NCBI GenBank assembly: GCA_021295815.1
Contig: JAGWBQ010000011.1
Coordinates: 1-64,000, forward strand
Direction: 5' to 3'
From: Gemmatimonadota bacterium
Lineage (GTDB): Bacteria; Gemmatimonadota; Gemmatimonadetes; Longimicrobiales; Gaopeijiaceae
Length of the DNA stretch: 64,000 bases
The notes below the pieces were generated by a model that saw nothing but the letters and a program-made list of their open reading frames with translations, made no database searches and was not told where the DNA came from. Shown piece after piece: positions 1-64,000 of this stretch (the stretch's first letter is position 1; every line of letters starts with the position of its first letter). A program made the position numbers and the translations under genes.

Positions 1-1
1 C

Positions 2-73
2 CTGTCGAGGGTGAAGGAGATCATGCCCGAGGCCGGAAGAGCGCTCAGCGTCTCCTACCGCGTCGTATTCTGA
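2..73 (+). CDS. C-terminal end of an outer-membrane beta-barrel protein, probably a TonB-dependent receptor (partial)
   Basis: Only the last 23 codons are in the window; the gene starts to the left. They end in SVSYRVVF followed by TGA. The alternating hydrophobic pattern and final phenylalanine are the usual signal of the last beta-strand of an outer-membrane barrel, recognised by the BAM complex. A very similar tail, SISVAYRVVF, lies 110 bases further on, and the context around that second copy (VDPEL, then PEARR) looks like the end of a SusC/RagA receptor. The family call is therefore inference from this fragment and its neighbour. A lipoprotein follows. Confidence 0.5.
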   Translation: MSRVKEIMPEAGRALSVSYRVVF

Positions 74-80
74 GCCCCAC

Positions 81-254
81 CCTTCATATAGGACGGTTGA
101 CCCGGAACTTCACGATGGGCGCCTCCGTCGCCCGGTGCCCGAAGCGCGGAGATCCATCAGCGTGGCATACAGGGTCGTCTTCTGGAGCGAGCTCCCGGCA
201 GTTGCGGAGACGCTTCGCGACAGGAACGGCCAGAAAACAACATCAACGAGGTAA
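81..254 (+). pseudogene. Decayed second copy of a TonB-receptor C-terminus
   Basis: One reading frame, with no start codon fitting a gene, encodes TVDPEL, then VPEARRSISVAYRVVF at bases 135-182. This parallels the MPEAGRALSVSYRVVF tail that ends at base 73. Instead of stopping after the phenylalanine it reads through 23 more codons to TAA at 252-254. No barrel sequence precedes it, since the frame is closed near base 12. I read it as what is left of a tandem receptor gene after deletion, or as a recombination scar that replaced the 3' end of the first gene. The likeness is seen directly; the history is inference. Confidence 0.5.
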
Positions 255-260
255 AGAAAG

Positions 261-726
261 ATGAGACATTCGAGACTGAGACTACCGTTCGCCCTGCTGA
301 CCGCAGGCATCCTGGCTCTCTCGGCATGCGAGAGTGCGACCGAACCCGAAGAAGACCATGGGCGTGATGCTGGTGCTGAGCGGCCAGACCATCGCGTCCT
401 ACGATGGGCACGACGGTGAGTGGACCGGAGAGCTGGAGGTCGAGCCGGGCGAGGAAACCGCCCACATCAGCGTACGCTTCGTGGACCACGACGGTGCGGC
501 GGTGGAACTGGACGACGACTTCTACCTGGAAGTGGACGTCGAGGACGAATCCGTCGCGGAATTTGAACAGGACACCCCGGGAGAGTTCGGAGGCCACCTG
601 CACGGGCAGGGCGAGGGCGACACCGAGATCACCTTCAGCCTGATGCACGGCGCGGTCGGGTCCGGACACGCGGACTTCGTGACCGCACCACTCCACATTC
701 ACGTACACGAGCACGACGACGGCTAG
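261..726 (+). pseudogene. Acidic, His-rich lipoprotein interrupted by a frameshift
   Basis: The ATG at 261 follows GAGG with 9 bases spacing and opens a clear lipoprotein signal peptide with lipobox LSAC and a TEPEED linker. That frame stops at about 417. The rest of a secreted domain continues in the next frame (from about 358 to the stop at 724-726) with segments such as MLVLSGQTIASYDG, FYLEVDVEDE and the His-rich tail HIHVHEHDD. Skipping one base near 354-358 joins the two halves into one protein of about 154 residues. It is either a real +1 frameshift mutation or a sequencing error. Function is not recognised; the acidic and histidine-rich make-up suggests metal binding. It directly follows the receptor tails. 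Confidence 0.6.
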
Positions 727-865
727 GCAGACTTAGACCGCCGGAGCGGGTACCGGCGGCGAACCACCGATCCGGGGCGCGGGAGCTCCTTCGGCGCGAA
801 GCCGCTGATATGGTGCTGCTCCCGAGGGACTTGCGACGGGGCGGGATTCGGCCCATCGTGAACTC

Positions 866-2056
866 ATGCTTCGACCGCCGCGCCCCGATCCGGTAGCCGC
901 CCTCGCTCTCTGCGTCCTTCTCGCCGGCTGCGGCGAGGGCGCCACCGAACCCGTCGCGACCCGAATAGGCGTCTCGCCGGAAGAAGCCCTCCTCGTACGG
1001 GCGGGGGACGCCGTCAAGTTCACGGTGAACGCCAGCGACGCCGAGGGGCGCAGGGTCACCGGGGCGGCCGCCTGGGAAGTGGACGATCCCTCCGTCGCGA
1101 CCGTCACCCAGAACGGGCGGGCCTCGGCGGTCGGCTCCGGCGTCACCACGGTCTCCGCAACCATCGGCGGGTTGACCGGCCGGGCCCGACTCGAGGTGTA
1201 CATCCCCGAGGTCGTGGAAGAATATCTGCCGGGAGAGGATTACTGGGGCCGACTCGGCTACACCCAGTACGTTCCGGGCCGTCTGCCCCTCGTGCTGTCG
1301 GCGGGGCACGGCGGATCCCTTCGCCCGAGCGAGATCGCCACCCGGACCTACGGCACCACCGGGTCCGATCGCAACACGCTCGAGCTCACGCTCACGGTGA
1401 GGGCTGCCTTGGTGGAGCTCACCGGTTACGCCCCGCACGTCGTCCTCTCGCACCTCCACCGTTCACGGCTCGACCCGAATCGCGAGATCGTGGAGGCGGC
1501 GCAGGGCAACATCTACGCCGAGCATGCGTGGGGGGAGTATCACGAGATGGTCCGGATCGCGCGCAGGCAGGTCGAATTGACGTCGGGTAGCGGGCTCTAT
1601 CTCGATATGCACGGCCATGCGCACACGATCCAGCGCGTCGAGCTCGGCTACCTCCTGACCTCGGAAGATCTGAACCTCGCCGACGTGAATCTGAACTCGC
1701 TTTCCTATGTCGCGCGCTCGAGCATACGCGACCTGGGGCGAGACTCCCCGATCCCCTTTTCGGCGCTGCTCCGGGGGCCGACCTCGCTGGGCGGCTACCT
1801 GGAAGCCGAGGGCGTGCGCGTGGTGCCGAGCCCGTCAGACCCGTCCCCCGGCGCCGATCCCTACTGGCGGGGCGGTTACAGCACGCGCATCCACGGCTCG
1901 GTCGAGGACGGCGAGGTCGTGAGCGGGGTTCAGCTCGAGCATCACTGGGACGGCCTGCGCGACACCGAAGAAAGCCACGCCACCTACGCCCCGAAGCTCG
2001 CCCGTTCGGTGCGGGCCTTCATGCTGGCGCACTACGGATTCTTCGAGCCGGGCTAG
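866..2056 (+). CDS. Lipoprotein with bacterial Ig-like domain and N-formylglutamate amidohydrolase-like domain
   Basis: Protein of 396 residues. The signal peptide ends in lipobox LLAGC (Cys22). Residues about 30-112 look like a BIG2-type Ig-like domain, with DDPSVATVTQNGRASAVGSG typical of that fold. From about 140 the sequence matches the N-formylglutamate amidohydrolase fold: AGHGG (146-150), HRSRLDPNRE (199-208), and DMHGHAH (247-253) followed by Q256 and E259. Those positions in the family bind zinc and substrate. The fold also includes peptidoglycan-type amidohydrolases, so the substrate is open. It would act at the cell surface or in the periplasm. It is followed by a convergent DD-peptidase gene with 112 bases between. 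Confidence 0.75.
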   Translation: MLRPPRPDPVAALALCVLLAGCGEGATEPVATRIGVSPEEALLVRAGDAVKFTVNASDAEGRRVTGAAAWEVDDPSVATVTQNGRASAVGSGVTTVSATIGGLTGRARLEVYIPEVVEEYLPGEDYWGRLGYTQYVPGRLPLVLSAGHGGSLRPSEIATRTYGTTGSDRNTLELTLTVRAALVELTGYAPHVVLSHLHRSRLDPNREIVEAAQGNIYAEHAWGEYHEMVRIARRQVELTSGSGLYLDMHGHAHTIQRVELGYLLTSEDLNLADVNLNSLSYVARSSIRDLGRDSPIPFSALLRGPTSLGGYLEAEGVRVVPSPSDPSPGADPYWRGGYSTRIHGSVEDGEVVSGVQLEHHWDGLRDTEESHATYAPKLARSVRAFMLAHYGFFEPG

Positions 2057-2168
2057 AATCGAATCGAATCCCCCATGGCCGACGACCAGCCCGGGAAACG
2101 CCGGTCCGGGACGGCTCGACGGTCCACAAGCTGCATCACCGCGCTGGTGTGCGCGCGAACCTCCCGCA

Positions 2169-3680
2169 TCAGTACCGGGCCAGCACCCTGACCACGTCGT
2201 CGATCTTTCTCCGCACCTCGTTCGCGGGCATCCCCGACCCGTTCGAGAGGATGGAGAAGACAACCTCCCGTCCGGAAGCGGTCGTCAGGTAGCCCGAGAG
2301 GGAGTTGACGTTCGAAATGGTGCCTGTCTTGGCCGCGAGTCGGCCCTCCAGGTCGAGCAGACGCGACTCCAGGGTCGAGTCCTCCTCTCCCGGCGCGGCG
2401 AGCGCGTCGTAGAGTTGGGGACCGTAGCTCTCGGCGCGAGTTCGGTTGAGAAGCCGCACCATCCCCATGGGTGAGACGAGATTGTAGGCGGAGAGCCCGG
2501 AGCCGTCGTGCGGCGAGAAGTGGGCGGCATCGATCCGCATCTCGTCCGCCAGAAACTCGCGCATCACGCGAACTCCCTCGCGCCAGCTTCCGTCGTCGCC
2601 CTTCTCCGCCCCGAGGGTGCGGATGATCTGCTCGGCGATCCAGTTCTGGCTGGCTTCGAGGACCGCCTTCACGAGCTCGGCCATAGGCGGCGATTCGAAC
2701 GTGACCAGGTGCGAGGCGTTCGCGCATTCCCGGACCGATCCCGAGAGGCAGCCGCGCCCCACGCGCATGCTGTCGACCCAAGCGACCTGCGCAGTGCCCT
2801 CGACCGCTATCCCGCGCTCGCGGATCGACCGAGCCAACGCCGCCGTCGCCTGACGGACAGGATCGCGGATGGCGAAGGCGAGGGTGTCCACCTCCCCCCA
2901 GGCGATCTCCCCTTCCAGCCTCAGCTTGCGCGATTCCGGCAGGTAGGAGGGGCTGACCCTGGTCCGCTCCCCGGGCCGGACGGTCTCCACCCGGGCTACC
3001 ACGAAATCCTCGGTTCCTCGCGGACGCCACGAAATGTTCGCAGGTGAACCGACCGCGGGTCCGGCGCTCGCGACGATCCGGATCAGCCCCTCGTCGATGG
3101 AAAACGCTCCCCCGGTGGCGCCGTATCCGTAGCGCAGGTCCTCGACCTCCCAGGTGGGTCCGACGCTGGCGGAATCCCAAGCCGAGACGTCCACGAAGAT
3201 CGAGCCGGTGACGTGACGCAGGCCGGTCGCGTATAGCGAGTCGGCGATGGCGTAGAGAGCGGCTTCGCCCGAGGCCCGGAAGCGATCGGAGAACGACGGA
3301 TCTCCGGAAGCGATGAGAACGAGATCGCCGTCGAGCGTCTGGCCGAGGCTGGATCCGGTAGCCCACACTTCCGTCCTGTAGCGATGCTCGGTGCCGAGCA
3401 ACCCGAGAGCCGCCACGGACACCGACACCTTCTGGTTGGAAGCGGGGATGAAGCGGCGGTCGGCGTTGCGGGCGTAAAGCGTACGTTCGGTGCGAACGTC
3501 GATCGCGAGGATGCCGAAGTTGACCCCGTCGAGCGGCGGCGTGTCCACGATGGCCTCGATCTCGCGGGCGACGAGCTCGTTGCGAGTCGCCGTCTCCGTC
3601 GGATCGGTCCGACCGCCGGGCCCCGATGCGCACCCGGTCGCCGGCAGGAGCGCGGCCGCCAGGAGCGCGCATGTCCTCAA
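2169..3680 (-). CDS. dacB: D-alanyl-D-alanine carboxypeptidase/endopeptidase, PBP4 (DacB) family
   Basis: Penicillin-binding protein of about 503 residues, class C / peptidase family S13, which trims or cleaves peptidoglycan cross-links in the periplasm. The active-site triad is visible: SNQK (Ser81-Lys84), DGSGLSAYN near 392-400, and KTG at 451-453, followed by SGYL and SILSNG. The N-terminus has a signal peptide with lipobox PATGC (Cys17). The reading frame runs further upstream but overlaps the MFS gene, so that extension is not coding. I chose the TTG at 3680, with GGATGGGAAG just before it; a TTG at 3692 is also possible. It lies 15 bases after the MFS stop, so the two are probably co-transcribed. 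Confidence 0.85.
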   Translation of the reverse strand: MRTCALLAAALLPATGCASGPGGRTDPTETATRNELVAREIEAIVDTPPLDGVNFGILAIDVRTERTLYARNADRRFIPASNQKVSVSVAALGLLGTEHRYRTEVWATGSSLGQTLDGDLVLIASGDPSFSDRFRASGEAALYAIADSLYATGLRHVTGSIFVDVSAWDSASVGPTWEVEDLRYGYGATGGAFSIDEGLIRIVASAGPAVGSPANISWRPRGTEDFVVARVETVRPGERTRVSPSYLPESRKLRLEGEIAWGEVDTLAFAIRDPVRQATAALARSIRERGIAVEGTAQVAWVDSMRVGRGCLSGSVRECANASHLVTFESPPMAELVKAVLEASQNWIAEQIIRTLGAEKGDDGSWREGVRVMREFLADEMRIDAAHFSPHDGSGLSAYNLVSPMGMVRLLNRTRAESYGPQLYDALAAPGEEDSTLESRLLDLEGRLAAKTGTISNVNSLSGYLTTASGREVVFSILSNGSGMPANEVRRKIDDVVRVLARY

Positions 3681-3694
3681 CTTCCCATCCAATC

Positions 3695-4963
3695 TCAGAC
3701 CCCCACCGCCTCGACACGCGGATCCTTCACGAACCGCAGCAGGAACCCGCCCACGAGGAAGAACCCGGTCAGCAGGAGGAAGCCCGGACGCTGGTTGCCC
3801 GCGAACTGAACGGTCAGCCAGCCGAAGAGGGCCGGCCCGAGAACCGAAGAGGTCTTCCCGCAGAGCGCGTAGAATCCGAACATTTCTGCCTCCTTGCCCT
3901 TGGGGATGAGCGAGGCCATGAGAGTCCGGCTTGCCGCCTGGGCGGAACCCAGGCCGAGCCCGCCCGCCACCGCGAGTCCGTAGAAAAGAGCGCTGCTCTG
4001 GACGAAGTAGCCCGCTACTCCGATGCCGATCCACCAGATCAGAACGAACCTCAGCACAGGTTTGGGGCCGAAACGGTCGGTCGGACGAGCGAGTGCGAAC
4101 GATCCGACGAGCGCCGAGAACTGGACGATCAGGAAGAGCTCGATCGTTTGGACCTGATTGAAGCCGAAGGTTTCGACGGCGATCACCCCGGCCATGACGA
4201 TCAGGGTCAGGATGCCGTCGATGTAGAAGAAGTAGGAGATCAGAAACCGCCGCAGATTGGGAAGCCGGCGCACAAGCGCTATCGTCTTCCGGAGGCGTAC
4301 GATTCCCCCGACCGCCGCCCGGCCGATGCCGATGCCGCCGGCGCGATCCGCCGGGAGGTTCCTGAAGGTGGGGATGGAGAAGAGCAGGAAAAAGGCAGCG
4401 ACGATGGGCCACACCAGCTCGGTCCGATCCTGCGCGAAGGGCAGCACGAGGACGAGTCCGAGGGCGGAGCCGAGGTAGCCCACGCCGAAGCCGAGCCCGG
4501 AGACGAAACCGCGCCTTTCAACGGGAGCGATCTCGGGCAGGTAGGCGTTGTAGAAGATGAGCGAACCCTCGTAACCCACGTTCGCGATCACGAAGAAGCA
4601 GAACCCGGCGACGATCATCCCCGGACTCAGCGTGGTCATGGCCAGCACTCCGACCAGGCAGATGCCCACGAAGATGGCCATGAGCCGCTTTCGCACTCCG
4701 GCGCCGTCGGCGACCGCCCCGAGCAGCGGCGCGGAGAGCGCGATCAGGAGAGCCGAGGTGGACACCGCCAGTCCCCACCAGGCGTCGCCTCCTCCCTCCC
4801 CCGCCAGGTCCCCGACCACGTACCCGGAGTAGAAGATCGGAAAGACCGCCGTGGTCATGACGGCCGGATAGATGGAGTTCGCGAAGTCGTAGAGCGCCCA
4901 GGAGAAGACCGTCCTGCGGTGGTAGACGGGCGAGAACGGGGCGTCGGCGCGGAAGGCGCTCAT
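3695..4963 (-). CDS. MFS transporter, UMF1 / Atg22-like family
   Basis: Integral membrane protein of 422 residues with about 12 hydrophobic segments. The N-terminal stretch FSWALYDFANSIYPAV is the hallmark of the UMF1 (Atg22-like) branch of the major facilitator superfamily, and a conserved RRGFVSGLGFGVGYLGSALGL segment follows in the middle. Yeast Atg22 exports amino acids from vacuoles; the substrate of bacterial members is not known. It is followed 15 bases later by the DD-peptidase gene. That pairing could mean uptake of muropeptide-derived amino acids, but this is speculation. A perfect inverted repeat lies upstream at 5012-5048. Confidence 0.85.
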   Translation of the reverse strand: MSAFRADAPFSPVYHRRTVFSWALYDFANSIYPAVMTTAVFPIFYSGYVVGDLAGEGGGDAWWGLAVSTSALLIALSAPLLGAVADGAGVRKRLMAIFVGICLVGVLAMTTLSPGMIVAGFCFFVIANVGYEGSLIFYNAYLPEIAPVERRGFVSGLGFGVGYLGSALGLVLVLPFAQDRTELVWPIVAAFFLLFSIPTFRNLPADRAGGIGIGRAAVGGIVRLRKTIALVRRLPNLRRFLISYFFYIDGILTLIVMAGVIAVETFGFNQVQTIELFLIVQFSALVGSFALARPTDRFGPKPVLRFVLIWWIGIGVAGYFVQSSALFYGLAVAGGLGLGSAQAASRTLMASLIPKGKEAEMFGFYALCGKTSSVLGPALFGWLTVQFAGNQRPGFLLLTGFFLVGGFLLRFVKDPRVEAVGV

Positions 4964-5011
4964 AGCGGATATGGCGGATCACGTGGAAGGAAGAGGGTCC
5001 GGCTGAAAAGG

Positions 5012-5048
5012 CCAAGCTTGCACGGAGCATCGTCTCATGCAAGCTTGG
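5012..5048. repeat. Perfect 11-bp inverted repeat between divergent genes
   Basis: CCAAGCTTGCA at 5012-5022 and TGCAAGCTTGG at 5038-5048 are exact inverse copies separated by 15 bases. They sit between the UMF1 transporter (minus) and the amidohydrolase (plus). Read on the minus strand, the hairpin is followed by CCTTTT, so it could act as an attenuator before the transporter. Alternatively it is an operator for a dimeric regulator; a TAAAAT box at 5062-5067 could be a -10 element next to it. Function is inferred only from symmetry and position. Confidence 0.55.
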
Positions 5049-5140
5049 GAGAGGGCTTTCGTAAAATTTATCGGCCACGGAGCCACTCCCCAGGTTGACG
5101 ATCGTCGTCCCGCTACCTCCCACCCTCACACCCGAGGCCC

Positions 5141-6961
5141 ATGAACCTCACCCCTTCGTCGCTCCCGGCCCTGCGGCCCACGCCTTCGGGCCCACCTCCG
5201 CAAATGTCGGACCCGGTCCGAAGCCGTGTGACGGCTGCGCCGCGCACCCCGAAGACCGAGTCGGCCACGGCGCGGCGGGCCGGCGTCGCGGTACTTCTCC
5301 TGCTCGCGTCGGGAGCCTGCGCGGCGCCCGAGACCGCCGACCTCGTGCTCACCGGCGGCAAGGTCGTCACCGTCGACGACGCCCTGCCCGAAGCCGAAGC
5401 GGTCGCGGTTCGGGGTGACCGCATCGCGGCGGTAGGTAGCGCGGATGAGATCGCGGCCCTGGTCGGCCCGGAGACCGAGGTGATCGAGCTCGACGGCAGG
5501 CTGGTCGTCCCCGGCTTCATCGAGGGCCACGGGCACTACATGGCCCTTGGCCGCGCCCGCATGATCCTCGACCTGACCGCAGTCGAGAGCTGGGAGGAGA
5601 TCGTGGCGATGGTGGGAGCAGCGGCTGAGAACGCCACGCCCGGAACCTGGATCCACGGTCGGGGCTGGCATCAGGAGAAATGGACCTCCGTGCCGGCGGG
5701 ATCGGTCGAGGGCGTGCCCACCCATCACACGCTCTCGGCGGTATCGCCCGACAACCCCGTCCTCCTCGGCCACGCCAGCGGTCACGCGGCCTTCGCCAAC
5801 CTCGCGGCGCTGGAGGCCGCCGGAATAGGGCCCGATACACCCGATCCGGCGGGAGGCACCATCGTGCGCGACGCCGACCGCAACGCGACCGGTCTGCTGC
5901 GTGAAAACGCGGACGGTCTGGTGGCGCGGGTCGCCGCGGCTGCCGATGAGGCGCGCTCCGAAGAGGAACGTCGGGCCGAGTTCCGCCGCCAAGTCGAGCT
6001 CGCGGGGGAAGAAGCGATTCGCAAGGGCGTGACGACCTTCCAGGACGCCGGCGCCGACTTCTCCACCATCGACGGCTTCCGCTCGCTCGCCGACGAGGGG
6101 GCGCTGCCCGTCAGGCTCTACGTCATGGTCAGGGCGAGCACCGAAGAGATGCGCGAACGGCTCGCCGAGTACAGGATGGTGGGCTACGGCGACGACTTCC
6201 TCACCGTGCGCTCGATCAAGCGGCAGATCGACGGCGCGCTCGGTTCGCACGGCGCTTGGCTGCTCGAACCCTATTTCGACATGCCTACGACGCTCGGTCT
6301 CGCGGTGGAAGAACCGGACGACATCGAGGCCACGGCGGCCCTCGCCCTGGAGCACGACTACCAGCTCAACACGCACGCCATCGGCGACCGCGCCAACCGC
6401 GAGGTGCTCGACATCTACGAACGGACCTTCGGCTCCGACGGTTCCGGCCTGCGCTGGCGGATCGAGCACGCCCAGCATCTCCATCCCGACGACGTGGGGC
6501 GTTTCGCCTCGCTGGGGGTGATCGCCTCCATGCAAGGAGTGCACGCCACCTCGGACGCCCCCTGGATCCCCATCCGGCTGGGCGCCGAGCGCACACGCTC
6601 GGGAGCCTACATCTGGCGCGAGCTCCTGAATGCCGGGGTCACCATAAACAACGGCACCGACGTCCCGGTCGAGGACATCTCGCCGATCGCCTCCTTCGCG
6701 GCGTCGGTGCACCGGATCGACCGCAACGGCGAGGTCTTCTTCGCCGATCAGCGCATGACCCGCATGGAGGCGCTCAGGAGCTACACCATCAACAACGCCT
6801 ACGCCGCCTTCGAGGAAGATCTCAAGGGCTCGATCACCCCGGGCAAGCTTGCCGATCTGGTCGTGCTCGACCGCGACATCATGACCGTCCCCCTGGAGGA
6901 GATAGCCCGGACCATGGTGGACTACACGATCATCGGCGGGGAGGTACGCCATGCGCGTTGA
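5141..6961 (+). CDS. Secreted amidohydrolase, YtcJ-like family (lipoprotein)
   Basis: Metal-dependent hydrolase of 606 residues in the amidohydrolase superfamily, YtcJ-like branch. Seen in order: a signal peptide with lipobox LLASGAC, the start of the urease-like beta sandwich (LVLTGGKVVTVDDALPEA), the metal-binding GHGHYM, QDAGADF, DGALGSHGAWL, NTHAIGDRAN, IEHAQHLHPDD and NGTDVPVEDISP, and a C-terminal GKLADLVVLDRD. The substrate cannot be read from the sequence. A second in-frame ATG at 5204 also leaves a usable signal peptide. It overlaps the next gene by 11 bases, which ties it to the sugar-catabolism run, though amidohydrolases of this kind are used on many substrates. Confidence 0.85.
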   Translation: MNLTPSSLPALRPTPSGPPPQMSDPVRSRVTAAPRTPKTESATARRAGVAVLLLLASGACAAPETADLVLTGGKVVTVDDALPEAEAVAVRGDRIAAVGSADEIAALVGPETEVIELDGRLVVPGFIEGHGHYMALGRARMILDLTAVESWEEIVAMVGAAAENATPGTWIHGRGWHQEKWTSVPAGSVEGVPTHHTLSAVSPDNPVLLGHASGHAAFANLAALEAAGIGPDTPDPAGGTIVRDADRNATGLLRENADGLVARVAAAADEARSEEERRAEFRRQVELAGEEAIRKGVTTFQDAGADFSTIDGFRSLADEGALPVRLYVMVRASTEEMRERLAEYRMVGYGDDFLTVRSIKRQIDGALGSHGAWLLEPYFDMPTTLGLAVEEPDDIEATAALALEHDYQLNTHAIGDRANREVLDIYERTFGSDGSGLRWRIEHAQHLHPDDVGRFASLGVIASMQGVHATSDAPWIPIRLGAERTRSGAYIWRELLNAGVTINNGTDVPVEDISPIASFAASVHRIDRNGEVFFADQRMTRMEALRSYTINNAYAAFEEDLKGSITPGKLADLVVLDRDIMTVPLEEIARTMVDYTIIGGEVRHAR

Positions 6962-8132
6962 CGCCCTCCGCAAATTGCCGGCGCCGGCGGCTCTGGTGAC
7001 GATCACCGCAGCTTGCGCCGTCGAGGCGCGCCCGGACTCTGGAGCCGTCGCCGATGCGACACCCCGCAAAGAGGTCATCCAGCCCGAGGGCGTGACCCGG
7101 CTGCCCGTCTTCTCTTCGGGCGTCAGAAGCGGCGACCTCATCTTCCTCTCCGGCGCCATCGGCGCTCTGCCCGGGGTCGAGCCGCCCACCCTGGTCGAGG
7201 GCGGAATCGGGCCAGAGGCCCGCCAGGCGATGGACAATCTCGGCGCGGTGCTCGAAGCCGCCGACGCGGGCTGGGACGACGTCGTCAAATGCACGGTGTT
7301 CCTCGCCGACATGGCCGACTTCGCGGCCTTCAACGAGGTGTACGCCGGCTACTTCACCGGCGACCCGCCTGCGCGCTCGGCGCTCGCCGCCGCAGGACTC
7401 GCATTCGACGCCAGAGTCGAGGTGGAGTGCATCGCAGCCGCACCGACCCGCACCGCGCGGCCCCCCGTCGACCGAAGCGTCCCGACCGTCCAGGAAGCCC
7501 AGCAGCACAATGTCCTGACCGCCGAGGAAGAGGCGGCGGGCTGGCGGCTACTCTTCGACGGAGGCACGCTCGAGGGCTGGCGACGCTACGACGGCGGCGA
7601 GATGACCGACGGCTGGCGGGTGGAGGACGGCGATCTCGTCCACGTGGGGGGCGGCTTCGACATCATCCACGAAGAGCCCTTCGCGGATTTCGAGCTGTCG
7701 CTGGAGTGGATGGTCGAGCCGGGCGGCAACAGCGGCATCTTCTACCGGGCCGCCCTCGGCGAGGACGACATCTTCAACACCGCACCCGAGATGCAGGTGC
7801 TCGACAACGCCGGGCACGCCGACGGCAGGAACCCGCTCACCAGCGCGGGCGCGAACTACGCCCTGCACGCGCCGAGCGCCGACTTCACCAATCCCGCCGG
7901 AGAGTGGAATTCGGTCGGCATCACGGTGGCGGGCAATTCGGTCGAGCACCGGATGAACGGAGAGCTGATCGTCTCCTACGAGCTCGGATCGCCGGAGTGG
8001 CGGGATCTGGTGGAAAACAGCAAGTTTGCCGAGTGGCCCAGGTACGGCAAGGCTGCGAGCGGCCACATCGGGCTCCAGGACCACGGCGACGTCGTCCGCT
8101 ACCGAAACATCAAGGTGAAGGAACTGAGATGA
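6951..8132 (+). CDS. Lipoprotein fusing a RidA (YjgF) domain to a DUF1080 / 3-keto-disaccharide hydrolase domain
   Basis: Protein of 393 residues. The signal peptide carries a lipobox-like TAAC near residue 22. Residues about 40-165 form a RidA/YjgF/UK114 domain: [48 protein letters not shown] and [20 protein letters not shown]. Residues about 185-393 form a DUF1080 domain (3-keto-disaccharide hydrolase family, concanavalin-like fold): [48 protein letters not shown] and the closing [22 protein letters not shown]. RidA proteins normally hydrolyse reactive enamines/imines in the cytoplasm, so an exported RidA fused to a keto-sugar enzyme is unusual. It overlaps both neighbours, by 11 bases upstream and by ATGA downstream. 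Confidence 0.85.
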
Positions 8133-9673
8133 CCTCCTCCGAGATCACCCGCCGCGATTTTCTGGCCCGCGGCTCCGCCGTCGCGGCAGGATTCACCGTG
8201 GTGCCGTCCAAGGTGCTCGGCGGAAGGCGCCAGGCCCCCAGCGACACCTTGGGATTCGCCGTCGTCGGGGCCGGCGGCATGGGGCGGGAGAACGCCCGCG
8301 AACTGGTCCTCTCCGAGCGCCTGGTAGCGGTCTGCGATGTCGATTTCGGCTTCGTCGACAACAAGATCGCCGAACTCGCCGAACGCGACTGGCAACCTGA
8401 TCCCGGTGAGCAGCGCACGCCCGAAGAAGAGGAACGGGCGGAGAAGAACCGGGCCAAGGACGCGGCTCTCGTCGCCCAGTACGCAGGCGCCCGCAAATAC
8501 ACGGACTACCGCGAGATGTTCGCCGACGACCCCGGCATCGACGCCGTGGTGATCGCGACCCCCGACCACACTCATGCGGTCATCGCCGCCGAGGCCATGC
8601 GAGCCGGCAAGCACGTCTACGTTCAAAAGCCTCTCACCCACACGGTCGAGGAGGCCCGCAAGCTCGGCGAGCTCGCCGAGAGCTCCGGGGTGGTGACCCA
8701 GATGGGGAACCAGGGTCACTCGTCGGACGACGCTCGCCTCATAAACGAGTGGGTCCAGGCCGGAGTCATCGGTGCGGTGCGGCAGGTTCACATCTGGACC
8801 GACCGTCCCATCTGGATGTCGGGGCTGCTCCGCCCGGCGCCGATGCCCGAGGATTTCGATCCTCTCTCGAAGGATCGCTCCTGGTGGCCGGGGACGGTTC
8901 GCGACGCCATCTCCTGGGGGCTCTGGGACGACTTCTCCAAGCCGGAGCAGCTCCACTGGGATCTCTTCGTCGGACCGGTCGCGCACGAGGTTCCCTGGCA
9001 TCCCATGTACCATCCCTTTCACTGGAGGGGATGGGTCGACTTCGGCACCGGGGCGCTCGGCGACATGGGAGCTCACCTCGTCGACCATCCGTTCTGGGCC
9101 CTCGACCTGGGCCTGCCCCAGACCGTCGAAGCCACGTCCACGCCCTGGGGAGGCGACGCGAGCGATCCCGTCTCCTTTCCGGTCGCGACCAAGGTGCACT
9201 TCACCTTCGCGAGGCGCGGTCTCATGCCTCCCGTGGAAATGCACTGGTACGACGGCGGCCTCATGCCCAGAAGGCCCGAGGAGCTGCCGCCAGAGGTGGA
9301 GCTGCCACGCGCAGGGGGCGTGATGTTCGTCGGAGAGCGGGGCCTGCTCCTGCACGAGACCTACGGCAGGAACCCTCGCCTCTTCCCGGAGGGGCTGACC
9401 GAGGAAGCGGTATCCGTGCCCGAGAGCTATCCCAGAGTCCCGGACGGCAATCACGAGATGAACTGGGCCGAGGCCTGCAAGGGGAACGGCGAGGCGGTGT
9501 GCCAGTTCCCGTACGCCTCCCGCCTGACCGAGACCATGTTGTTGGCAACGGTCGCGCTGCGAGCGGGACAGGGCTTCCGTATGGAGTACGACGCCGAAAA
9601 CATGCGCGTCACCAACCACGAGAAGGCCAACGAGTATCTGGTGCGCGAGTACAGACAGGGGTGGGCGCTGTGA
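8129..9673 (+). CDS. Tat-exported Gfo/Idh/MocA family oxidoreductase
   Basis: NAD(P)-dependent oxidoreductase of 514 residues. The N-terminus carries the twin-arginine motif [15 protein letters not shown] (about 8-21). The Rossmann motif VVGAGGMG lies at about 45-52, [10 protein letters not shown] at 141-150, and QKPLTH at 166-171 in place of the usual EKP. The C-terminal half contains HYPF-like and [17 protein letters not shown] segments, as in the large secreted branch of the family found next to DUF1080 genes. Tat export means it folds with its cofactor in the cytoplasm. Redox interconversion of keto-sugars is the expected activity. ATGA overlap with the preceding gene indicates translational coupling. 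Confidence 0.85.
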
Positions 9674-9679
9674 GTAGAG

Positions 9680-9695
9680 CGAGTCGAACGACTCG
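9680..9695. repeat. Short perfect hairpin between operon genes
   Basis: CGAGTCG and CGACTCG pair around a two-base AA centre in the 58-base gap between the Gfo/Idh gene and the isomerase gene. No T-run follows, so it is not an obvious intrinsic terminator. It may stabilise or process the polycistronic mRNA. Confidence 0.35.
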
Positions 9696-9731
9696 GGCCC
9701 CGCGCGTGCAAGCGAATCGAACGGAGGCAAG

Positions 9732-10667
9732 ATGATCGACAGACGCGACTTCCTCGGGCTTGCGAGCGGGGTGGTTCTGCCCGCCGCAGCCGTGTCGGTG
9801 ACGACCCTTCGGCTCACCGCCGCGGAGAGGACCGCAGGCGACCCGGGCTTTCGCGACCCGACCGCCCGCAACGCAACTCATGGCGGTCCGGCCGCTCGCG
9901 ACCCGGCGCTCCCGGCAGCCGTCGGCATCCAGCTCTACACGCTGCGCTCGCTGATGAGCGAAGATCCCGTGCCGGTGCTGGCGGAGCTCTCCGCCATCGG
10001 CTACGAGGAGGTGGAGCTCGCGGGCGCCTACGGACGCTCCGCCCGAGAGCTGCGCTTCATGCTCGACGACGTCGGCCTCAGGGCCACTTCGGGCCACCAG
10101 AGCCTGGAAACGGTACGCACGGGTTGGGACCAGGCGCTCGAAGACGCCCAGGAGTTGGGGCAGCGCCTGATCGTCGTGCCCTCGCTTCCCGGAGACGAGC
10201 GCGACGCCGAGGGGCTGAGACGCGTCTCCGACGACTTCAACCGTGCCGGTGAAGCGGCCTCCCGGGCGGGGATCCGTTTCGGATACCACAACCACGACTG
10301 GGAGCTGCGGCGGCAGCCGGACGGCCTCGTGCCCATGGACCTTCTGCTCGCCGGGACCGATCCCGCCCTTGTGGACTGGCAGATGGACATCTACTGGATG
10401 TTCCACGGAGGCGCGGATCCGGTCGACTACCTCGCCCGCCATCCCGGACGGGTGACGAGCTTCCACGTCAAGGATCGCGACGCGGACGGGGCGATGGTGG
10501 ACGTGGGCGCCGGCGTGGTCGACTTCACCGAGATATTCCGCGCAGCCGGCGATGGATTCGCCCACGCCTACGTCGAGCACGACTCTCCCCCCGATCCCAT
10601 GGAAACCGCCAGAACCAGCTTCAGCTCGCTGCGGGCGACGCTCGACAGTATGGGGATGCGGCCGTGA
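9732..10667 (+). CDS. Tat-exported sugar phosphate isomerase/epimerase-like TIM-barrel protein
   Basis: Protein of 311 residues in the xylose-isomerase-like TIM-barrel superfamily (AP endonuclease 2 family). The N-terminus has a Tat motif, DRRDFLGLASG. The barrel contains GIQLYTLRSLM, GYEEVELAGAYG, GYHNHDWEL (metal-binding His region), VDWQMDIYWMFHGG, SFHVKDRD and YVEHDSPPDP. These patterns match secreted isomerases co-located with Gfo/Idh and DUF1080 genes; recent work links such enzymes to processing of 3-keto-glycosides. GGAGG lies just before the ATG. The next gene begins about 20 bases after the stop, through a small tandem duplication. Confidence 0.8.
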   Translation: MIDRRDFLGLASGVVLPAAAVSVTTLRLTAAERTAGDPGFRDPTARNATHGGPAARDPALPAAVGIQLYTLRSLMSEDPVPVLAELSAIGYEEVELAGAYGRSARELRFMLDDVGLRATSGHQSLETVRTGWDQALEDAQELGQRLIVVPSLPGDERDAEGLRRVSDDFNRAGEAASRAGIRFGYHNHDWELRRQPDGLVPMDLLLAGTDPALVDWQMDIYWMFHGGADPVDYLARHPGRVTSFHVKDRDADGAMVDVGAGVVDFTEIFRAAGDGFAHAYVEHDSPPDPMETARTSFSSLRATLDSMGMRP

Positions 10668-10691
10668 GCAGCATGAGAGTGCGGCCGTGAG
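10656..10691 (+). repeat. 13-bp tandem duplication spanning a stop/start junction
   Basis: ATGCGGCCGTGAG at 10656-10668 is repeated as GTGCGGCCGTGAG at 10679-10691. The first copy holds the TGA stop of the isomerase gene and the second holds the GTG start of the GMC gene. A 23-base duplication probably created the present spacing. Confidence 0.6.
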
Positions 10692-12465
10692 GCAGGCTCA
10701 GGACTACGATGCCGTAATAGTCGGGTCAGGCGCCGCAGGCGGGATGTGCGCCTACGTTCTCGCGTGTTCCGGACTCAGGGTGCTCATGCTCGAGGCCGGA
10801 CGCGACTACGATCCGGTGACCGAAACCCCCATGTTCCAGACGCCCGCCGACGCGCCGCTGAGGGGCGCCGGGACTCCGGAAAAGCCTTTCGGATTTTACG
10901 ACGCCACGGTCGACGGAGGCTGGCAGGTCCCCGGCGAGCCCTACGCGAGCGCACCCGGCACCGACTTCCGGTGGTGGCGGGCCCGAATGCTGGGCGGACG
11001 CACCAACCACTGGGGGCGCATTTCCTTGCGCATGGGCGAGTACGACTTCAAGCCGCGCTCGCGGGACGGTCTGGGAGCCGACTGGCCGATGGAGTACGAC
11101 GACCTCGCGCCCTATTACGACAAGACCGAGGCCCTCATTGGGGTCTACGGCTCCAACGAAGGACTGGAAAACACTCCGAACTCCTCTCCGGGCGTGCTGC
11201 TGCCTCCGCCCGCACCGCGCGCCGAGGAGATGCTCGCTCAAGCCCGATGCCGAGAGCTCGGCATCCCCGTCATACCGGCCCATTTGGCGATCCTTACCAG
11301 GAGACTCGACGCCGCTCGGATCTCTCGCGAGCTGTGGCCCAACAACGCAACGGCCCGGCGGGTGACCGAGGAGTCGATGAACCGGAGGGCGGCGTGCTAC
11401 TACGCGACGCCTTGCGGACGCGGCTGCTCGATCAGGGCGAACTTCCAGTCTCCCACCGTCCTGATTCCACCCGCACTGGCGACCGGCAATCTGGACGTGA
11501 TCACCGACGCGATGGTGCGCGAGGTCACGGTGGGCCCCGACGGAAGAGCCGACGGCGTTCACTACGTCGACAAGACCACGGGGCTCGACGAGCGCGCGAC
11601 GGGAAGGACGGTGATCCTGGCTGCGAGCGCGTGCGAGACGGCGCGCATACTCCTCAACTCGAAGAGCGGTCTCTTCCCCGACGGGCTGGCCAACGGCAGC
11701 GGTCTGGTCGGCAAATACGTCATGGATACGGTGGGCGCGGGCGTAGGTGGGCAGATTCCCGCGCTTGAGAACATGCCGCCGCACAACGCCGACGGCGCGT
11801 CGGCCATGCACGTCTACATGCCGTGGTGGCTCTACGGCGAGCAGGCTGCGGGAAGGCTCGATTTCGCGCGCGGCTACCACATCGAGTTCGGCGGCGGACG
11901 CAAGATGCCGGGTTTCGGGTTCATGGGCGGACTCGCGGGCTTCACCGACGGAGCCTACGGCCGCCGTTTCAAGGAGGAGTGCCGGCGCTACTACGGATCC
12001 TTCATCCGGTTCGACGGGCGCGGCGAGATGATCCCCAACGAAGATTCCTACTGCGAGATCGACCCCGACGGTGTCGACCAGTGGGGCATCCCGACCCTCC
12101 GCTTCCACTGGAAGTGGTCGGACCACGAGCTCAACCAGGCTCGCCACATGCAGCGTACGTTCGCCTCCGTCATCGAAGCGATGGGAGGACGGGTCACCAG
12201 TTCCGTACACGACGACGGAGCTCGCGCGATCGCCGCGCCCGGCGTCATCATTCACGAGGTCGGCGGCGCCCGCATGGGTGCGGACCCGTCGGAGTCGGTG
12301 GTCAACGAGTTCTGCCAGTCGTGGGAGGTCGACAACCTCTTCGTGACCGACGGCGCCTGCTTCGTCTCCAACGCCGACAAGAACCCGACCCTGTCGATCA
12401 TGGCGGTCGCCTGGCGAGCGTCCGAGTACATCGCGAGCGAAATGACCGCGAGGAGCATCCGATGA
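10687..12465 (+). CDS. GMC-family FAD-dependent sugar dehydrogenase, large subunit
   Basis: Flavoprotein of 592 residues. The FAD-binding VIVGSGAAGGM is at about 10-20 and the ADP-binding LEAGRDYDP follows at about 37-45. GGRTNHWGRISLRM matches the GMC signature region. The C-terminal domain has IIHEVGGARMGADP and FVTDGACFVSNADKNPTLSIM, where the catalytic His/Asn pair sits. No export signal is visible; such subunits are carried out by the Tat signal of their small partner, which is the next gene with a 4-base overlap. Related complexes oxidise glucose, gluconate, fructose or the C3 hydroxyl of glycosides. A cytochrome subunit is absent here. The GTG start is inferred; in-frame sequence upstream overlaps the isomerase gene. 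Confidence 0.85.
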   Translation: MRQAQDYDAVIVGSGAAGGMCAYVLACSGLRVLMLEAGRDYDPVTETPMFQTPADAPLRGAGTPEKPFGFYDATVDGGWQVPGEPYASAPGTDFRWWRARMLGGRTNHWGRISLRMGEYDFKPRSRDGLGADWPMEYDDLAPYYDKTEALIGVYGSNEGLENTPNSSPGVLLPPPAPRAEEMLAQARCRELGIPVIPAHLAILTRRLDAARISRELWPNNATARRVTEESMNRRAACYYATPCGRGCSIRANFQSPTVLIPPALATGNLDVITDAMVREVTVGPDGRADGVHYVDKTTGLDERATGRTVILAASACETARILLNSKSGLFPDGLANGSGLVGKYVMDTVGAGVGGQIPALENMPPHNADGASAMHVYMPWWLYGEQAAGRLDFARGYHIEFGGGRKMPGFGFMGGLAGFTDGAYGRRFKEECRRYYGSFIRFDGRGEMIPNEDSYCEIDPDGVDQWGIPTLRFHWKWSDHELNQARHMQRTFASVIEAMGGRVTSSVHDDGARAIAAPGVIIHEVGGARMGADPSESVVNEFCQSWEVDNLFVTDGACFVSNADKNPTLSIMAVAWRASEYIASEMTARSIR

Positions 12466-13259
12466 CCGAGCTTCCGGTCAGAACGAACCCCGAGGACGCC
12501 CCGGGAGGCAAGCGCACCGACGAGGCCGAATCCGCCTGCTCGGCTCCGAACGCGGTGGATCGCCGTCACGCCATCAAGATCATGGCCCTCGCGGCCGCGA
12601 CCCCAGGTCTTGCGAGCTGCACCGTGGACGGCGGCAACGGAAGCGAAGGCGGAGGCGATCCCGTCACGGACGGAGGAGACGTCGTCGCCGATACCCCGAA
12701 CCCGGCGTCCAACCCGAAGGCGCGGGGAGACGCCTGGGACCCCGACCTGATCGACCCGGTCATCCCTTGGGATCTCGAGCTCGAGGACGACGAACTCGCC
12801 TCGCTCGCGGTTCTCTGCGACCTCATCCTGCCCGCCGATGAACGCTCGCCCTCGGCGAGCTCGCTCGGCGCGCACGACTTCATCAACGAGTGGGTCTCCG
12901 CGCCCTACGAGGGGAACGGCGACGATCTCGTCCTGGTCCGCGGCGGGCTGCGCTGGCTCGATCGCGAATCGACGCGCAGATTCGGCGACCCCTCCCGCCC
13001 CGGCTCGGGACCGCGCTTCCGCGATCTCCCGATCGAGCGACGGACCGCCATCTGCGACGACATCTGCTACGCGGAGACCGCCCCGCCCGGCTTCGAATTC
13101 GCGGCCCGCTTCTTCGACCGGGTCCGCTTCCTCGCCTCGACAGCCTTCTGGACCACTCCGGAAGGGATGGACGATCTCCAATACGTGGGCAACGTGCCCA
13201 TCCCGACCTGGGATCCGCCCCCGGACGAGGTCCTGCGTCACATCGGACTGCTCCCATGA
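12462..13259 (+). CDS. Gluconate 2-dehydrogenase subunit 3 family protein (Tat lipoprotein)
   Basis: Protein of 265 residues. RRHAIKIMALAAATPGLASC (34-53) combines a twin-arginine motif with a lipobox Cys. A low-complexity Gly/Asp/Glu linker follows, then the family core: LASLAVLCDLILPADERSPSA, HDFINEWVSAPYEG and AICDDICY. The subunit chaperones and exports the GMC flavosubunit and may help couple it to electron acceptors. It overlaps the GMC stop (ATGA) and the MFS start (ATGA), so the three are translated as one block. An exported, membrane-anchored dehydrogenase facing the periplasm is the natural reading. Confidence 0.85.
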   Translation: MTELPVRTNPEDAPGGKRTDEAESACSAPNAVDRRHAIKIMALAAATPGLASCTVDGGNGSEGGGDPVTDGGDVVADTPNPASNPKARGDAWDPDLIDPVIPWDLELEDDELASLAVLCDLILPADERSPSASSLGAHDFINEWVSAPYEGNGDDLVLVRGGLRWLDRESTRRFGDPSRPGSGPRFRDLPIERRTAICDDICYAETAPPGFEFAARFFDRVRFLASTAFWTTPEGMDDLQYVGNVPIPTWDPPPDEVLRHIGLLP

Positions 13260-14764
13260 ACCTTTCCTCCCCCGCCTCGCCCGCCCCCGACGCCGCCCGT
13301 CTATTTAGAGGAAGCTGCGTAGCCCTCATCTCCACCTCGGTGGCGTTCGTGACTGTCAGCGCGATCATGTTCGAGCTCACCCGGGAATTCGGGCTGTCGG
13401 TCGGAACCGTCGGCTGGATAGGCGGCGCGGCGATCTGGGGCTTCGCGCTCTCGCAGGTGGTCTTCGCTCCGCTCGCGGACAAGTGGGGGATGCGCACCCT
13501 CCTGCGCATGGCCTTCGTCGGCCACATTCTGGGCACGCTCGTCATGATCTCGGCGGTCTGGTTCGCCGGTGCGCCCACTCTGCCGCTCTTCGTCGGCGCG
13601 CTCTTTCTCGCGATGGCGAACGGCCTTGTGGAGGCGGCCTGCAATCCCCTCGTGGCCGCACTCTATCCCGACGACAAGACGGTCAGGCTCAATCGATTCC
13701 ACGTCTGGTTCCCCGGCGGCATCGTGCTGGGCGGCCTGGCGGCCTACGGCATCGATCAGCTCGGAGCCTTCGACCAGACCTGGCACGTCAAGCTCGCCCT
13801 GATCCTCGTCCCGACCTTCGTCTACGGCCACCTGCTCTGGCGAGAGCCCTTCCCCGCCACCGAGGGCGTGCGTTCCGGGATCTCGATGGGAGAGATGTTC
13901 AAGGCGACCTTCACCTCCCCGCTAATGTGGGTGCTGCTGGTCGCGATGGCGATGACCGCGTCGGTGGAACTGGGGCCGGGCCGGTGGATTCCGGCGTTCC
14001 TGGAGGCGGGCGGCATGGAGGGGATCCTGGTTCTGGTCTGGATCAACGGTCTCATGGCCGTTCTTCGCTCGACCGCGGGCACGTTCGTCCGTCGACTCTC
14101 GCCTACCGGGGTGCTGCTCGCGTCGGCGGCGCTCTCCGGTCTGGGTCTGCTCGCGCTCAGCCGGTTCACCGACACCTTCGCCGTCTTCTTCGCGGCGACC
14201 GTCTTCGCGTTCGGCGTCTGCTACTTCTGGCCCACCATGCTTGGTGTGGTCTCCGAGCGGGTGCCCCGGAGCGGTGCCCTGGGGCTGGGGCTCATGGGCA
14301 CCGTGGGGATGGCGGTGGTCGGGCTGGTGACCACGCCTCAGATGGGACGCGTGTCCGACCAGGTGGGCCACGACGAGCTTCCGGTGGTCGAAACGGCGTC
14401 GTTGCTCGGTGAGGTCGAGACGGTGTTCGCGGGCCGGGCCAACGCCGATCCGGCGGTCGCGGCGGCTGACGGCGTGCTGGACGAGTACCGGAGTTCGGGC
14501 GAACTCCCGCCGGTGGAGACCGCCCAGGCCCTGCGAGTCGTCATCAATGTCGGCGGGACCGCGACCGGCGACGACGCCGGCTCGTTGGTCGAGCTTTCGG
14601 ATCGGGCCGGAGCGTTGCTCGGGCCGGCCGAGGCTGTGGGAGGTCGGGCCGCATTTCTCTTCCTGCTGCCGCTCTGCGGGGCGCTCGTGCTGATCTTCGG
14701 CGGTCTCTACCTGCGCGATCGGGCCGCAGGCGGCTATCGACGAGAAAAGCTCGAGGCCGCATAG
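13256..14764 (+). CDS. MFS transporter with a large extra-membrane insertion near the C-terminus
   Basis: Transporter of 502 residues with about 12 membrane segments; conserved features include FAPLADKWGMR (loop 2-3) and GLVEAACNPLVAALYPDDKT. Between the last two hydrophobic segments (from PQMGRVSD at about 363 to GGRAAFLFLLPL at about 464) lies a roughly 100-residue hydrophilic, Asp/Glu-rich stretch, much longer than the loop in typical members. Its position after Tat-exported oxidoreductases and before cytoplasmic paralogues suggests it imports the oxidised sugar product. Substrate is inference from context only. The start overlaps the preceding stop. Confidence 0.8.
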   Translation: MNLSSPASPAPDAARLFRGSCVALISTSVAFVTVSAIMFELTREFGLSVGTVGWIGGAAIWGFALSQVVFAPLADKWGMRTLLRMAFVGHILGTLVMISAVWFAGAPTLPLFVGALFLAMANGLVEAACNPLVAALYPDDKTVRLNRFHVWFPGGIVLGGLAAYGIDQLGAFDQTWHVKLALILVPTFVYGHLLWREPFPATEGVRSGISMGEMFKATFTSPLMWVLLVAMAMTASVELGPGRWIPAFLEAGGMEGILVLVWINGLMAVLRSTAGTFVRRLSPTGVLLASAALSGLGLLALSRFTDTFAVFFAATVFAFGVCYFWPTMLGVVSERVPRSGALGLGLMGTVGMAVVGLVTTPQMGRVSDQVGHDELPVVETASLLGEVETVFAGRANADPAVAAADGVLDEYRSSGELPPVETAQALRVVINVGGTATGDDAGSLVELSDRAGALLGPAEAVGGRAAFLFLLPLCGALVLIFGGLYLRDRAAGGYRREKLEAA

Positions 14765-14781
14765 AACTAGCCGCACAACCC

Positions 14782-16080
14782 ATGCGCCGCCGATTGCGCT
14801 ACGGGATGGTGGGAGGCGGTCCCGGAGCTTTCATCGGGAGCGTTCACCGGATGGCGCTCGCCCTCGACGGCGGCTTCGAGCTGGCCGCCGGAGCGTTTTC
14901 CGCCTCTTCCGAACGTTCGAGGGCAGCTGGCGCCGAGCTCGGTCTCGCAAGGGAACGGACCTACGCGAGCTTCACCGAGATGGCGGAGGCGGAAGCCGGG
15001 TCCGACTCCGAACGGCGCATCGACCTTGCGGTGATCGTAACCCCGAATCACCTCCACACCGCCGCAGCGGCCGCGTTCCTGGAGCGGGGCGTCGCGGTCG
15101 CCTGCGACAAGCCGCTCGCCACCCGACTCGAGGACGCGGAGAAGCTCGTGAAGCTGGCGGCGGGCAGGCGACGGTACGGAGATCCCGCACCTGATCCGAC
15201 CTCACCAGGTGCACGTTCGCTTCCTCTCGGGATGGTCACGTACAACTACTCCGGTTATCCGATGGTGAAGGAGGCTCGCGCGCTCGTCCGCACCGGGCGG
15301 ATCGGCGAGGTGCGCAAGGTGATCGTCGAGTACGTCCAGGGTTGGCTCGCCAACCTGCTCGAGGCACCCGAAAACGCCGGCGAGCCCGGGTTCAAGCAGG
15401 CCGAATGGCGCTCAGACCCCACGCGCGGCGGCCCTTCGCCCGTGCTCGGGGACATCGGCACGCACGCCCATCACCTGCTCCGCTACGTCACCGGCCTCGA
15501 ACCCGAACGGATCTTCGCCAAGCTGAGCGCGCAGGTGCCCGGCCGGCTGGTGCACGACGACGCCACCGTTCTCCTCGAACTCGCGGGCGGAGCTACCGGC
15601 CTGCTCCACGCTTCCCAGGTGGCCACCGGTGAACGCAATCACCTGCGGATCCGCGTCTACGGGAGCGAGGGCGGGATCGACTGGCGCCAGGAGACCCCCG
15701 AAGAGCTGCGCCTGCTGAAGCCGGACGGGTCGACGACCGTGCTTCACCGGGCCGCCGGCGCTACCTCCCCGGCAGCGGGACGGGCCTCGCGGCTGCCCGG
15801 CGGACATCCCGAGGGTTTCATCGAGGGTTTCGCCAACCTTTACGCGGCGTTCGGCGCAGACCTGCGGCGTGACCGCACGGCACCGGAGAACTCGTCACCA
15901 GACGAGCGCCGGTCCGACGAAGAGACCGACTATCCCACCTTCGAGGACGGCGCGGCCGGAGTGCGCTTCGTGGAGCAAGCCGTGGAGAGCGCCGAGAGCG
16001 GCAATTGGGTGGACGCGGGGGCCGTTTTCCCGGACGGACCGACGGACAGGTCGCCGGACACCAGCAGGGATTCGCCGTAA
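14782..16080 (+). CDS. Gfo/Idh/MocA family oxidoreductase (cytoplasmic)
   Basis: Protein of 432 residues without any signal peptide, unlike the paralogue at 8129. The Rossmann segment reads [12 protein letters not shown] at about 9-20, [13 protein letters not shown] follows, then [15 protein letters not shown], where the catalytic lysine of the family sits. The C-terminal half has [17 protein letters not shown], a typical substrate-pocket motif with histidines, and YGSEGGIDW. It starts 17 bases after the MFS stop, so it is probably in the same operon. Expected role: NAD(P)-linked reduction or oxidation of the imported keto-sugar. Confidence 0.85.
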
Positions 16081-16184
16081 TGGTCCGCAGCGGAGTACCG
16101 GCCGAGACTCCTGAGCGAGCGCGGCGTCCGCCCATCGAGCATGCCTAGGTCGCAACCCCGGCCACCTTCACCTAACAGTCCGCC

Positions 16185-17201
16185 ATGTCCAATCGACCCC
16201 GCTCCCGCCGCCCCGTCACCCTTTTCACAGGTCAGTGGGCCGACCTGTCGCTCGCCAAGCTGGCGCCGATGGCCGCATCATGGGGATTCGACGGACTCGA
16301 ACTCGCCTGCTGGGGAGACCATGTGGATGTCGAGCGCGCCGCTGCGGATTCCGACTACTGCGAGGAGAAGCGCGACCTGCTCCGGTCCTGCGGCCTCGGG
16401 CTGTGGGCCATCGGGAATCACCTGGTCGGACAGGCCGTATGCGATCCGTTGGACGACCGCCACCGCAGCATCCTCCCGCCCCGGGTCTGGGGCGGCGGCG
16501 ATCCTAGCGGCGTGCGCGACCGCGCGATCCGAGAAATGAAGCTCACCGCCCGGGCCGCCGCCAACCTGGGTGTGAAGGTGGTCACCGGATTCACGGGCTC
16601 CCCGATCTGGCACCTCCTCTACTCCTTTCCGCCGGTTCCCGGCGCCACGATCGAGGAAGGCTTCCGGGAGTTCGCCCGTCTGTGGCGGCCCATCCTCGAC
16701 GAGTTCGAGGAGTGCGATGTCGCCTTTGCGCTGGAAGTGCATCCGACCGAGATCGCATTCGACTCGGTCACCGCCGCAAGAGCTCTCGATCACCTCGACC
16801 ACCACGCGGCCTTCCGTTTCAACTTCGACCCGAGTCATCTCGCCTACCAGGGCGTGGACCCTGCCGATTTCGTCCTCCGCTTCGGCGATCGGATCAGCCA
16901 CGTGCATGTGAAGGACGTCTGGTGGTCGGACGCTCCCGGCAAGAGCGGGGTCTTCGGCGGCCACCTTCCCTTCGGCCATCGTGATCGCCACTGGGACTTC
17001 CGTTCGCCGGGCCGAGGCAAGGTCGACTTCGAGGAGATTTTCCGCGCCCTTCACCGGGTCGGTTACGAGGGACCGCTTTCCGTCGAGTGGGAGGACTCCC
17101 TCATGGACAGGGAGCACGGCGCCGCCGAGGCGCTTCGCTTCGTGCGCGACCTCGATTTTCCGGGGTCCGACGTGGCTTTCGACGACGCCTTCAGCGGTTA
17201 G
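16185..17201 (+). CDS. Sugar phosphate isomerase/epimerase-like TIM-barrel protein (cytoplasmic)
   Basis: Protein of 338 residues, no signal peptide. Barrel motifs: [73 protein letters not shown]-type segment at about 242-247, and [19 protein letters not shown]. The conserved Glu, Asp, His and Glu positions fit the divalent-metal site of the xylose-isomerase-like family. It is the last plus-strand gene before a convergent multicopper oxidase and lies 104 bases after the oxidoreductase, so it may be the operon's last gene. Probable partner of the cytoplasmic Gfo/Idh protein. Confidence 0.85.
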
Positions 17202-17230
17202 CGGTCCGCGGACAAAGCCTCCCGCGGTCT

Positions 17231-17245
17231 TCGAGCGAGTTTCGC
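17231..17245 (-). repeat. Copy of the CGAAACTCG intergenic repeat
   Basis: On the minus strand this reads GGCGAAACTCGCTCGAAG, matching the core of copies at 38777, 42767 and 58603. It lies in the 65-base gap between two convergent genes, like two of the other three copies. Confidence 0.5.
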
Positions 17246-17266
17246 CACGGGCCGTCAGGGTCCGCG

Positions 17267-19015
17267 CTAACGCTCGACCGTGAACGAGAACATCATGCCG
17301 GCGCTCAGGTGTTCGGCGATGTGGCAGTGGGCCATCCACTCACCGGGATTCGACATCTCGACCAGAAAGTCGGCGGTGCTGCCCACAGGCACTATCGCAG
17401 TGTCCTTCCAAACCAGATTCTCGCTGCGCGCGCCGTCCATCTCCAGCACCAGAAAGCGTTGTCCGTGAATGTGGATCGGATGATTCATCGGGTGGAACGA
17501 GTCCGGCGAGTTGAAGACGCGCACCTTGACGACGTCTCCCACGCGGAAACGCCAGTCGATCTCCTCGTTCTCCGCCCCCGTGCGTCTGTCCCGGAGGATC
17601 CACTCGACCTCGTTTCCGCTCGCGAGCCAGTTCATCATCGGCATACCGTCGTTCCATTCGATGGGCGGGAAGTAGATGGTGTCCGCCTCCATGGAAAGGA
17701 CGATCGACGGGTGGAGCCCCCTGACGCGGACCGTGGCCTCGAGCTCGTGGTCCGGCTCGCGGTCGAAATGTTGGCTGAACTCTTCGATCTCCCGGATCAC
17801 GTCGGAATGGACGCGCAGAACATCGAAGGCGGCTCCGGCCTGCGTAACGGTTTCCGCCGGGTTCACCTGCACGCGGACGAGGGTGTCGATCCGGGGATAG
17901 AACTCCCCCCGAAAGTGGTTGATCGCCTGGATGGTGTTGGCGATCGCGGTCTCGCCGGGAATATCGAAACGCACATCGACCACGTAACGCTCCGCGGGCG
18001 CGACGACCACCGAGCCCACCCGCTGCTCGCGCTCGAAGCGTCCGACGTCGGAGGCGACGAGCTTCACGGGATTCCCTCCGAAGGTCACGTTGAACGTGCG
18101 TGAATTGGCGACGTTGGTGACGTAGAAGCGCACCACCTCTCCCTGAGTCGCCGTCAACCTGCTCTCGGTCTCACCGTTCACCATGAACACGTTGCCGAAA
18201 CGTCCCATCAGGGCATGGGTCGGCGCGCCGAGCCCCCACGGAATCGGTCCCTGCGCGTCCATGAGAATGTCGTCGAGTACGAGGAGTTCCTCGCGGTCGG
18301 CGGGACCGTAGTGGTCCGGATCAGGGTGGTCGACCAGGAGATTCCCGAAGAGCCCGAGGTCCTGCTGCACGTCTTCCCGGACGTGAGGGTGGTACCAGAA
18401 GATGCCCGCATCGGGCACGTGCACCTCGTAGGTGAAGCTCTCGCCGGGGAGAATGGCTTCCTGGGTGGTGCCGGGAACGCCGTCGAAACGGTTCTCCAGG
18501 CGGACGCCGTGCCAATGGATGGTGGTGGGAAGCTCGATCTCGTTAGTTACCCGAGCCACGACGGTCGCACCCTTCGGCGCACGGATCAGAGGACCGGGAT
18601 ATTGACCGTTGTAGCCGTACATGATCATCTCATGGCCCGCGAGCGTCCGACGCACGAGCGAGACCGAGATCGCGATCGTGTCTCCGTCGGCGAGCGAGAC
18701 GAGCTCGGAAGGCCGTGCTTCCGGGAACATCCCCGGCTCCATGCCGCCTCCGGGCATAAAGGCGGCGGTGCTGGGCAGAGCGCTTGCCAAACCGGGAAGC
18801 ATGGGCATATTGGGGTCCATCGGGACCATGCGCCAGCCGCCACCCATGGGCTGCATGCGAACCATGTCGTGGTGAGCCTGAGGCGCGAGCGGCGCTGCCG
18901 CGACTGCCGCCGCGAGGATGGTCGCGAGCAGTCCTACTGCTAGGGTAGTCGAAGGTGCGGAGTTCCGTGGGCAGGCACACGAGAAACGCTCGTTCGCGGC
19001 GTTGAGGCAGACCAT
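17267..19015 (-). CDS. Multicopper oxidase (laccase / copper-oxidase type)
   Basis: Protein of up to 582 residues with all four copper-binding blocks: HWHG (167-170), WYHPH (207-211), HPMNHPIHIHG (508-518) and HCHIAEHLSAGMM (563-575). The methionine after the last block is the axial ligand position of the type 1 site. Function: one-electron oxidation of metal ions (Cu+, Mn2+, Fe2+) or phenolics with reduction of oxygen to water, in the periplasm. The signal-peptide core lies at about 26-42. The only canonical start that keeps it is the ATG at 19015. The first 24 codons overlap, in another frame, a remnant of a cytosine methyltransferase, so the N-terminus was assembled on foreign sequence. 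Shine-Dalgarno support is weak. Confidence 0.88.
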   Translation of the reverse strand: MVCLNAANERFSCACPRNSAPSTTLAVGLLATILAAAVAAAPLAPQAHHDMVRMQPMGGGWRMVPMDPNMPMLPGLASALPSTAAFMPGGGMEPGMFPEARPSELVSLADGDTIAISVSLVRRTLAGHEMIMYGYNGQYPGPLIRAPKGATVVARVTNEIELPTTIHWHGVRLENRFDGVPGTTQEAILPGESFTYEVHVPDAGIFWYHPHVREDVQQDLGLFGNLLVDHPDPDHYGPADREELLVLDDILMDAQGPIPWGLGAPTHALMGRFGNVFMVNGETESRLTATQGEVVRFYVTNVANSRTFNVTFGGNPVKLVASDVGRFEREQRVGSVVVAPAERYVVDVRFDIPGETAIANTIQAINHFRGEFYPRIDTLVRVQVNPAETVTQAGAAFDVLRVHSDVIREIEEFSQHFDREPDHELEATVRVRGLHPSIVLSMEADTIYFPPIEWNDGMPMMNWLASGNEVEWILRDRRTGAENEEIDWRFRVGDVVKVRVFNSPDSFHPMNHPIHIHGQRFLVLEMDGARSENLVWKDTAIVPVGSTADFLVEMSNPGEWMAHCHIAEHLSAGMMFSFTVER

Positions 19016-19070
19016 AGTCAGGAGCTTTCAGGACCCTCGCATGCATGCGGTAGCCGAGCGCTCCGAAATC
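18942..19070 (-). pseudogene. Remnant of a DNA (cytosine-5) methyltransferase
   Basis: In the frame offset from the multicopper oxidase, the minus strand encodes LGYRMHARVLKAPDYG followed by LPQRRERAFLVCLP. This is the conserved C5-methyltransferase motif VIII region (a Gly-Tyr, then DYGxPQxRxR and a hydrophobic strand). Only about 43 codons remain. No PCQ or ENV catalytic motif and no recognition domain are found nearby. It is on the same strand as, and runs into, the multicopper oxidase 5' end. Identity is clear from motif spacing; a deletion that removed the rest of the gene is inference. Confidence 0.75.
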
Positions 19071-19235
19071 GGTCGAGCCGGTTGCCGGCGTTATCGAGCG
19101 GGAGCTGTCTCTGACCGAGAGCGGAAGCTCGTTCGACGGGGCTTCGGATGGGTTCCCTCCTTCGTCCTTGAATCGACTCGAACCAACATAACCCCTCCCG
19201 CTTGCGTCACGCAGCCGGAACGTCAAGTATTCGGC

Positions 19236-21008
19236 ATGGTCCTCTTGTCCTCGGTAAAGCCTGCGACGACGGTGCGGCGGGTCGTCGCCCCGGTCGCAAT
19301 GCGTATCGGCTGCGCGCTTCTCGCTGCGCTCTCGATCGGTGCCCGGCCCGCTCCGGCAGGAACGCAGGAGTTCGACCTGGTCATCCGCGGCGGAATGGTT
19401 CTGGACGGCACCGGCAATCCGGCGTTCCGAGCCGACCTCGGCGTCATCGGGGACGAGATCGCGGCGCTTCGCCTCCTCCCCGGCGCTTCGGCCCTGCGAG
19501 TGATCGACGCCTCCGGACTCCACGTCGCGCCCGGCTTCATAGACATGCACTCGCATGCCGACCGGTTCTTCGCCGACACCATCCTTGCCGGCCGCCAGGC
19601 CCGCAACCTCGTCATGCAGGGCATCACCACCTCGGTGTTCGGCCCCGACGGCAGGAACCGGGCGTGGCCGATCTCGGCCGAAGCCGAGCTCTTCCGCACT
19701 CCCGGCGTCGCCACCAACGTCGTGCCCATGGTCGGCCACGGTCATGTGCGCGGACTGGTCATGGGCGCGGACTACGAACGTCCTGCCACTCCGGGAGAGG
19801 TCGAACGCATGGCGGCGCTCGTCAGGTCGGGGATGGAGGACGGCGCATGGGGGCTGGGCGCCGGGCCGGAGTACCGTCCGGGAAGGTTCAGCACGCGGGA
19901 GGAGCTCATCGCCCTCGCCAAGGTCGTCGCCGACTACGACGGCTTCTACTACGCCCACCAGCGGAGCCAGTCTCCGCTCCCACTCTGGCAGCTTCCTTCC
20001 ATCGTGGAGGAGCAGCCGCTCACAGGCACCGACGGCATGCGCGAGACCATTGAAATCGGTCGGGCCACCGGGATCAGGGTGGTGGGCACGCACATCAAGG
20101 CCAAGGGCACCGACACCTGGGGACACTCCTCCACCGACATCCTCCTCATCCGGGAGGCTCGCCGGGCCGGAGTCCAAGTCTACCTCGACCAGTACCCCTA
20201 CGAGACCTTCGGCGGAGGACCGGTCGGGGTGATTCCGGCCTGGGGCTACGCCAAGCCGGGCACCGATCGCACCGGCGGCAACGACTCTCCCCTCTGGCGA
20301 GACGACAGCATAATGGCGGACCCTCTCGGCAACCTGCGGGCCAACCTCGCCGACCCCGAGCTCCGTCGCGAGCTGGAGATCGACACCGATTACACGCTTC
20401 GACTCCAGGGCGGGGCCGAAAGGCACATCGTGGTCGTCGCCCCCGATTTCCCCGAGGCCGTCGGGCGCACCCTCGTGGAGCTGGCGGAGGAGGCCGGTCG
20501 CACACCCTTCGAACAGCTCGTCCACTTCGCGCTCGAGGCCGGTGAGGACGCTCCGAGGGGCGGCGCGCGCTTCCGCCCGGTCGCTGGACACGCCACCGAC
20601 GTGGCGGCCTACATGCGGCAGGAGTACACCGCTACCTCGACCGACGGCTTCGTCTCGCTCGCGACGAGTCCCGGCCAGCACCCTCGCAGCTACGGCGCCT
20701 TCCCGCGCAAGATCGGCCACTACGCTCGCGATCTGGGGGTGATCTCGCTCCCGTTCGCTGTCCGGTCCTCCACCGGGCTTCCCGCCCAGATCATTGGGCT
20801 TCGGGACCGCGGCCACGTTCGCGTCGGACAAAAGGCCGATCTCGTCGTCTTCGACTACGAGACGATCTCGGGCCCCGCCACCATTCTCCGGCCCGACCTC
20901 CCTCCCACCGGCGTGGAGTACGTGCTGGTGAACGGGGAGTTCACGGTCGACGGAGGAGAGACCACCGGCGCGCTCCCCGGCCGGGTGCTGGATCGACGGG
21001 AGCGGTAG
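19236..21008 (+). CDS. N-acyl-D-amino-acid deacylase family amidohydrolase (secreted)
   Basis: Protein of 590 residues from the ATG at 19236; a second ATG at 19299 begins just before the hydrophobic signal core. The start of the D-aminoacylase family is clear: FDLVIRGGMVLDGTGNPAFRADLGVIGD, then APGFIDMHSHAD with the metal-binding HxH, QGITTSVFGPDG, and GLGAGPEYRPGRF. Further on come VVGTHIKAKG, YLDQYPYE and the C-terminal GHVRVGQKADLVVFDYETI. Expected reaction: zinc-dependent hydrolysis of N-acylated D-amino acids or related cyclic amides, probably in the periplasm. It is divergent from the multicopper oxidase with 220 bases between, including the methyltransferase remnant. Confidence 0.85.
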   Translation: MVLLSSVKPATTVRRVVAPVAMRIGCALLAALSIGARPAPAGTQEFDLVIRGGMVLDGTGNPAFRADLGVIGDEIAALRLLPGASALRVIDASGLHVAPGFIDMHSHADRFFADTILAGRQARNLVMQGITTSVFGPDGRNRAWPISAEAELFRTPGVATNVVPMVGHGHVRGLVMGADYERPATPGEVERMAALVRSGMEDGAWGLGAGPEYRPGRFSTREELIALAKVVADYDGFYYAHQRSQSPLPLWQLPSIVEEQPLTGTDGMRETIEIGRATGIRVVGTHIKAKGTDTWGHSSTDILLIREARRAGVQVYLDQYPYETFGGGPVGVIPAWGYAKPGTDRTGGNDSPLWRDDSIMADPLGNLRANLADPELRRELEIDTDYTLRLQGGAERHIVVVAPDFPEAVGRTLVELAEEAGRTPFEQLVHFALEAGEDAPRGGARFRPVAGHATDVAAYMRQEYTATSTDGFVSLATSPGQHPRSYGAFPRKIGHYARDLGVISLPFAVRSSTGLPAQIIGLRDRGHVRVGQKADLVVFDYETISGPATILRPDLPPTGVEYVLVNGEFTVDGGETTGALPGRVLDRRER

Positions 21009-21159
21009 CTGGGGAAACAGCGCACGCCCGAGCACCGGGCGTCGAAGCGGATCCGACAGCGTGCAGAAGCTATCTTACAAGGGGCACCGTCCCCTGCGGT
21101 CCCCCGACGTCCCGGCAACTTCAGGGGAAGAAAATAGCAACGACAACCCCGGACGCATC

Positions 21160-21927
21160 ATGGTCGCATCCCGTTCCCTCGCCGCCGCGCTTCTCGTCTT
21201 CACGGTCGGATGCGGCAGCTCCGGGCCTCGTCCTGCCGCACCCGCAGCTCCCGCCGCGCCGGCAGCCGAGGCCGAACCTGCCGAGCCTGCGGCTCCCACC
21301 AAGCCTGCCCCACCGGGCGCGGCTCGACCCCGACCCGAGGCGACCAGACCGTCGCAGGAGACCATAGACAGGCTCGAAGCGATCTACGCCGCCCGCACCG
21401 ACAGCATTCGCCAGCGGTACCACCCGGCCGATGCCGCGTTCATGAGCGGGATGATCGGCCACCACGCGCAGGCGCTCGTAATGTCGGCCTTGGCGCCCAC
21501 GAACGGCGCGAGCCGGCCCGTCCAGACCATGAGCGCCCGCATCATCAACGCCCAGAACGACGAAATCACGGTGATGCAGCGCTGGCTGCGCGATCGCGAC
21601 CTCCCGGTGGTGGAGTTCGAGATACGCGACGGTCACCTCATGCTGAGCGGCGACGAGCACCATCACCACATGCCCGGCATGCTTTCGGACGAGCAACTCG
21701 AAGAGCTGCGCAACGCTCGCGGCACCGAATTCGACAGGCTCTTCCTCACGTACATGATTCAACACCACGAGGGGGCCGTCACCATGGTGCACGACCTCTT
21801 CGAGACCGACGGAGCCGCCCAGGGCGACTTCGTATTCAAGCTCGCCTCCGACATCCAGGCGGATCAGGGAAGTGAGATCGACCGCATGCAGCGCATGCTG
21901 GACGCCATGAACCTCGACCGAATTTAA
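21160..21927 (+). CDS. DUF305 family lipoprotein
   Basis: Protein of 255 residues. Lipobox VGC (Cys18) ends a short signal peptide; an Ala/Pro/Glu-rich linker follows. The DUF305 core has two histidine-pair helices, MSGMIGHHAQALVMSALAP and YMIQHHEGAVTMVHDLFE, with a DEHHHHMPGM loop between them. The fold is ferritin-like four-helix and members often occur near copper-handling genes; the multicopper oxidase is 2 kb away. Metal binding is therefore plausible, but no reaction is known. A GCTATCTT box at 21069-21076 lies about 85 bases upstream. The reading frame extends upstream, but only this ATG gives a signal peptide. Confidence 0.82.
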   Translation: MVASRSLAAALLVFTVGCGSSGPRPAAPAAPAAPAAEAEPAEPAAPTKPAPPGAARPRPEATRPSQETIDRLEAIYAARTDSIRQRYHPADAAFMSGMIGHHAQALVMSALAPTNGASRPVQTMSARIINAQNDEITVMQRWLRDRDLPVVEFEIRDGHLMLSGDEHHHHMPGMLSDEQLEELRNARGTEFDRLFLTYMIQHHEGAVTMVHDLFETDGAAQGDFVFKLASDIQADQGSEIDRMQRMLDAMNLDRI

Positions 21928-21988
21928 CCTGGCAGTCCGCACGGACTGCTGGACTCCCAGCCGTAGCACCCGAACCGGACCGCAGAAC

Positions 21989-23950
21989 ATGACCCTACGT
22001 CGACGCGCACTCTCCCTCCTCCTCCCGGGCGTCCTGGCCTTCTCGGCCGCCGACGCGGCCGCCCAGGTACGCCCCAAAGCCCCCCATCCCGACCCCCGGG
22101 TGGGACTCTCCGCCGGCATGTTCGACGCCGGCGAGGCCATCTGGAACATGCGTCTGGTCTCGCAGACGCCTCCGCCTGAGCCCTTCATCGGCTCCACGAA
22201 CTCAGACCTGGCCTTCACCGGAAACTACGCCATCCAGGGCAACTACGACGGCATCCAGGTCTGGGACATCTCCGATCCGGCCAACCCGGTCTCCGTAGTG
22301 ACCTACGTATGCCCGGCTTCGCAGAGCGACGTGTCCGTTCACAAGCACCTGCTCTTCGTCTCGGGCGAAGGTACGAGCGGTCGGCTCGACTGCAGCGACG
22401 AAGGCGTACAGGAAACGGTCAGCCACCACCGTCTGCGCGGCATCCGCATCTTCGACATCTCCGACATCGCCACCCCGGAATACGTCGCCAACGTGCAGAC
22501 CTGCCGCGGCTCGCACACTCATACGGTCCTCGAGCATCCCGGCGACGAGGAGAACGTCTACATCTACGTGTCGGGATCGTCTTTCGTCCGTCCCGCCGAG
22601 GAGCTTCCGGGCTGTTCCGGACTCTCGCCTGACGAGGATCCCAACTCGGCCCTCTTCCGCATCGAGGTCATCAAGGTCCCCGTCGACAACCCGGCGGAGG
22701 CGGCGATCGTGAGCTCTCCCAGAATCTTCCAGGACCTGGTGGCGCCCGAACGGCACGGCCTCTCGGCCGCCGACATCGCTCAGAACGCCACCGAGGTCGC
22801 CGAAGCGCGGGCTGCGGGCGGCTTCATTCTGGAAACTCCCGACGGGCCCGTGGTCCTTCCCGGCAGGATGGTGGCTGGGGCGCTCGAACAGATGGTCTCC
22901 GAGCGCGGCGGAGAAGGAGCGCCCACGGCCGAAGACACCGCCGCTCTACGCGCGATTCTGGATCAGCAGGCGGCGGACTTGGCCATGCGGGCGGAGACGG
23001 AGGAAGAGATGGAAGGTCCCAGACCCGGCCCGAGCCAGTGCCACGATATCACCGTTTATCCGGCCATCGGACTCGCCGGCGGCGCCTGCGGCGGCTACGG
23101 CCTCCTCCTCGACATCTCGGACCCCGAAAACCCGACTCGAGTGGCGGCGGTCGCCGATTCGAATTTCTCCTACTGGCACTCGGCCACCTTCAACAACGAC
23201 GGCACCGCCATCCTTTTCACCGACGAGTGGGGCGGCGGCGGCGCACCCAAGTGCCGCTCGGGAGATCCGATGGAATGGGGAGCGGACGCCATCTTCACCA
23301 TTGACGGCCAGGACCTCGACTTCCAGAGCTACTTCAAGCTGCCGGCTCCCCAGACCAGCCAGGAAAACTGCGTCGCGCACAACGGCTCGCTCATTCCGGT
23401 GCCGGGTCGCGACATCATGGTCCAGGGCTGGTACCAGGGCGGCATCTCGGTCGTCGATTGGACCGATCCGACCGACCCGGTCGAGATCGCGTTCCACGAC
23501 CGCGGCCCGCTGAACGCCGAGGTGATGGAGATGGCGGGAAGCTGGTCCGTCTACTGGTACAACGGCGTGATCGTGAACTCCGAGATCGCCCGCGGCCTCG
23601 ACATTCTGGAGCTCGAAGCCAGCGACGTCCTGACTCAGAACGAGATCGACGCCGCCAGCTCGGTCCGGCTCGACCAGTTGAACTCGCAGGGCCAGCCCGT
23701 GCTCGAGTGGCCGGCGACCTTCGCTCTGGCGCGCGCCTACACCGACCAGTTGGAGAGGTCGCGCGGTCTTTCGCCGACGCAGATCGGCGAGGTGCGCGAG
23801 ATGCTCGCCGCAGCCGAAGCCGCCGGAGCGGAGCGGAACGACATGTTCGACCGGCTTCTCGAAATGCTTGAAGAAAGCATGGCCGACTCCTGGGACGGTG
23901 AAAAGCTCGAGATGCTCCGCGACAGCGTTCGGAGACTCATGGCAGACTGA
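21989..23950 (+). CDS. Secreted LVIVD-repeat protein
   Basis: Protein of 653 residues with a signal peptide cleaved after AAAQ. Several LVIVD-type beta-propeller repeats can be seen: YDGIQVWDISDPANPV, RGIRIFDISDIATPEYV, YGLLLDISDPENPTRVA and GGISVVDWTDPTDPVEIA. A helical Glu-rich insertion lies at about 270-345. Conserved His/Cys positions (SHTHTVLEHP, SQCHDITVYP, NCVAHNGSLIPVPG) suggest a metal or disulfide site. Such proteins are common and uncharacterised in Gemmatimonadota, Bacteroidota and Deinococcota. It lies 61 bases after the DUF305 gene and 56 bases before the tricorn-like protease, so the three may be co-transcribed. Confidence 0.78.
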   Translation: MTLRRRALSLLLPGVLAFSAADAAAQVRPKAPHPDPRVGLSAGMFDAGEAIWNMRLVSQTPPPEPFIGSTNSDLAFTGNYAIQGNYDGIQVWDISDPANPVSVVTYVCPASQSDVSVHKHLLFVSGEGTSGRLDCSDEGVQETVSHHRLRGIRIFDISDIATPEYVANVQTCRGSHTHTVLEHPGDEENVYIYVSGSSFVRPAEELPGCSGLSPDEDPNSALFRIEVIKVPVDNPAEAAIVSSPRIFQDLVAPERHGLSAADIAQNATEVAEARAAGGFILETPDGPVVLPGRMVAGALEQMVSERGGEGAPTAEDTAALRAILDQQAADLAMRAETEEEMEGPRPGPSQCHDITVYPAIGLAGGACGGYGLLLDISDPENPTRVAAVADSNFSYWHSATFNNDGTAILFTDEWGGGGAPKCRSGDPMEWGADAIFTIDGQDLDFQSYFKLPAPQTSQENCVAHNGSLIPVPGRDIMVQGWYQGGISVVDWTDPTDPVEIAFHDRGPLNAEVMEMAGSWSVYWYNGVIVNSEIARGLDILELEASDVLTQNEIDAASSVRLDQLNSQGQPVLEWPATFALARAYTDQLERSRGLSPTQIGEVREMLAAAEAAGAERNDMFDRLLEMLEESMADSWDGEKLEMLRDSVRRLMAD

Positions 23951-24006
23951 CCCGACATCCTTCTTCGCCGGCCCGACCCTCGAGACGCCCTCGCTCCGGA
24001 ATCGTC

Positions 24007-27000
24007 ATGCTCGAACGCACAACCGCCATACCCGCCCTGCTTCTCCTCGGCGCGATCCCGACTGCGGACGCCCCGGCGTCCGCCCAGGACGCGGGCACGC
24101 GCTTTCTTCGTCAGCCCGACGTAAGCGCCGAGCACATCGTCTTCTCGCACGCCAACGACCTCTGGCGAGTCGGACGCGACGGGGGCGACGCCGTACGCCT
24201 GACCAGCTCTGAGGGAGCCGAGACCGATGCCTCCTTCAGCCCCGACGGCCGCTGGATCGCCTTCTCGGGCCAGTACGACGGCAACACGGACGTCTATGTG
24301 ATCCCGGCAGGCGGGGGAGAACCGGCGCGGGTGACCTGGCACCCGTCGGCCGACATCGCGCAGGGCTGGACGCCCGAGGGCGAGATTCTCTTCCGCTCCG
24401 GACGCGACGGAGTGCCTACCCGGCTGTGGAGGTTCTACACGGTGCCACCTTCCGGCGGTCTGCCGAAGCCGCTTCCGCTTCCGCAGGCGTACCTCGGCGG
24501 CATGTCCGCGGACGGTTCGCACATAGCCTACCAGGAGATCGGCTACTGGGATCCGGAGTGGCGCAACTATCGCGGCGGCCAGGCTCAGCCCGTCGGCATC
24601 GTATCCACCTCCTCCTGGGAGCGGACGACGCCTTCCTGGGAGGGCGAGCGACACATGGGTCCGGTGTGGATGGACGGCACCGTCTACTACATGTCGGAGC
24701 GCGACTGGGCGAGCAACGTGTGGTCCTTCGATCCCGCCTCGGGCGAGGAACGCCAGCTGACCCGTCACGCCGATTTCGACGTCAAGTCGCTGGGGGCGGG
24801 CGACGGAGTCGTGGTCTACGAACAGGCCGGCTACCTCCACGAGCTCGATCCTGCCACCGGAGCTTCGCACCGGCTCGCGATCAACGTCGCCGGAGACATG
24901 AACTGGGCGCGTCCGCGTTGGGAGCAGGCGCCCGCCCCGGCCCTGCGAGACGCCCGGCTCTCGCCCACCGGCAGGCGCGCGCTTTTCGAGTGGCGCGGCG
25001 AGATCTTCAGCGTTCCCGCCGAGGAGGGTTCGTGGCGCAACCTCACGGGAAGCCCGGGGGTCGCCGACCGCCATCCGGTGTGGTCGCCGGACGGTTCCCA
25101 AGTAGCGTGGTTCAACGACAGCGACGGCGAGTACGGGCTCGTGGTCGCCGATCAGGACGGGACCGACCGGCGACGGATCGAGATCTCCGAGCCCTCGTTC
25201 TTCTTCCGCCCCGAGTGGTCCCCCGACGGCAGCAAGCTGGCATTCACCGACACCCACTACCGAGTCCTCGTCCTCGACCTCGAGTCGGAGGCGATCGAGC
25301 ACGTGGACACCGACCGTTACGCGCATCCCGAACGCTCCATGAATCCGGTTTGGTCGCCGGACTCGCGCTGGATCACATATGCGCGGCGGCTCGACACCCA
25401 ACTGCGGGCGATCTTCGTGCACGACACCGAGTCGGGAGAGACCCGCCAGCTCACCGACGGCATGTCGGACGCCATCTCGCCGATCTGGGACGAGTCCGGC
25501 AAGTACCTGTACTTCCTCGCGTCCACCGACTACGCGCTCAATACCGGCTGGCTCGACATGACCTCGTACGACCGGCCGGTGACCCGCACCCTCTATCTCG
25601 CCCTGCTCGACGCCGACGAGCCCTCGCCCTTCCTGCCCAGGAGCGACGAGGAGGAAGGGGCCGACATGGAAAGGGAAGGCGAGGAGGAGGAGGAGGAGGA
25701 AGGCGACGAGGAGGGCGACGACATCGGCGCGGACGACTCGCCCGGCGCCATCGACTTCGACGGCATCGACGACCGGATCGTCGACGTGCCCGGCCTCTCC
25801 GCGGGCGACTACGCCGGACTGGTGCCAGGACCGGAGGGCACCGTCTTCGTCATGAGCGACGGCGGACTGCTCAAGTACTCGGTCGACGATCGGGACGACG
25901 ACGACTTCATCGACGACGGCGGCCGGTTCGCGGTCTCGCACGACCGCGAGCGCCTGCTCTACTTCAGCGGGGGATGGCGGATCGTCTCCACCTCCCGCCC
26001 ACCTTCCGGGAACGACGGCGGTCTCGATCTCGGCGACCTGCGCCTGCGCGTCGAGCCGAAGGCCGAATACGCTCAGATGCTTCGGGACGGCTGGCGCTTC
26101 ATGCGCGACTTCCTTTACGTGGACAACCAGCACGGCGCTCCTTGGGGCGACGTGTGGGAGTGGTACTCGGCCTGGCTCCCGGACGTGCGCCACCGCGCCG
26201 ACTTCAACTACCTCCTCGACATCCTCTCCGGCGAGATCGCGGTCGGGCACTCCTACGTGAGCGGGGGCGACTACCCCTCCCTCGACAACAACCCGCGCAC
26301 CGGCCTGCTCGGAGTGGACCTGGAAGAGGCGGACGGGGCCTACCGCATCACCCGCATCTACGACGGCGAATCCTGGACCCCCGGACTCGCCGGACCTCTC
26401 TCGCACCCGGGGATGAACGTGGCCGCCGGCGATTACCTCATGGCGATCGACGGCGCGGAGCTGCGGCCGCCCACCAACCCCTACCGGCTCCTCGAAGGCA
26501 CCCGCGGGCGCGTCATCACCGTGACCGTGGCCTCCGCCGCGAACGGCGCGGACGCACGCGACATCCTTGTCGAGCCCGTCGCGAACGAAGGCGGCCTGCG
26601 CGGCTGGGCCTGGGTGGAGGGCAATCGGCAGCGGGTGGACGAGATGAGCGGCGGGCGGCTCGCCTACGTGTGGCTCCCGAACACCGGCCAGGGCGGCTAC
26701 ACCTACTTCAACCGCATGTACTTCGCCCAGCAGGATCGAGAGGGCGCCGTAATCGACGAGCGCAACAACGGCGGCGGATCGGCCGCCGACTACATCGTCG
26801 ACATGCTCGACCGTCCACTGACCGGCTATTTCAACTCGCGCGCCGGCGATCGCAAGCCATGGACCCAGCCGATGGCGGGACTCTTCGGCCCGAAGGTCAT
26901 GGTCATCAACGAACGCGCCGGCTCGGGCGGAGACCTCCTGCCCTACCTCTTCCGCTTCCACGAGGTCGGGCCGCTGGTCGGGACCAAGACCTGGGGCGGA

Positions 27001-27282
27001 CTGGTCGGGACCTGGGACACGCCGCCGCTCATCGACGGCGGTCGGTTCGTCGCGCCGAGGGGCGGCTTCTTCGACGTGAACGGCGAGTGGGCTGTCGAGG
27101 CCGAGGGCGTGGCGCCGGACATCGAGGTGCGGAACGATCCCGCCCCGGTGATCGCGGGTGGCGACCCGCAGTTGGAGGCCGCCGTCCTGGAGGCCCTCCG
27201 ATTGCTGGAGAACGGCGGAAAGGTGACCTTCGCCGAGGAGCCGCCACCGCCGGTAAGGTGGAGAAGGCCGGGGGGACGTTAG
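24007..27282 (+). CDS. Tricorn-like S41 peptidase with PD40 beta-propellers
   Basis: Protein of 1091 residues with a signal peptide. Residues about 30-640 hold PD40/WD40-like propeller repeats (SFSPDGRWIAFSG, VWSPDGSQVAWFN, EWSPDGSKLAFTD, VWSPDSRWITYAR). A tricorn core domain follows (NQHGAPWGDVWEWYSAWLPD, then GHSYVSGG with the conserved His), then a PDZ domain at about 775-850, and the S41 catalytic domain with VIDERNNGGG and NERAGSGGD (nucleophile Ser at about 971). Expected role: processive peptide degradation in the periplasm. An acidic insert with seven Glu in a row lies at about 545-580 inside the second propeller, longer than in classic tricorn proteins. Confidence 0.88.
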   Translation: MLERTTAIPALLLLGAIPTADAPASAQDAGTRFLRQPDVSAEHIVFSHANDLWRVGRDGGDAVRLTSSEGAETDASFSPDGRWIAFSGQYDGNTDVYVIPAGGGEPARVTWHPSADIAQGWTPEGEILFRSGRDGVPTRLWRFYTVPPSGGLPKPLPLPQAYLGGMSADGSHIAYQEIGYWDPEWRNYRGGQAQPVGIVSTSSWERTTPSWEGERHMGPVWMDGTVYYMSERDWASNVWSFDPASGEERQLTRHADFDVKSLGAGDGVVVYEQAGYLHELDPATGASHRLAINVAGDMNWARPRWEQAPAPALRDARLSPTGRRALFEWRGEIFSVPAEEGSWRNLTGSPGVADRHPVWSPDGSQVAWFNDSDGEYGLVVADQDGTDRRRIEISEPSFFFRPEWSPDGSKLAFTDTHYRVLVLDLESEAIEHVDTDRYAHPERSMNPVWSPDSRWITYARRLDTQLRAIFVHDTESGETRQLTDGMSDAISPIWDESGKYLYFLASTDYALNTGWLDMTSYDRPVTRTLYLALLDADEPSPFLPRSDEEEGADMEREGEEEEEEEGDEEGDDIGADDSPGAIDFDGIDDRIVDVPGLSAGDYAGLVPGPEGTVFVMSDGGLLKYSVDDRDDDDFIDDGGRFAVSHDRERLLYFSGGWRIVSTSRPPSGNDGGLDLGDLRLRVEPKAEYAQMLRDGWRFMRDFLYVDNQHGAPWGDVWEWYSAWLPDVRHRADFNYLLDILSGEIAVGHSYVSGGDYPSLDNNPRTGLLGVDLEEADGAYRITRIYDGESWTPGLAGPLSHPGMNVAAGDYLMAIDGAELRPPTNPYRLLEGTRGRVITVTVASAANGADARDILVEPVANEGGLRGWAWVEGNRQRVDEMSGGRLAYVWLPNTGQGGYTYFNRMYFAQQDREGAVIDERNNGGGSAADYIVDMLDRPLTGYFNSRAGDRKPWTQPMAGLFGPKVMVINERAGSGGDLLPYLFRFHEVGPLVGTKTWGGLVGTWDTPPLIDGGRFVAPRGGFFDVNGEWAVEAEGVAPDIEVRNDPAPVIAGGDPQLEAAVLEALRLLENGGKVTFAEEPPPPVRWRRPGGR

Positions 27283-27318
27283 GGGGACTCGCTCACCGAT
27301 ACGAGGCGCTTCGCGCGT

Positions 27319-28212
27319 TCAGATCAACTCCAACTCCTCGAGGACGCTCCGCACCCGCTCCTCGCTCTCCCCCGTGATCGGGACCATGGGCAGACGGTAG
27401 ACCGCGTCCAGCAGACCCATTTCGGCCATGGCGAACTTCGCCGGCCCGGGATTCGACTCGCAGAAGAGCACTTCCATCAGGGGGAGCCAGCGCTGGTGAA
27501 CGGCGCGCGCCGCCTGGTATTCACCCACTTGGCAGGTGTTGCAGATCGTCGCCATCGACCTGGGGATCAGGTTGCCGGCGACCGAGATCAGTCCTGCGGC
27601 CCCAAGAGCCATGGCGGGAAGCGCACCTGAGTCGTCACCGGCCAGCACGTCGAAGTCGTCCGGAGCCTCCGCGCAAATCCTGCCGATCTGAACTATGTCG
27701 CCCGACGCCTCCTTGACGGCCGTCACCTGAGGTATCTCTCGGAGGCGCGCCAAGGTCTCCGGAGTGACGTTGACACCGGTCCGGCCCGGCACATTGTAGA
27801 CGACGATGGGAAGACCCGCGGCCTCGGCGACCGCGGCGTAGTGCCGGAAGAGCCCCTCGGGAGTCGGCTTGTTGTAGAACGGGGTGACGGTCAGCAGCGC
27901 GGCGGCTCCCACCTGCTCCAGCTCCTTCGCCAGCTTCACGACCTCGCCGGTGTCGTTGCCGCCGCAGCCCGCGACCACCGGCACGCGACCCTCCGCCGCT
28001 TCCACCACGAGTAGAGTGTTGCCGATCTTTTCCTTGAAGGAGAGGGTGACCCCCTCGCCGGTGGTGCCGCCCGGCACCAGGAAGCTGGCCCCCTCATCGA
28101 CCTGCCTGCGCGCGAGTTCGGTTACGGCGTGCTCGTCCAGCGATCCGTCGGCGTTGAAGGGTGTGACCAGAGCCGTGCCCAGCCCTGAGAGTCGAAGCGG
28201 TTCTGCTGTCAT
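27319..28212 (-). CDS. dapA: 4-hydroxy-tetrahydrodipicolinate synthase
   Basis: Protein of 297 residues, the normal family length. It condenses pyruvate with aspartate semialdehyde, the first committed step towards diaminopimelate and lysine. Motifs: GLGTALVTPFNADG, GTTGEGVTLS (pyruvate-binding Thr pair), VVYNVPGRTG with the catalytic Tyr139, and AVKEASGD with the Schiff-base Lys167. It begins one base after the stop of dapB, so dapB and dapA are translationally linked. Its 3' end is convergent with the tricorn-like gene, with 36 bases between. Confidence 0.95.
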   Translation of the reverse strand: MTAEPLRLSGLGTALVTPFNADGSLDEHAVTELARRQVDEGASFLVPGGTTGEGVTLSFKEKIGNTLLVVEAAEGRVPVVAGCGGNDTGEVVKLAKELEQVGAAALLTVTPFYNKPTPEGLFRHYAAVAEAAGLPIVVYNVPGRTGVNVTPETLARLREIPQVTAVKEASGDIVQIGRICAEAPDDFDVLAGDDSGALPAMALGAAGLISVAGNLIPRSMATICNTCQVGEYQAARAVHQRWLPLMEVLFCESNPGPAKFAMAEMGLLDAVYRLPMVPITGESEERVRSVLEELELI

Positions 28213-28213
28213 G

Positions 28214-28969
28214 TCAGTCCGTCGCCCGGTGATTTGTGAACGGCGAGATGGGATCGGTCCGGTGCGCGGCGATCTCCCGCCAGCGCTCCTTGAAATCGTA
28301 AACGCCGCCGCGTCCCCGGATCCAGAGCGCGGCTCGAACGGCCCCCTCGGCGAACCCCGCTCGGGAGCGGGCGGTGTGGCGACACGTGATGGTGTCGACC
28401 TCGGAGTCCCAGGTCAGTTCGTGGGTCCCGGGAACGTGTCCGAGTCGAGCGGAGGCTATCTGAACCTCGCGAGGCCAACCGGTGGCGCGGACGGTCTCCG
28501 CCAGCCGCAATGCCGTGCCCGACGGGACGTCGAGCTTGCGTCGATGGTGGGTCTCGAAAGCCGCGAGGTCGTAAAGCTCTTCGCAGGCCGTCATCACCCG
28601 AGTCGCTTCGGCAACCACGCCGAAAAACGCGTTCGCGCCGATGGAGAAGTTCGATCCGTGAACCAGGCCGATGCCCGCCTCTTCCGCCAGCGTGAGCAGC
28701 CGTTCCCGTTCGGCGTCCCAGCCGGTCACGCCTACCACGGCCGCCACGCCGGTCTCGCAGTACGCTTCGACGTTGCGCGCGACCGCATCGGGTACCGAGA
28801 AGTCGATGACCACGTCGATACCGGCGAGTCTTTCCCGTGTGACTCCGGAGCCGTCGGCGTTGTCGGCGGAGGTCAGCCGATCACGCACGTCGACCCCGAA
28901 TCGGGGAGCGAGCGCTTCCACCTGACGGCCCATACGGCCGTAACCGACCAGAGCGACCCTCAGAGCCAT
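28214..28969 (-). CDS. dapB: 4-hydroxy-tetrahydrodipicolinate reductase
   Basis: Protein of 251 residues. It reduces the dapA product with NAD(P)H in the diaminopimelate pathway. The dinucleotide-binding GYGRMG is at 9-14, VVIDFSVPDA follows at about 54-63, then GVTGWD, the SNFSIGANAFF region, and ETHHRRKLDVPSGTA with the catalytic histidine and lysine. It is slightly shorter than E. coli DapB (273 residues), as in many bacteria of this kind. Order on the minus strand is asd, dapB, dapA, matching the pathway. Confidence 0.95.
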   Translation of the reverse strand: MALRVALVGYGRMGRQVEALAPRFGVDVRDRLTSADNADGSGVTRERLAGIDVVIDFSVPDAVARNVEAYCETGVAAVVGVTGWDAERERLLTLAEEAGIGLVHGSNFSIGANAFFGVVAEATRVMTACEELYDLAAFETHHRRKLDVPSGTALRLAETVRATGWPREVQIASARLGHVPGTHELTWDSEVDTITCRHTARSRAGFAEGAVRAALWIRGRGGVYDFKERWREIAAHRTDPISPFTNHRATD

Positions 28970-29017
28970 CGGTCCGTCCGTAACGCCGTCGGTTCGTGAG
29001 ACGCCCCGGACTGCGGC

Positions 29018-30127
29018 TCAGGCATCGAGCCATCGCTCCGCGCGCAAGAGCTCCGCGTTGAGCACCGAAGCTCCCGCCGCGCCGCGCACGGTGTTGTGCA
29101 CCAGGGCGACGAAGCTCGTCGTCAGCACCGGGCAGCGTCTGACTCTGCCGATGCTCACCGCCATGCCGTCGCCCGCCCACGAATCGAGTCGAGGTTGCGG
29201 ACGGGCGGCGGCATCCGTCACTCGAACCGGATGCGCCGGTGCGCTCGGAAGTCCGAGCTCCTGCGGCAGCCCCCGGAATCCGCAAAGGGCGTCGCACACC
29301 TCGTCGGGGGAGGGAGTGGACGTCAGCTTCACGGATACGCACAGCATGTGCCCGTCGACCACGGGCACCCGGTTGCAGTGGGCGCTGACGGCTGCCCGAA
29401 GCGGCTGGATCTCGTCACTGCCGAACTCCCCGAGGATCTTGAGCGTCTCGGTCCCGATCTTCTCCTCCTCGCTGCCGATCTTCGGTACGATGTTGCCGAT
29501 AATGTCGAGAGACGGCACGCCGGGGTGTCCCGCGCCCGAGAGCGCCTGCATCGTGGTCACCACCAGGCTCTCGATGCCGAACGGCCGGAGCGGAGCGAGG
29601 GCGAGCGCCAGCCCGATCGTCGAGCAATTCGGGTTGGTGATGATCGCTCCCGTCCAGTCGCGAACCCTGCGCTGCCCCGGAATGAGCTTCAGGTGATCCG
29701 GGTTGATCTCGGGGATGAGCAGCGGGACATCGGGCTCCATCCGGTGGTTGCTCGAGTTCGAGACCACGAAACGGCCCGCTTGGGCGAAATTCCGTTCGAT
29801 CTCCCCGGCGACCTTCGGATCCATGGCGGAAAAGACCAAGGTGGGGCAGTCCGAGCCCGGCAAGGCTTCGGAGACCTCGATCTCGGCCACGCTCTCCGGT
29901 ATTTCTCCTTCTCCGAGCCAATGCGCCGCCTCACCATAAGGACGGCCCGCGCTCCTTCGGCTCGCTCCCAACCAGACCAGGTCGAACCACGGATGGTGGG
30001 CGAGAGCGGCGACGAACTGCTGGCCCACCATGCCCGTGGCACCCAGGAGTCCTACGGGCAGCCTGGCGGCGGGACCGGAAGCGGCAGCGGCGGGACCGAT
30101 GTCAGAAAAAGAACTTGTGTGAGCCAT
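29018..30127 (-). CDS. asd: Aspartate-semialdehyde dehydrogenase
   Basis: Protein of 369 residues. It makes aspartate semialdehyde from aspartyl phosphate with NADPH. GATGMVGQ is at 29-36, SNSSNHRM at about 124-130, and the catalytic cysteine lies in NPNCST (Cys168). QALSGAGHPGVPS and SAHCNRVPVVDGH contain the substrate-binding and active-site histidine residues. The sequence pattern matches the archaeal/fungal-type ASADH group more than the E. coli type. It leads a cluster with dapB and dapA (48-base gap). The 177 bases upstream contain an 8-bp inverted repeat (GTCCGGGT / ACCCGGAC around 30195) with no T-run. Confidence 0.93.
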   Translation of the reverse strand: MAHTSSFSDIGPAAAASGPAARLPVGLLGATGMVGQQFVAALAHHPWFDLVWLGASRRSAGRPYGEAAHWLGEGEIPESVAEIEVSEALPGSDCPTLVFSAMDPKVAGEIERNFAQAGRFVVSNSSNHRMEPDVPLLIPEINPDHLKLIPGQRRVRDWTGAIITNPNCSTIGLALALAPLRPFGIESLVVTTMQALSGAGHPGVPSLDIIGNIVPKIGSEEEKIGTETLKILGEFGSDEIQPLRAAVSAHCNRVPVVDGHMLCVSVKLTSTPSPDEVCDALCGFRGLPQELGLPSAPAHPVRVTDAAARPQPRLDSWAGDGMAVSIGRVRRCPVLTTSFVALVHNTVRGAAGASVLNAELLRAERWLDA

Positions 30128-30304
30128 TTGCGCGGATCACGCGGAAGATGCGCCGAGGTGTGTACGGATGCTGGTCGAGCGGAACGAACGTCCGGGTCTT
30201 CTACACCCGGACCGGGGCCAAGGTACGCTTCGGGGCAAGGCGGCTGCGCCGTCCGGTCAAGGGGCGGAATTCGTAGGGGGCGCCGTGGTGGCGGCTTCCC
30301 ACCC

Positions 30305-30988
30305 CTACCTCTTCTCGTAGACCGTCCTTCTGCCGTCGGCGCCGTAACCGATCACGTCGTAGGGGTCAGTGCGGCTGCCCACCTCCATGCCGGGCGAACC
30401 GATCGGCATGCCCGGGACCGCGAGTCCGTCCAGGTCCGTCGCCTCCGTGAGGAAGCGCACAATGACCTCGGCCGGGATGTGTCCCTCGAAGGTGTGCTCG
30501 CCGATGATGGCGGTGTGACACGAGAACAGTTCGTCTGTCATTCCGGCTCCGATCTTGATCGCCACCAGGTCCGCCGGCAGGACGTCCTCGGCCTCGACCG
30601 CAAAGCCCGCCGCCCGCATGTGATCCACCCAGAGGCCACAGCAGCCGCAGCTCGCGGTCTTGTAGACCTTGACCGGCGGCAGTGCGGCCTCGGTCGCGTT
30701 CGACCGGGTTGTGACCGCGACGCTCGATGCGAGCCTCGGTCCTGGACCTGCCGGAGCCCCGGCCGGGCCCGGAGCTTGCGCCGCGTCCGTAGCGGAAGCG
30801 GCCGCCTGGGCGGAGGGGGCGTCGGCCGAGGAGGGAGCGTCTCCGCCGCTCTCGCCCGAGCAAGCCGCAACCAGCGCGAGGCCGAGCAGGGCCATGAGGG
30901 GGCTGGTGCGGAATCCCCGCTGACGGGCGTCGAAACGGAGGCCCGGTCTCCTGAAAATCGCCACGAAAACTCTCGGCCTCCCAATCAT
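30305..30988 (-). CDS. DUF411 domain lipoprotein (putative metal-binding)
   Basis: Protein of 227 residues from the ATG that overlaps the upstream stop (ATGA); an internal ATG (MALLGLAL) would leave a shorter, cleaner signal peptide. The lipobox is VAAC. An Ala/Pro-rich linker leads to the DUF411 domain: VKVYKTASCGCCGLWVDHMRAAGF, MTDELFSCHTAIIGEHTFEGHIPA and GLAVPGMPIGSPGME. The CxCC cluster, the further Cys-His pair and the Met-rich end suggest copper binding, and DUF411 genes often lie near copper-resistance genes. No partner transporter is present here. Role is inference. Confidence 0.82.
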   Translation of the reverse strand: MIGRPRVFVAIFRRPGLRFDARQRGFRTSPLMALLGLALVAACSGESGGDAPSSADAPSAQAAASATDAAQAPGPAGAPAGPGPRLASSVAVTTRSNATEAALPPVKVYKTASCGCCGLWVDHMRAAGFAVEAEDVLPADLVAIKIGAGMTDELFSCHTAIIGEHTFEGHIPAEVIVRFLTEATDLDGLAVPGMPIGSPGMEVGSRTDPYDVIGYGADGRRTVYEKR

Positions 30989-33900
30989 GTGATCGTCCTC
31001 AGAAGTCTTTGCAGCCTCTCCTTGTGCGACTCTAGCTCCGCGACGAGTTCCTCAAGCCTCGCGTACATGTCCGCCGCCGGTCTCTGGTCGGCCCGCTGAG
31101 AGTTGGAGTAGAGGTACGAGAGCTGGTCGGCGAGCATGGGCTGGGGGTAGCTGGAAACGGATCGGTCGGTGACGAGCGCGGCCTCGATCTCCCGGAGCGC
31201 GCTCTCCACTTCGCTCCCCTCCTGCACGCGTTCCAGCGCGTCGTCCAGCCGGTCGATCGTCCCGTCGACGTCCTCGATGGCGGCGACGATCTCGAGTCCG
31301 AGCGCGAACTGGGCCTCGAGGTCCGCCTGCGTCGTGACGCCCTCGGCGGCGACCCGCGGATCCATGACGACCTCCAGCGGTTTCGCCTCGACCGCCGCGC
31401 CGTCGACCACGAGCTCGACCGCGTAGCTGCCCGGCGGGACCATGGGGCCTCGCGCCGAGCCGCCCGCTCCGGGAACGGTCATGTTCCATACGAAGCGGTT
31501 CATGCCGGCGGCTCCGGAGGGCCTCGCGGTTCCCATAACACGGCTGAAAGGAGCCCTCATGCCTTGGCCTTGCTGAACGCGCATGCCGGCTCCGCCCGAC
31601 TCGTACGAGCGCAATACGGAATCGTCGCGCAGGATCCGTATCTCGACCGCATCCGCGTCCGCAGGCAGATAGTAGTCGATCACAGCTCCCGCCTGCGAGT
31701 ACCGCGGCTCGTCCGGACCGCCGCCGCCGAAGCCGCCGCCGCGGACCCTGACGGCCTCGTTGGGCTGCATGAGCGCCGGACCGCCGTCGGCCAGCGCGGC
31801 GTCCCAGTTCCGGATCGGGGAGAGGTCGTCCATGACCCAGAACCCGCGCCCCATCGTCGAGAGAGCGAGGTCTCCCATGTGCAGCTTCATGTCGGTGATG
31901 GGCGTCGCCGGGAGATTGAACTGGAAGCGGTCCCAGTTCGCCCCGTCGTCGAAAGAGACGAACATGCCGAACTCGGTGCCGGCGTAGAGCAGTCCCTCGC
32001 GCTCCGGATCTTCGCGGATCACGCGAGTCGGGAAGTCGCCGGGAATGCCGTTGTCGCCAGGAGTGAGCAGCGTCCAGGTCGCGCCGAAGTCGTCGGTGCG
32101 GTAGATGAACGGCGTGAAGTCGCCCAGAAGCGTCCGGTACGCCGCGAAGTAGGCCTTGCCCGCCGCGTGCGGGGACGGGTCGATAGTCTGGATGCGGCCC
32201 TCCGGCTCAATGTCGGGAGGCGTCACCTCGGTCCAGGTCGCGCCGCCGTCCCTCGTCACGTGAACCAGCCCGTCGTTGGAACCGGCCCAGATGACTCCCG
32301 GCTCCACCGGCGACTCCTCGACGGCATAGAGCACGGAGTAGTGCTCTTCGCCGGTGATGTCGCGCGTGATCGGGCCACCCGACACCATCTGACGTTCGGG
32401 ACGGAAGGCCGTCAGATCGGGGCTGATCGCCTCCCAGGTCACCCCTCCGTCGGTGGTGCGGTGGACGAACTGCGAGCCGTGGTAGACGACGTCGGGGTCA
32501 TGCGGCGAGACCTCGATGGGCACCACGCGCTGGAAGCGGTAGTTGAGCTCGGCCGGATTCACCCCGTAGAGGTTCTGGAATCCCACGTAGTACTGCTGCT
32601 CCTGGCCGGTCACGGTGGAGTAGCGCCCGAAACGGCCCTTGCAGTTGGCGTACACGATGCCGGGGTCTCCCGGCCTGGGCACGACCGGCCCGGTCTCGCA
32701 TCCCCCGATCGCCTGCCAGTCGCCCGTGGATCCGCCCACCGAACCGTGGGTCGGCGCATCGCTCGGCACCCTGATGGTGGAATTGTCCTGCTGGCCGGCG
32801 TAGAGCCAGTAGGGGAAGGCGTCGTCCACGTCCACCTGGTACAGCTCGGCGGTGGGCTGGTTGTGCTGGGTCGACCAGGTGTCGCCGAAGTCGAGAGTGA
32901 CGTTCGCGCCGCCGTCGTTCGACTGGACCCAGATGTCGGGGTTGACCGGGTTCACCCACATGTCGTGATTGTCGCCGTGCGGGGTGCCGCGGCGCCGGAA
33001 GCTCCGCCCGCCGTCCCGCGACTCGTAGAAGCCCTCGTTGTTCACCCAGACGATGTCGGCGTCGCTGGGATGGGCGTAGACGTTCGTGTAGTAGAAGGGG
33101 CGATTCATGATCCCGCGCTGATTGCTCACCATCTCCCAGCGCTCGCCACCGTCGTCCGAGCGGTAGAGCCCTTCGTCGGGATCGGTCGTCTCCACCAGCG
33201 CGTAGACGCGGCCGGGCGCCGCCGGAGTCACCGCGAGATCGATCTTGCCGATCAGCCCCTCGGGCAGTCCCGCCGTCACCATGCGCCAGGTGTCGCCACC
33301 GTCGGTCGACTTCCAGATGCCGTTCTCCCTCCCCGAGTGCTCCATCCCCGAGATGATCGTCCACGGCCTGCGCTCAGCCCTCCACATTGCGGCGTAGAGC
33401 TCGCTCGGGTTCGTCGTGTTGAACACGAGATCGACCGCTCCCACCGAGTCCGAGGTGAAGAGAACCTGCTCCCAGGTAGCCCCTCCGTCCCGGGTCCGGT
33501 ACACGCCTCGGTCCGGACTCGGGGCCCACGGATTGCCGAGAGCCGCCGCGAACGCGGTCTCGGGGTCGTCGGGATGGACCTCGACGGCTCCTATCTGCCC
33601 CATGTCGTGGAGTCCGATCTTCCGCCAGCTCCCACCGCCATCGTCCGAACGGTACGCGCCCCGGCCGACGATCACGTTCGAGCGGATGCCGTCCGACCCG
33701 GTGCCGACGTATACGACGTCCGGGTCCGAGGGCGCCACGCGGATCGAGCCGATCGAGCCGGTCTCGAGCACGCCGTCCATGATCGGGAACCAGCTCGTGC
33801 CGTAGTTCTCGGTCTTCCAGACCCCGCCACCGGTCGCACCCATATAGAAGGTGTAGGGATGAGCGGGGTGGCCGGCCACGGCGGTGACCCGACCGCCGCG

Positions 33901-34089
33901 AGACGGACCCACCATACGGTAGTCGAGCCCGTTCATCGTGCGCTCCACCTGGGATATTTCCGCCCAGGGGCGTTCGGCCTCCTGGGGAAGGGGAGCTGCC
34001 CCGACAGGTGCGAAGGCGAGGACGAGGAGCAGGACGAGTGCGCCGGGGGTGCGCGAAGCGGATCGAAGAAGAGGACGTGCGGTCTTCAT
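30985..34089 (-). CDS. Secreted BNR/sortilin-like (VPS10-type) beta-propeller protein
   Basis: Protein of 1034 residues with a signal peptide. The N-terminal two thirds carry many Asp-box (BNR) repeats of the form S/T-x-D-x-G-x-T-W: TENYGTSWFP, SDDGGGSWRKI, TRDGGATWEQV, STDGGDTWRMV, SDDGGERWEMV, TTDGGVTWEAI, TRDGGATWTEV and TDDFGATWTLL, with RVAPSDPDVVYVGTG-type strands between. The C-terminal part (about 800-1034) has Ig-like strands and a helical coiled-coil end. Genes of this kind are often labelled glycosyl hydrolase, but no catalytic residues of a sialidase can be identified, so binding or scaffolding is as likely. A TATCTT box lies on the minus strand at 34125-34130. It is translationally coupled to the DUF411 gene. 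Confidence 0.85.
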   Translation of the reverse strand: MKTARPLLRSASRTPGALVLLLVLAFAPVGAAPLPQEAERPWAEISQVERTMNGLDYRMVGPSRGGRVTAVAGHPAHPYTFYMGATGGGVWKTENYGTSWFPIMDGVLETGSIGSIRVAPSDPDVVYVGTGSDGIRSNVIVGRGAYRSDDGGGSWRKIGLHDMGQIGAVEVHPDDPETAFAAALGNPWAPSPDRGVYRTRDGGATWEQVLFTSDSVGAVDLVFNTTNPSELYAAMWRAERRPWTIISGMEHSGRENGIWKSTDGGDTWRMVTAGLPEGLIGKIDLAVTPAAPGRVYALVETTDPDEGLYRSDDGGERWEMVSNQRGIMNRPFYYTNVYAHPSDADIVWVNNEGFYESRDGGRSFRRRGTPHGDNHDMWVNPVNPDIWVQSNDGGANVTLDFGDTWSTQHNQPTAELYQVDVDDAFPYWLYAGQQDNSTIRVPSDAPTHGSVGGSTGDWQAIGGCETGPVVPRPGDPGIVYANCKGRFGRYSTVTGQEQQYYVGFQNLYGVNPAELNYRFQRVVPIEVSPHDPDVVYHGSQFVHRTTDGGVTWEAISPDLTAFRPERQMVSGGPITRDITGEEHYSVLYAVEESPVEPGVIWAGSNDGLVHVTRDGGATWTEVTPPDIEPEGRIQTIDPSPHAAGKAYFAAYRTLLGDFTPFIYRTDDFGATWTLLTPGDNGIPGDFPTRVIREDPEREGLLYAGTEFGMFVSFDDGANWDRFQFNLPATPITDMKLHMGDLALSTMGRGFWVMDDLSPIRNWDAALADGGPALMQPNEAVRVRGGGFGGGGPDEPRYSQAGAVIDYYLPADADAVEIRILRDDSVLRSYESGGAGMRVQQGQGMRAPFSRVMGTARPSGAAGMNRFVWNMTVPGAGGSARGPMVPPGSYAVELVVDGAAVEAKPLEVVMDPRVAAEGVTTQADLEAQFALGLEIVAAIEDVDGTIDRLDDALERVQEGSEVESALREIEAALVTDRSVSSYPQPMLADQLSYLYSNSQRADQRPAADMYARLEELVAELESHKERLQRLLRTIT

Positions 34090-34186
34090 GGACAGCCGGG
34101 ACGGAAGTGAACGGAGACCCGAGGAAGATACAGAAAATACCCTTCACCTGACAGGCGCACCCGAGGAGTGGCCGACCCTGACCAGG

Positions 34187-35344
34187 TTACGGGCGGGTCG
34201 GAGCCTCGCCCAGCGCCTTACCGGGCAGCCAGCGCTTCGGCTCCATCGTGTTTTCGACCTCTTCGGGCTTCAGCCGGAACCAACGTGCCACCAGGAGGAT
34301 CTCGGCCGCCTCCTCCGGCTTGAGCGCCTGGAGTCCGTGCTCCACCCCTTCGAAGACTTCGCAAACCGCCCGATGCAGACGGTCCCGGCCCTCGCGTCCC
34401 TTCTCTTCGCGCAAGCATCCCCGGACACGCCCACCTCGGATCAGGTAACGTCGGGCTTCGCCGTCGTAGCCGACCACCCTGTAAACGAAAGAGAGCTCCT
34501 CGACCTGTCCGCGGAACGCGGTGAGCTCGGCAGCGAAGTCTTGGAGACGGTCGTACCTGTCACGCAGGATGGCGGCGTACTCGTACTCCTGCCTTTCCGA
34601 AGCCTCGTTCATCGACCTATAGAGGTTGCGCAGCGGCTCCTCGGAGCGTCCCGAGAGAAAGAGCGCGAGCCTCTCCAGCGCCTCGCGGTAGCGGGCCTCG
34701 CTCGATCTCCCGGCACACGGCGCCAGACAGTTGCCCAGCTCGGCGCGGATGCAGCGGGCTGTCGGTTCCCAGCCGAAAAAATCGGGCTGGTCGCTGAAAT
34801 GCATGAGCGTGCCTGCGGCGCAGTCGCGGATACCCAGCGTGTGGACAAGCTCGCGCACCGACCGGCGCAGCGCCTTCACCCTTGGGAACGGTCCGAAGTA
34901 GGTCGATCCGTCAGCGACCACCCGTGAAACCGCGAGCACCCGAGGGGCCCGTTCGCGCGTGATCTTCAGGAAGGCGTATGCCCGCTTGCGTTTGTGCTGT
35001 ACGTTGAAGCGTGGACGATGGCTTTGGATCAGCTTCATCTCCCTGATGAGAGCCGAGAACTCGTCCGGAGTGTAGTCCCACTCCACACCCTCGGCGTCCC
35101 GTATGACCCGGTGCGCCTTTTCCTCCTCCGAGGCCCGAAAATAGGAGAGCAGCCTGGTTCGGACTTGGACGGACTTACCCACATACCTGAGCTCGGAACC
35201 CTTTCCGTAAATGCGATATACTCCCGGCCTGTTTTCCGCGCGGGCGCGCACCTCGTCCCGCAGCTCGACGCTCCCCGCTCTGGGAGGGGCGCGACGGACC
35301 GGACGACCGTGACCCCCGCCCTCTCTCTCCAAGGATTCTGACAT
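34187..35344 (-). CDS. UvrC-like GIY-YIG nuclease lacking the C-terminal nuclease half
   Basis: Protein of 385 residues, against about 600 for UvrC. The GIY-YIG domain is at about 35-120: RPGVYRIYGKGSELRYVGKS, then RTRLLSYFR and the catalytic Glu in LIREMKLI, followed by HRPRFNVQ. A UvrC-type cysteine cluster (CIRAELGNCLAPC) and a UVR motif (RQEYEYAAILRDRYDRLQDF) follow. The EndoV-like (RNase H) domain and helix-hairpin-helix repeats are absent. It resembles the N-terminal half of UvrC and the E. coli Cho protein, which makes the 3' incision in nucleotide excision repair. I chose the ATG at 35344; the frame extends upstream but overlaps the divergent HD gene. Confidence 0.82.
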   Translation of the reverse strand: MSESLEREGGGHGRPVRRAPPRAGSVELRDEVRARAENRPGVYRIYGKGSELRYVGKSVQVRTRLLSYFRASEEEKAHRVIRDAEGVEWDYTPDEFSALIREMKLIQSHRPRFNVQHKRKRAYAFLKITRERAPRVLAVSRVVADGSTYFGPFPRVKALRRSVRELVHTLGIRDCAAGTLMHFSDQPDFFGWEPTARCIRAELGNCLAPCAGRSSEARYREALERLALFLSGRSEEPLRNLYRSMNEASERQEYEYAAILRDRYDRLQDFAAELTAFRGQVEELSFVYRVVGYDGEARRYLIRGGRVRGCLREEKGREGRDRLHRAVCEVFEGVEHGLQALKPEEAAEILLVARWFRLKPEEVENTMEPKRWLPGKALGEAPTRP

Positions 35345-35372
35345 ATGTTCGGTATCTATTCGGTAACGGGAG

Positions 35373-36695
35373 ATGAAGATGCACGAGCCTGACCGCTGTG
35401 TCAAGCCTGCCCGCCGCGTCAAGTCGGTCCGCGACCCGCTCTGGAACACGATCCGGCTCGATCCGGTCGCGGTTCGCATCATCGACACGCCCGAGTTTCA
35501 GCGTCTGCGCTACATCCGCCAGCTCGGCCTCGTCCATCTCATCTATCCCGGGGCCACTCACACCCGGTTCGACCACGCCCTCGGAGTCTACCACCTCACC
35601 CGCCGAGCGCTATCTCATCTTCGCGAGACCCACCGCGGCGGGAACGAGGTCTGGGAAGGCGCGGAGCTCGTCCCTTACGCCGCGCTTCTCCACGACATCG
35701 GTCATTACCCGCTCTCGCACGCGCTGGAGGAACTTCCTGCGGAGCTCGTCCCCGAAGGTCATGAGGCGACGGGAATGCACTTCCTGAGCTCCCCCGAACT
35801 GGAGGCGGCGGTGGCGGAGCTGGGCGAGGGAAGTTCGACCCGGATCCATGATCTTGTCACCGGAAAGAGCGAGCTGCCGCTGGCGGGGCTGGTGAGCGGA
35901 GGCCTCGACATGGACAAGATGGAGTATCTGCGCAGGGACGCCTTCTTCTGCGGGGTGCCCTACGGGGAGATCGACGTCGCGAGACTTCTTTCGGGGATCG
36001 CTCTCCTGGCCGATCCGGTGAGCGGGCGTTTCGAGCTCGGCATCAGGGAGAAGGGGGCGTCGGCCATCGAATCGCTTCTATTCGCGAAGTACCAGATGTT
36101 TCGGAACGTCTACTGGCATCACGCCGTCCGTGGCGCGACCTGTCTCTACAAGCGTATAGTCGAGGAGGCTCTGGCCGCGGGCATCGTCGAATCGGCGGAA
36201 CTTGTCGGACCCACCGACGAGGTGCTGCTCCACGAGCTGGCCCGAAGGACGGAAGACGATGGTCGGCCGATCGCCAGAAAGCTCGCCGGCAGGTGGCTGC
36301 CCGCACTACGCAACCGCCGTCTTCCCCGCCGGGCGCTCGAACTCTCCGTCTACGACTTCGAAGGCGTGGAACCGTCGTGGCTTTCCGCACCCACCGAGCG
36401 CAAGCGGCGTTTCGAGGACGCCCTCGCGGCCGAGCTAGGTCTGGAGAGCGGCGAGGTGATGATCGACTTCCCTCGCAAGCCCGGCATGTTTCAGCTCGAC
36501 TTCCTTGTGGAACGGAGGAGCGGTGCCGTCGAACGGCTGGACGAGGCCGGCATGCCCGGGATCGTGGATCTTCCGAAGCTGGGCCGGGAGCTGCACACCA
36601 CGGCGAGCGTACTCCGCATCTTCACCCTTGACCGACGTTCGCTCCGGGCCGAGGATGTGGCGAGGCGGATAGGGTTCGAGACACCGACGGACTAG
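35373..36695 (+). CDS. HD-domain phosphohydrolase (SAMHD1 / dNTPase-like)
   Basis: Protein of 440 residues. KSVRDPLWNTIRLDP and PEFQRLRYIRQLGLVHLIYPGATHTRFDHALGVYHL match the SAMHD1/YpgQ-type start, and the metal-binding LLHDIGHYPLSHALE contains the His-Asp pair. LDMDKMEYLRRDAFFCGVPYGEID completes the site and FAKYQMFRNVYWHHAVRG is conserved downstream. Family members hydrolyse dNTPs or other nucleotides in the cytoplasm. The gene is divergent from the UvrC-like gene with only 28 bases between start codons. A role in keeping nucleotide pools or damaged nucleotides in check would fit that neighbour, but this is inference. Confidence 0.85.
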   Translation: MKMHEPDRCVKPARRVKSVRDPLWNTIRLDPVAVRIIDTPEFQRLRYIRQLGLVHLIYPGATHTRFDHALGVYHLTRRALSHLRETHRGGNEVWEGAELVPYAALLHDIGHYPLSHALEELPAELVPEGHEATGMHFLSSPELEAAVAELGEGSSTRIHDLVTGKSELPLAGLVSGGLDMDKMEYLRRDAFFCGVPYGEIDVARLLSGIALLADPVSGRFELGIREKGASAIESLLFAKYQMFRNVYWHHAVRGATCLYKRIVEEALAAGIVESAELVGPTDEVLLHELARRTEDDGRPIARKLAGRWLPALRNRRLPRRALELSVYDFEGVEPSWLSAPTERKRRFEDALAAELGLESGEVMIDFPRKPGMFQLDFLVERRSGAVERLDEAGMPGIVDLPKLGRELHTTASVLRIFTLDRRSLRAEDVARRIGFETPTD

Positions 36696-36947
36696 CCGGC
36701 GGCGTTGTCCGCGATGGTGGCGAACTGGCGGTTCCGGTACCTGCAGGGAACCACGACCTGTGATCGGGTTATCGCCTGTGTACGCCCGCCGCAGGGAAAC
36801 TCCTCGGGAGGCGCTTTCCCCCGGGGCCGGTATCCGCCTGTTAACGTTTTCGGGTTTCCGGCGTAAGAAGGGTTGACACCATCTGCGTTTGTGTGCAGTT
36901 TGAATGGCTATACCCCAAATCGGGGGCACCCACGGAGCACGAGGACG
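36696..36947. other. Leader region upstream of rpoD
   Basis: This 252-base gap holds a TTGACA hexamer at 36873-36878 and a GGCTATACC stretch at 36906-36914. Their spacing is 30 bases, too far to be one sigma-70 promoter, so each would need another partner that I cannot identify. No hairpin with a T-run was seen. The sequence is less GC-rich near 36895-36920 than its surroundings. Confidence 0.3.
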
Positions 36948-37856
36948 ATGCCAGCCCGCCACGGTAACCACGCCCGTAAGAGGGATCGGACAACTCAGCA
37001 ACTGCTCGCCGGCTTCGACGCCGGTGTCGAGGAGCAGAGTGCGCTCGACCAGTACCTGCAGGACGTGAGCCGCCACGAACTCATCACGGTCGAGCAGGAA
37101 AAGGCGCTCGGCGCCCTGGCTCAGCAGGGTGACGAGAAGGCCGTCAAGGCGCTCGCCGAGGCGAACCTCCGCTTCGTCATCAGCGTGGCGAAGAAGTACC
37201 AGAACCGCGGCGTCGCGCTCACCGACCTCATCCAGGAAGGCAACGTCGGCCTAATCACGGCTGCGAGGAAGTTCGATCCCAACCAAGGGGTCAAGTTTAT
37301 CAGCTACGCCGTGTGGTGGATACGCCAGGCGATTCTGGCCGCCCTCGCCAATCAGGGCCGGCCCGTGCGCGTCCCCCTCAATCGCGCAAGCGATCTGGCG
37401 CGCATCTTCAGGGAGAAGGAGCGCTACAAGCAGAAGCACGGCAAGGAGCCGGAGTCGGCCAAGCTGGGCGAGCTCACCAACCTGACGCCCGACCTCGTCG
37501 AGTCTCTCCAGACGCTCAACGCGGCCGAAATCAGGCTCGACGCACCGATCGGCGACTCCGAGGACTCGCAGTTGGTCGAGCGCTTCATTTCGGAAGAGGC
37601 GGCGGAGCCGGAGATCGAGGTCGAGAACCGGGTGCTGCAGGAGACGATCTCGCAGGCGCTCTCCGGCCTCGATGACCGCGACGCTCAGGTGCTGCGTCTC
37701 TACTTCGGACTCGACGGCGGCCGCCAACATACTCTCGAGGAGATCGGCAAGGAGCTCGGCGTCACCCGCGAACGCATTCGTCAACTCCGCGACCGCGCCC
37801 TCCGAAGGCTGCGCACCGGAGATCTCGGATCCAAGCTGGCATCGTTCGCGGCGTAG
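36948..37856 (+). CDS. rpoD: Primary-type sigma-70 factor, short form without region 1.1
   Basis: Protein of 302 residues. Region 1.2 (SALDQYLQDVSRHELITVEQE), region 2 (ANLRFVISVAKKYQNRGVALTDLIQEGN, then FDPNQGVKFISYAVWWIRQAI), region 3 (GRPVRVPLNRASDLARIF, then PESAKLGELTNLTPD) and region 4 (LDDRDAQVLRLYFGLDGG, TLEEIGKELGVTRERIRQLRDRALRRLR) are all present. Region 1.1 and the long non-conserved region of E. coli RpoD are missing, as in other primary sigma factors outside Proteobacteria. In-frame sequence upstream lacks conserved residues, so I chose the ATG at 36948 with GAGGA close before it. rsgA follows and probably overlaps its end. Confidence 0.93.
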   Translation: MPARHGNHARKRDRTTQQLLAGFDAGVEEQSALDQYLQDVSRHELITVEQEKALGALAQQGDEKAVKALAEANLRFVISVAKKYQNRGVALTDLIQEGNVGLITAARKFDPNQGVKFISYAVWWIRQAILAALANQGRPVRVPLNRASDLARIFREKERYKQKHGKEPESAKLGELTNLTPDLVESLQTLNAAEIRLDAPIGDSEDSQLVERFISEEAAEPEIEVENRVLQETISQALSGLDDRDAQVLRLYFGLDGGRQHTLEEIGKELGVTRERIRQLRDRALRRLRTGDLGSKLASFAA

Positions 37857-38767
37857 TCCACCAGGCCGGGGGAGGCAGATACCTTGTCTGCCTCGGACTC
37901 GGCCGGTACGTCGAGGCCACCGTGCGCGGCAGGCTCAAGCACAGGGAGAGCGAGCTCGAGAAGATAGTCGTCGGCGACTCAGTCGAGCTCTCCGGCGGGA
38001 ACTCGTCCTGGACGATAGAGTCGGTGGCCGGACGCCGCACTCTCCTGGCGCGCCGCGGGCGGGGCGGCACCACCGGCAAGTTGATTGCCGCGAACGTCGA
38101 TACGGCTTTCGCGGTGATCTCCGTTCGCGAACCCAGGGCCAAGCTCGAGCTTGCCGACCGCCTCCTCGTCCTCGCCGAGGCCGGTAGGCTGAGGCCGGTG
38201 CTTGTGGTCAACAAGATCGATCTGCCGGACGGCGACCTGATCGCCGACAGCTTGCTTTCCCTTTACCGCACCGTCGGATACCGGGCTCTAAAGGTCAGTG
38301 CGACGACCGGCACGGGGTTGAGCGAACTCGTTCAGGAGATGTCCGGATCGCTCTCCACCCTCATCGGGCCTTCCGGGGTCGGCAAGTCCTCGTTGCTGAA
38401 CGCCATCAAGCCGAGCCTCGGCCGTCGGACGGCTCCGGTCTCCGGTCTCGGCACGGGCAGGCACACGACCGTCAGTTCCAGAATCGTCTCGCTCGTCGGA
38501 GGCGCGTCGGTGGCCGACACACCGGGATTCGCCAACGTAAAGGTCTGGGGTCTCGGTCCGGCGGAACTCGTCCGCTGCTTTCCCGAGTTGAGGAGGCTCT
38601 CTCCGTCCTGCCGCTTCCGGGACTGCGCCCACATCGCCGAGCCCGATTGCGCGGTGCGGGAGGCGGTCGGTCGAGGCGCCATCGAAGGATCCAGGTATCG
38701 GAGCTACCTGGACGCCCGGACCGAGGCGGCCGAAGCCCTGCCCGAATGGAGCGCCGCGAGGACATAG
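37841..38767 (+). CDS. rsgA: Ribosome small-subunit-dependent GTPase A, probable AUC start
   Basis: Circularly permuted GTPase that acts in 30S subunit maturation. G4 (NKIDLPDG), G1 (GPSGVGKSS), G3 (DTPG) and the zinc site (SCRFRDCAHIAEPDC) are clear. The first ATG/GTG/TTG in frame is the GTG at 37922, but the 27 codons before it encode GVVHQAGGGRYLV and YVEATV, which is the conserved first part of the OB-fold domain. That frame has no ATG, GTG, TTG or CTG back to a stop at 37673. An ATC at 37841 stands exactly where family proteins begin (B. subtilis CpgA has four residues before the same strand). Starting there gives 308 residues and overlaps the rpoD end by 16 bases. Confidence 0.85.
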   Translation: MVRGVVHQAGGGRYLVCLGLGRYVEATVRGRLKHRESELEKIVVGDSVELSGGNSSWTIESVAGRRTLLARRGRGGTTGKLIAANVDTAFAVISVREPRAKLELADRLLVLAEAGRLRPVLVVNKIDLPDGDLIADSLLSLYRTVGYRALKVSATTGTGLSELVQEMSGSLSTLIGPSGVGKSSLLNAIKPSLGRRTAPVSGLGTGRHTTVSSRIVSLVGGASVADTPGFANVKVWGLGPAELVRCFPELRRLSPSCRFRDCAHIAEPDCAVREAVGRGAIEGSRYRSYLDARTEAAEALPEWSAART

Positions 38768-38776
38768 CGGCCGTGC

Positions 38777-38857
38777 CGAAACTCGCACGAGCACCGAGAG
38801 CGAGCTGAGCAGCCGCGCACGGTACGATGAGGGACGAACAGCACCGCTATTCGCCCG
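38777..38857 (+). repeat. Composite intergenic repeat, copy 1
   Basis: CGAAACTCGCACGAG opens the unit at 38777 and is followed by CCGAGAGCGAGCTGAGC, nearly identical to the copy at 58603. At 38831-38857 a 27-bp imperfect palindrome (core CGAA-AGC-GCT-TTCG) follows; its reverse complement recurs with two mismatches at 42827-42853. GCGCGGATGCGG lies further downstream, as in copy 2. The unit fills the 163-base gap between convergent rsgA and the ABC ATPase gene and could form a bidirectional hairpin. Confidence 0.6.
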
Positions 38858-38930
38858 GAGAGCGGCACCGTGAGCAGGGTCCAGCGCGGATGCGGTGTCG
38901 CACTGCCGTGGAGGCGTTGTCCACGCGCTG

Positions 38931-39770
38931 TCAGTCCGACCCGTCCACCGGCTCCGCCTGCCGGTCGTCGCAGGCCGGGTCACCTTCGAGCGCCGTCACC
39001 CGCAGCATCCCCGATTCCGGCTCCCTCGAGACCGCCACCGGCCAGTCGTAGAGGTCGGAGAGGCGGTCGGTCCGCATCACCTCGGCGGGCGGGCCGTCGG
39101 CGACCACCTTTCCCGCCTTCAGCAAGAGCGCCTCGTCGGCGAAGCGGGCCGCGAGTTCCAGGTCGTGGACGACCACGATCACCGTCCGGCCTTCGTCGGC
39201 CTTTCGGCGCAAGAGTCGGAAAATCCTCATCCGGTGGTGGAGATCGAGGCTGGCTGACGGCTCGTCGAGGGCGAGCGCCTTCGGTCGCTGAGCCAGCGCT
39301 CTCGCGATGCGGGCGAGCTGGAGCTCTCCTCCTGAGAGAGTGGCCACGTCGCGGTCGGCGAATCCGGTCAGACCGCACTCCGCCATGGCCGCCTCCACCT
39401 CCTTCCGGTCGGTGGGTCGCTCCGCTTGGAGCGGTCCCAGGTGCGGGTAGCGCCCCATGCCGACGAGCCCTCGCACTGTCAGCGGGAACGGGAAGGCCTC
39501 GCGCTGGGTCACGACGCCTACCGCCTGGGCCCGCCTGCGGGGCTCCCACTCCTCGATCCTCCGACCGTCCAGAAGCGCTTCTCCCTTGGCGGGCGTGAGC
39601 AGACCGAGCATGACCCGCAGCAAAGTGGTCTTGCCGCACCCGTTAGGCCCCGCGACGGCCTTGAAGCCACCGCCTTCCGCCGAGGTCGAGACTCCGGCGA
39701 GTGCGGGAACCGGGCTGCCGGGATAGGTCAGGTGAACTCCGGCGGTTTCGAACTTCACACCGACTCCCAT
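38931..39770 (-). CDS. ABC transporter ATPase, FepC/BtuD type
   Basis: Protein of 279 residues. Walker A GPNGCGKTT (about 42-50), Q-loop VTQREAF, signature LSGGELQLARIARAL, Walker B ALALDEPSASLDL and the switch histidine in VVVHDLEL are all visible. It energises import of an iron chelate, heme or cobalamin across the inner membrane together with the two genes before it. It starts four bases after the permease stop. The substrate cannot be fixed from the ATPase alone; binding-protein resemblance favours cobalamin-type or iron-chelate uptake. Confidence 0.9.
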   Translation of the reverse strand: MGVGVKFETAGVHLTYPGSPVPALAGVSTSAEGGGFKAVAGPNGCGKTTLLRVMLGLLTPAKGEALLDGRRIEEWEPRRRAQAVGVVTQREAFPFPLTVRGLVGMGRYPHLGPLQAERPTDRKEVEAAMAECGLTGFADRDVATLSGGELQLARIARALAQRPKALALDEPSASLDLHHRMRIFRLLRRKADEGRTVIVVVHDLELAARFADEALLLKAGKVVADGPPAEVMRTDRLSDLYDWPVAVSREPESGMLRVTALEGDPACDDRQAEPVDGSD

Positions 39771-39774
39771 GGCG

Positions 39775-40758
39775 TCACCCCGACCGCCTGAGCAATATGA
39801 GGAAGACCGGCACTCCGACGACGGCGGTCACCACCCCGATCGGAAGCTCCGTCGGCGAGATCACCGTACGGGCAAGCAGGTCGGCGAAAACGAGGAAGTT
39901 GGCGCCGGCGAGAAACACGATCGGCAGCAGGACGCGGTTGTCGGCCACCACCACCATGCGCACGACGTGCGGCATGACGAGACCCACGAAGCCGATGATG
40001 CCGACGAAGGCGACTCCGGACGCGGCTATGAGAGCCGAGAGCAGAAGCACGATCCGCTTCATTCTCTCCACCGAAGCTCCGAGGTGGTGAGCGGTCTCTT
40101 CGCCGATCGCGAGAAGATTCAGGGCCCGGGCGCAGCCGAGCAGGCCGAGAGTGGCCGGAATAGTGTAGGTCGCGACAATCAGGACTTCGTTCCACGAGCT
40201 GTTCGCCACGCTCCCCATCATCCACAGCAAAGCCCTCTGAGCGGCGCTCCCCTCGGCCAGGGTCATCATCAGAGCGATGACGGAACCGAAGAACGCGGAT
40301 ACCGCCACACCTGCGAGAAGCAGGACTTTCACATCCATGACGGCTCGCGACGCGGAAGCGAACCCGAATATGAGTAAGAGGGCGAAGATCGAGCCCGCGA
40401 AAGCCACTACCGGAAGACCCCACGACGCTGCGGCGACCCAGCCGAACGTGATCACCGCCACCGCACCCAGAGCCGCACCGCTGGAAATGCCGAGGATGTA
40501 GGGCTCGGCGAGCGGGTTGCGCAGCAGCGACTGGAATCCGGCCCCCGAGACCGCGAGCCCTCCTCCCACCAGGAGTGCCATTATCACTCTCGGAAGCCTC
40601 AGTCCGACGGTTATCCCCCGATCCGCGCTTTCGAGTCCCACCAACGCTCGAAACACGTCGACAACCGAAACCTCCGCGCCGCCGACCCCGACACCTAACG
40701 CCACAGCGAGGGCGAGAGAGACCGTTAGCCCGACCGCGACGGACGACGAGCGCTTCAT
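39775..40758 (-). CDS. FecCD-family ABC permease (BtuC-like)
   Basis: Protein of 327 residues with about ten hydrophobic segments. Family hallmarks: LRLPRVIMALLVGGGLAVSGAGFQSLLRNPLAEPYILGISSGAALGA near the N-terminus, then IGEETAHHLG (coupling to the ATPase) and FVGIIGFVGLVMPHVVRM. It forms the dimeric membrane channel of a type II importer. It is 18 bases after the binding-protein gene and four bases before the ATPase gene. Confidence 0.92.
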   Translation of the reverse strand: MKRSSSVAVGLTVSLALAVALGVGVGGAEVSVVDVFRALVGLESADRGITVGLRLPRVIMALLVGGGLAVSGAGFQSLLRNPLAEPYILGISSGAALGAVAVITFGWVAAASWGLPVVAFAGSIFALLLIFGFASASRAVMDVKVLLLAGVAVSAFFGSVIALMMTLAEGSAAQRALLWMMGSVANSSWNEVLIVATYTIPATLGLLGCARALNLLAIGEETAHHLGASVERMKRIVLLLSALIAASGVAFVGIIGFVGLVMPHVVRMVVVADNRVLLPIVFLAGANFLVFADLLARTVISPTELPIGVVTAVVGVPVFLILLRRSG

Positions 40759-40776
40759 CGGCCCGGCGAGTCGTTC

Positions 40777-41634
40777 CTAATCGTGCGGAAAGAACAGACC
40801 GTGGAGGTACTCCGCGTCTTCCGCAATCCCCGGTCCGGGAACCTGCAAACGTCCGCCCAGCTCTATCACCCGGGCGTCCGGCGCCAGACGGGGATCCCAG
40901 TCGCTCGCCGTGTTCACCAGCACTATGTCCGGTGCGGCGAACCTGAGGACCTCGGGGCTGATCGGGACGAATCCTCCGTCCTCGTCAAGCGGGTTCTTAC
41001 CTCCGGCCGTCTCGACGATCTCGTTGACCCAGCTGCCGCGAGTCGCCACGAACGGTGGCGTTCCGCCCAGCACATAGACCACACTCGGCCCCTTTCGGTC
41101 TTCCGAGAGCGCACGCAAGCTCCCCAGCCTGTTGCGCAAATCGGCCACAAGCGCGGCGGCCCTGTCCTCAGACCCGGTGACCGCGCCGACTATCTCGACC
41201 TGCCGAAACACGTCTTCCATCAGACCGGTTTTCACGGACACCGTCGGGATGCCGAATTCACCCAGTCGGTCCGCGATCCCTCGGCTGTCGTCGCCCTGAT
41301 AGAATATCACGAGGTCCGGGTCGCGCTCGATGACGTGTTCGAGGCTCGGGTCGATGCCCCTTCCGACCGACGCGATTTTCGCCGCCCACTCCGCCGTGTC
41401 GAACTGGGTGCGACCCACCAGCCGGTCCTCCTCGCCGAGAGCGCGCAGAACGGCGGTGGCGGAAGGTACCAGCGACACGATACGTCGAGCCGGCTCGACG
41501 AGGCTCCGTTCGACACCGGAGGCGTCCACCACCAGAACGCCGCCGTCCGGCGGGGGCTCCGCACATCCTGCCGCCGCAGCGAGAATCGCGACCGGCAGCC
41601 AATGCGGCACAGTCCGGCGGCGCCGGTACCTCAT
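40777..41634 (-). CDS. Periplasmic substrate-binding lipoprotein, BtuF-like
   Basis: Protein of 285 residues. Lipobox AAGC follows a signal peptide. VVDASGVERSLVEPARRIVSLVPSATAVLRALGEEDRLVGRT is the typical start of the BtuF/FhuD class III binding fold. VIERDPDLVIFY, VVYVLGGTPPFVATRGSWVNEIVETAGG and FAAPDIVLVNT follow. The ATG at 41634 overlaps the upstream stop as ATGA, which decides the start. BtuF-like proteins bind cobalamin; others bind heme or siderophores. No cobalamin riboswitch was recognised upstream. Confidence 0.88.
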   Translation of the reverse strand: MRYRRRRTVPHWLPVAILAAAAGCAEPPPDGGVLVVDASGVERSLVEPARRIVSLVPSATAVLRALGEEDRLVGRTQFDTAEWAAKIASVGRGIDPSLEHVIERDPDLVIFYQGDDSRGIADRLGEFGIPTVSVKTGLMEDVFRQVEIVGAVTGSEDRAAALVADLRNRLGSLRALSEDRKGPSVVYVLGGTPPFVATRGSWVNEIVETAGGKNPLDEDGGFVPISPEVLRFAAPDIVLVNTASDWDPRLAPDARVIELGGRLQVPGPGIAEDAEYLHGLFFPHD

Positions 41635-42638
41635 CCTCCCGTCGCGGCCCGGCAGGGTTCGTCTTCGAAGAGGGATCTCCAGAATCTTCCCCGTCCCCTG
41701 ATCACCTGCCATCCGGCGTCCTGCTCCCCGTGAATCCGGAGCAACACCTCGTCGGCGCCGTCGCCATCGATATCCACGCGGTCGAAGAAGCTCGGCACCG
41801 CCTTCCCGGCACCGGCCTTCCTAAAGTCGGAATAAGCGGTGAAAATCCGGCCCTCCTCGTCTCCGCCGCCCATCACGAAAATGGAGTAGGCGGTCTCGAG
41901 CGCAGTCGGACTCACCGGACCCACCGCGACCTCGTCGCCCAAGGTGAATGTGGCGGCGAAGAAGCGGTCCTCGGGACCTCCGCCGACTGCGAACGCGGTG
42001 ATCTCACGGCGAATCGAGAGAAAGCCCTCCGAAGGCCAGGCGGCCCCCTCCGTCGCGACGATGCCCGACGCCATGCTCAGCGAGCCGACCCGTTGAGCGT
42101 AGTTGTGCCTGAGCGGTCTGTAGCTGCCGAAGTCACGGCGCCCGGCGTAATCTCGGGGAAGCGCGACCAGCGCCTCGGCCGAAACCGCCTGCGGGATCAC
42201 TCGCACCTCGCCTTCGACCTGGGGGAGTCCGGTTTCGCAAGCCTCGCCTTCGTCGACCACGGAATCGACCACGAGCTCGCCCACACGAGCACCGTCGGCG
42301 AAGAGTATCCACTCGGTGCCGACGGCCAGCGGTCCGGCTGCCAGCGCCTCGCCGATACGCGGCAAGTCGTGCTCCGTGGGTACGGCCCTCAGGGAATCGC
42401 CGTTCCACAGACCCACGATCTCCAGACGGACGCGGTCGGCGTCTCGTTCGCCGGCCAGCAGAAAGACCCCTTCCGGAACATCGGGGAGCGTTACCTCGCT
42501 CACCTCCACCGTTTCCTCGACGGTCCCGGAGCGATCCGGGGGACCGCGCAGCGCAATGGAAGCCCCTTCCATTTCCACGCAACCGGTCGTTCCTGCGAGG
42601 AGGCAGACCGGGATTACTCTATTGGGGAAGCAGGCCAT
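41631..42638 (-). CDS. Lipoprotein of unknown function with a C-terminal FG-GAP-like strand
   Basis: Protein of 335 residues. Lipobox TTGC ends the signal peptide. No family was recognised for the middle part, which is rich in beta-strand patterns and ends with VDIDGDGADEVLLRIHGEQDAGW, a calcium-binding type D-x-D-G-D-G-x-D motif as in FG-GAP/VCBS propellers. Its stop overlaps the BtuF-like start, so it is the first gene of the importer operon. It may help ligand capture at the surface. Function otherwise unknown. Confidence 0.7.
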   Translation of the reverse strand: MACFPNRVIPVCLLAGTTGCVEMEGASIALRGPPDRSGTVEETVEVSEVTLPDVPEGVFLLAGERDADRVRLEIVGLWNGDSLRAVPTEHDLPRIGEALAAGPLAVGTEWILFADGARVGELVVDSVVDEGEACETGLPQVEGEVRVIPQAVSAEALVALPRDYAGRRDFGSYRPLRHNYAQRVGSLSMASGIVATEGAAWPSEGFLSIRREITAFAVGGGPEDRFFAATFTLGDEVAVGPVSPTALETAYSIFVMGGGDEEGRIFTAYSDFRKAGAGKAVPSFFDRVDIDGDGADEVLLRIHGEQDAGWQVIRGRGRFWRSLFEDEPCRAATGG

Positions 42639-42766
42639 GGCGCTCGGGGACGGAGTGTGGGATGAGCTTCAATCGAAGGGCGCAAGGGCATGCACGGCAA
42701 GCATGCGAGAGTCGGAGAGGTCGGGCACCGGCCGGGACCGGTCCTCATAAAGCTAGCAGTCGGCAG

Positions 42767-42853
42767 CGAAACTCGCACGAGCGGCGAAGCGCCGTGCGGG
42801 ACGCCGTGCTCCTCGGTGTCGATCTTCGGGCGAATAGCGGTGCCGCTCGTCCC
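42767..42853 (+). repeat. Composite intergenic repeat, copy 2
   Basis: CGAAACTCGCACGAGC at 42767 is identical to copy 1. The 27-bp palindromic block at 42827-42853 matches the reverse complement of the copy 1 block with two mismatches, and GCGCGGATGCGG follows at about 42871. It fills most of the 280-base gap upstream of the importer operon; nothing else was recognised in that gap. Confidence 0.6.
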
Positions 42854-42918
42854 TCAATCGCGCCTTGCCCGCGCGGATGCGGCAGCGTTCCGCCGCAGGT
42901 GGTCCTGTCCGCGGACTG

Positions 42919-43896
42919 CTACAGTGACAACACGGTCCCCAACCCGGCCTCCTCCGCCTGCACCAAGGCCAAATGTGCTACCGCGACATCCTGAACGGCG
43001 TTCCCGACGGACTTGAAGAACGTAATCTCGTCGGGCCTCGTGCGCCCCGGAACCCGGCCCGCGACCACGTCTCCCAACTCGCCGACAACGGCTGACTCGT
43101 CGATCACCCCGGCGGCGAGCGGCTGCAGGATGTCCCCCGCCTCGGCCATAGCGCCAGCCCGCTGGTCCACAACGATGCGCGCCCTGGCGACGAGGGTCGC
43201 GTCGACCTCGGCCATCTCGGGAGTGAAGGAGCCGATGCCGGTCACATGGGCTCCGTCCTCGACGAGCGAGCCGTCGAAGACCGGTGTGGGGCTGGTGGTG
43301 GCGGCGATCACCAGGTCGGCTCCCGCGAGGGCCTCCTCGGGTGTCCGCGCCGCTCTCGCCTCGAGGCCGGAATCCGACGCCTCGATCTCTCTTGCCAGGG
43401 TTCGTCCGGTATCGTCCAACGTGAAGACGCGGACCTCTCGCACCTCCCGCACGCAGCGTACCGCATCGAGCTGGGTGCGCGCCTGAACGCCGGCCCCGAA
43501 AAGGGCGACCGTTCCGGCCTGCGGACACGCCATCAGGTCGGCGGCGAGCCCTCCTCCCGCCCCCGTGCGCAGCGCGGTCAGCCACTCCCCCTCCAGCAAG
43601 GCTTTCAGAGCGCCGGTTCTAGGGTCGAAGACCGCTATGGCGGCGTGAATCGCCGGAAGGCCGTAACGCTCGGGATTGTCCAGGTTGACGCTCACCAGCT
43701 TGGCCGCCACTCTTTCGTTCCCCACCCGTCCCGGCATGAAGAGGGCGACACCTCCGGGTGTGTCCATGGAGAGGCGGGTCGGCGCGTGGGCTGTCCCGTC
43801 GGAGAGGGAACGGAAGGCCTCGCGCATGGCGGCGATGGCCGTCGGCATGTCGAGGGCCGCCGCGATCTCCTTCCGGGAAAGAACTCTGATCTTCAT
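42919..43896 (-). CDS. Ornithine cyclodeaminase / mu-crystallin family protein
   Basis: Protein of 325 residues. Family signs: LSRKEIAAALDM at the start, MPGRVGNERVAAKLVSVNLDN, EGEWLTALRTGAGGGLAADLM, the Rossmann GAGVQARTQLDAV at about 133-145, and GIGSFTPEMAEVD. The family includes ornithine cyclodeaminase, alanine dehydrogenase and ketimine reductase, all NAD(P)-linked amine/imine reactions; the exact substrate is open. It is divergent from a sarcosine-oxidase-like flavoenzyme, which also handles amino-acid imines, so the pair may belong to one pathway. Confidence 0.88.
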   Translation of the reverse strand: MKIRVLSRKEIAAALDMPTAIAAMREAFRSLSDGTAHAPTRLSMDTPGGVALFMPGRVGNERVAAKLVSVNLDNPERYGLPAIHAAIAVFDPRTGALKALLEGEWLTALRTGAGGGLAADLMACPQAGTVALFGAGVQARTQLDAVRCVREVREVRVFTLDDTGRTLAREIEASDSGLEARAARTPEEALAGADLVIAATTSPTPVFDGSLVEDGAHVTGIGSFTPEMAEVDATLVARARIVVDQRAGAMAEAGDILQPLAAGVIDESAVVGELGDVVAGRVPGRTRPDEITFFKSVGNAVQDVAVAHLALVQAEEAGLGTVLSL

Positions 43897-44091
43897 ATTC
43901 CGGGTTCGGTCAGGAGCTGCCGGCCGCCCGCGCCCTTGCGGGGGACCGTGTCGCTTTCGTAACTATTCATGATCTGACGATAGCTTGACCGATGCATCCG
44001 GCGAAGCTGACGACGAGAGACGCGCGGCCTGCGCGGTCCCCAAAGATCCTTCAACAGGTGATGACCCAACATGATACCAGCCGGAAGAACC

Positions 44092-45252
44092 ATGCGAAGG
44101 GCGTTGATCGTTGGGGGCGGGATTTTCGGCATCACCGCCGCCGTCGAGCTGAGGCGGCGGTCCTGGGCGGTTACAGTCGTCGACAGGGCGCGCGTTCCGA
44201 ACCCCGACGCGTCCTCTACCGACACGAGCAAGCTCGTGCGCATGGACTACGGGAACGATCGCTTCTATCACGAGCTCGCCGAAGCAGCCCTCGAAGGCTG
44301 GGATCGCTGGAATCGGGACCTGCCTACGCCCCTCTACCACGAGACCGGCTTTCTGGTTCTGGCGGCGGAAGAAATGGCGCCGGGGGGATTCGAGCACGAC
44401 AGCTTCCAGATTCTTGACGAACGCGGCTTCGGCCCCGTGCGCCTCGCCGACCACGCCGAGGTTCTTGCCCGGGGGCCCTGGATGCTCGACGCATATCCCG
44501 ACGGCTACCTGAGTCGAAGGGCGGGTTGGGTGGAATGCGACCGAGTCGTCGAGGTGCTGATCGAGAAGGCGAAGAGCATCGGCGTAGTCTTCCGGGAGGG
44601 CATGGCGCGAAAACTGTCGGCCCACGGCTCGAAGATCACGGGAGTGACTCTTGACAACGGGTCCAGGCTGGGAGCCGATTGCGTAGTGGTCTCCGCAGGC
44701 GCCTGGACGCCTCAGCTGGTGCCGGAGCTCGCAGGGCTGCTCACTTCGGTGGCGCAACCCGTTCTCTATTTCAAGCCCCCGGACCCCTCGCCCTATCACG
44801 GCGAGAACTTCCCCACTTGGGCGGCCGACACCTCGCGTGAAGGCTGGTACGGTTTCCCGAGCCTGCCCGACGGCAGAGTCAAAGTGGGACATCACGGCAA
44901 GGGCATCCCCGTCGAGCCCGACCGGCGCCTGCCGGTGGGGCACCGGCACGAGCAGCGCACTCGCGCCTTCCTGAAGAACTTCCTCCCCGAGCTCGCCAAG
45001 GCCCGCGTCGACCATCGCAGGACCTGCATGTACTGCGACTCCCTCGACGGCGATTTCGTGATCGCGCGCCATCCGTGGCACGACGGCCTCGTAGTCGCTT
45101 CCGGCGGCAGCGGTCACGGCTTCAAGTTCGCCCCGCTTCTGGGCGAGATCGTAGCGAACGTAGTGGAAGGGCACGACGAACCCAGGGCCGAACGATTCCA
45201 GTGGCGAACGGAGATCACCGAGAAGCTGGAAGCGTCGAGATCGCGGGCTTGA
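44092..45252 (+). CDS. FAD-dependent oxidoreductase of the DAO family, monomeric sarcosine oxidase-like
   Basis: Protein of 386 residues. The FAD motif ALIVGGGIFGITAAVEL is right at the N-terminus. GWVECDRVVEVL and CVVVSAGAWT are typical of the DAO fold. RTCMYCDSLDGDFVIARHP contains a Cys-Met-Tyr in the same place as the covalent FAD cysteine of monomeric sarcosine oxidase, and GGSGHGFKFAPLLGEIVA closes the cofactor site. Expected reaction: oxidation of a secondary or primary amine of an amino acid, giving hydrogen peroxide. GGAAGAACC precedes the ATG at 44092; an ATG at 44071 in frame is an alternative. It is divergent from the cyclodeaminase family gene. Confidence 0.85.
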   Translation: MRRALIVGGGIFGITAAVELRRRSWAVTVVDRARVPNPDASSTDTSKLVRMDYGNDRFYHELAEAALEGWDRWNRDLPTPLYHETGFLVLAAEEMAPGGFEHDSFQILDERGFGPVRLADHAEVLARGPWMLDAYPDGYLSRRAGWVECDRVVEVLIEKAKSIGVVFREGMARKLSAHGSKITGVTLDNGSRLGADCVVVSAGAWTPQLVPELAGLLTSVAQPVLYFKPPDPSPYHGENFPTWAADTSREGWYGFPSLPDGRVKVGHHGKGIPVEPDRRLPVGHRHEQRTRAFLKNFLPELAKARVDHRRTCMYCDSLDGDFVIARHPWHDGLVVASGGSGHGFKFAPLLGEIVANVVEGHDEPRAERFQWRTEITEKLEASRSRA

Positions 45253-45328
45253 GGCGCTCGAAACCCGGTCTCCTGGCGCTCCCGGAGGCCAAGCCTTATC
45301 TCGCGATGCGCACGAGGCGACCCTCCCC

Positions 45329-45357
45329 TTGAAACCGAGGGAACTTTCGCTTATCTT
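45329..45357 (+). promoter_or_regulatory. Sigma-70 type promoter of the ECF sigma gene
   Basis: TTGAAA at 45329-45334 and TATCTT at 45352-45357 are separated by 17 bases. The ATG of the sigma gene is at 45403, leaving a leader of about 40 bases with GGAGG near 45391. A GGAAC sequence sits in the spacer at 45340-45344, so overlap with an ECF-type promoter is possible but its matching -10 was not found. Confidence 0.6.
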
Positions 45358-45402
45358 GGTATCCAAGCGAGGGTTCTGGGTCATTCAAAACGGAGGTCCA
45401 TC

Positions 45403-46032
45403 ATGGCGGAGGCAAGCTTGGGGGCGATCGGCGAGTTCCTGACCTCCGCACCGCTGTCGGAGCTCTCCGACGAGCAACTGGTGAGTGCGCACCTGGTAGG
45501 CAGGCACGGTGCGTTCGACGTCCTCTACAACCGCTATCGCGACCGGCTCGTGCACTTCATCACGAGGAAGACCGGCGATCCGGATCGGGCGCAGGATCTC
45601 GTGCAGGAGGCCTTCATCCGGGTCACTCGCCACCTCAGGCGCTTCGACACGACCAAGAAGTTCTCCACTTGGATCTACACCATCGCGAGCAATCTCTCCA
45701 AGAACGAGCTCCGCAACCGTTCGCGCAGCCCGCTGGTTCTCTTCCAGAAGCTGGTGAGCAGTTGGGACGACGATCACCGTCCGCTCCAGTTCGAGGATTC
45801 CTCGATGCGCCCGGACGACATGTATCGGAAGCGCTTTCTGGAGGAGCTGGTCAAAGACACGGTGAGGACGCTGCCCGAGCATCACCAGGACGTCTTCCGC
45901 TTGCGCGAGCTGGAGGGCAAGAGCTACGAAGAGATCTCGCAGATCACTGGAGTCAATCTCGGTACGGTGAAGAGCCGGCTCCACCGGGCGAGGCATTCGT
46001 TCGCCCGGAGCATCCAGCCTCATCTGAATTGA
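45403..46032 (+). CDS. RNA polymerase ECF-type sigma factor
   Basis: Protein of 209 residues with sigma region 2 (AFDVLYNRYRDRLVHFITR, AQDLVQEAFIRVTRHLRRFD and FSTWIYTIASNLSKNELRNRSR) and region 4 (LPEHHQDVFRLRELEGKSYEEISQITGVNLGTVKSRLHRAR). Regions 1 and 3 are absent, as usual for group IV sigma factors. An anti-sigma gene is not recognisable next to it; the following gene is a soluble coiled-coil protein. The downstream GlsB-like and PspA-like partners suggest an envelope-stress role, which is inference. Confidence 0.9.
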   Translation: MAEASLGAIGEFLTSAPLSELSDEQLVSAHLVGRHGAFDVLYNRYRDRLVHFITRKTGDPDRAQDLVQEAFIRVTRHLRRFDTTKKFSTWIYTIASNLSKNELRNRSRSPLVLFQKLVSSWDDDHRPLQFEDSSMRPDDMYRKRFLEELVKDTVRTLPEHHQDVFRLRELEGKSYEEISQITGVNLGTVKSRLHRARHSFARSIQPHLN

Positions 46033-46085
46033 CGGGTGACGCAGGTCTTACAGGCTCGCTGAACGACGCTCACTGAACCGCCGCA

Positions 46086-46709
46086 ATGTTCGAGGATCTG
46101 CGCGCCGCCTTCCGGGAAGCGGTCGACAACTTCAACCGGGAGCTCGGAAAGACGCGGGTCGTCGACGGCGTCGACAGCCACGTCCGGGGCATGGCCGACG
46201 AGATCACGCAGGTGCGGGCCGGGCTCAAGAGGCTCGAAGCCGACATCGAGAGCACGAAGTCGAAGCTGACGAAGGAGCGTGCGGCCGCCGCCACCTGTCG
46301 CCGCAGGGAAAAGCTGGCCCGGAAGGCCCTCGACCCCGAGACGGCGGAGATCGCTGCCGTTCATGCTCAACGCCACGAAGAGCGCGTCGTTCTGCTCACG
46401 AAGAAGCTGGAAGTGGTTGAGGAGGAGCTGGCTCTCGGACGCGCGGAAGCCCGGAGCATGCTAGAGCAGTTGAAGGAGGCCCGGTCGCGCCGCGACTCCC
46501 TGGCGGCGGCCGTGGGACGTACGCAGGCCCGCAACACCTTCTCCGGCAGCGACGACCTCTTCGAGGATTTCGACCGCTTCGCCGCCTCCCTCGACGAGAA
46601 CGCCGCAACCTCTTCCGCTCACATGGATTTCGACCCGCCGCCCAGGCCGGAGCCTGACATCGACGCTCGACTCGCCGAAATGAAACGTAAGATGGGCAAG
46701 CAGGGATGA
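46086..46709 (+). CDS. Coiled-coil protein, weakly PspA/IM30-like
   Basis: Protein of 207 residues, mostly helical with heptad patterns from about 1 to 150 (IESTKSKLTKERAAAATCRRREKLARKAL, EEELALGRAEARSMLEQL). A disordered acidic/proline tail follows and ends in RLAEMKRKMGKQ. Length and helical layout resemble PspA-family membrane-stress proteins, but the conserved PspA start is not clear, so the assignment is weak. It lies 53 bases after the ECF sigma gene and 22 before a GlsB-like membrane protein. Confidence 0.6.
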   Translation: MFEDLRAAFREAVDNFNRELGKTRVVDGVDSHVRGMADEITQVRAGLKRLEADIESTKSKLTKERAAAATCRRREKLARKALDPETAEIAAVHAQRHEERVVLLTKKLEVVEEELALGRAEARSMLEQLKEARSRRDSLAAAVGRTQARNTFSGSDDLFEDFDRFAASLDENAATSSAHMDFDPPPRPEPDIDARLAEMKRKMGKQG

Positions 46710-46731
46710 CTCCCGAATAGGAAACGACGTA

Positions 46732-47010
46732 ATGGAGAACTGGATCGGAATCGCGCTCTGGCTGATCATCGGTGCGGGGATCGGCCTCGTGGTCAAATCT
46801 CTCAGGCGCGAGCCCAGAGAACAGCCCGGCCACGCCGCGGTGATCGCCGTGCTGGGAGCCTTCGGAGCGCTCATCGGCGGAATGCTGGGGGTGGGCACCT
46901 TCCATCTCGACGAACCCCTCTCGCTCTCGATCGGGGGCATGGCGGGAGCGGTGCTCCTGGCTACCGTCAGCGCCGTCCTCTACCGCTGGGGCGTCCGCGG
47001 AATGACGTGA
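46732..47010 (+). CDS. Small membrane protein, GlsB/YeaQ/YmgE-like
   Basis: Protein of 92 residues with three hydrophobic segments. WLIIGAGIGLVVKSLRRE, then AVIAVLGAFGALIGGMLG and the last segment IGGMAGAVLLATVSAVLYRW follow the GlsB/YeaQ/YmgE (transglycosylase-associated) pattern. Members are small stress-linked inner-membrane proteins with no known reaction. Its TGA overlaps the ATG of the M20 peptidase by one base. Confidence 0.78.
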   Translation: MENWIGIALWLIIGAGIGLVVKSLRREPREQPGHAAVIAVLGAFGALIGGMLGVGTFHLDEPLSLSIGGMAGAVLLATVSAVLYRWGVRGMT

Positions 47011-48404
47011 TGGATCCCGGGGAGTTCGCCGTCGAACACCTGCCGCGCTTTCGCCGGGAGCTGACCGATCTGCTTCGCATCCCCTCGGTCAGCGCCAAAT
47101 CCGAACACGCCCACGACATGCGTCGCGCCGCCGACTGGATGGCCGCGCGCATGCGGGCGACCGGGCTGACCGCGGAGATCATGCCCACACCCGGACATCC
47201 CGTCGTACTGGGAAGCTGGCGGGAGGCGGGCGAGGGTGCCCCCTCCGTGCTCATCTACGGCCACTACGACGTTCAGCCGCCCGAACCTCTCGAGCTCTGG
47301 GACTCGCCGCCTTTCGATCCGACGGAACGCGACGGACGCATCTACGCGCGCGGCGCGGCCGACGACAAGGGCCAGCTCTTCATGCATCTCGCCGCCCTGG
47401 AAGCGCATCTTCACACCAGAGGCGAACTGCCGTTCAACGTAACGGTCCTCGCGGAAGGCGAAGAGGAGGTAGGCTCGGCCAACCTGGCGCCCTTCGTGCG
47501 GGAGCACGCCGAGCGGCTCGCCTGCGACTGCGTGATCATCTCGGACTCGAACATGTTCGCCGAGGGGTTGCCTTCGATCCTCTTCTCGCTGCGCGGGCTG
47601 GCCTACTTCGAGATCGAGGTGTCGGGAGCGCGCTCCGACCTCCATTCGGGTCAGTTCGGCGGTACCGTGGCGAACCCTGCCAACGAGCTCGCGCGACTGA
47701 TCGCCACCCTCCACGACGCCGACGGCAGGGTCGCGGTCCCGGGCTTCTACGACGACGTGATCGAGTGGGACGACGAGACTCTCGCCAGGGTACGTTCGCT
47801 ACCCTTCGATCCCGAGAAGTTCAGGAGCGAACTGGAGGTCCCTGCGCTGGCAGGCGAAGAGGGATGGAGCACGCTCGAACGCCTCTGGCTCCGCCCGTCC
47901 TGCGACGTCAACGGCCTGCTCGGCGGCTACACCGGCGAAGGTGCCAAGACCGTCCTTCCCAATCACGCCATGGCGAAGGTTTCGTTCCGGCTCGTGCCCG
48001 ACCAGAGTCCGGAGCGCGTGGGCGAGCTGCTCAGGATCCACATCGACCGGGTCAAGGCGCCGGGCGTGGCGGTCGAAGTCCGCGAGCTCCACGGCGGACG
48101 GCCCTGGAGAGCCAATCTCGACCCCGGGTTGGTGCAGATCGCCTCGGATGCGCTCGAGACGGCGTTCGGGGTCCGGCCCGTGCTTCAGGGCGAGGGCGGT
48201 TCGATACCGATCGTCACGGATTTCGAGGAGCTGCTGGGCGCCTCGGCCCTGCTTCTGGGGTTCGGTCTGCCCGGCTGCAATCTCCACGCACCCAACGAGT
48301 GGTTCGGGATCAACGAGTTCGAGAAGGGGATTCAGGCCCTGGTCGAATTTTACTCGTCGGTCGGATCCAGCTCGGGCCGAGCGAGTCGCGCCCAGGAGTT
48401 GTAG
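47010..48404 (+). CDS. M20 family metallopeptidase (dipeptidase type)
   Basis: Protein of 464 residues. IYGHYDVQPPEPLELW holds the first zinc His and the assisting Asp, ARGAADDKGQLFMHLAAL the bridging Asp, and AEGEEEVGSANL the catalytic Glu pair. SGARSDLHSGQFGGTVANPANELA is the typical dimerisation-domain start. It cleaves dipeptides or N-terminal residues in the cytoplasm (no signal peptide). The start is the ATG at 47010 overlapping the preceding stop. Its last 55 bases overlap the end of the convergent DUF2723 gene. Confidence 0.9.
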   Translation: MDPGEFAVEHLPRFRRELTDLLRIPSVSAKSEHAHDMRRAADWMAARMRATGLTAEIMPTPGHPVVLGSWREAGEGAPSVLIYGHYDVQPPEPLELWDSPPFDPTERDGRIYARGAADDKGQLFMHLAALEAHLHTRGELPFNVTVLAEGEEEVGSANLAPFVREHAERLACDCVIISDSNMFAEGLPSILFSLRGLAYFEIEVSGARSDLHSGQFGGTVANPANELARLIATLHDADGRVAVPGFYDDVIEWDDETLARVRSLPFDPEKFRSELEVPALAGEEGWSTLERLWLRPSCDVNGLLGGYTGEGAKTVLPNHAMAKVSFRLVPDQSPERVGELLRIHIDRVKAPGVAVEVRELHGGRPWRANLDPGLVQIASDALETAFGVRPVLQGEGGSIPIVTDFEELLGASALLLGFGLPGCNLHAPNEWFGINEFEKGIQALVEFYSSVGSSSGRASRAQEL

Positions 48405-50698
48405 AGGGCGATCTGCAGCCCCGCGTCCTCCTGGTCTCCCGACTCGATCGCCGCCTCCGCGAGTGCCAGGCGCACCGAGGAGTAGTAGCCGGGCATCCCC
48501 AACGTCGAGGGTCCCGGCCAGAACGGCCAGTCCGGCAGCCCGGAGCGATGGATGTAGACCTCCTCGGCCAGAAGACGGGTTCGCGTGCGATCCACCCAGT
48601 CGCCGATGATCCGAGAGTAGTCTCGGCCGGCGGTCGAGACCCAGTCCGGCCCTGATGCGGCCGACATGGGCTCGGGGCTCACCCTGAAAGCCAGCCCCTG
48701 CCTGCCGATGTGGTCGCGCAGGTGGAGTGCCAAGGGCGGACCCGTGCCCGACGCGAAGTAGATGGGACGGTCGTCAATGGCGTTGACGATGAGATGGATG
48801 GCATACTGCTTCCACGGTTCGAGGAAAGTGCCCTCCGCTTCGCTCTCGGCCCGGGGAAAATCGAAGACGAGCACGCTGTCCGCCGTGAGCGGACCCATGG
48901 CAACCTCGCCGCGGCTGGACCGGGCGACGATCTCGTCGTCGGACATCGCGATGATGGACCTCGTAGGCCGGCGAACGCCGCCCGGCACCGTGATGGGCAC
49001 CTTGCCTTGGGCCCGCGCGACCTCCTCTTCGCCGGGCGAGACATAGGCTGCAGCGGTGTTCTCGTAGGTGTATTCTCGCTGACACACGATCCGGGTGGGG
49101 GTGGCGGAGGGGTCCGTGTCCGTCGGGCAAGGCTCGGTGATCCGCTTCAGTTGAAGCACGTACCAGTCGATGTTGAAGTACGAGGTGACGACCACGGTCA
49201 CGTCCCGGCGGATGCCTTCGACCTCCTGGAGGTACCAGAGCGGGAAGGTGTCGTTGTCGCCGTTCGTGAAGATGACCCCGTACGGCTCCACGGTCATGAG
49301 CAGGTTGTGAGCCCAGTCCCTCGCGGAGTAGTCCCTGCTGCGGTCGGCCCACTGCCAGTTCAGAGCGAGGGGGATGAGCGCGACGAGAAGCACCGGACTC
49401 GTCCGCAGCAAGGTCAGACTCCGCTCGCGGGCCAGCTTTCGCCAGAGCGTCGCGATCCCCATCCCCGCCCATAGCCCCCAGACCGAGAACGAGCCGATAA
49501 AGAAGTAGTCGCGCTCGCGCACTTCCTGCGGCCCATCGGCGGGGTACGAGTATCCGTACTTGAAGTTCATGTACCAGATCAGCCCGACCGAGAGCGTGAC
49601 GAAAAGAGTCGCCAGATAGTAGAAGGAGGGCCGATCCTTTCGGAAGTGGCTGATCGCCCCCCAGGCGCCCAACACGGTAAAGAGTGCGGTGAACGGAGCC
49701 CTCAGCGAGCCCAGAAAGGTGTCGGTTCCGTTGACGCTGCGCGCCCACTGCCAGTCGAAGTACTGAATGTAGTTGCCCACTTGCGCGACGATATCGGCCT
49801 GTCTCGGGACCAGGGGCGGCTTCTGATACTGGTTTCGGGCCAGAGACTCGGAGAGGGCTTCGCATCCCACGCTTCCGTAGGACGCGATCGAGGCGAGCGC
49901 CGAGCCGATGTTCTCGCAGACCGGCGCACCTTCGTTGATGACAGGCTCCAGAGCGGCGCGAATCGGTAGAAAGAGATGGATCGACATCCCGGCGAACGCC
50001 GCCGCCAGCACGCCCACGTAGAGCCTCCGGTCGAGGAGCGCGCGGGGATGCACGAGGAGCACGAAGATGACGATGGCCGGAACCGCGAGAGCCGCCATCA
50101 GGTGGTTGCCCACGCTGAGCCCGAGGATGAAGGCCATGAGGACTAGGAGGTTGCCGTTTCTCTCCCTGCCCAGCCGTTCCTGCCAGAGGAATGTGAGCCA
50201 GGAGAGGAGGGCGATGGTGAGAAGCGTGACCGTGTAGACCTTTTCGTTGACGTTCGACTGGCTCCAGACGGTGAAGGCGGTGGCGCTTACCGCGACAGCC
50301 GCAGTCGCCCCGACGACCCTGAAGACTCGGCTATCCGAGAAATGGCGGAGCACGTGGTGGATCACGAGGAACCAGAGCGCGTGGGCGCTCGCGCTCATCA
50401 GGGCGCTGAAGAGGTTGACCCGGGTAGCCACCGGTAGGCCGAACGGCTCGAGCAGGACCGACCACGCCTTCGCGAAGACCACGAACAACGGGTTGCCGGG
50501 CGGGTGAGGAATGCCGAGGATGTGCGCGGTGGCGATGTATTCGCTCGTGTCCCAGTACGCCGTCGAAGGTGCCAGAGTGATCGCGTAGAGGATCAGGACG
50601 CCGAGCCCGACCAGGGCGGCCTCCTTGTACGGCGCGGCGTCGTCGGGGGTGAGGCCGAAGAGCGAGCGGAGGACTGCGGGTTCGTTTGTTGCGTTCAT
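48350..50698 (-). CDS. DUF2723 membrane protein (protein O-mannosyltransferase-like, GT117)
   Basis: Protein of 782 residues. The DUF2723 start is clear: YAITLAPSTAYWDTSEYIATAHILGIPHPPGNPLFVVFAKAW, with the conserved WD..E that serves as the catalytic Asp/Glu in GT-C enzymes. About ten membrane segments follow to residue 470. The C-terminal part is soluble (NGDNDTFPLWYLQEVEGIRRDV is a strong family motif). It may transfer sugars from a lipid carrier to exported proteins. I chose the ATG at 50698; the frame extends upstream towards the divergent trpE. The last 18 codons overlap the M20 gene. Confidence 0.85.
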   Translation of the reverse strand: MNATNEPAVLRSLFGLTPDDAAPYKEAALVGLGVLILYAITLAPSTAYWDTSEYIATAHILGIPHPPGNPLFVVFAKAWSVLLEPFGLPVATRVNLFSALMSASAHALWFLVIHHVLRHFSDSRVFRVVGATAAVAVSATAFTVWSQSNVNEKVYTVTLLTIALLSWLTFLWQERLGRERNGNLLVLMAFILGLSVGNHLMAALAVPAIVIFVLLVHPRALLDRRLYVGVLAAAFAGMSIHLFLPIRAALEPVINEGAPVCENIGSALASIASYGSVGCEALSESLARNQYQKPPLVPRQADIVAQVGNYIQYFDWQWARSVNGTDTFLGSLRAPFTALFTVLGAWGAISHFRKDRPSFYYLATLFVTLSVGLIWYMNFKYGYSYPADGPQEVRERDYFFIGSFSVWGLWAGMGIATLWRKLARERSLTLLRTSPVLLVALIPLALNWQWADRSRDYSARDWAHNLLMTVEPYGVIFTNGDNDTFPLWYLQEVEGIRRDVTVVVTSYFNIDWYVLQLKRITEPCPTDTDPSATPTRIVCQREYTYENTAAAYVSPGEEEVARAQGKVPITVPGGVRRPTRSIIAMSDDEIVARSSRGEVAMGPLTADSVLVFDFPRAESEAEGTFLEPWKQYAIHLIVNAIDDRPIYFASGTGPPLALHLRDHIGRQGLAFRVSPEPMSAASGPDWVSTAGRDYSRIIGDWVDRTRTRLLAEEVYIHRSGLPDWPFWPGPSTLGMPGYYSSVRLALAEAAIESGDQEDAGLQIALYNSWARLARPELDPTDE

Positions 50699-50802
50699 GG
50701 CTTGGGGCGGCCTGTGCGGCCTTGCGGCTGTTCGCCGGAAGTGGGATCCGGCCCGAAACCACAATATGACCAGTTTTTGGGGCCTGCGGCTACCTTTCCG
50801 CC

Positions 50803-52392
50803 ATGCGAATCTCCCACTCCCTCGACGAATTCCGGGCCCTGGTGCGCGAATTCGAGCAGGATTCCCGCGCCGGCGGGACCTCCGGATCGCTTCCGGACCC
50901 CGCCGAGTCCCCTTCGAATGACGATGCCGCCGCGACCGCCGGCACCTTGCTCGTGCCGATCTGGCGCGAGTTCCTCTTCGACACCGAGACCGCCGTCACC
51001 GCATACGCCAAGCTCACCGAGCCCCCCTTCGGCTTCCTGCTGGAATCGGTGGAGGGCGGCGAGCAGTGGGCGCGTTACACCTTCGTGGGCAGCCGCCCGG
51101 CAGCGGCTTGGCGGCTCGCCGACGGAGAAGTGTCGTGGTGGACCCCGGAATCCGGCTGGCAGCCCAGACAGGTGGACGATCCGCTCGCCGATCTCGACCG
51201 ACGTCTCCGCGCCCGAGCGCCGGTACCTGTGGAGGGGCTGCCACGCTTCTGGGGCGGAGCGGTAGGATACCTGAGCTACGACGTCGTACGCCTTATCGAA
51301 CGTCTCCCCGACCCCGCCGCCGATGACCAGGGCTTGCCGGACGCCCTCCTCATCTTCACCGACGTAGTTCTCGCGCTCGACAACCTGCGCGGGACCGCGA
51401 TGGCCATCGCCCCGGCCGAGATCGCGCCAGGCGCCGCCGACGCCGTGCTCGAGGCCGCCTACGCCGAAGCCGTCGCCAAGGCCGACGCGGTTGTCGCGAA
51501 GCTCCAGGAGGGAGAGGGCCCGACTCCGCTCTCCCTCTCCACCGGGCGAGAGGTCGCCTACCGCTCCTCGATGAGCAGGCGGGAGTTCGAGGCCGGGGTG
51601 GAGAAAATCCGCGAGTACATCCTGGCCGGAGACGCCTTCCAGGTCGTGCTGTCGCAGCGGCTGAGCCTCCCTCTGCAGTCGTCGCCCTTCGACCTCTACC
51701 GAACGCTGCGCTCCCTGAATCCCTCCCCCTATCTCTACTTCCTCGAACTCGACGGCGCATGGATCGCGGGGTCGTCCCCCGAGATGCTGGTGCGTCTGGA
51801 GGACGGCACGGTCACGGTGCGCCCGATCGCCGGCACCCGGCCCAGAGGCAAGGACGCCGCAGAGGACCAGGCGCTGGCCCTCGATCTCGAGGCCGACGAG
51901 AAGGAGCTGGCCGAACACCGCATGCTCGTGGACCTGGGGAGGAACGATGTGGGACGCGTCTCCGAGTACGGCACGGTGAGCGTACCCGAACTGATGGTGA
52001 TCGAGCGTTACTCTCACGTGATGCATCTGGTCAGCAGAGTTGAAGGTACGGCGCGCGAGGGGCTGGGAGCGATCGACGTGCTGAAGGCGTCATTTCCCGC
52101 CGGGACGGTCTCCGGGGCTCCGAAGGTCAGGGCGATGGAGATCGTCGACGAGCTCGAGCCGGTGCGGCGAGGCCCCTACGCCGGGGCCGTCGGTCACTTC
52201 TCGTACGGAGGCGAGAGGATGGACACCGCCATCGCCATCCGCACGCTCGTCGTCAAGGACGGGGAGGCGTGGGTTCAGGCGGGGGCGGGCATCGTGGCGG
52301 ACTCGGTACCGGCTCGCGAGTTCGAGGAGACTCTGCACAAGGCGGGGGCCCTGCTGCGGTCGGTCGCCGCCGTCGAGGGCGGCTCGGGTTAG
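50803..52392 (+). CDS. trpE: Anthranilate synthase component I
   Basis: Protein of 529 residues. It makes anthranilate from chorismate with ammonia from component II, starting tryptophan synthesis. The N-terminal FGFLLESVEGGEQWARYTFVG contains the LLES motif that binds the feedback inhibitor tryptophan. The chorismate-binding half has SPEMLVRLEDG, PIAGTRPRGKD, EHRMLVDLGRNDVGRV, FPAGTVSGAPKVRAMEIVDELE and GHFSYGG. No trpG follows; the next gene is convergent. A trp leader peptide was not recognised in the 104 bases upstream shared with the DUF2723 gene. Confidence 0.93.
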   Translation: MRISHSLDEFRALVREFEQDSRAGGTSGSLPDPAESPSNDDAAATAGTLLVPIWREFLFDTETAVTAYAKLTEPPFGFLLESVEGGEQWARYTFVGSRPAAAWRLADGEVSWWTPESGWQPRQVDDPLADLDRRLRARAPVPVEGLPRFWGGAVGYLSYDVVRLIERLPDPAADDQGLPDALLIFTDVVLALDNLRGTAMAIAPAEIAPGAADAVLEAAYAEAVAKADAVVAKLQEGEGPTPLSLSTGREVAYRSSMSRREFEAGVEKIREYILAGDAFQVVLSQRLSLPLQSSPFDLYRTLRSLNPSPYLYFLELDGAWIAGSSPEMLVRLEDGTVTVRPIAGTRPRGKDAAEDQALALDLEADEKELAEHRMLVDLGRNDVGRVSEYGTVSVPELMVIERYSHVMHLVSRVEGTAREGLGAIDVLKASFPAGTVSGAPKVRAMEIVDELEPVRRGPYAGAVGHFSYGGERMDTAIAIRTLVVKDGEAWVQAGAGIVADSVPAREFEETLHKAGALLRSVAAVEGGSG

Positions 52393-52462
52393 CCGGGCGC
52401 GCCGGTCCGCACCGGTGCGACGAGGCGAACGGCCTGAGGTCGAGGGCCGAGAAAGGCCGGGG

Positions 52463-53584
52463 TCAGGAAGGCCGCAGATCGAGGCCGTGCAGCACGCCCC
52501 CTTCGGTTATCCCTTCGTACCAGGCCCGCCGGGGGTCGTGTTCCAGCTCCCTGGAGGTCAGCGCCTCCGCCGCCGCGGCTTCGATATCTCCTTCCGCCTG
52601 CTCTTCCGTCGCTTTCAGCTCGTCGGCGGTCAGCCCCAGCCCCTTCAGGTGCTCCTCGTAGAGCCCGATCGGGTCGCGCTTCCCCCACGCGGTGAAGAGC
52701 GCGTCGTCGAAGGTCGCTCTGGCTTCGGCTTCGTCGTGGGTGGCGTGTCCGCCCATGCGGAAGGTGTCGGCGACGAGCACCGCCGGTCCTTCGCCCGCCC
52801 GGCAGAGATCCACCGCCTGCTTCGCCGCCGCATAGACGTCCAGAACGTTGTTGCCGTCGCATGTCCGTCTCGGCAGACCGTAGACCTCGGGCAGTGCGTT
52901 CAGGTCGCCGGCGGTGTGCTGGTCGAGACGGGTCCCGAGGGCCACCTGGTTGTTCTGGATCACGAAGACGGCGGGGACTCCGAGCGCGGCGGCCACGACG
53001 AGTCCCTCGTGAGCGGCGGCCGTACGCGCAGCCCCGTCGCCGATCCAGGTCAGCGCGACCCTGCCCCGTTTCCTGAAGGCGATGGCGGCTCCGGCCGCGA
53101 CGGTGGCACTGGTGCCCATGTGGCTGATGGGCTGGAGTACGCCCGCACCTTCCGCGCTCGTCCGGCCGATGTGGAGGTCGCGTCCGCCGGTGGGCGAGTC
53201 GGGAGTGGCGAGGTAGCCCCTGAACATGTCGGCCAGGGGCATCCCCATCATGTGCAGCGCCCCGGCGTTGCGGATCATGGGAAGGGCGAGGTCGCGCCCG
53301 GGATCGAGAGCGGCGGAGCATCCCACCGTCACAGCTTCTTCGCCCGTTCCCAGCCACGCCTTCGAAATCACACCGGTGCGCACCCAGCGCTTGAGGGCGA
53401 TGTCGTGGAGGCGGGTGAGCAGCAGATCGCGGTAGAGGCGGAGCAGATCGTCCCGGCCCAGCGCGGCGACCGTTCGGCCACGTTCCGGGTCGGCCTCGAT
53501 CCTTCGGGCGTATTCGGCGACGAGAGCGGGATCGGGCCGCCACTCGAGGTATTCACGTGGATCGAAGAGACGGCTGCGCTTCAT
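52463..53584 (-). CDS. Thiamine-diphosphate dehydrogenase E1 alpha subunit (pyruvate or branched-chain 2-oxoacid)
   Basis: Protein of 373 residues. The thiamine motif runs from IGDGAARTAAAHEGLVVA to QNNQVALGT (about 191-226). GTGEEAVTVG and the phosphorylation-loop-like region around TRLDQHTAGD are typical of E1 alpha chains, and TFRMGGHATHDEAEAR completes the family pattern. The beta chain and E2/E3 genes are not in the window, so it must pair with a distant gene. Whether the substrate is pyruvate or a branched-chain keto acid cannot be told. A TATCTT box on the minus strand ends about six bases before the ATG, so the mRNA could be nearly leaderless. Confidence 0.85.
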   Translation of the reverse strand: MKRSRLFDPREYLEWRPDPALVAEYARRIEADPERGRTVAALGRDDLLRLYRDLLLTRLHDIALKRWVRTGVISKAWLGTGEEAVTVGCSAALDPGRDLALPMIRNAGALHMMGMPLADMFRGYLATPDSPTGGRDLHIGRTSAEGAGVLQPISHMGTSATVAAGAAIAFRKRGRVALTWIGDGAARTAAAHEGLVVAAALGVPAVFVIQNNQVALGTRLDQHTAGDLNALPEVYGLPRRTCDGNNVLDVYAAAKQAVDLCRAGEGPAVLVADTFRMGGHATHDEAEARATFDDALFTAWGKRDPIGLYEEHLKGLGLTADELKATEEQAEGDIEAAAAEALTSRELEHDPRRAWYEGITEGGVLHGLDLRPS

Positions 53585-53589
53585 GGCCG

Positions 53590-53623
53590 AAAGATAGCGC
53601 AGGGCCGTCGGCAGGCTATCTTT
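53590..53623. promoter_or_regulatory. 9-bp inverted repeat in the divergent E1-alpha / ATPase promoter region
   Basis: AAAGATAGC at 53590-53598 and GCTATCTTT at 53615-53623 are exact inverse copies with 16 bases between. Each arm contains TATCTT reading outward, resembling the -10 boxes at 45352 and 63119. They could be two divergent -10 elements or an operator. No good -35 is present for either. Confidence 0.45.
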
Positions 53624-53658
53624 GGGGCCGGGCAGTCACCTACTCCGTCACCGAATCC

Positions 53659-54549
53659 ATGGTCAACGAAATCATAATCGCCGTCGCCGCACTCCTTGCC
53701 GGAGCCCTCGCCGGCCGTCTCTTCGGAAAACGCTCCGCATTGGCCAGAGGACGGGAAGAAGGCCGGACCGCCGGACATGCCGACGGACTCCTGGAAGAGC
53801 GAAACCGGAGGGAGGCGACTCTGAGGGAACTGGCGGGGTGTCTATCTCGCGGCGAACTCCCCGCCGATGGCGGAGACGACTCGGCCCTGGCGGCGATCGC
53901 CGACGCTCTCCGCGACCGTTGGACGCTTCGCGACGAGGAGCGCAGGGCCGCCTTCAAGGAAGCCGTCGCCCGGGTGAGCGGGTATCTCGATTCGCAGGTG
54001 AAGGGCGAGCTCGCGAAGGCGAACGCCGGTTCAGGCGTGAAGGAGCTGCGCGAGGTCATCAGGAAGGCCCTGGGAAATCTGGCCGATGTCAGATCCTTCC
54101 TCGAGGAGCCGAAGCCCGCCAGCGGCAGCCACGAGCTCGTCCCGATCCTGCAGGCCGTGGCGAGGGAGTTCGGGGCCGACCAGGGAGTCAGGGTGATGAT
54201 ATATCGTCCTCAGGGGACCTTGCGGGTCGCGGTCAACCCAGACACCCTAAAGGACGCCCTCTACCTGATCTTCCACAACGCCGCCCGTTTCGGCAGGACA
54301 CCTCCCATCAAGGTCGTGGCTACCTCCGAGGGCGGCAGATCGAAGATCACCGTATCCGACCGGGGCGAGGGCTTTTCGGCCGAGGCGAAGCGACGCGCCT
54401 TCGATCCCTTCTACTCGACCGCACCCGACGGGCTGGGGTTGGGCCTACCGCACGCGCGGGGCCTCGTGGAGGCCATGGGAGGCACCGTCGAGCTCGGTAA
54501 CGCCCCCGAAGGCGGAGGCGTCGTGACTCTGAGCTTCGACGGCGCCTGA
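53659..54549 (+). CDS. Histidine-kinase-like ATPase without a recognisable phospho-acceptor histidine
   Basis: Protein of 296 residues. One N-terminal membrane segment (IIIAVAALLAGALAGRLFG) is followed by an Arg/Glu-rich coiled region. The C-terminal HATPase domain has an N-box LIFHNAARF, a G1 box VSDRGEGF, and FYSTAPDGLGLGLPHARGLVEAMGG as F/G2 boxes. The helical region before it has no H-E/D-x-R-N/T dimerisation motif. It may be a degenerate sensor kinase or use a partner. No response regulator gene is adjacent. Start chosen at the ATG 53659, since upstream frame lies in the divergent promoter region. Confidence 0.75.
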   Translation: MVNEIIIAVAALLAGALAGRLFGKRSALARGREEGRTAGHADGLLEERNRREATLRELAGCLSRGELPADGGDDSALAAIADALRDRWTLRDEERRAAFKEAVARVSGYLDSQVKGELAKANAGSGVKELREVIRKALGNLADVRSFLEEPKPASGSHELVPILQAVAREFGADQGVRVMIYRPQGTLRVAVNPDTLKDALYLIFHNAARFGRTPPIKVVATSEGGRSKITVSDRGEGFSAEAKRRAFDPFYSTAPDGLGLGLPHARGLVEAMGGTVELGNAPEGGGVVTLSFDGA

Positions 54550-54575
54550 TCGCCGGCGGACCGGCTGGGCGATAG

Positions 54576-55502
<927 letters not shown>

Positions 55503-55558
55503 GTCGCCTCGGCGTGAAGATCGAGAGTGAGCGGGATTCATTGACCCGGGAGTAAACT

Positions 55559-56140
55559 ATGGAGAGAAGAAGAGCTGTCCAGCTCCTGGGCGGGGCGCTG
55601 AGCGCTCCCCTGGCGACATCCTCCGAGGCGCTGGCCGAACTCTTGACCTTCGGAGCGCGCGTTCGAGCCTCCGTGCCCGCCGACCAAGCCCCTTCCGATC
55701 TCCTTACGCCGACACGAGCGCGGGCCCTGGAGGCGATGGCCGAGATCGTGATCCCGCGGACCGACACCCCGGGTGCGGAGGCGGCCGGCGTAACCGAGTT
55801 CGTGACCGCTCTGGTCGACGGATGGCTCGACGACGCGGAACGCGAGCCCTTCCTCGCCGGCCTCGACGACGTGGACGTCCAGGCCGTCGATCGCTTCGGC
55901 GCCGTCTTCGCGGAGTGCTCCGATGAAGAGCGCTCGATCATGATCGCCGAATTCGACGACGACCTCACGCGGCGACGCTCCGAGGGTCGCGCCTCCGGCC
56001 ACTTCTTCCACGGCGTGAAGCGCTTCACCCTGACCGCGTACTTCACCTCCGAGGCGGGGCTCGCCGCCTTGGGCCACCGCATCGCGGTACGCAGGTTCGA
56101 GGGGTGCGCCCCCCTCTCCAATCCGGAGGGCTGCCCGTGA
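55559..56140 (+). CDS. Gluconate 2-dehydrogenase subunit 3 family protein, second copy
   Basis: Protein of 193 residues. ERRRAVQLLGGALSAPLA is a Tat-like signal. The core has ALEAMAEIVIPRTDTPGAEAAGVTEFVTALVDGWLDDAER and HFFHGVKRFTLTAYFTSEAG, the standard family motifs. It is shorter than the copy at 12462 and has no lipobox. GGGAG precedes the ATG. GTGA overlap with the GMC gene shows they make one complex. Confidence 0.88.
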   Translation: MERRRAVQLLGGALSAPLATSSEALAELLTFGARVRASVPADQAPSDLLTPTRARALEAMAEIVIPRTDTPGAEAAGVTEFVTALVDGWLDDAEREPFLAGLDDVDVQAVDRFGAVFAECSDEERSIMIAEFDDDLTRRRSEGRASGHFFHGVKRFTLTAYFTSEAGLAALGHRIAVRRFEGCAPLSNPEGCP

Positions 56141-57834
56141 ACATCCGCCCGAAGAGAGACGAATACGACGTGATCGTCGTGGGCTCCGGCATGTCGGGAG
56201 GCTGGGCCGCCAAGGAGCTCTGCGAGCTCGGCGCCAGCGTGCTCGTGCTTGAAGCCGGCCCCATGATCGTTCCGGAACGCGACTACGGCGAACACCTGCC
56301 GCCCCACGAGATGACCTACCGGGGCTGGAACGATCGCAAGGCTCTGGCGGCGGAACAGCCGGTCCAGCGCGACTGCTACGCCTGCGACGAGGTCGCTCGC
56401 AAATTCTTCGTCAACGACATCGAAAATCCCTACACCACCGATCCGGACAAGCCCTTCAGCTGGATTCGCGGAAGACAGGTGGGCGGTCGCTCGATCATGT
56501 GGGCGCGGCAGAGCTACCGGCTGAGCGATCTCGATTTCGAGGCGAACCTCAAGGACGGCAACGGAGTCGACTGGCCGCTGCGCTACGCGGAGCTCGCACC
56601 CTGGTACGACCATGTGGAGGCCTTCGCCGGGATCAGCGGGCGGGCCGAGGGGCTGCCGCAGTTGCCCGACGGGGTCTTCCTTCCGCCCATGGAGATGTCG
56701 TGCGTCGAGGCGCAGGTGCGGGACGGCATCGCGCGCGCCTACGGGGACGACCGACGCATGACCATCGGTCGCACGGCGGTGCTCACCGTCGATCACGAAG
56801 GGAGACGCGCCTGCCACTACTGCGGCCCGTGTCACCGGGGCTGCATCACCCGAAGCTACTTCAGCTCGATCAACGCCACCCTGCCGGCGGCCGAAGCCAC
56901 CGGTCGTCTCGTTCTGCGCCCCAACAGCGTGGTGGCCGAAGTGCTCTGGGACCCGCGTTCGAGCCGGGTGTCGGGCGTGCGGGTCGTGGACGCCGAGTCT
57001 CACGACGAGCTCGAATTCACGGGACGGACGGTCTTCCTGGCGGCATCGGCGCTCGAGTCCACTCGCCTTCTCCTCAACTCGAAGTCGTCCGACTTCCCGG
57101 ACGGCCTCGCCAACTCCAGCGGCGTGCTCGGCAAGTACCTTATGGATCACACCATGGGGGTCGGCGCGCACGCGAGCTTCGACGGGTACGAAGATCGAGT
57201 CATCCGTGGTCGTCGCCCGAACGGCATCTACATCGCCCGCTTCGCCAACGTGACCGAGCCGCGGTCGGACTTTCTGCGCGGCTACGGCTACCAGGGATCG
57301 GCATCACGCGCCGGATGGTGGCGGGGCGAGTCCATGGCCGGGTTCGGAGCGGACTTCAAGAACGAACTGCTGAGCCCGGGGCCGTGGAGCTTCGGCATCG
57401 AGGGATTCGGCGAGTGCCTTCCCCGCGAGGAGAACCACGTGCGTCTGGATCCCGAGCAGGTGGACAAGTGGGGCATACCGACCCTGCGCATCAGTTGCGC
57501 CTGGGGCGACAACGAGCGAGCCATGATGCGGCAGGCGGCGGAAGACGCGGCCGAGATGCTGGAAGCCGGCGGCGGTCGGGACATCTCCATCGACTACCAG
57601 CTGCTTCCGCCCGGCCTCACCATCCACGAGATGGGGACGGCGCGCATGGGGCGAGACCCGGCGACTTCGGTTCTGAACGCCCACAATCAGGCGTGGGACG
57701 CCCCCAACCTCTTCGTCGTCGACGGCGCCTGCATGACTTCGTCGGCCTGCCAGAATCCCTCGCTCACATACATGGCGCTGGCCGCTCGGGCGAGTCACTA
57801 CGCCGTGGACGCTTCGCGTCGGGGCGAACTCTAG
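56137..57834 (+). CDS. GMC-family FAD-dependent sugar dehydrogenase, second copy
   Basis: Protein of 565 residues. DVIVVGSGMSGGWAAKELCELG is the FAD site at about 9-30, LEAGPMIVPERDY follows, and GRQVGGRSIMWARQSYRLSD the GMC signature. The CHYCGPCHRGC segment carries four cysteines in a CxxCxxCxxxC pattern at about 225-235. The C-terminal TIHEMGTARMGRDPATSVLN and VVDGACMTSSACQNPSLTYMALAARAS complete the catalytic domain. The GTG start at 56137 overlaps the preceding stop and has GGAGGG eight bases before it; an upstream ATG at 56104 lies inside subunit 3. The paralogue at 10687 shares the CGRGC part but not the first cysteines. Confidence 0.88.
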   Translation: MNIRPKRDEYDVIVVGSGMSGGWAAKELCELGASVLVLEAGPMIVPERDYGEHLPPHEMTYRGWNDRKALAAEQPVQRDCYACDEVARKFFVNDIENPYTTDPDKPFSWIRGRQVGGRSIMWARQSYRLSDLDFEANLKDGNGVDWPLRYAELAPWYDHVEAFAGISGRAEGLPQLPDGVFLPPMEMSCVEAQVRDGIARAYGDDRRMTIGRTAVLTVDHEGRRACHYCGPCHRGCITRSYFSSINATLPAAEATGRLVLRPNSVVAEVLWDPRSSRVSGVRVVDAESHDELEFTGRTVFLAASALESTRLLLNSKSSDFPDGLANSSGVLGKYLMDHTMGVGAHASFDGYEDRVIRGRRPNGIYIARFANVTEPRSDFLRGYGYQGSASRAGWWRGESMAGFGADFKNELLSPGPWSFGIEGFGECLPREENHVRLDPEQVDKWGIPTLRISCAWGDNERAMMRQAAEDAAEMLEAGGGRDISIDYQLLPPGLTIHEMGTARMGRDPATSVLNAHNQAWDAPNLFVVDGACMTSSACQNPSLTYMALAARASHYAVDASRRGEL

Positions 57835-57930
57835 CCCGGAGTTCTCACACCCACAAGAAAGCACCGGCCTCCGAGGGGTTTTAAGTCTATGTAGCGCATG
57901 AACTTGACATGACTCGAGGCACGCCGGAAA

Positions 57931-58182
57931 GGGTGTACGCCACCGGAGGGCAAGAGCACGCTGAGCCGGCTTGAGCACGCACCTACCACCACTACTGCTT
58001 CCTGCCGCTGTACATCACCTGCGGCGGACGCCCGCCCCTTTGCCCTGCTCAGGCCCGGCAACGCCGACCCGGCCGGAGGGGTGACCGGACCGCTTGGCCG
58101 CATCCTCGCCCGGCTCCGCCAGGAGTGGCCCTGGCTGAAGGTCCTGCTCCGTGCCGATTCCGCGTATGTTCAGTCAGGTCTT
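57931..58182 (+). pseudogene. Fragment of an IS1380-like transposase
   Basis: Three pieces in two frames line up with IS1380-family transposases: GKSTLSRLEHAP (57949-57984), YHHYCFLPLYITCGG (57984-58028) in another frame, and LLRPGNADPAGGV followed by RILARLRQEWPWLKVLLRADSAY (58045-58164). The aspartate in RADS is one of the catalytic DDE residues. The first piece jumps straight to the second, so an internal stretch is deleted, and a frameshift lies near 58030-58045. No intact ends were recognised. This fragment lies in the 526-base gap between 57835 and 58360; the rest of the gap shows only a weak GC-rich hairpin followed by TTTT near 57870. Confidence 0.65.
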
Positions 58183-58360
58183 GCGCGGTTGGCGACGGCG
58201 GCCCATATTTGTTCGGTGACCGTATTCCTCATCAAGTTTAAAGGCCCTAACCATGGTCGGTATCCCGAAGCGCCCCCCGCACTTTCTTGGCGGCGATCCT
58301 CCTGCCACTCGCCACACGGAGATACGCGGTGCCATTGAGCTGATAGGGGAGGGGAGATAA

Positions 58361-58567
58361 ATGTCCGAGCGAGCCGAGGCCTGGGCCGAAAAGTTGAGCG
58401 TCGTTGGCTGGACCCTGGGGGCTACGGCGGTCACCCTCTTGATGGCGGCGTACTTCGATTATCCTTGGGTAGTGGGAATCGGGTTCCAGGTCCTCCTTAC
58501 AGCCGCAGTTGTCGGCGGCGTCCTGCTTTACGGTAAGGCGAAGGCCAGTAAAAGCGGGGACCGGTAG
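58361..58567 (+). CDS. Small two-segment membrane protein
   Basis: Protein of 68 residues with two hydrophobic segments, WTLGATAVTLLMAAYF and WVVGIGFQVLLTAAVVGGVLLY, and a basic C-terminus. A strong Shine-Dalgarno, GGGGAGGGGAG, precedes the ATG with 5-6 bases spacing, which supports translation. No family was recognised. It is adjacent to the transposase fragment and convergent with the DUF420 gene, with a copy of the intergenic repeat after it. Confidence 0.6.
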   Translation: MSERAEAWAEKLSVVGWTLGATAVTLLMAAYFDYPWVVGIGFQVLLTAAVVGGVLLYGKAKASKSGDR

Positions 58568-58602
58568 ACAAAAAAGCTGGCGTCTCTACTAGCGGCCTGC
58601 GG

Positions 58603-58640
58603 CGAAACTCGAGCGAGAGCCGAGAGCGGCTGAGCGTCGG
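58603..58640 (+). repeat. Copy of the CGAAACTCG intergenic repeat
   Basis: CGAAACTCGAGCGAGAGCCG begins a block of about 38 bases that nearly matches copy 1 at 38777 and continues with AGAGCGGCTGAGC. AGCC-GAGAGC-GGCT can form a hairpin. It lies in the 90-base gap between convergent genes. The 27-bp palindrome of copies 1 and 2 is missing. Confidence 0.55.
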
Positions 58641-58657
58641 TGGGTGAAGGCCGATCC

Positions 58658-59095
58658 CTACCGGTACCCGAACACATGGTACAGCAGGACGTAGACGACG
58701 AGCCCGGTCACCGACACGTACGCCCACACCGGCAAGGTCCAGCGCGCGAGAGCGGCGTGAGCGCGGAATCGCCGCCGCCCGACGAGAAAAAGCAGCCTCG
58801 CCACGAGGGGTACGACCACCGTCGCCAGGGCCATGTGCGAGAATAGGATTACGAGATAGACGGTCTTCGCCGCACCCTCGGCATCGACCTCGTGAGTGCC
58901 GGTCACCAGAAAGCGGGTCACATAGGAGAGCAGGAAGATCGCGGAAGAGCCTACCGCGACGACCATCGCCGTCCGATGCGCATGGAGGCGTCGCCGTCGT
59001 ACTGAGCGGTACCCGACGAACAGCGCACATGCGCTGGTCGCGTTGAGCAGGGCGTTCAGGAAGGCGAGGCCGTCGCCGAGCGTCTGCGAGTCCAT
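58658..59095 (-). CDS. DUF420 membrane protein (CtaM-like)
   Basis: Protein of 145 residues with four membrane segments. LAFLNALLNATSACALFVGY, RRRLHAHRTAMVVAV, FLLSYVTRFLVTGTH, FSHMALATVVVPLVA and WTLPVWAYVSVTGLVVYVLLYH follow the DUF420 pattern with its conserved His and Trp residues. DUF420/CtaM proteins help assemble heme-copper oxidases in Bacillus and Staphylococcus. The gene is 16 bases after ctaA, which supports this role. Start at the ATG 59095. Confidence 0.85.
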   Translation of the reverse strand: MDSQTLGDGLAFLNALLNATSACALFVGYRSVRRRRLHAHRTAMVVAVGSSAIFLLSYVTRFLVTGTHEVDAEGAAKTVYLVILFSHMALATVVVPLVARLLFLVGRRRFRAHAALARWTLPVWAYVSVTGLVVYVLLYHVFGYR

Positions 59096-59111
59096 GTTGG
59101 CCGGCTCCCTT

Positions 59112-60059
59112 TCAATTGGCGGCCCCGACGGCCCGACGGCGATTTCCAGGGCCGTCGTCCATGAGGGTGTCGAGTCGAGCGAGTCTGACCAGGCAGAGCA
59201 AGAGCAGCGCTGCCCCCAGCGTGTGCGCCGAGACCAGCTCCACGCTGAGGCGGGCAAGGACGGAGAAGATCCCGAGGAGGACCTGCGCGGCCACGAGACC
59301 GAAAGCGGTCCAGCCCCACTTCGCATCCGCCGGCGTCCTCTTCGCCACCCGCCGCGCCAGCCATGCCACAGCCACCAGCACGGCGAGCGCGAGCAGACGA
59401 TGGATGAAGTGGACGGTGACCAGAGGGTCGGCGAAGACCGGAATCACTCTCCCTTGGCAGAGAGGGAAGTCGGGACAGGCGGTGCCCGCGTCCATGTGGC
59501 GCACGAGGGCCCCGGACAGCGACTGGACGAAGACGAGTATCGCGACCCACAAGGCCGCCCGGGAAACCCGATCCGCCTGCGGGTCGTCGGCCGGTTCTTC
59601 CCCTGACGGACGTCCCGTCCACCGGCCGGTAGCCGACGCGACCACGAAGGCCAGCGCCAGGAAGACGAACGCGAGGCCGAGGTGGGTCGTCGAGACCGCG
59701 TCGGGCAAACGGTAGATGACGGTGAGGCCGCCGAAGACCGCCTGAACGAGCAGGAGCCCCAAGCCCAGCCAGCTCAGCCGTTCGATCGCGCCCCCTCCCC
59801 CCCCCTGCGAGCGTAGCGCCCAGATCGCGATTCCCCAAATGACGATCAGCCCGCCGGCGACCAACCGGTGCAGGTGCTCCCAGAACACCCCGCCGACCAT
59901 GCGCGGCATCACCTGTCCGAAGCAGAGCGGCCAATCCGGACAGGCCAGGCTCGAGCCTGTGGCATGCACGACGCTGCCGAGCGTGATCAGGCCGACGGTC
60001 CACAGAACCGCGAAGGCGTAGAGACGCCCGGCGAGCGTCCATGAAGCCGGGCCGGTCAC
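59112..60059 (-). CDS. ctaA: Heme A synthase
   Basis: Protein of 315 residues with eight membrane segments. It oxidises heme O to heme A for cytochrome oxidase. The two-fold internal repeat is visible: CPDWPLC and FWEHLHRL in the first half, CPDFPLC and VHFIHRL in the second, with STTHLG and VSAHTLG supplying the other heme histidines. The paired cysteines correspond to the redox-active loop cysteines of the family. The GTG start overlaps the acyl-CoA dehydrogenase stop as GTGA. ctaB and the oxidase subunits are not in the window. Confidence 0.93.
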   Translation of the reverse strand: MTGPASWTLAGRLYAFAVLWTVGLITLGSVVHATGSSLACPDWPLCFGQVMPRMVGGVFWEHLHRLVAGGLIVIWGIAIWALRSQGGGGGAIERLSWLGLGLLLVQAVFGGLTVIYRLPDAVSTTHLGLAFVFLALAFVVASATGRWTGRPSGEEPADDPQADRVSRAALWVAILVFVQSLSGALVRHMDAGTACPDFPLCQGRVIPVFADPLVTVHFIHRLLALAVLVAVAWLARRVAKRTPADAKWGWTAFGLVAAQVLLGIFSVLARLSVELVSAHTLGAALLLLCLVRLARLDTLMDDGPGNRRRAVGAAN

Positions 60060-61888
60060 TCAGTTCCGCCCTCTTCGAGCCACCCGAACTCTCCGGCGAG
60101 CGTCCGGCGCGCCACTTGGTTCGCGGCGAGGTCGTCGTTGTCGAAGAGCGTCGCGAAGCGGCCCTCTATGCGGGAACGCGCCCTCCGGCAGAAAATGTCC
60201 GCGAGCGCCTCCGCTCCCTTGTCGCCCCGTGCGCTCACCCGCCGCGCATGGAGCAGCGTGGCGGTCATGGCCATGAGGTCGGTGCCGTTGTCGACGAGAC
60301 GGGCGAGCACGGCCTGCCTTTCTTCGAGCCCTGCCCCGTACCGCGCCATGGCGTGGAATATCTCCCGTGCCAGCCGTGCCGAACTCGCGGAAATGAAACG
60401 GGCGTGCCCGGCCAGCGGTCCGAACCAGCGGTAACGCGGCCAGCCGTGCCATCTCAGGAAGCGGGTCGGATACCACCATGCGTACCGGGCCGCCAGCCGC
60501 GCCGCCGTTTTAAGCTTGCGCCCCGATCCCGCGCGCGGATCGAGCAGCGGCCGGGCGGCTCGGAAGTGCCAGTCGGTGGCCTCGCGGGCGATGAAGAGGT
60601 GCATGATTTCGCTCGACCCTTCGAAGATGCGGTTGATGCGCATGTCGCGGAGGGCTCTCTCGATGGGCCAGACGGTCTCGCCGCGCGCCGACAGGGAATC
60701 GGCGGTCTCGTAGCCGCGTCCGCCCCTCACCTGCATGGCGTCGTCGACGACCCGCCATCCGGTCTCGGAGGCGAAGAGCTTGGCCATGGCCGCCTCGATG
60801 CGTATGTCGAAGCTGCCCGCGTCCGCCAGCCGGGAGGTGAGCTCGAGCACGGCCTCGAGGGCGAAGGTCGAAGCCGTCACCCGGGCGATCATCTGCGAGA
60901 CGGCGTCGTGCTCTCCGACCGGTCTTCCCCACTGGACCCGCTCGTTCCCCCAGCGCCGGCACATCTCGACCGCCAGCTTGCCCGTGGTCGCGCAGGTCCC
61001 GATCAGCGAGAGCCTGCCGGTGTTCAGTGTGATCAGGGCCAGCTTGAGCCCCTTGCCTTCCTCCCAGAGCAGGTTCTCACGCGGCACCATCACGTCCGTG
61101 AAGCGCATGACTCCGTTGGAGATCGCCCGCATCCCCATGAACTCGCACTCCTGCGTGACTTCGACGCCGGGCCAGTCCGTCTCCACCATGAAGGCCGAGA
61201 TCGGGTGGTTGGGGAGGCTCGGGCCGGGCGGCGTCCGCGCCATGACGACGATGATCTCGGCGCGAGGACCGTTCGTGGTCCAGAGCTTCTCGCCGTTGAG
61301 CACCCAGTGGCGTCCGTCCTCGGAAAGCTCCGCCGAGGCGGCCATGCGCGCCGGGTCCGAACCCACGTCGGCCTCGGTGAGGGCGAAGGCGGAGAGCGCT
61401 CCCTTCGCCAGCCTGGGCAGGTAGCGCTCCTTCTGCTCGTCGGTGCCGAACTTGATGAGGGGAGCCGGTACCCCGATGCTCTGATGGGCGGAGAGGTAGG
61501 CGCTGGTGGAGGCGCAGCGCGAACCCACTATGGCGAGAGCGCGAACGTACGAGAGCTGCGAGAGCTCCAGCCCGCCGTACTTCCGCGGAATCTTGATGCC
61601 GAAGGCTCCTATCTCGGCCAGGCCGTCGAGGATCGCCTGCGGCACCTCCCCTTCCCGGTCGAAGCGATCTCCGTCGATTTCCGCGTTCGCGAATGAGCGG
61701 AGCCGGTCGAGAAACGCGGCGGCGCGACGGCGCTCCTTCGGGTCGGCGGGAGGATCCTTTCTTAAGAGGGTGGGATCGAAACGTCCATTAAAGAGCTGGG
61801 CGGCGAAACTGGGGAGGACGAGTTTCTCGTCGCGAGCGTGCTCGGCCACCGCGCGCGCCTCCGCTGCGGTCACGGCGGCTGTCTTCAC
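60056..61888 (-). CDS. Acyl-CoA dehydrogenase (long form)
   Basis: Flavoprotein of about 610 residues, longer than the usual 380 and similar in layout to very-long-chain enzymes. ACAD core: GLAEIGAFGIKIPRKYGGL, ALTEADVGSDPARM, WVLNGEKLWTTNG, FMGMRAISNGVMRF, QWGRPVGEHDAV, DDAMQVRGGRGYE and RINRIFEGSSEIMHLFIARE, whose Glu is at the catalytic base position of long-chain enzymes. The C-terminal 170 residues are an additional helical domain. It catalyses the first step of beta-oxidation. I chose the GTG at 61888; longer starts are possible. Coupled by overlap to ctaA, an odd functional mix. Confidence 0.88.
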   Translation of the reverse strand: MKTAAVTAAEARAVAEHARDEKLVLPSFAAQLFNGRFDPTLLRKDPPADPKERRRAAAFLDRLRSFANAEIDGDRFDREGEVPQAILDGLAEIGAFGIKIPRKYGGLELSQLSYVRALAIVGSRCASTSAYLSAHQSIGVPAPLIKFGTDEQKERYLPRLAKGALSAFALTEADVGSDPARMAASAELSEDGRHWVLNGEKLWTTNGPRAEIIVVMARTPPGPSLPNHPISAFMVETDWPGVEVTQECEFMGMRAISNGVMRFTDVMVPRENLLWEEGKGLKLALITLNTGRLSLIGTCATTGKLAVEMCRRWGNERVQWGRPVGEHDAVSQMIARVTASTFALEAVLELTSRLADAGSFDIRIEAAMAKLFASETGWRVVDDAMQVRGGRGYETADSLSARGETVWPIERALRDMRINRIFEGSSEIMHLFIAREATDWHFRAARPLLDPRAGSGRKLKTAARLAARYAWWYPTRFLRWHGWPRYRWFGPLAGHARFISASSARLAREIFHAMARYGAGLEERQAVLARLVDNGTDLMAMTATLLHARRVSARGDKGAEALADIFCRRARSRIEGRFATLFDNDDLAANQVARRTLAGEFGWLEEGGTE

Positions 61889-61889
61889 T

Positions 61890-62021
61890 TCACTCAGATC
61901 CCCCCCTTCGGGCGAAGCGGCCCGTGGACAACCCCTCACGGAACTTGAACGGCTTCTGCGCCCGGGCGGCTTCCCGAGCGTCCCGGCGAGCTACCCGCAC
62001 ACGCCGAACTTGCTCCTTCAT
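61890..62021 (-). CDS. Possible 43-residue basic leader peptide
   Basis: An ATG at 62021 preceded by AAGGGG opens a 43-codon frame encoding a very basic peptide (MKEQVRRVRVARRDAREAAR at its start) that stops with TGA one base before the GTG chosen for the acyl-CoA dehydrogenase. The tight junction would allow translational coupling. No homology was recognised and the frame could be chance in GC-rich DNA. Confidence 0.25.
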   Translation of the reverse strand: MKEQVRRVRVARRDAREAARAQKPFKFREGLSTGRFARRGGSE

Positions 62022-62100
62022 CGCCCCTTTTTCGGCGAAGGCCCCGTCGCTGTCGCCGCCGCCCGCTGGACAGCGCCGCGGTTCGGCCCAATATTGGAAC

Positions 62101-62586
62101 ATGCCTCAGGACCGATTTTCATCGATCAAGCTGATCGCCCTCGCCATCCCGATCGTCATCGCGGGCGGCTGCGTGTCGTACGCGCAGACCTCCGTAGCCG
62201 AACTCGAGCCGACCGACAAGGTCCGGATCGAGATCGACGACTCCGAGGTCGCGCGGCTGCTCGCGTTCGTGGACGACCGTTCGCAGTCGGTCTCCGGCGA
62301 CTTCGTCCACGCGTCCGAAGACTCCATCTCGGTGGTCGTGCGCACTCCGGCCTCCTACTCCAAGGTCTCCATCCCCCTGTCGGCGATCGTGCTGCTCGAG
62401 CGTGGCCGCACCAACGTCGCCGCGAACGTGATCGGTTCGGCGGCGCTGCTGGGAGGACTGACCGCGATCGCGGTCGCGGGATTCGACGGCGGCGGCCAGG
62501 ATCCCACCGATCTCGGCGGCACCGACGAGTTCAGGGGACGCGTGGTTCTGATCTCCCTGCCGCTGAGCCTTCTCCTGGGCGGGTAG
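62101..62586 (+). CDS. Small lipoprotein of unknown function
   Basis: Protein of 161 residues. IVIAGGC is a lipobox at about 18-24. DKVRIEIDDSEVARLLAFVDDRSQSVSGDFVH and VVRTPASYSKVSIPLSAIVLLERG form a small beta-rich domain of a kind seen as single-copy lipoproteins in Gemmatimonadota. A Gly/Ala hydrophobic stretch and a further hydrophobic end (VVLISLPLSLLLGG) follow, so the C-terminus may lie in the membrane. Function unknown. Start taken at the ATG 62101 because upstream codons lack a signal peptide. Confidence 0.7.
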   Translation: MPQDRFSSIKLIALAIPIVIAGGCVSYAQTSVAELEPTDKVRIEIDDSEVARLLAFVDDRSQSVSGDFVHASEDSISVVVRTPASYSKVSIPLSAIVLLERGRTNVAANVIGSAALLGGLTAIAVAGFDGGGQDPTDLGGTDEFRGRVVLISLPLSLLLGG

Positions 62587-62594
62587 CCGGGCTG

Positions 62595-62990
62595 CTAGAA
62601 CCCGAGGAAGGGCAGCGCCTGTCTGTCGATCGCCTTCATGCCCGCCACGAACATCCCGAGGACAATGACGGTCGCCGCGGCGTAAGGCAGGTGAGTGCGT
62701 TCCGCCGCCGGCCGGCGGCGCATCACCATGGGCACCACGTGGGCCAGACCTGCGGCGAGCACCATGGTCGCGATGTGACCGATGAGCTGGGAATAGAAGG
62801 GCCGGGTGAAGAGCATGACCGCGCCCAGAAGCACGTTCAAGTCCACGCTGGCGGTGAAGGTCGCGGAAAGTATGCGCATGGTCCGGTCCCACGGACGGCG
62901 GGTCGCCATCGCCCAGAGGGCGTAGAGGACGAGCGCGAGACCGGCCAGCAAGACGAGGTAGCGTAGTCCGGAGTGCGCGTGAAAGAGCAT
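62595..62990 (-). CDS. Small four-segment membrane protein
   Basis: Protein of 131 residues. HAHSGLRYLVLLAGLALVLYALWA, ASVDLNVLLGAVMLFTRPFY, IGHIATMVLAAGLAHVVPMVMRRR and YAAATVIVLGMFVAGM are four membrane segments with conserved His residues. Similar proteins in Bacteroidota and related phyla are sometimes labelled cytochrome B-like, without proof of heme binding. It is convergent with the lipoprotein at 62101, 8 bases apart. ATG at 62990 chosen; an upstream extension has no family match. Confidence 0.7.
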   Translation of the reverse strand: MLFHAHSGLRYLVLLAGLALVLYALWAMATRRPWDRTMRILSATFTASVDLNVLLGAVMLFTRPFYSQLIGHIATMVLAAGLAHVVPMVMRRRPAAERTHLPYAAATVIVLGMFVAGMKAIDRQALPFLGF

Positions 62991-63095
62991 GTGGTCGCAG
63001 GTTGTGGGTGGAGATCGTCGCGTCCGCGCGGGCGGGACACGGGACACCGGAGGCTACCCCGTAAGACCCGCCGAGTATCCGCGTAGCTATGTGGT

Positions 63096-63124
63096 TTGGC
63101 CTGCTGCTGTTTTAATGCTATCTT
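63096..63124 (+). promoter_or_regulatory. Promoter of the TonB-dependent receptor gene
   Basis: TTGGCC at 63096-63101 and TATCTT at 63119-63124 are 17 bases apart. The -10 matches that of the ECF sigma gene, and the surrounding GCTATCTT is shared with 21069 and 53615. The receptor ATG is 91 bases downstream, so the leader is about 85 bases; GGGGGAAA precedes the ATG. Confidence 0.55.
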
Positions 63125-63214
63125 CCGTCGCCTCTTCGAACGCTGAGGAGAAGAGCCTGCCGGGGGCAGAACGCTCCCTTCAGGCATACGGTTCAACTTC
63201 AGAACGGGGGAAAT

Positions 63215-64000
63215 ATGTTCCGAACGAAGTTCGCAGTGGGACCCTCCCGGATCATGGGACGCGCTCTCATTGGAGTCGCGTTGGCGCTCGCTGCAGCCTG
63301 GGCACCGGTCCAGGCCCAGGTGGGCACCGTGACGGGAGTAGTGAGGGATGCCGCCACCGGCCAACCGATCGCCGGAGCGCAGGTCAGCATACCCGCACTC
63401 ACGATCGGCCGTGTGGCCAACAACGTCGGGCGGTACCTCCTGCCGGCGGTGCCGACAGGGACGCACACCATCACCGTCACCTACATCGGTTACGGTACGG
63501 CCGAGGCCGAGGTCACGGTGTCGGCCGGGGGCACGGTCACCCAGGATTTCGACATCGATTCGGAGACGATCGGCCTCGAAGGTATCGTGGTGACCGGCAC
63601 CGCAGGCGCAGCCAGGCGGCGTGAGATCGGCAATTCGATCAGCCAGATCAACGAATCGACCATCGCCGCTCAACCGGTGACCACGGTAGCCAACATCCTT
63701 CAGGGGCGCACGGTGGGCGCGACGGTTCTCTCAAACGGCGGCATGATCGGCGCAGGCAGCACGATCAAGCTGCGGGGGAACAACTCGATCTCCCAGGGCA
63801 ACTCGCCCCTCATCTACGTCGACGGCGTGCGCATGCGTTCCACCGGCCTAATCCATTCCGACGAGGCCAACCAGCAGACCAACCCGATCGACGACATCAA
63901 TCCGGACGACATCGAGCGCATCGAGGTCATCAAGGGGGCTGCGGCGACCACCCTCTACGGGACCGAGGCCGCCGGAGGCGTGATCCAGGTCTTCACCAAG
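63215..64000 (+). CDS. SusC/RagA-type TonB-dependent outer-membrane receptor (5' part)
   Basis: The first 262 residues are in the window; the gene runs off the right edge. A signal peptide ends at PVQAQ. Residues about 35-115 are a carboxypeptidase-like regulatory domain (VTGVVRDAATGQPIAGAQVSIP, VGRYLLPAVPTGTHTITVTYIGYGT). The plug domain follows: GIVVTGTAGAARRREIGNSISQI, then PVTTVANILQGRTVGATVLSNGG, IKLRGNNSISQGNSPLIYVDGVRM, and DDIERIEVIKGAAATTLYGTEAAGGVIQVFTK. This layout is the SusC/RagA group, which imports oligosaccharides or peptides with a SusD partner, using TonB energy. It has its own promoter about 90 bases upstream. Confidence 0.93.
   Translation, partial: MFRTKFAVGPSRIMGRALIGVALALAAAWAPVQAQVGTVTGVVRDAATGQPIAGAQVSIPALTIGRVANNVGRYLLPAVPTGTHTITVTYIGYGTAEAEVTVSAGGTVTQDFDIDSETIGLEGIVVTGTAGAARRREIGNSISQINESTIAAQPVTTVANILQGRTVGATVLSNGGMIGAGSTIKLRGNNSISQGNSPLIYVDGVRMRSTGLIHSDEANQQTNPIDDINPDDIERIEVIKGAAATTLYGTEAAGGVIQVFTK

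Follow-up and report, generated by a model that had tools for sequence, protein, structure and literature searches.

A probable near-cognate AUC start of rsgA within the 3′ end of rpoD in a Gemmatimonadota bacterium

The rpoD–rsgA junction and the N-terminus of RsgA

The analysed DNA, referred to here as the window, is a stretch of 64,000 nucleotides from contig 11 of the genome of an uncultured Gemmatimonadota bacterium (2.47 Mb, 35 contigs), the genus of which contains no other genome. The gene rpoD (36948..37856, plus strand) encodes the primary sigma factor of 302 amino acids. It starts with the ATG at 36948 and ends with the TAG at 37854–37856, which follows the C-terminus LASFAA. The product of rpoD matches the NCBIfam RpoD models (E 2e-77) and shares 79% identity with RpoD of the relatives, in which rpoD is likewise located directly 5′ of rsgA. 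The gene rsgA follows on the same strand. Its product scores over the cut-off with PF03193 (E 4.9e-45) and with TIGR00157, and contains the permuted GTPase domain and the C-terminal zinc-binding region expected of RsgA, with invariant C261, C266, H268 and C274. The best PDB matches of the window RsgA model in the Foldseek search are all RsgA/YjeQ. A second, more divergent RsgA-like gene, the product of which shares 35–38% identity with the window protein, is present in the genomes G060, G061, G066, G067, G094, G095 and G128.

The 5′ end of rsgA is not evident from its reading frame. The frame is open from 37676, immediately after the TGA at 37673–37675, through to 38767. For 82 codons, from 37676 until the GTG at 37922–37924, the frame contains no ATG, GTG, TTG or CTG, which bears out the original prediction that such codons are absent for more than 80 codons. 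The only AUN codons in these 82 codons are ATC 37829–37831 and ATC 37841–37843. Translation from ATC 37841 reads M-V-R-G-V-V-H and gives a coding sequence of 308 codons (37841..38767, plus strand) that overlaps rpoD by 16 nt. Translation from ATC 37829 reads M-Q-A-G-I-V-R-G-V-V-H and extends the overlap to 28 nt. With the aligned V of RGVV as the reference and codons as the unit, ATC 37841 has position −4 and ATC 37829 has position −8; in the majority of family members, the start falls in the range from −3 to −10. ATC 37841 had been proposed earlier to lie where members of the family begin. Its position is indeed a typical one, but the second in-frame ATC at 37829 had been missed.

The region upstream of GTG 37922 encodes a conserved part of the protein. 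The OB-fold pattern of the family, G-x-V-x(4)-GG-x-Y-x-V, lies 5′ of this GTG, and the peptide IVRGVVHQAGGGRYLVCLGLGRYVEATVRG fits the family pattern GxVxxxxGGVYxV...EASLRG. An alignment of 43 sequences shows no variation at G8, G15 and G16 (counting from 37829), and all three residues precede the GTG. The tblastn alignments with relatives start at residues 1–4 counted from 37841. The AlphaFold model of the window RsgA (pLDDT 90) contains the strands E4–14, E17–23 and E26–32. GTG 37922 corresponds to residue 32 in the numbering of the model, and a start at this codon would delete the OB strands β1–β3. According to the model and the Foldseek comparison, the protein has its N-terminal OB fold only when it is translated from a start 5′ of 37922. 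The alignments, the invariant glycines and the model thus confirm the earlier claim that OB-fold sequence is encoded 5′ of the first NTG codon. The GTG at 37922, 31 codons after 37829, is the first canonical codon of the frame, and the match to the GTPase domain would be unaffected by a start there. RsgA might then be a naturally truncated protein, with the upstream homology as a relic. Such a protein would have lost OB strands 1–3 together with glycines that are invariant in the family, while its GTPase motifs are intact and the gene does not look degraded. We consider the truncation very improbable, and GTG 37922 was rejected as the native start.

As judged from the sequence, ATC 37829 is as good a start candidate as ATC 37841. 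The latter occupies the commonest family position, −4. The N-terminus encoded from ATC 37829 resembles that of the orthologue L163, which starts with a GTG at −8. The Shine-Dalgarno-like sequence CGGAGA (37817..37822, plus strand) lies 6 nt before ATC 37829 and is too far from ATC 37841, for which no Shine-Dalgarno sequence was found at a working distance. The predicted duplex of CGGAGA with the 3′ end of the 16S rRNA of the window genome (...CACCTCCTTA) has an energy of −6.6 kcal/mol, which is similar to the background inside genes. The strength of the Shine-Dalgarno sequence was also tried as a means of telling the two codons apart. It proved uninformative: the coding background is nearly as strong in this GC-rich genome, and true starts do not stand out from it in the calculation. 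In the early rsgA coding sequence (37864..37904, plus strand), a strong hairpin with a 7+10 bp stem begins 23 nt after ATC 37841. It is the most stable among 121 family and order orthologues over the same stretch (−29.4 versus a mean of −15.1 kcal/mol), and it spans the internal GGGGGAGG.

Start codons of rsgA in related genomes

The start regions of rsgA were compared in 114 sequences from the same family and in 87 others from the order and class. A gene was flagged when no canonical start was found between positions −21 and 0. Eleven family sequences were flagged. One of them, L129, was discarded as an alignment artefact: its N-terminus is of low complexity, and the first alignment had placed a GTG at −7. 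This leaves 10 of the 114 family genes without a usable canonical start, while none of the 87 genes outside the family lacks one. Within the window, ten other long open reading frames have more than 40 start-free N-terminal codons, and none of them shows family homology 5′ of its first NTG. Together, these counts indicate that the start-free stretch of rsgA is beyond chance.

The ten genes represent three clades, namely the window lineage, the genus g45 and a subclade of g19, and additionally the genome G055. The three clades are separate from each other on the tree of RsgA and RpoD, in which the window forms a long branch. In three species of the g19 subclade (L164, L165 and L168, from G033, G036 and G043), the start region reads TGA GGA CGy CCC ATC GC, with GAGGA 6 nt before the ATC. 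Since an in-frame stop is located four codons before this ATC, no other AUN or NTG codon can serve as the start. The three species differ from each other at 19–32% of the 4-fold sites, which rules out an assembly error as the source of the AUC. In their sister L152 (G038), the sequence is TAG CCT CTG, with a CUG start. In-frame AUC or AUA codons are present in all five g45 species, four of which have no usable canonical start. The codons found are ATC at −7 in L039, ATC at −10 and ATA at −7 in L028, ATA at −7 and ATC at −4 in L037, ATC at −4 within CTG CTG ATC in L041 (G119), and ATC at −7 plus a GTG at −2 in L043. In L039 and L028, the near-cognate codon comes directly after the end of rpoD. 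Both in the window and in four of the five g45 species, rsgA has a start that either overlaps the stop codon of rpoD or lies a short distance beyond it.

AUH codons between −10 and −3 occur in 8 of the 10 genes without a canonical start and in 14 of the 111 others (Fisher p 1.3e-5, kinship ignored); as the genes are related, this enrichment carries the weight of three clades. The exceptional starts are not all AUC. Besides the CUG of G038, the gene of G055 has neither a canonical nor an AUN start. In this single-contig genome, the 107 upstream codons of the open rsgA frame (L139) contain no NTG, and AUN is absent near the start. The AUN start is conserved within the g19 subclade and g45, and most relatives use GTG, ATG or TTG. 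The original prediction had suggested that the rpoD–rsgA junction be aligned across related genomes, and had regarded an ATG at the corresponding place in orthologues as a sign of an error or a local mutation. Many orthologues do have GTG or ATG there. The AUC start is not refuted by them, given the independent clades in which AUC or AUA stands at the equivalent place and a canonical start is absent. These clades give good support to the proposal that an AUC within the last part of rpoD is the start of rsgA.

The window sequence belongs to a metagenome-derived assembly of 35 contigs without a close relative, and a single C-to-G change at either ATC would give ATG. A true ATG at one of the two positions might thus be hidden by an error of sequencing or assembly, or have been lost very recently by mutation. 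A missed base was considered and rejected. One and the same stretch of overlapping bases encodes the SFAA-stop of RpoD and the RGVVH of RsgA, both of which are conserved; an indel, which would break one of them, is excluded in practice. An NTG in place of ATC 37841 would cost RpoD a conserved Ser. The AUC and AUA codons at the equivalent place in other clades come from independent assemblies and diverged genes, and they show that the phenomenon is real beyond the window. We therefore regard an error or a recent mutation as improbable.

The overlap of the two genes and the openness of the rsgA frame for 55 codons 5′ of 37841 could also suit a frameshift or a stop readthrough out of rpoD, which would yield an RpoD–RsgA fusion or a cleaved product. 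No slippery heptamer was seen near the end of rpoD. The frame of rsgA relative to the rpoD stop differs among species, being +1 in G117 and G121, 0 in G118 and −1 in the window, and an in-frame TGA separates the two genes in the g19 species with AUC. The frameshift that had been named earlier as the alternative is thus not supported, and a fused product is hardly credible. Near-cognate initiation of rsgA, by comparison of the sequences, is well supported.

The rpoD overlap, control genes and initiation factor 3

Most relatives have a spacer between rpoD and rsgA, with a median length of 111 nt and often with a hairpin. This spacer is gone in the window. In the overlap, any NTG read in frame with rsgA places TG at the beginning of an RpoD codon, which then encodes Cys, Trp or a stop. 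The RpoD tail SFAA-stop is conserved, and an NTG at 37841 turns its Ser codon TCG into the Trp codon TGG. The conserved Ser of RpoD forbids NTG at 37841, and regulation is not needed to explain its absence. The ATC at 37841 requires the Ala codon GCA, which accounts for 6.7% of the Ala codons of the window. For g19 and g45, where the codon is located outside rpoD, the constraint imposed by RpoD offers no explanation.

Two further structures were observed in the spacers of these clades. In L164, L165 and L168, a perfect inverted repeat of 11–14 bp begins right after the stop codon of rpoD and reaches almost to the start region of rsgA; in L152, folding predicts a similar stem between these two points. 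The stem of the g19 subclade brings the rpoD stop close to the Shine-Dalgarno sequence and effectively shortens the spacer. The rpoD–rsgA spacer of L041 (G119) contains a strong, terminator-like hairpin with a T-rich tail, located some 15 nt 5′ of CTG CTG ATC, implying either readthrough or a separate rsgA promoter in this genome.

Other genes of the same genomes served as controls. The start of rpoD is canonical in 126 of 126 readable cases; the seeming lack of a start in the rpoD of L022 comes from a run of N. The rbfA start is canonical in 27 of 27 genomes, and the same holds for the Era/Der starts in 27 of 27 readable genes. The infC gene of 30 family genomes starts with ATC in 28 cases, including the window genome, and with ATT and ATA in one case each. 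These near-cognate infC starts are typically preceded by a GGAG-like Shine-Dalgarno sequence; most of the g45 genes without a canonical rsgA start have no well-spaced one. From these counts, the ribosomes of this family appear to initiate routinely at AUC, with rsgA joining infC only in some lineages. The search for Era gave only Der-level matches in G000, G050, G051, G041, G042, G033, G043, G055 and G007. Some of the genomes with only such matches are near complete, which suggests that several lineages, that of the window among them, either lack era or have a highly divergent copy.

We propose that rsgA is translated from a near-cognate AUC, at 37841 or 37829, within the last codons of rpoD, and we consider this likely. 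The AUC would be read by the initiator fMet-tRNA, and translation of rsgA would probably be coupled to that of rpoD. The window lineage may have lost the spacer and, with it, the canonical start, which would have moved the rsgA start into the constrained 3′ end of rpoD. An AUC would be tolerated there, being compatible with the conserved Ser of RpoD, whereas NTG is not. RsgA is needed in low amounts, so weak initiation should suffice.

In E. coli, IF3 inhibits non-canonical starts and re-initiation at sites poor in Shine-Dalgarno sequence (PMC2268962), and the GUC start of Streptomyces sigR is repressed by IF3 (PMC5472188). Because of this inhibition, rsgA is expected to be sensitive to IF3, and the synthesis of RsgA may rise when the stringency controlled by IF3 is low. 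The AUC might even have been selected as an IF3-linked device for feedback similar to that of infC. Such a role concerns the reason for the AUC and is compatible with AUC initiation itself. It is in line with the near-cognate infC starts of the same genomes, with the repression by IF3 described above, with the persistence of AUC or AUA within two other clades, and with the action of RsgA on the 30S subunit, from which it releases RbfA as IF3 does (PMC9032327). Against it, most family members use GTG or ATG, rbfA, which also encodes a 30S factor, has a canonical start in every genome examined, and the overlap with rpoD alone accounts for the absence of NTG in the window. Selection of the AUC for feedback is possible but unlikely. 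As reasons for the AUC, the conserved Ser of RpoD that forbids NTG and feedback appear equally good, and IF3 feedback on rsgA is only plausible and is put forward here as a hypothesis. A wider form of this idea would hold that rsgA of this family repeatedly moved to AUC, AUA or CUG because weak, IF3-sensitive initiation makes the production of RsgA, a GTPase of late 30S assembly, depend on the condition of the 30S subunits, in an infC-like homeostatic loop that connects ribosome assembly with initiation fidelity. We regard this as rather doubtful.

Comparison with known systems

To our knowledge, very few bacterial genes start at AUN, and gene finders ignore such codons. No non-AUG start of rsgA has been described in the literature searched, most subscription journals lying outside its scope. 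The present analysis would add rsgA to the genes with AUN starts, backed by the comparison of several clades and by control genes of the same genomes. It also suggests a route by which such a start may arise: the loss of a spacer pushes the start into the protein-constrained end of the neighbouring gene, where NTG is disallowed. Furthermore, it raises the question of whether 30S-assembly factors are tied to the stringency of IF3 as IF3 itself is.

The classic AUN-start gene is infC, which encodes IF3 and starts with AUU or AUC under autoregulation in E. coli and Streptomyces. Similar to infC, rsgA would combine an AUN near-cognate start with a product that acts on the 30S subunit. Unlike IF3, RsgA is not an initiation factor; the near-cognate rsgA start is restricted to few clades, and the window codon lies inside another gene. 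Autoregulation is established for infC, whereas feedback is a hypothesis for rsgA. A second parallel is Streptomyces sigR, which also has a non-canonical start in a GC-rich genome. Its GUC start is conserved across species and was overlooked by annotation (PMC5472188). The sigR GUC has a very strong Shine-Dalgarno sequence and demonstrated control by IF3, whereas the rsgA codon of the window overlaps rpoD. The position of the rsgA start, overlapping or closely following the rpoD stop, resembles that in overlapping gene pairs translated by termination-reinitiation (PMC10666635, PMC2268962). The known coupled pairs have NTG starts and overlaps that are often 4 or 1 nt, whereas rsgA would start with AUC or AUA and, in the window, overlap its upstream gene by 16 or 28 nt.
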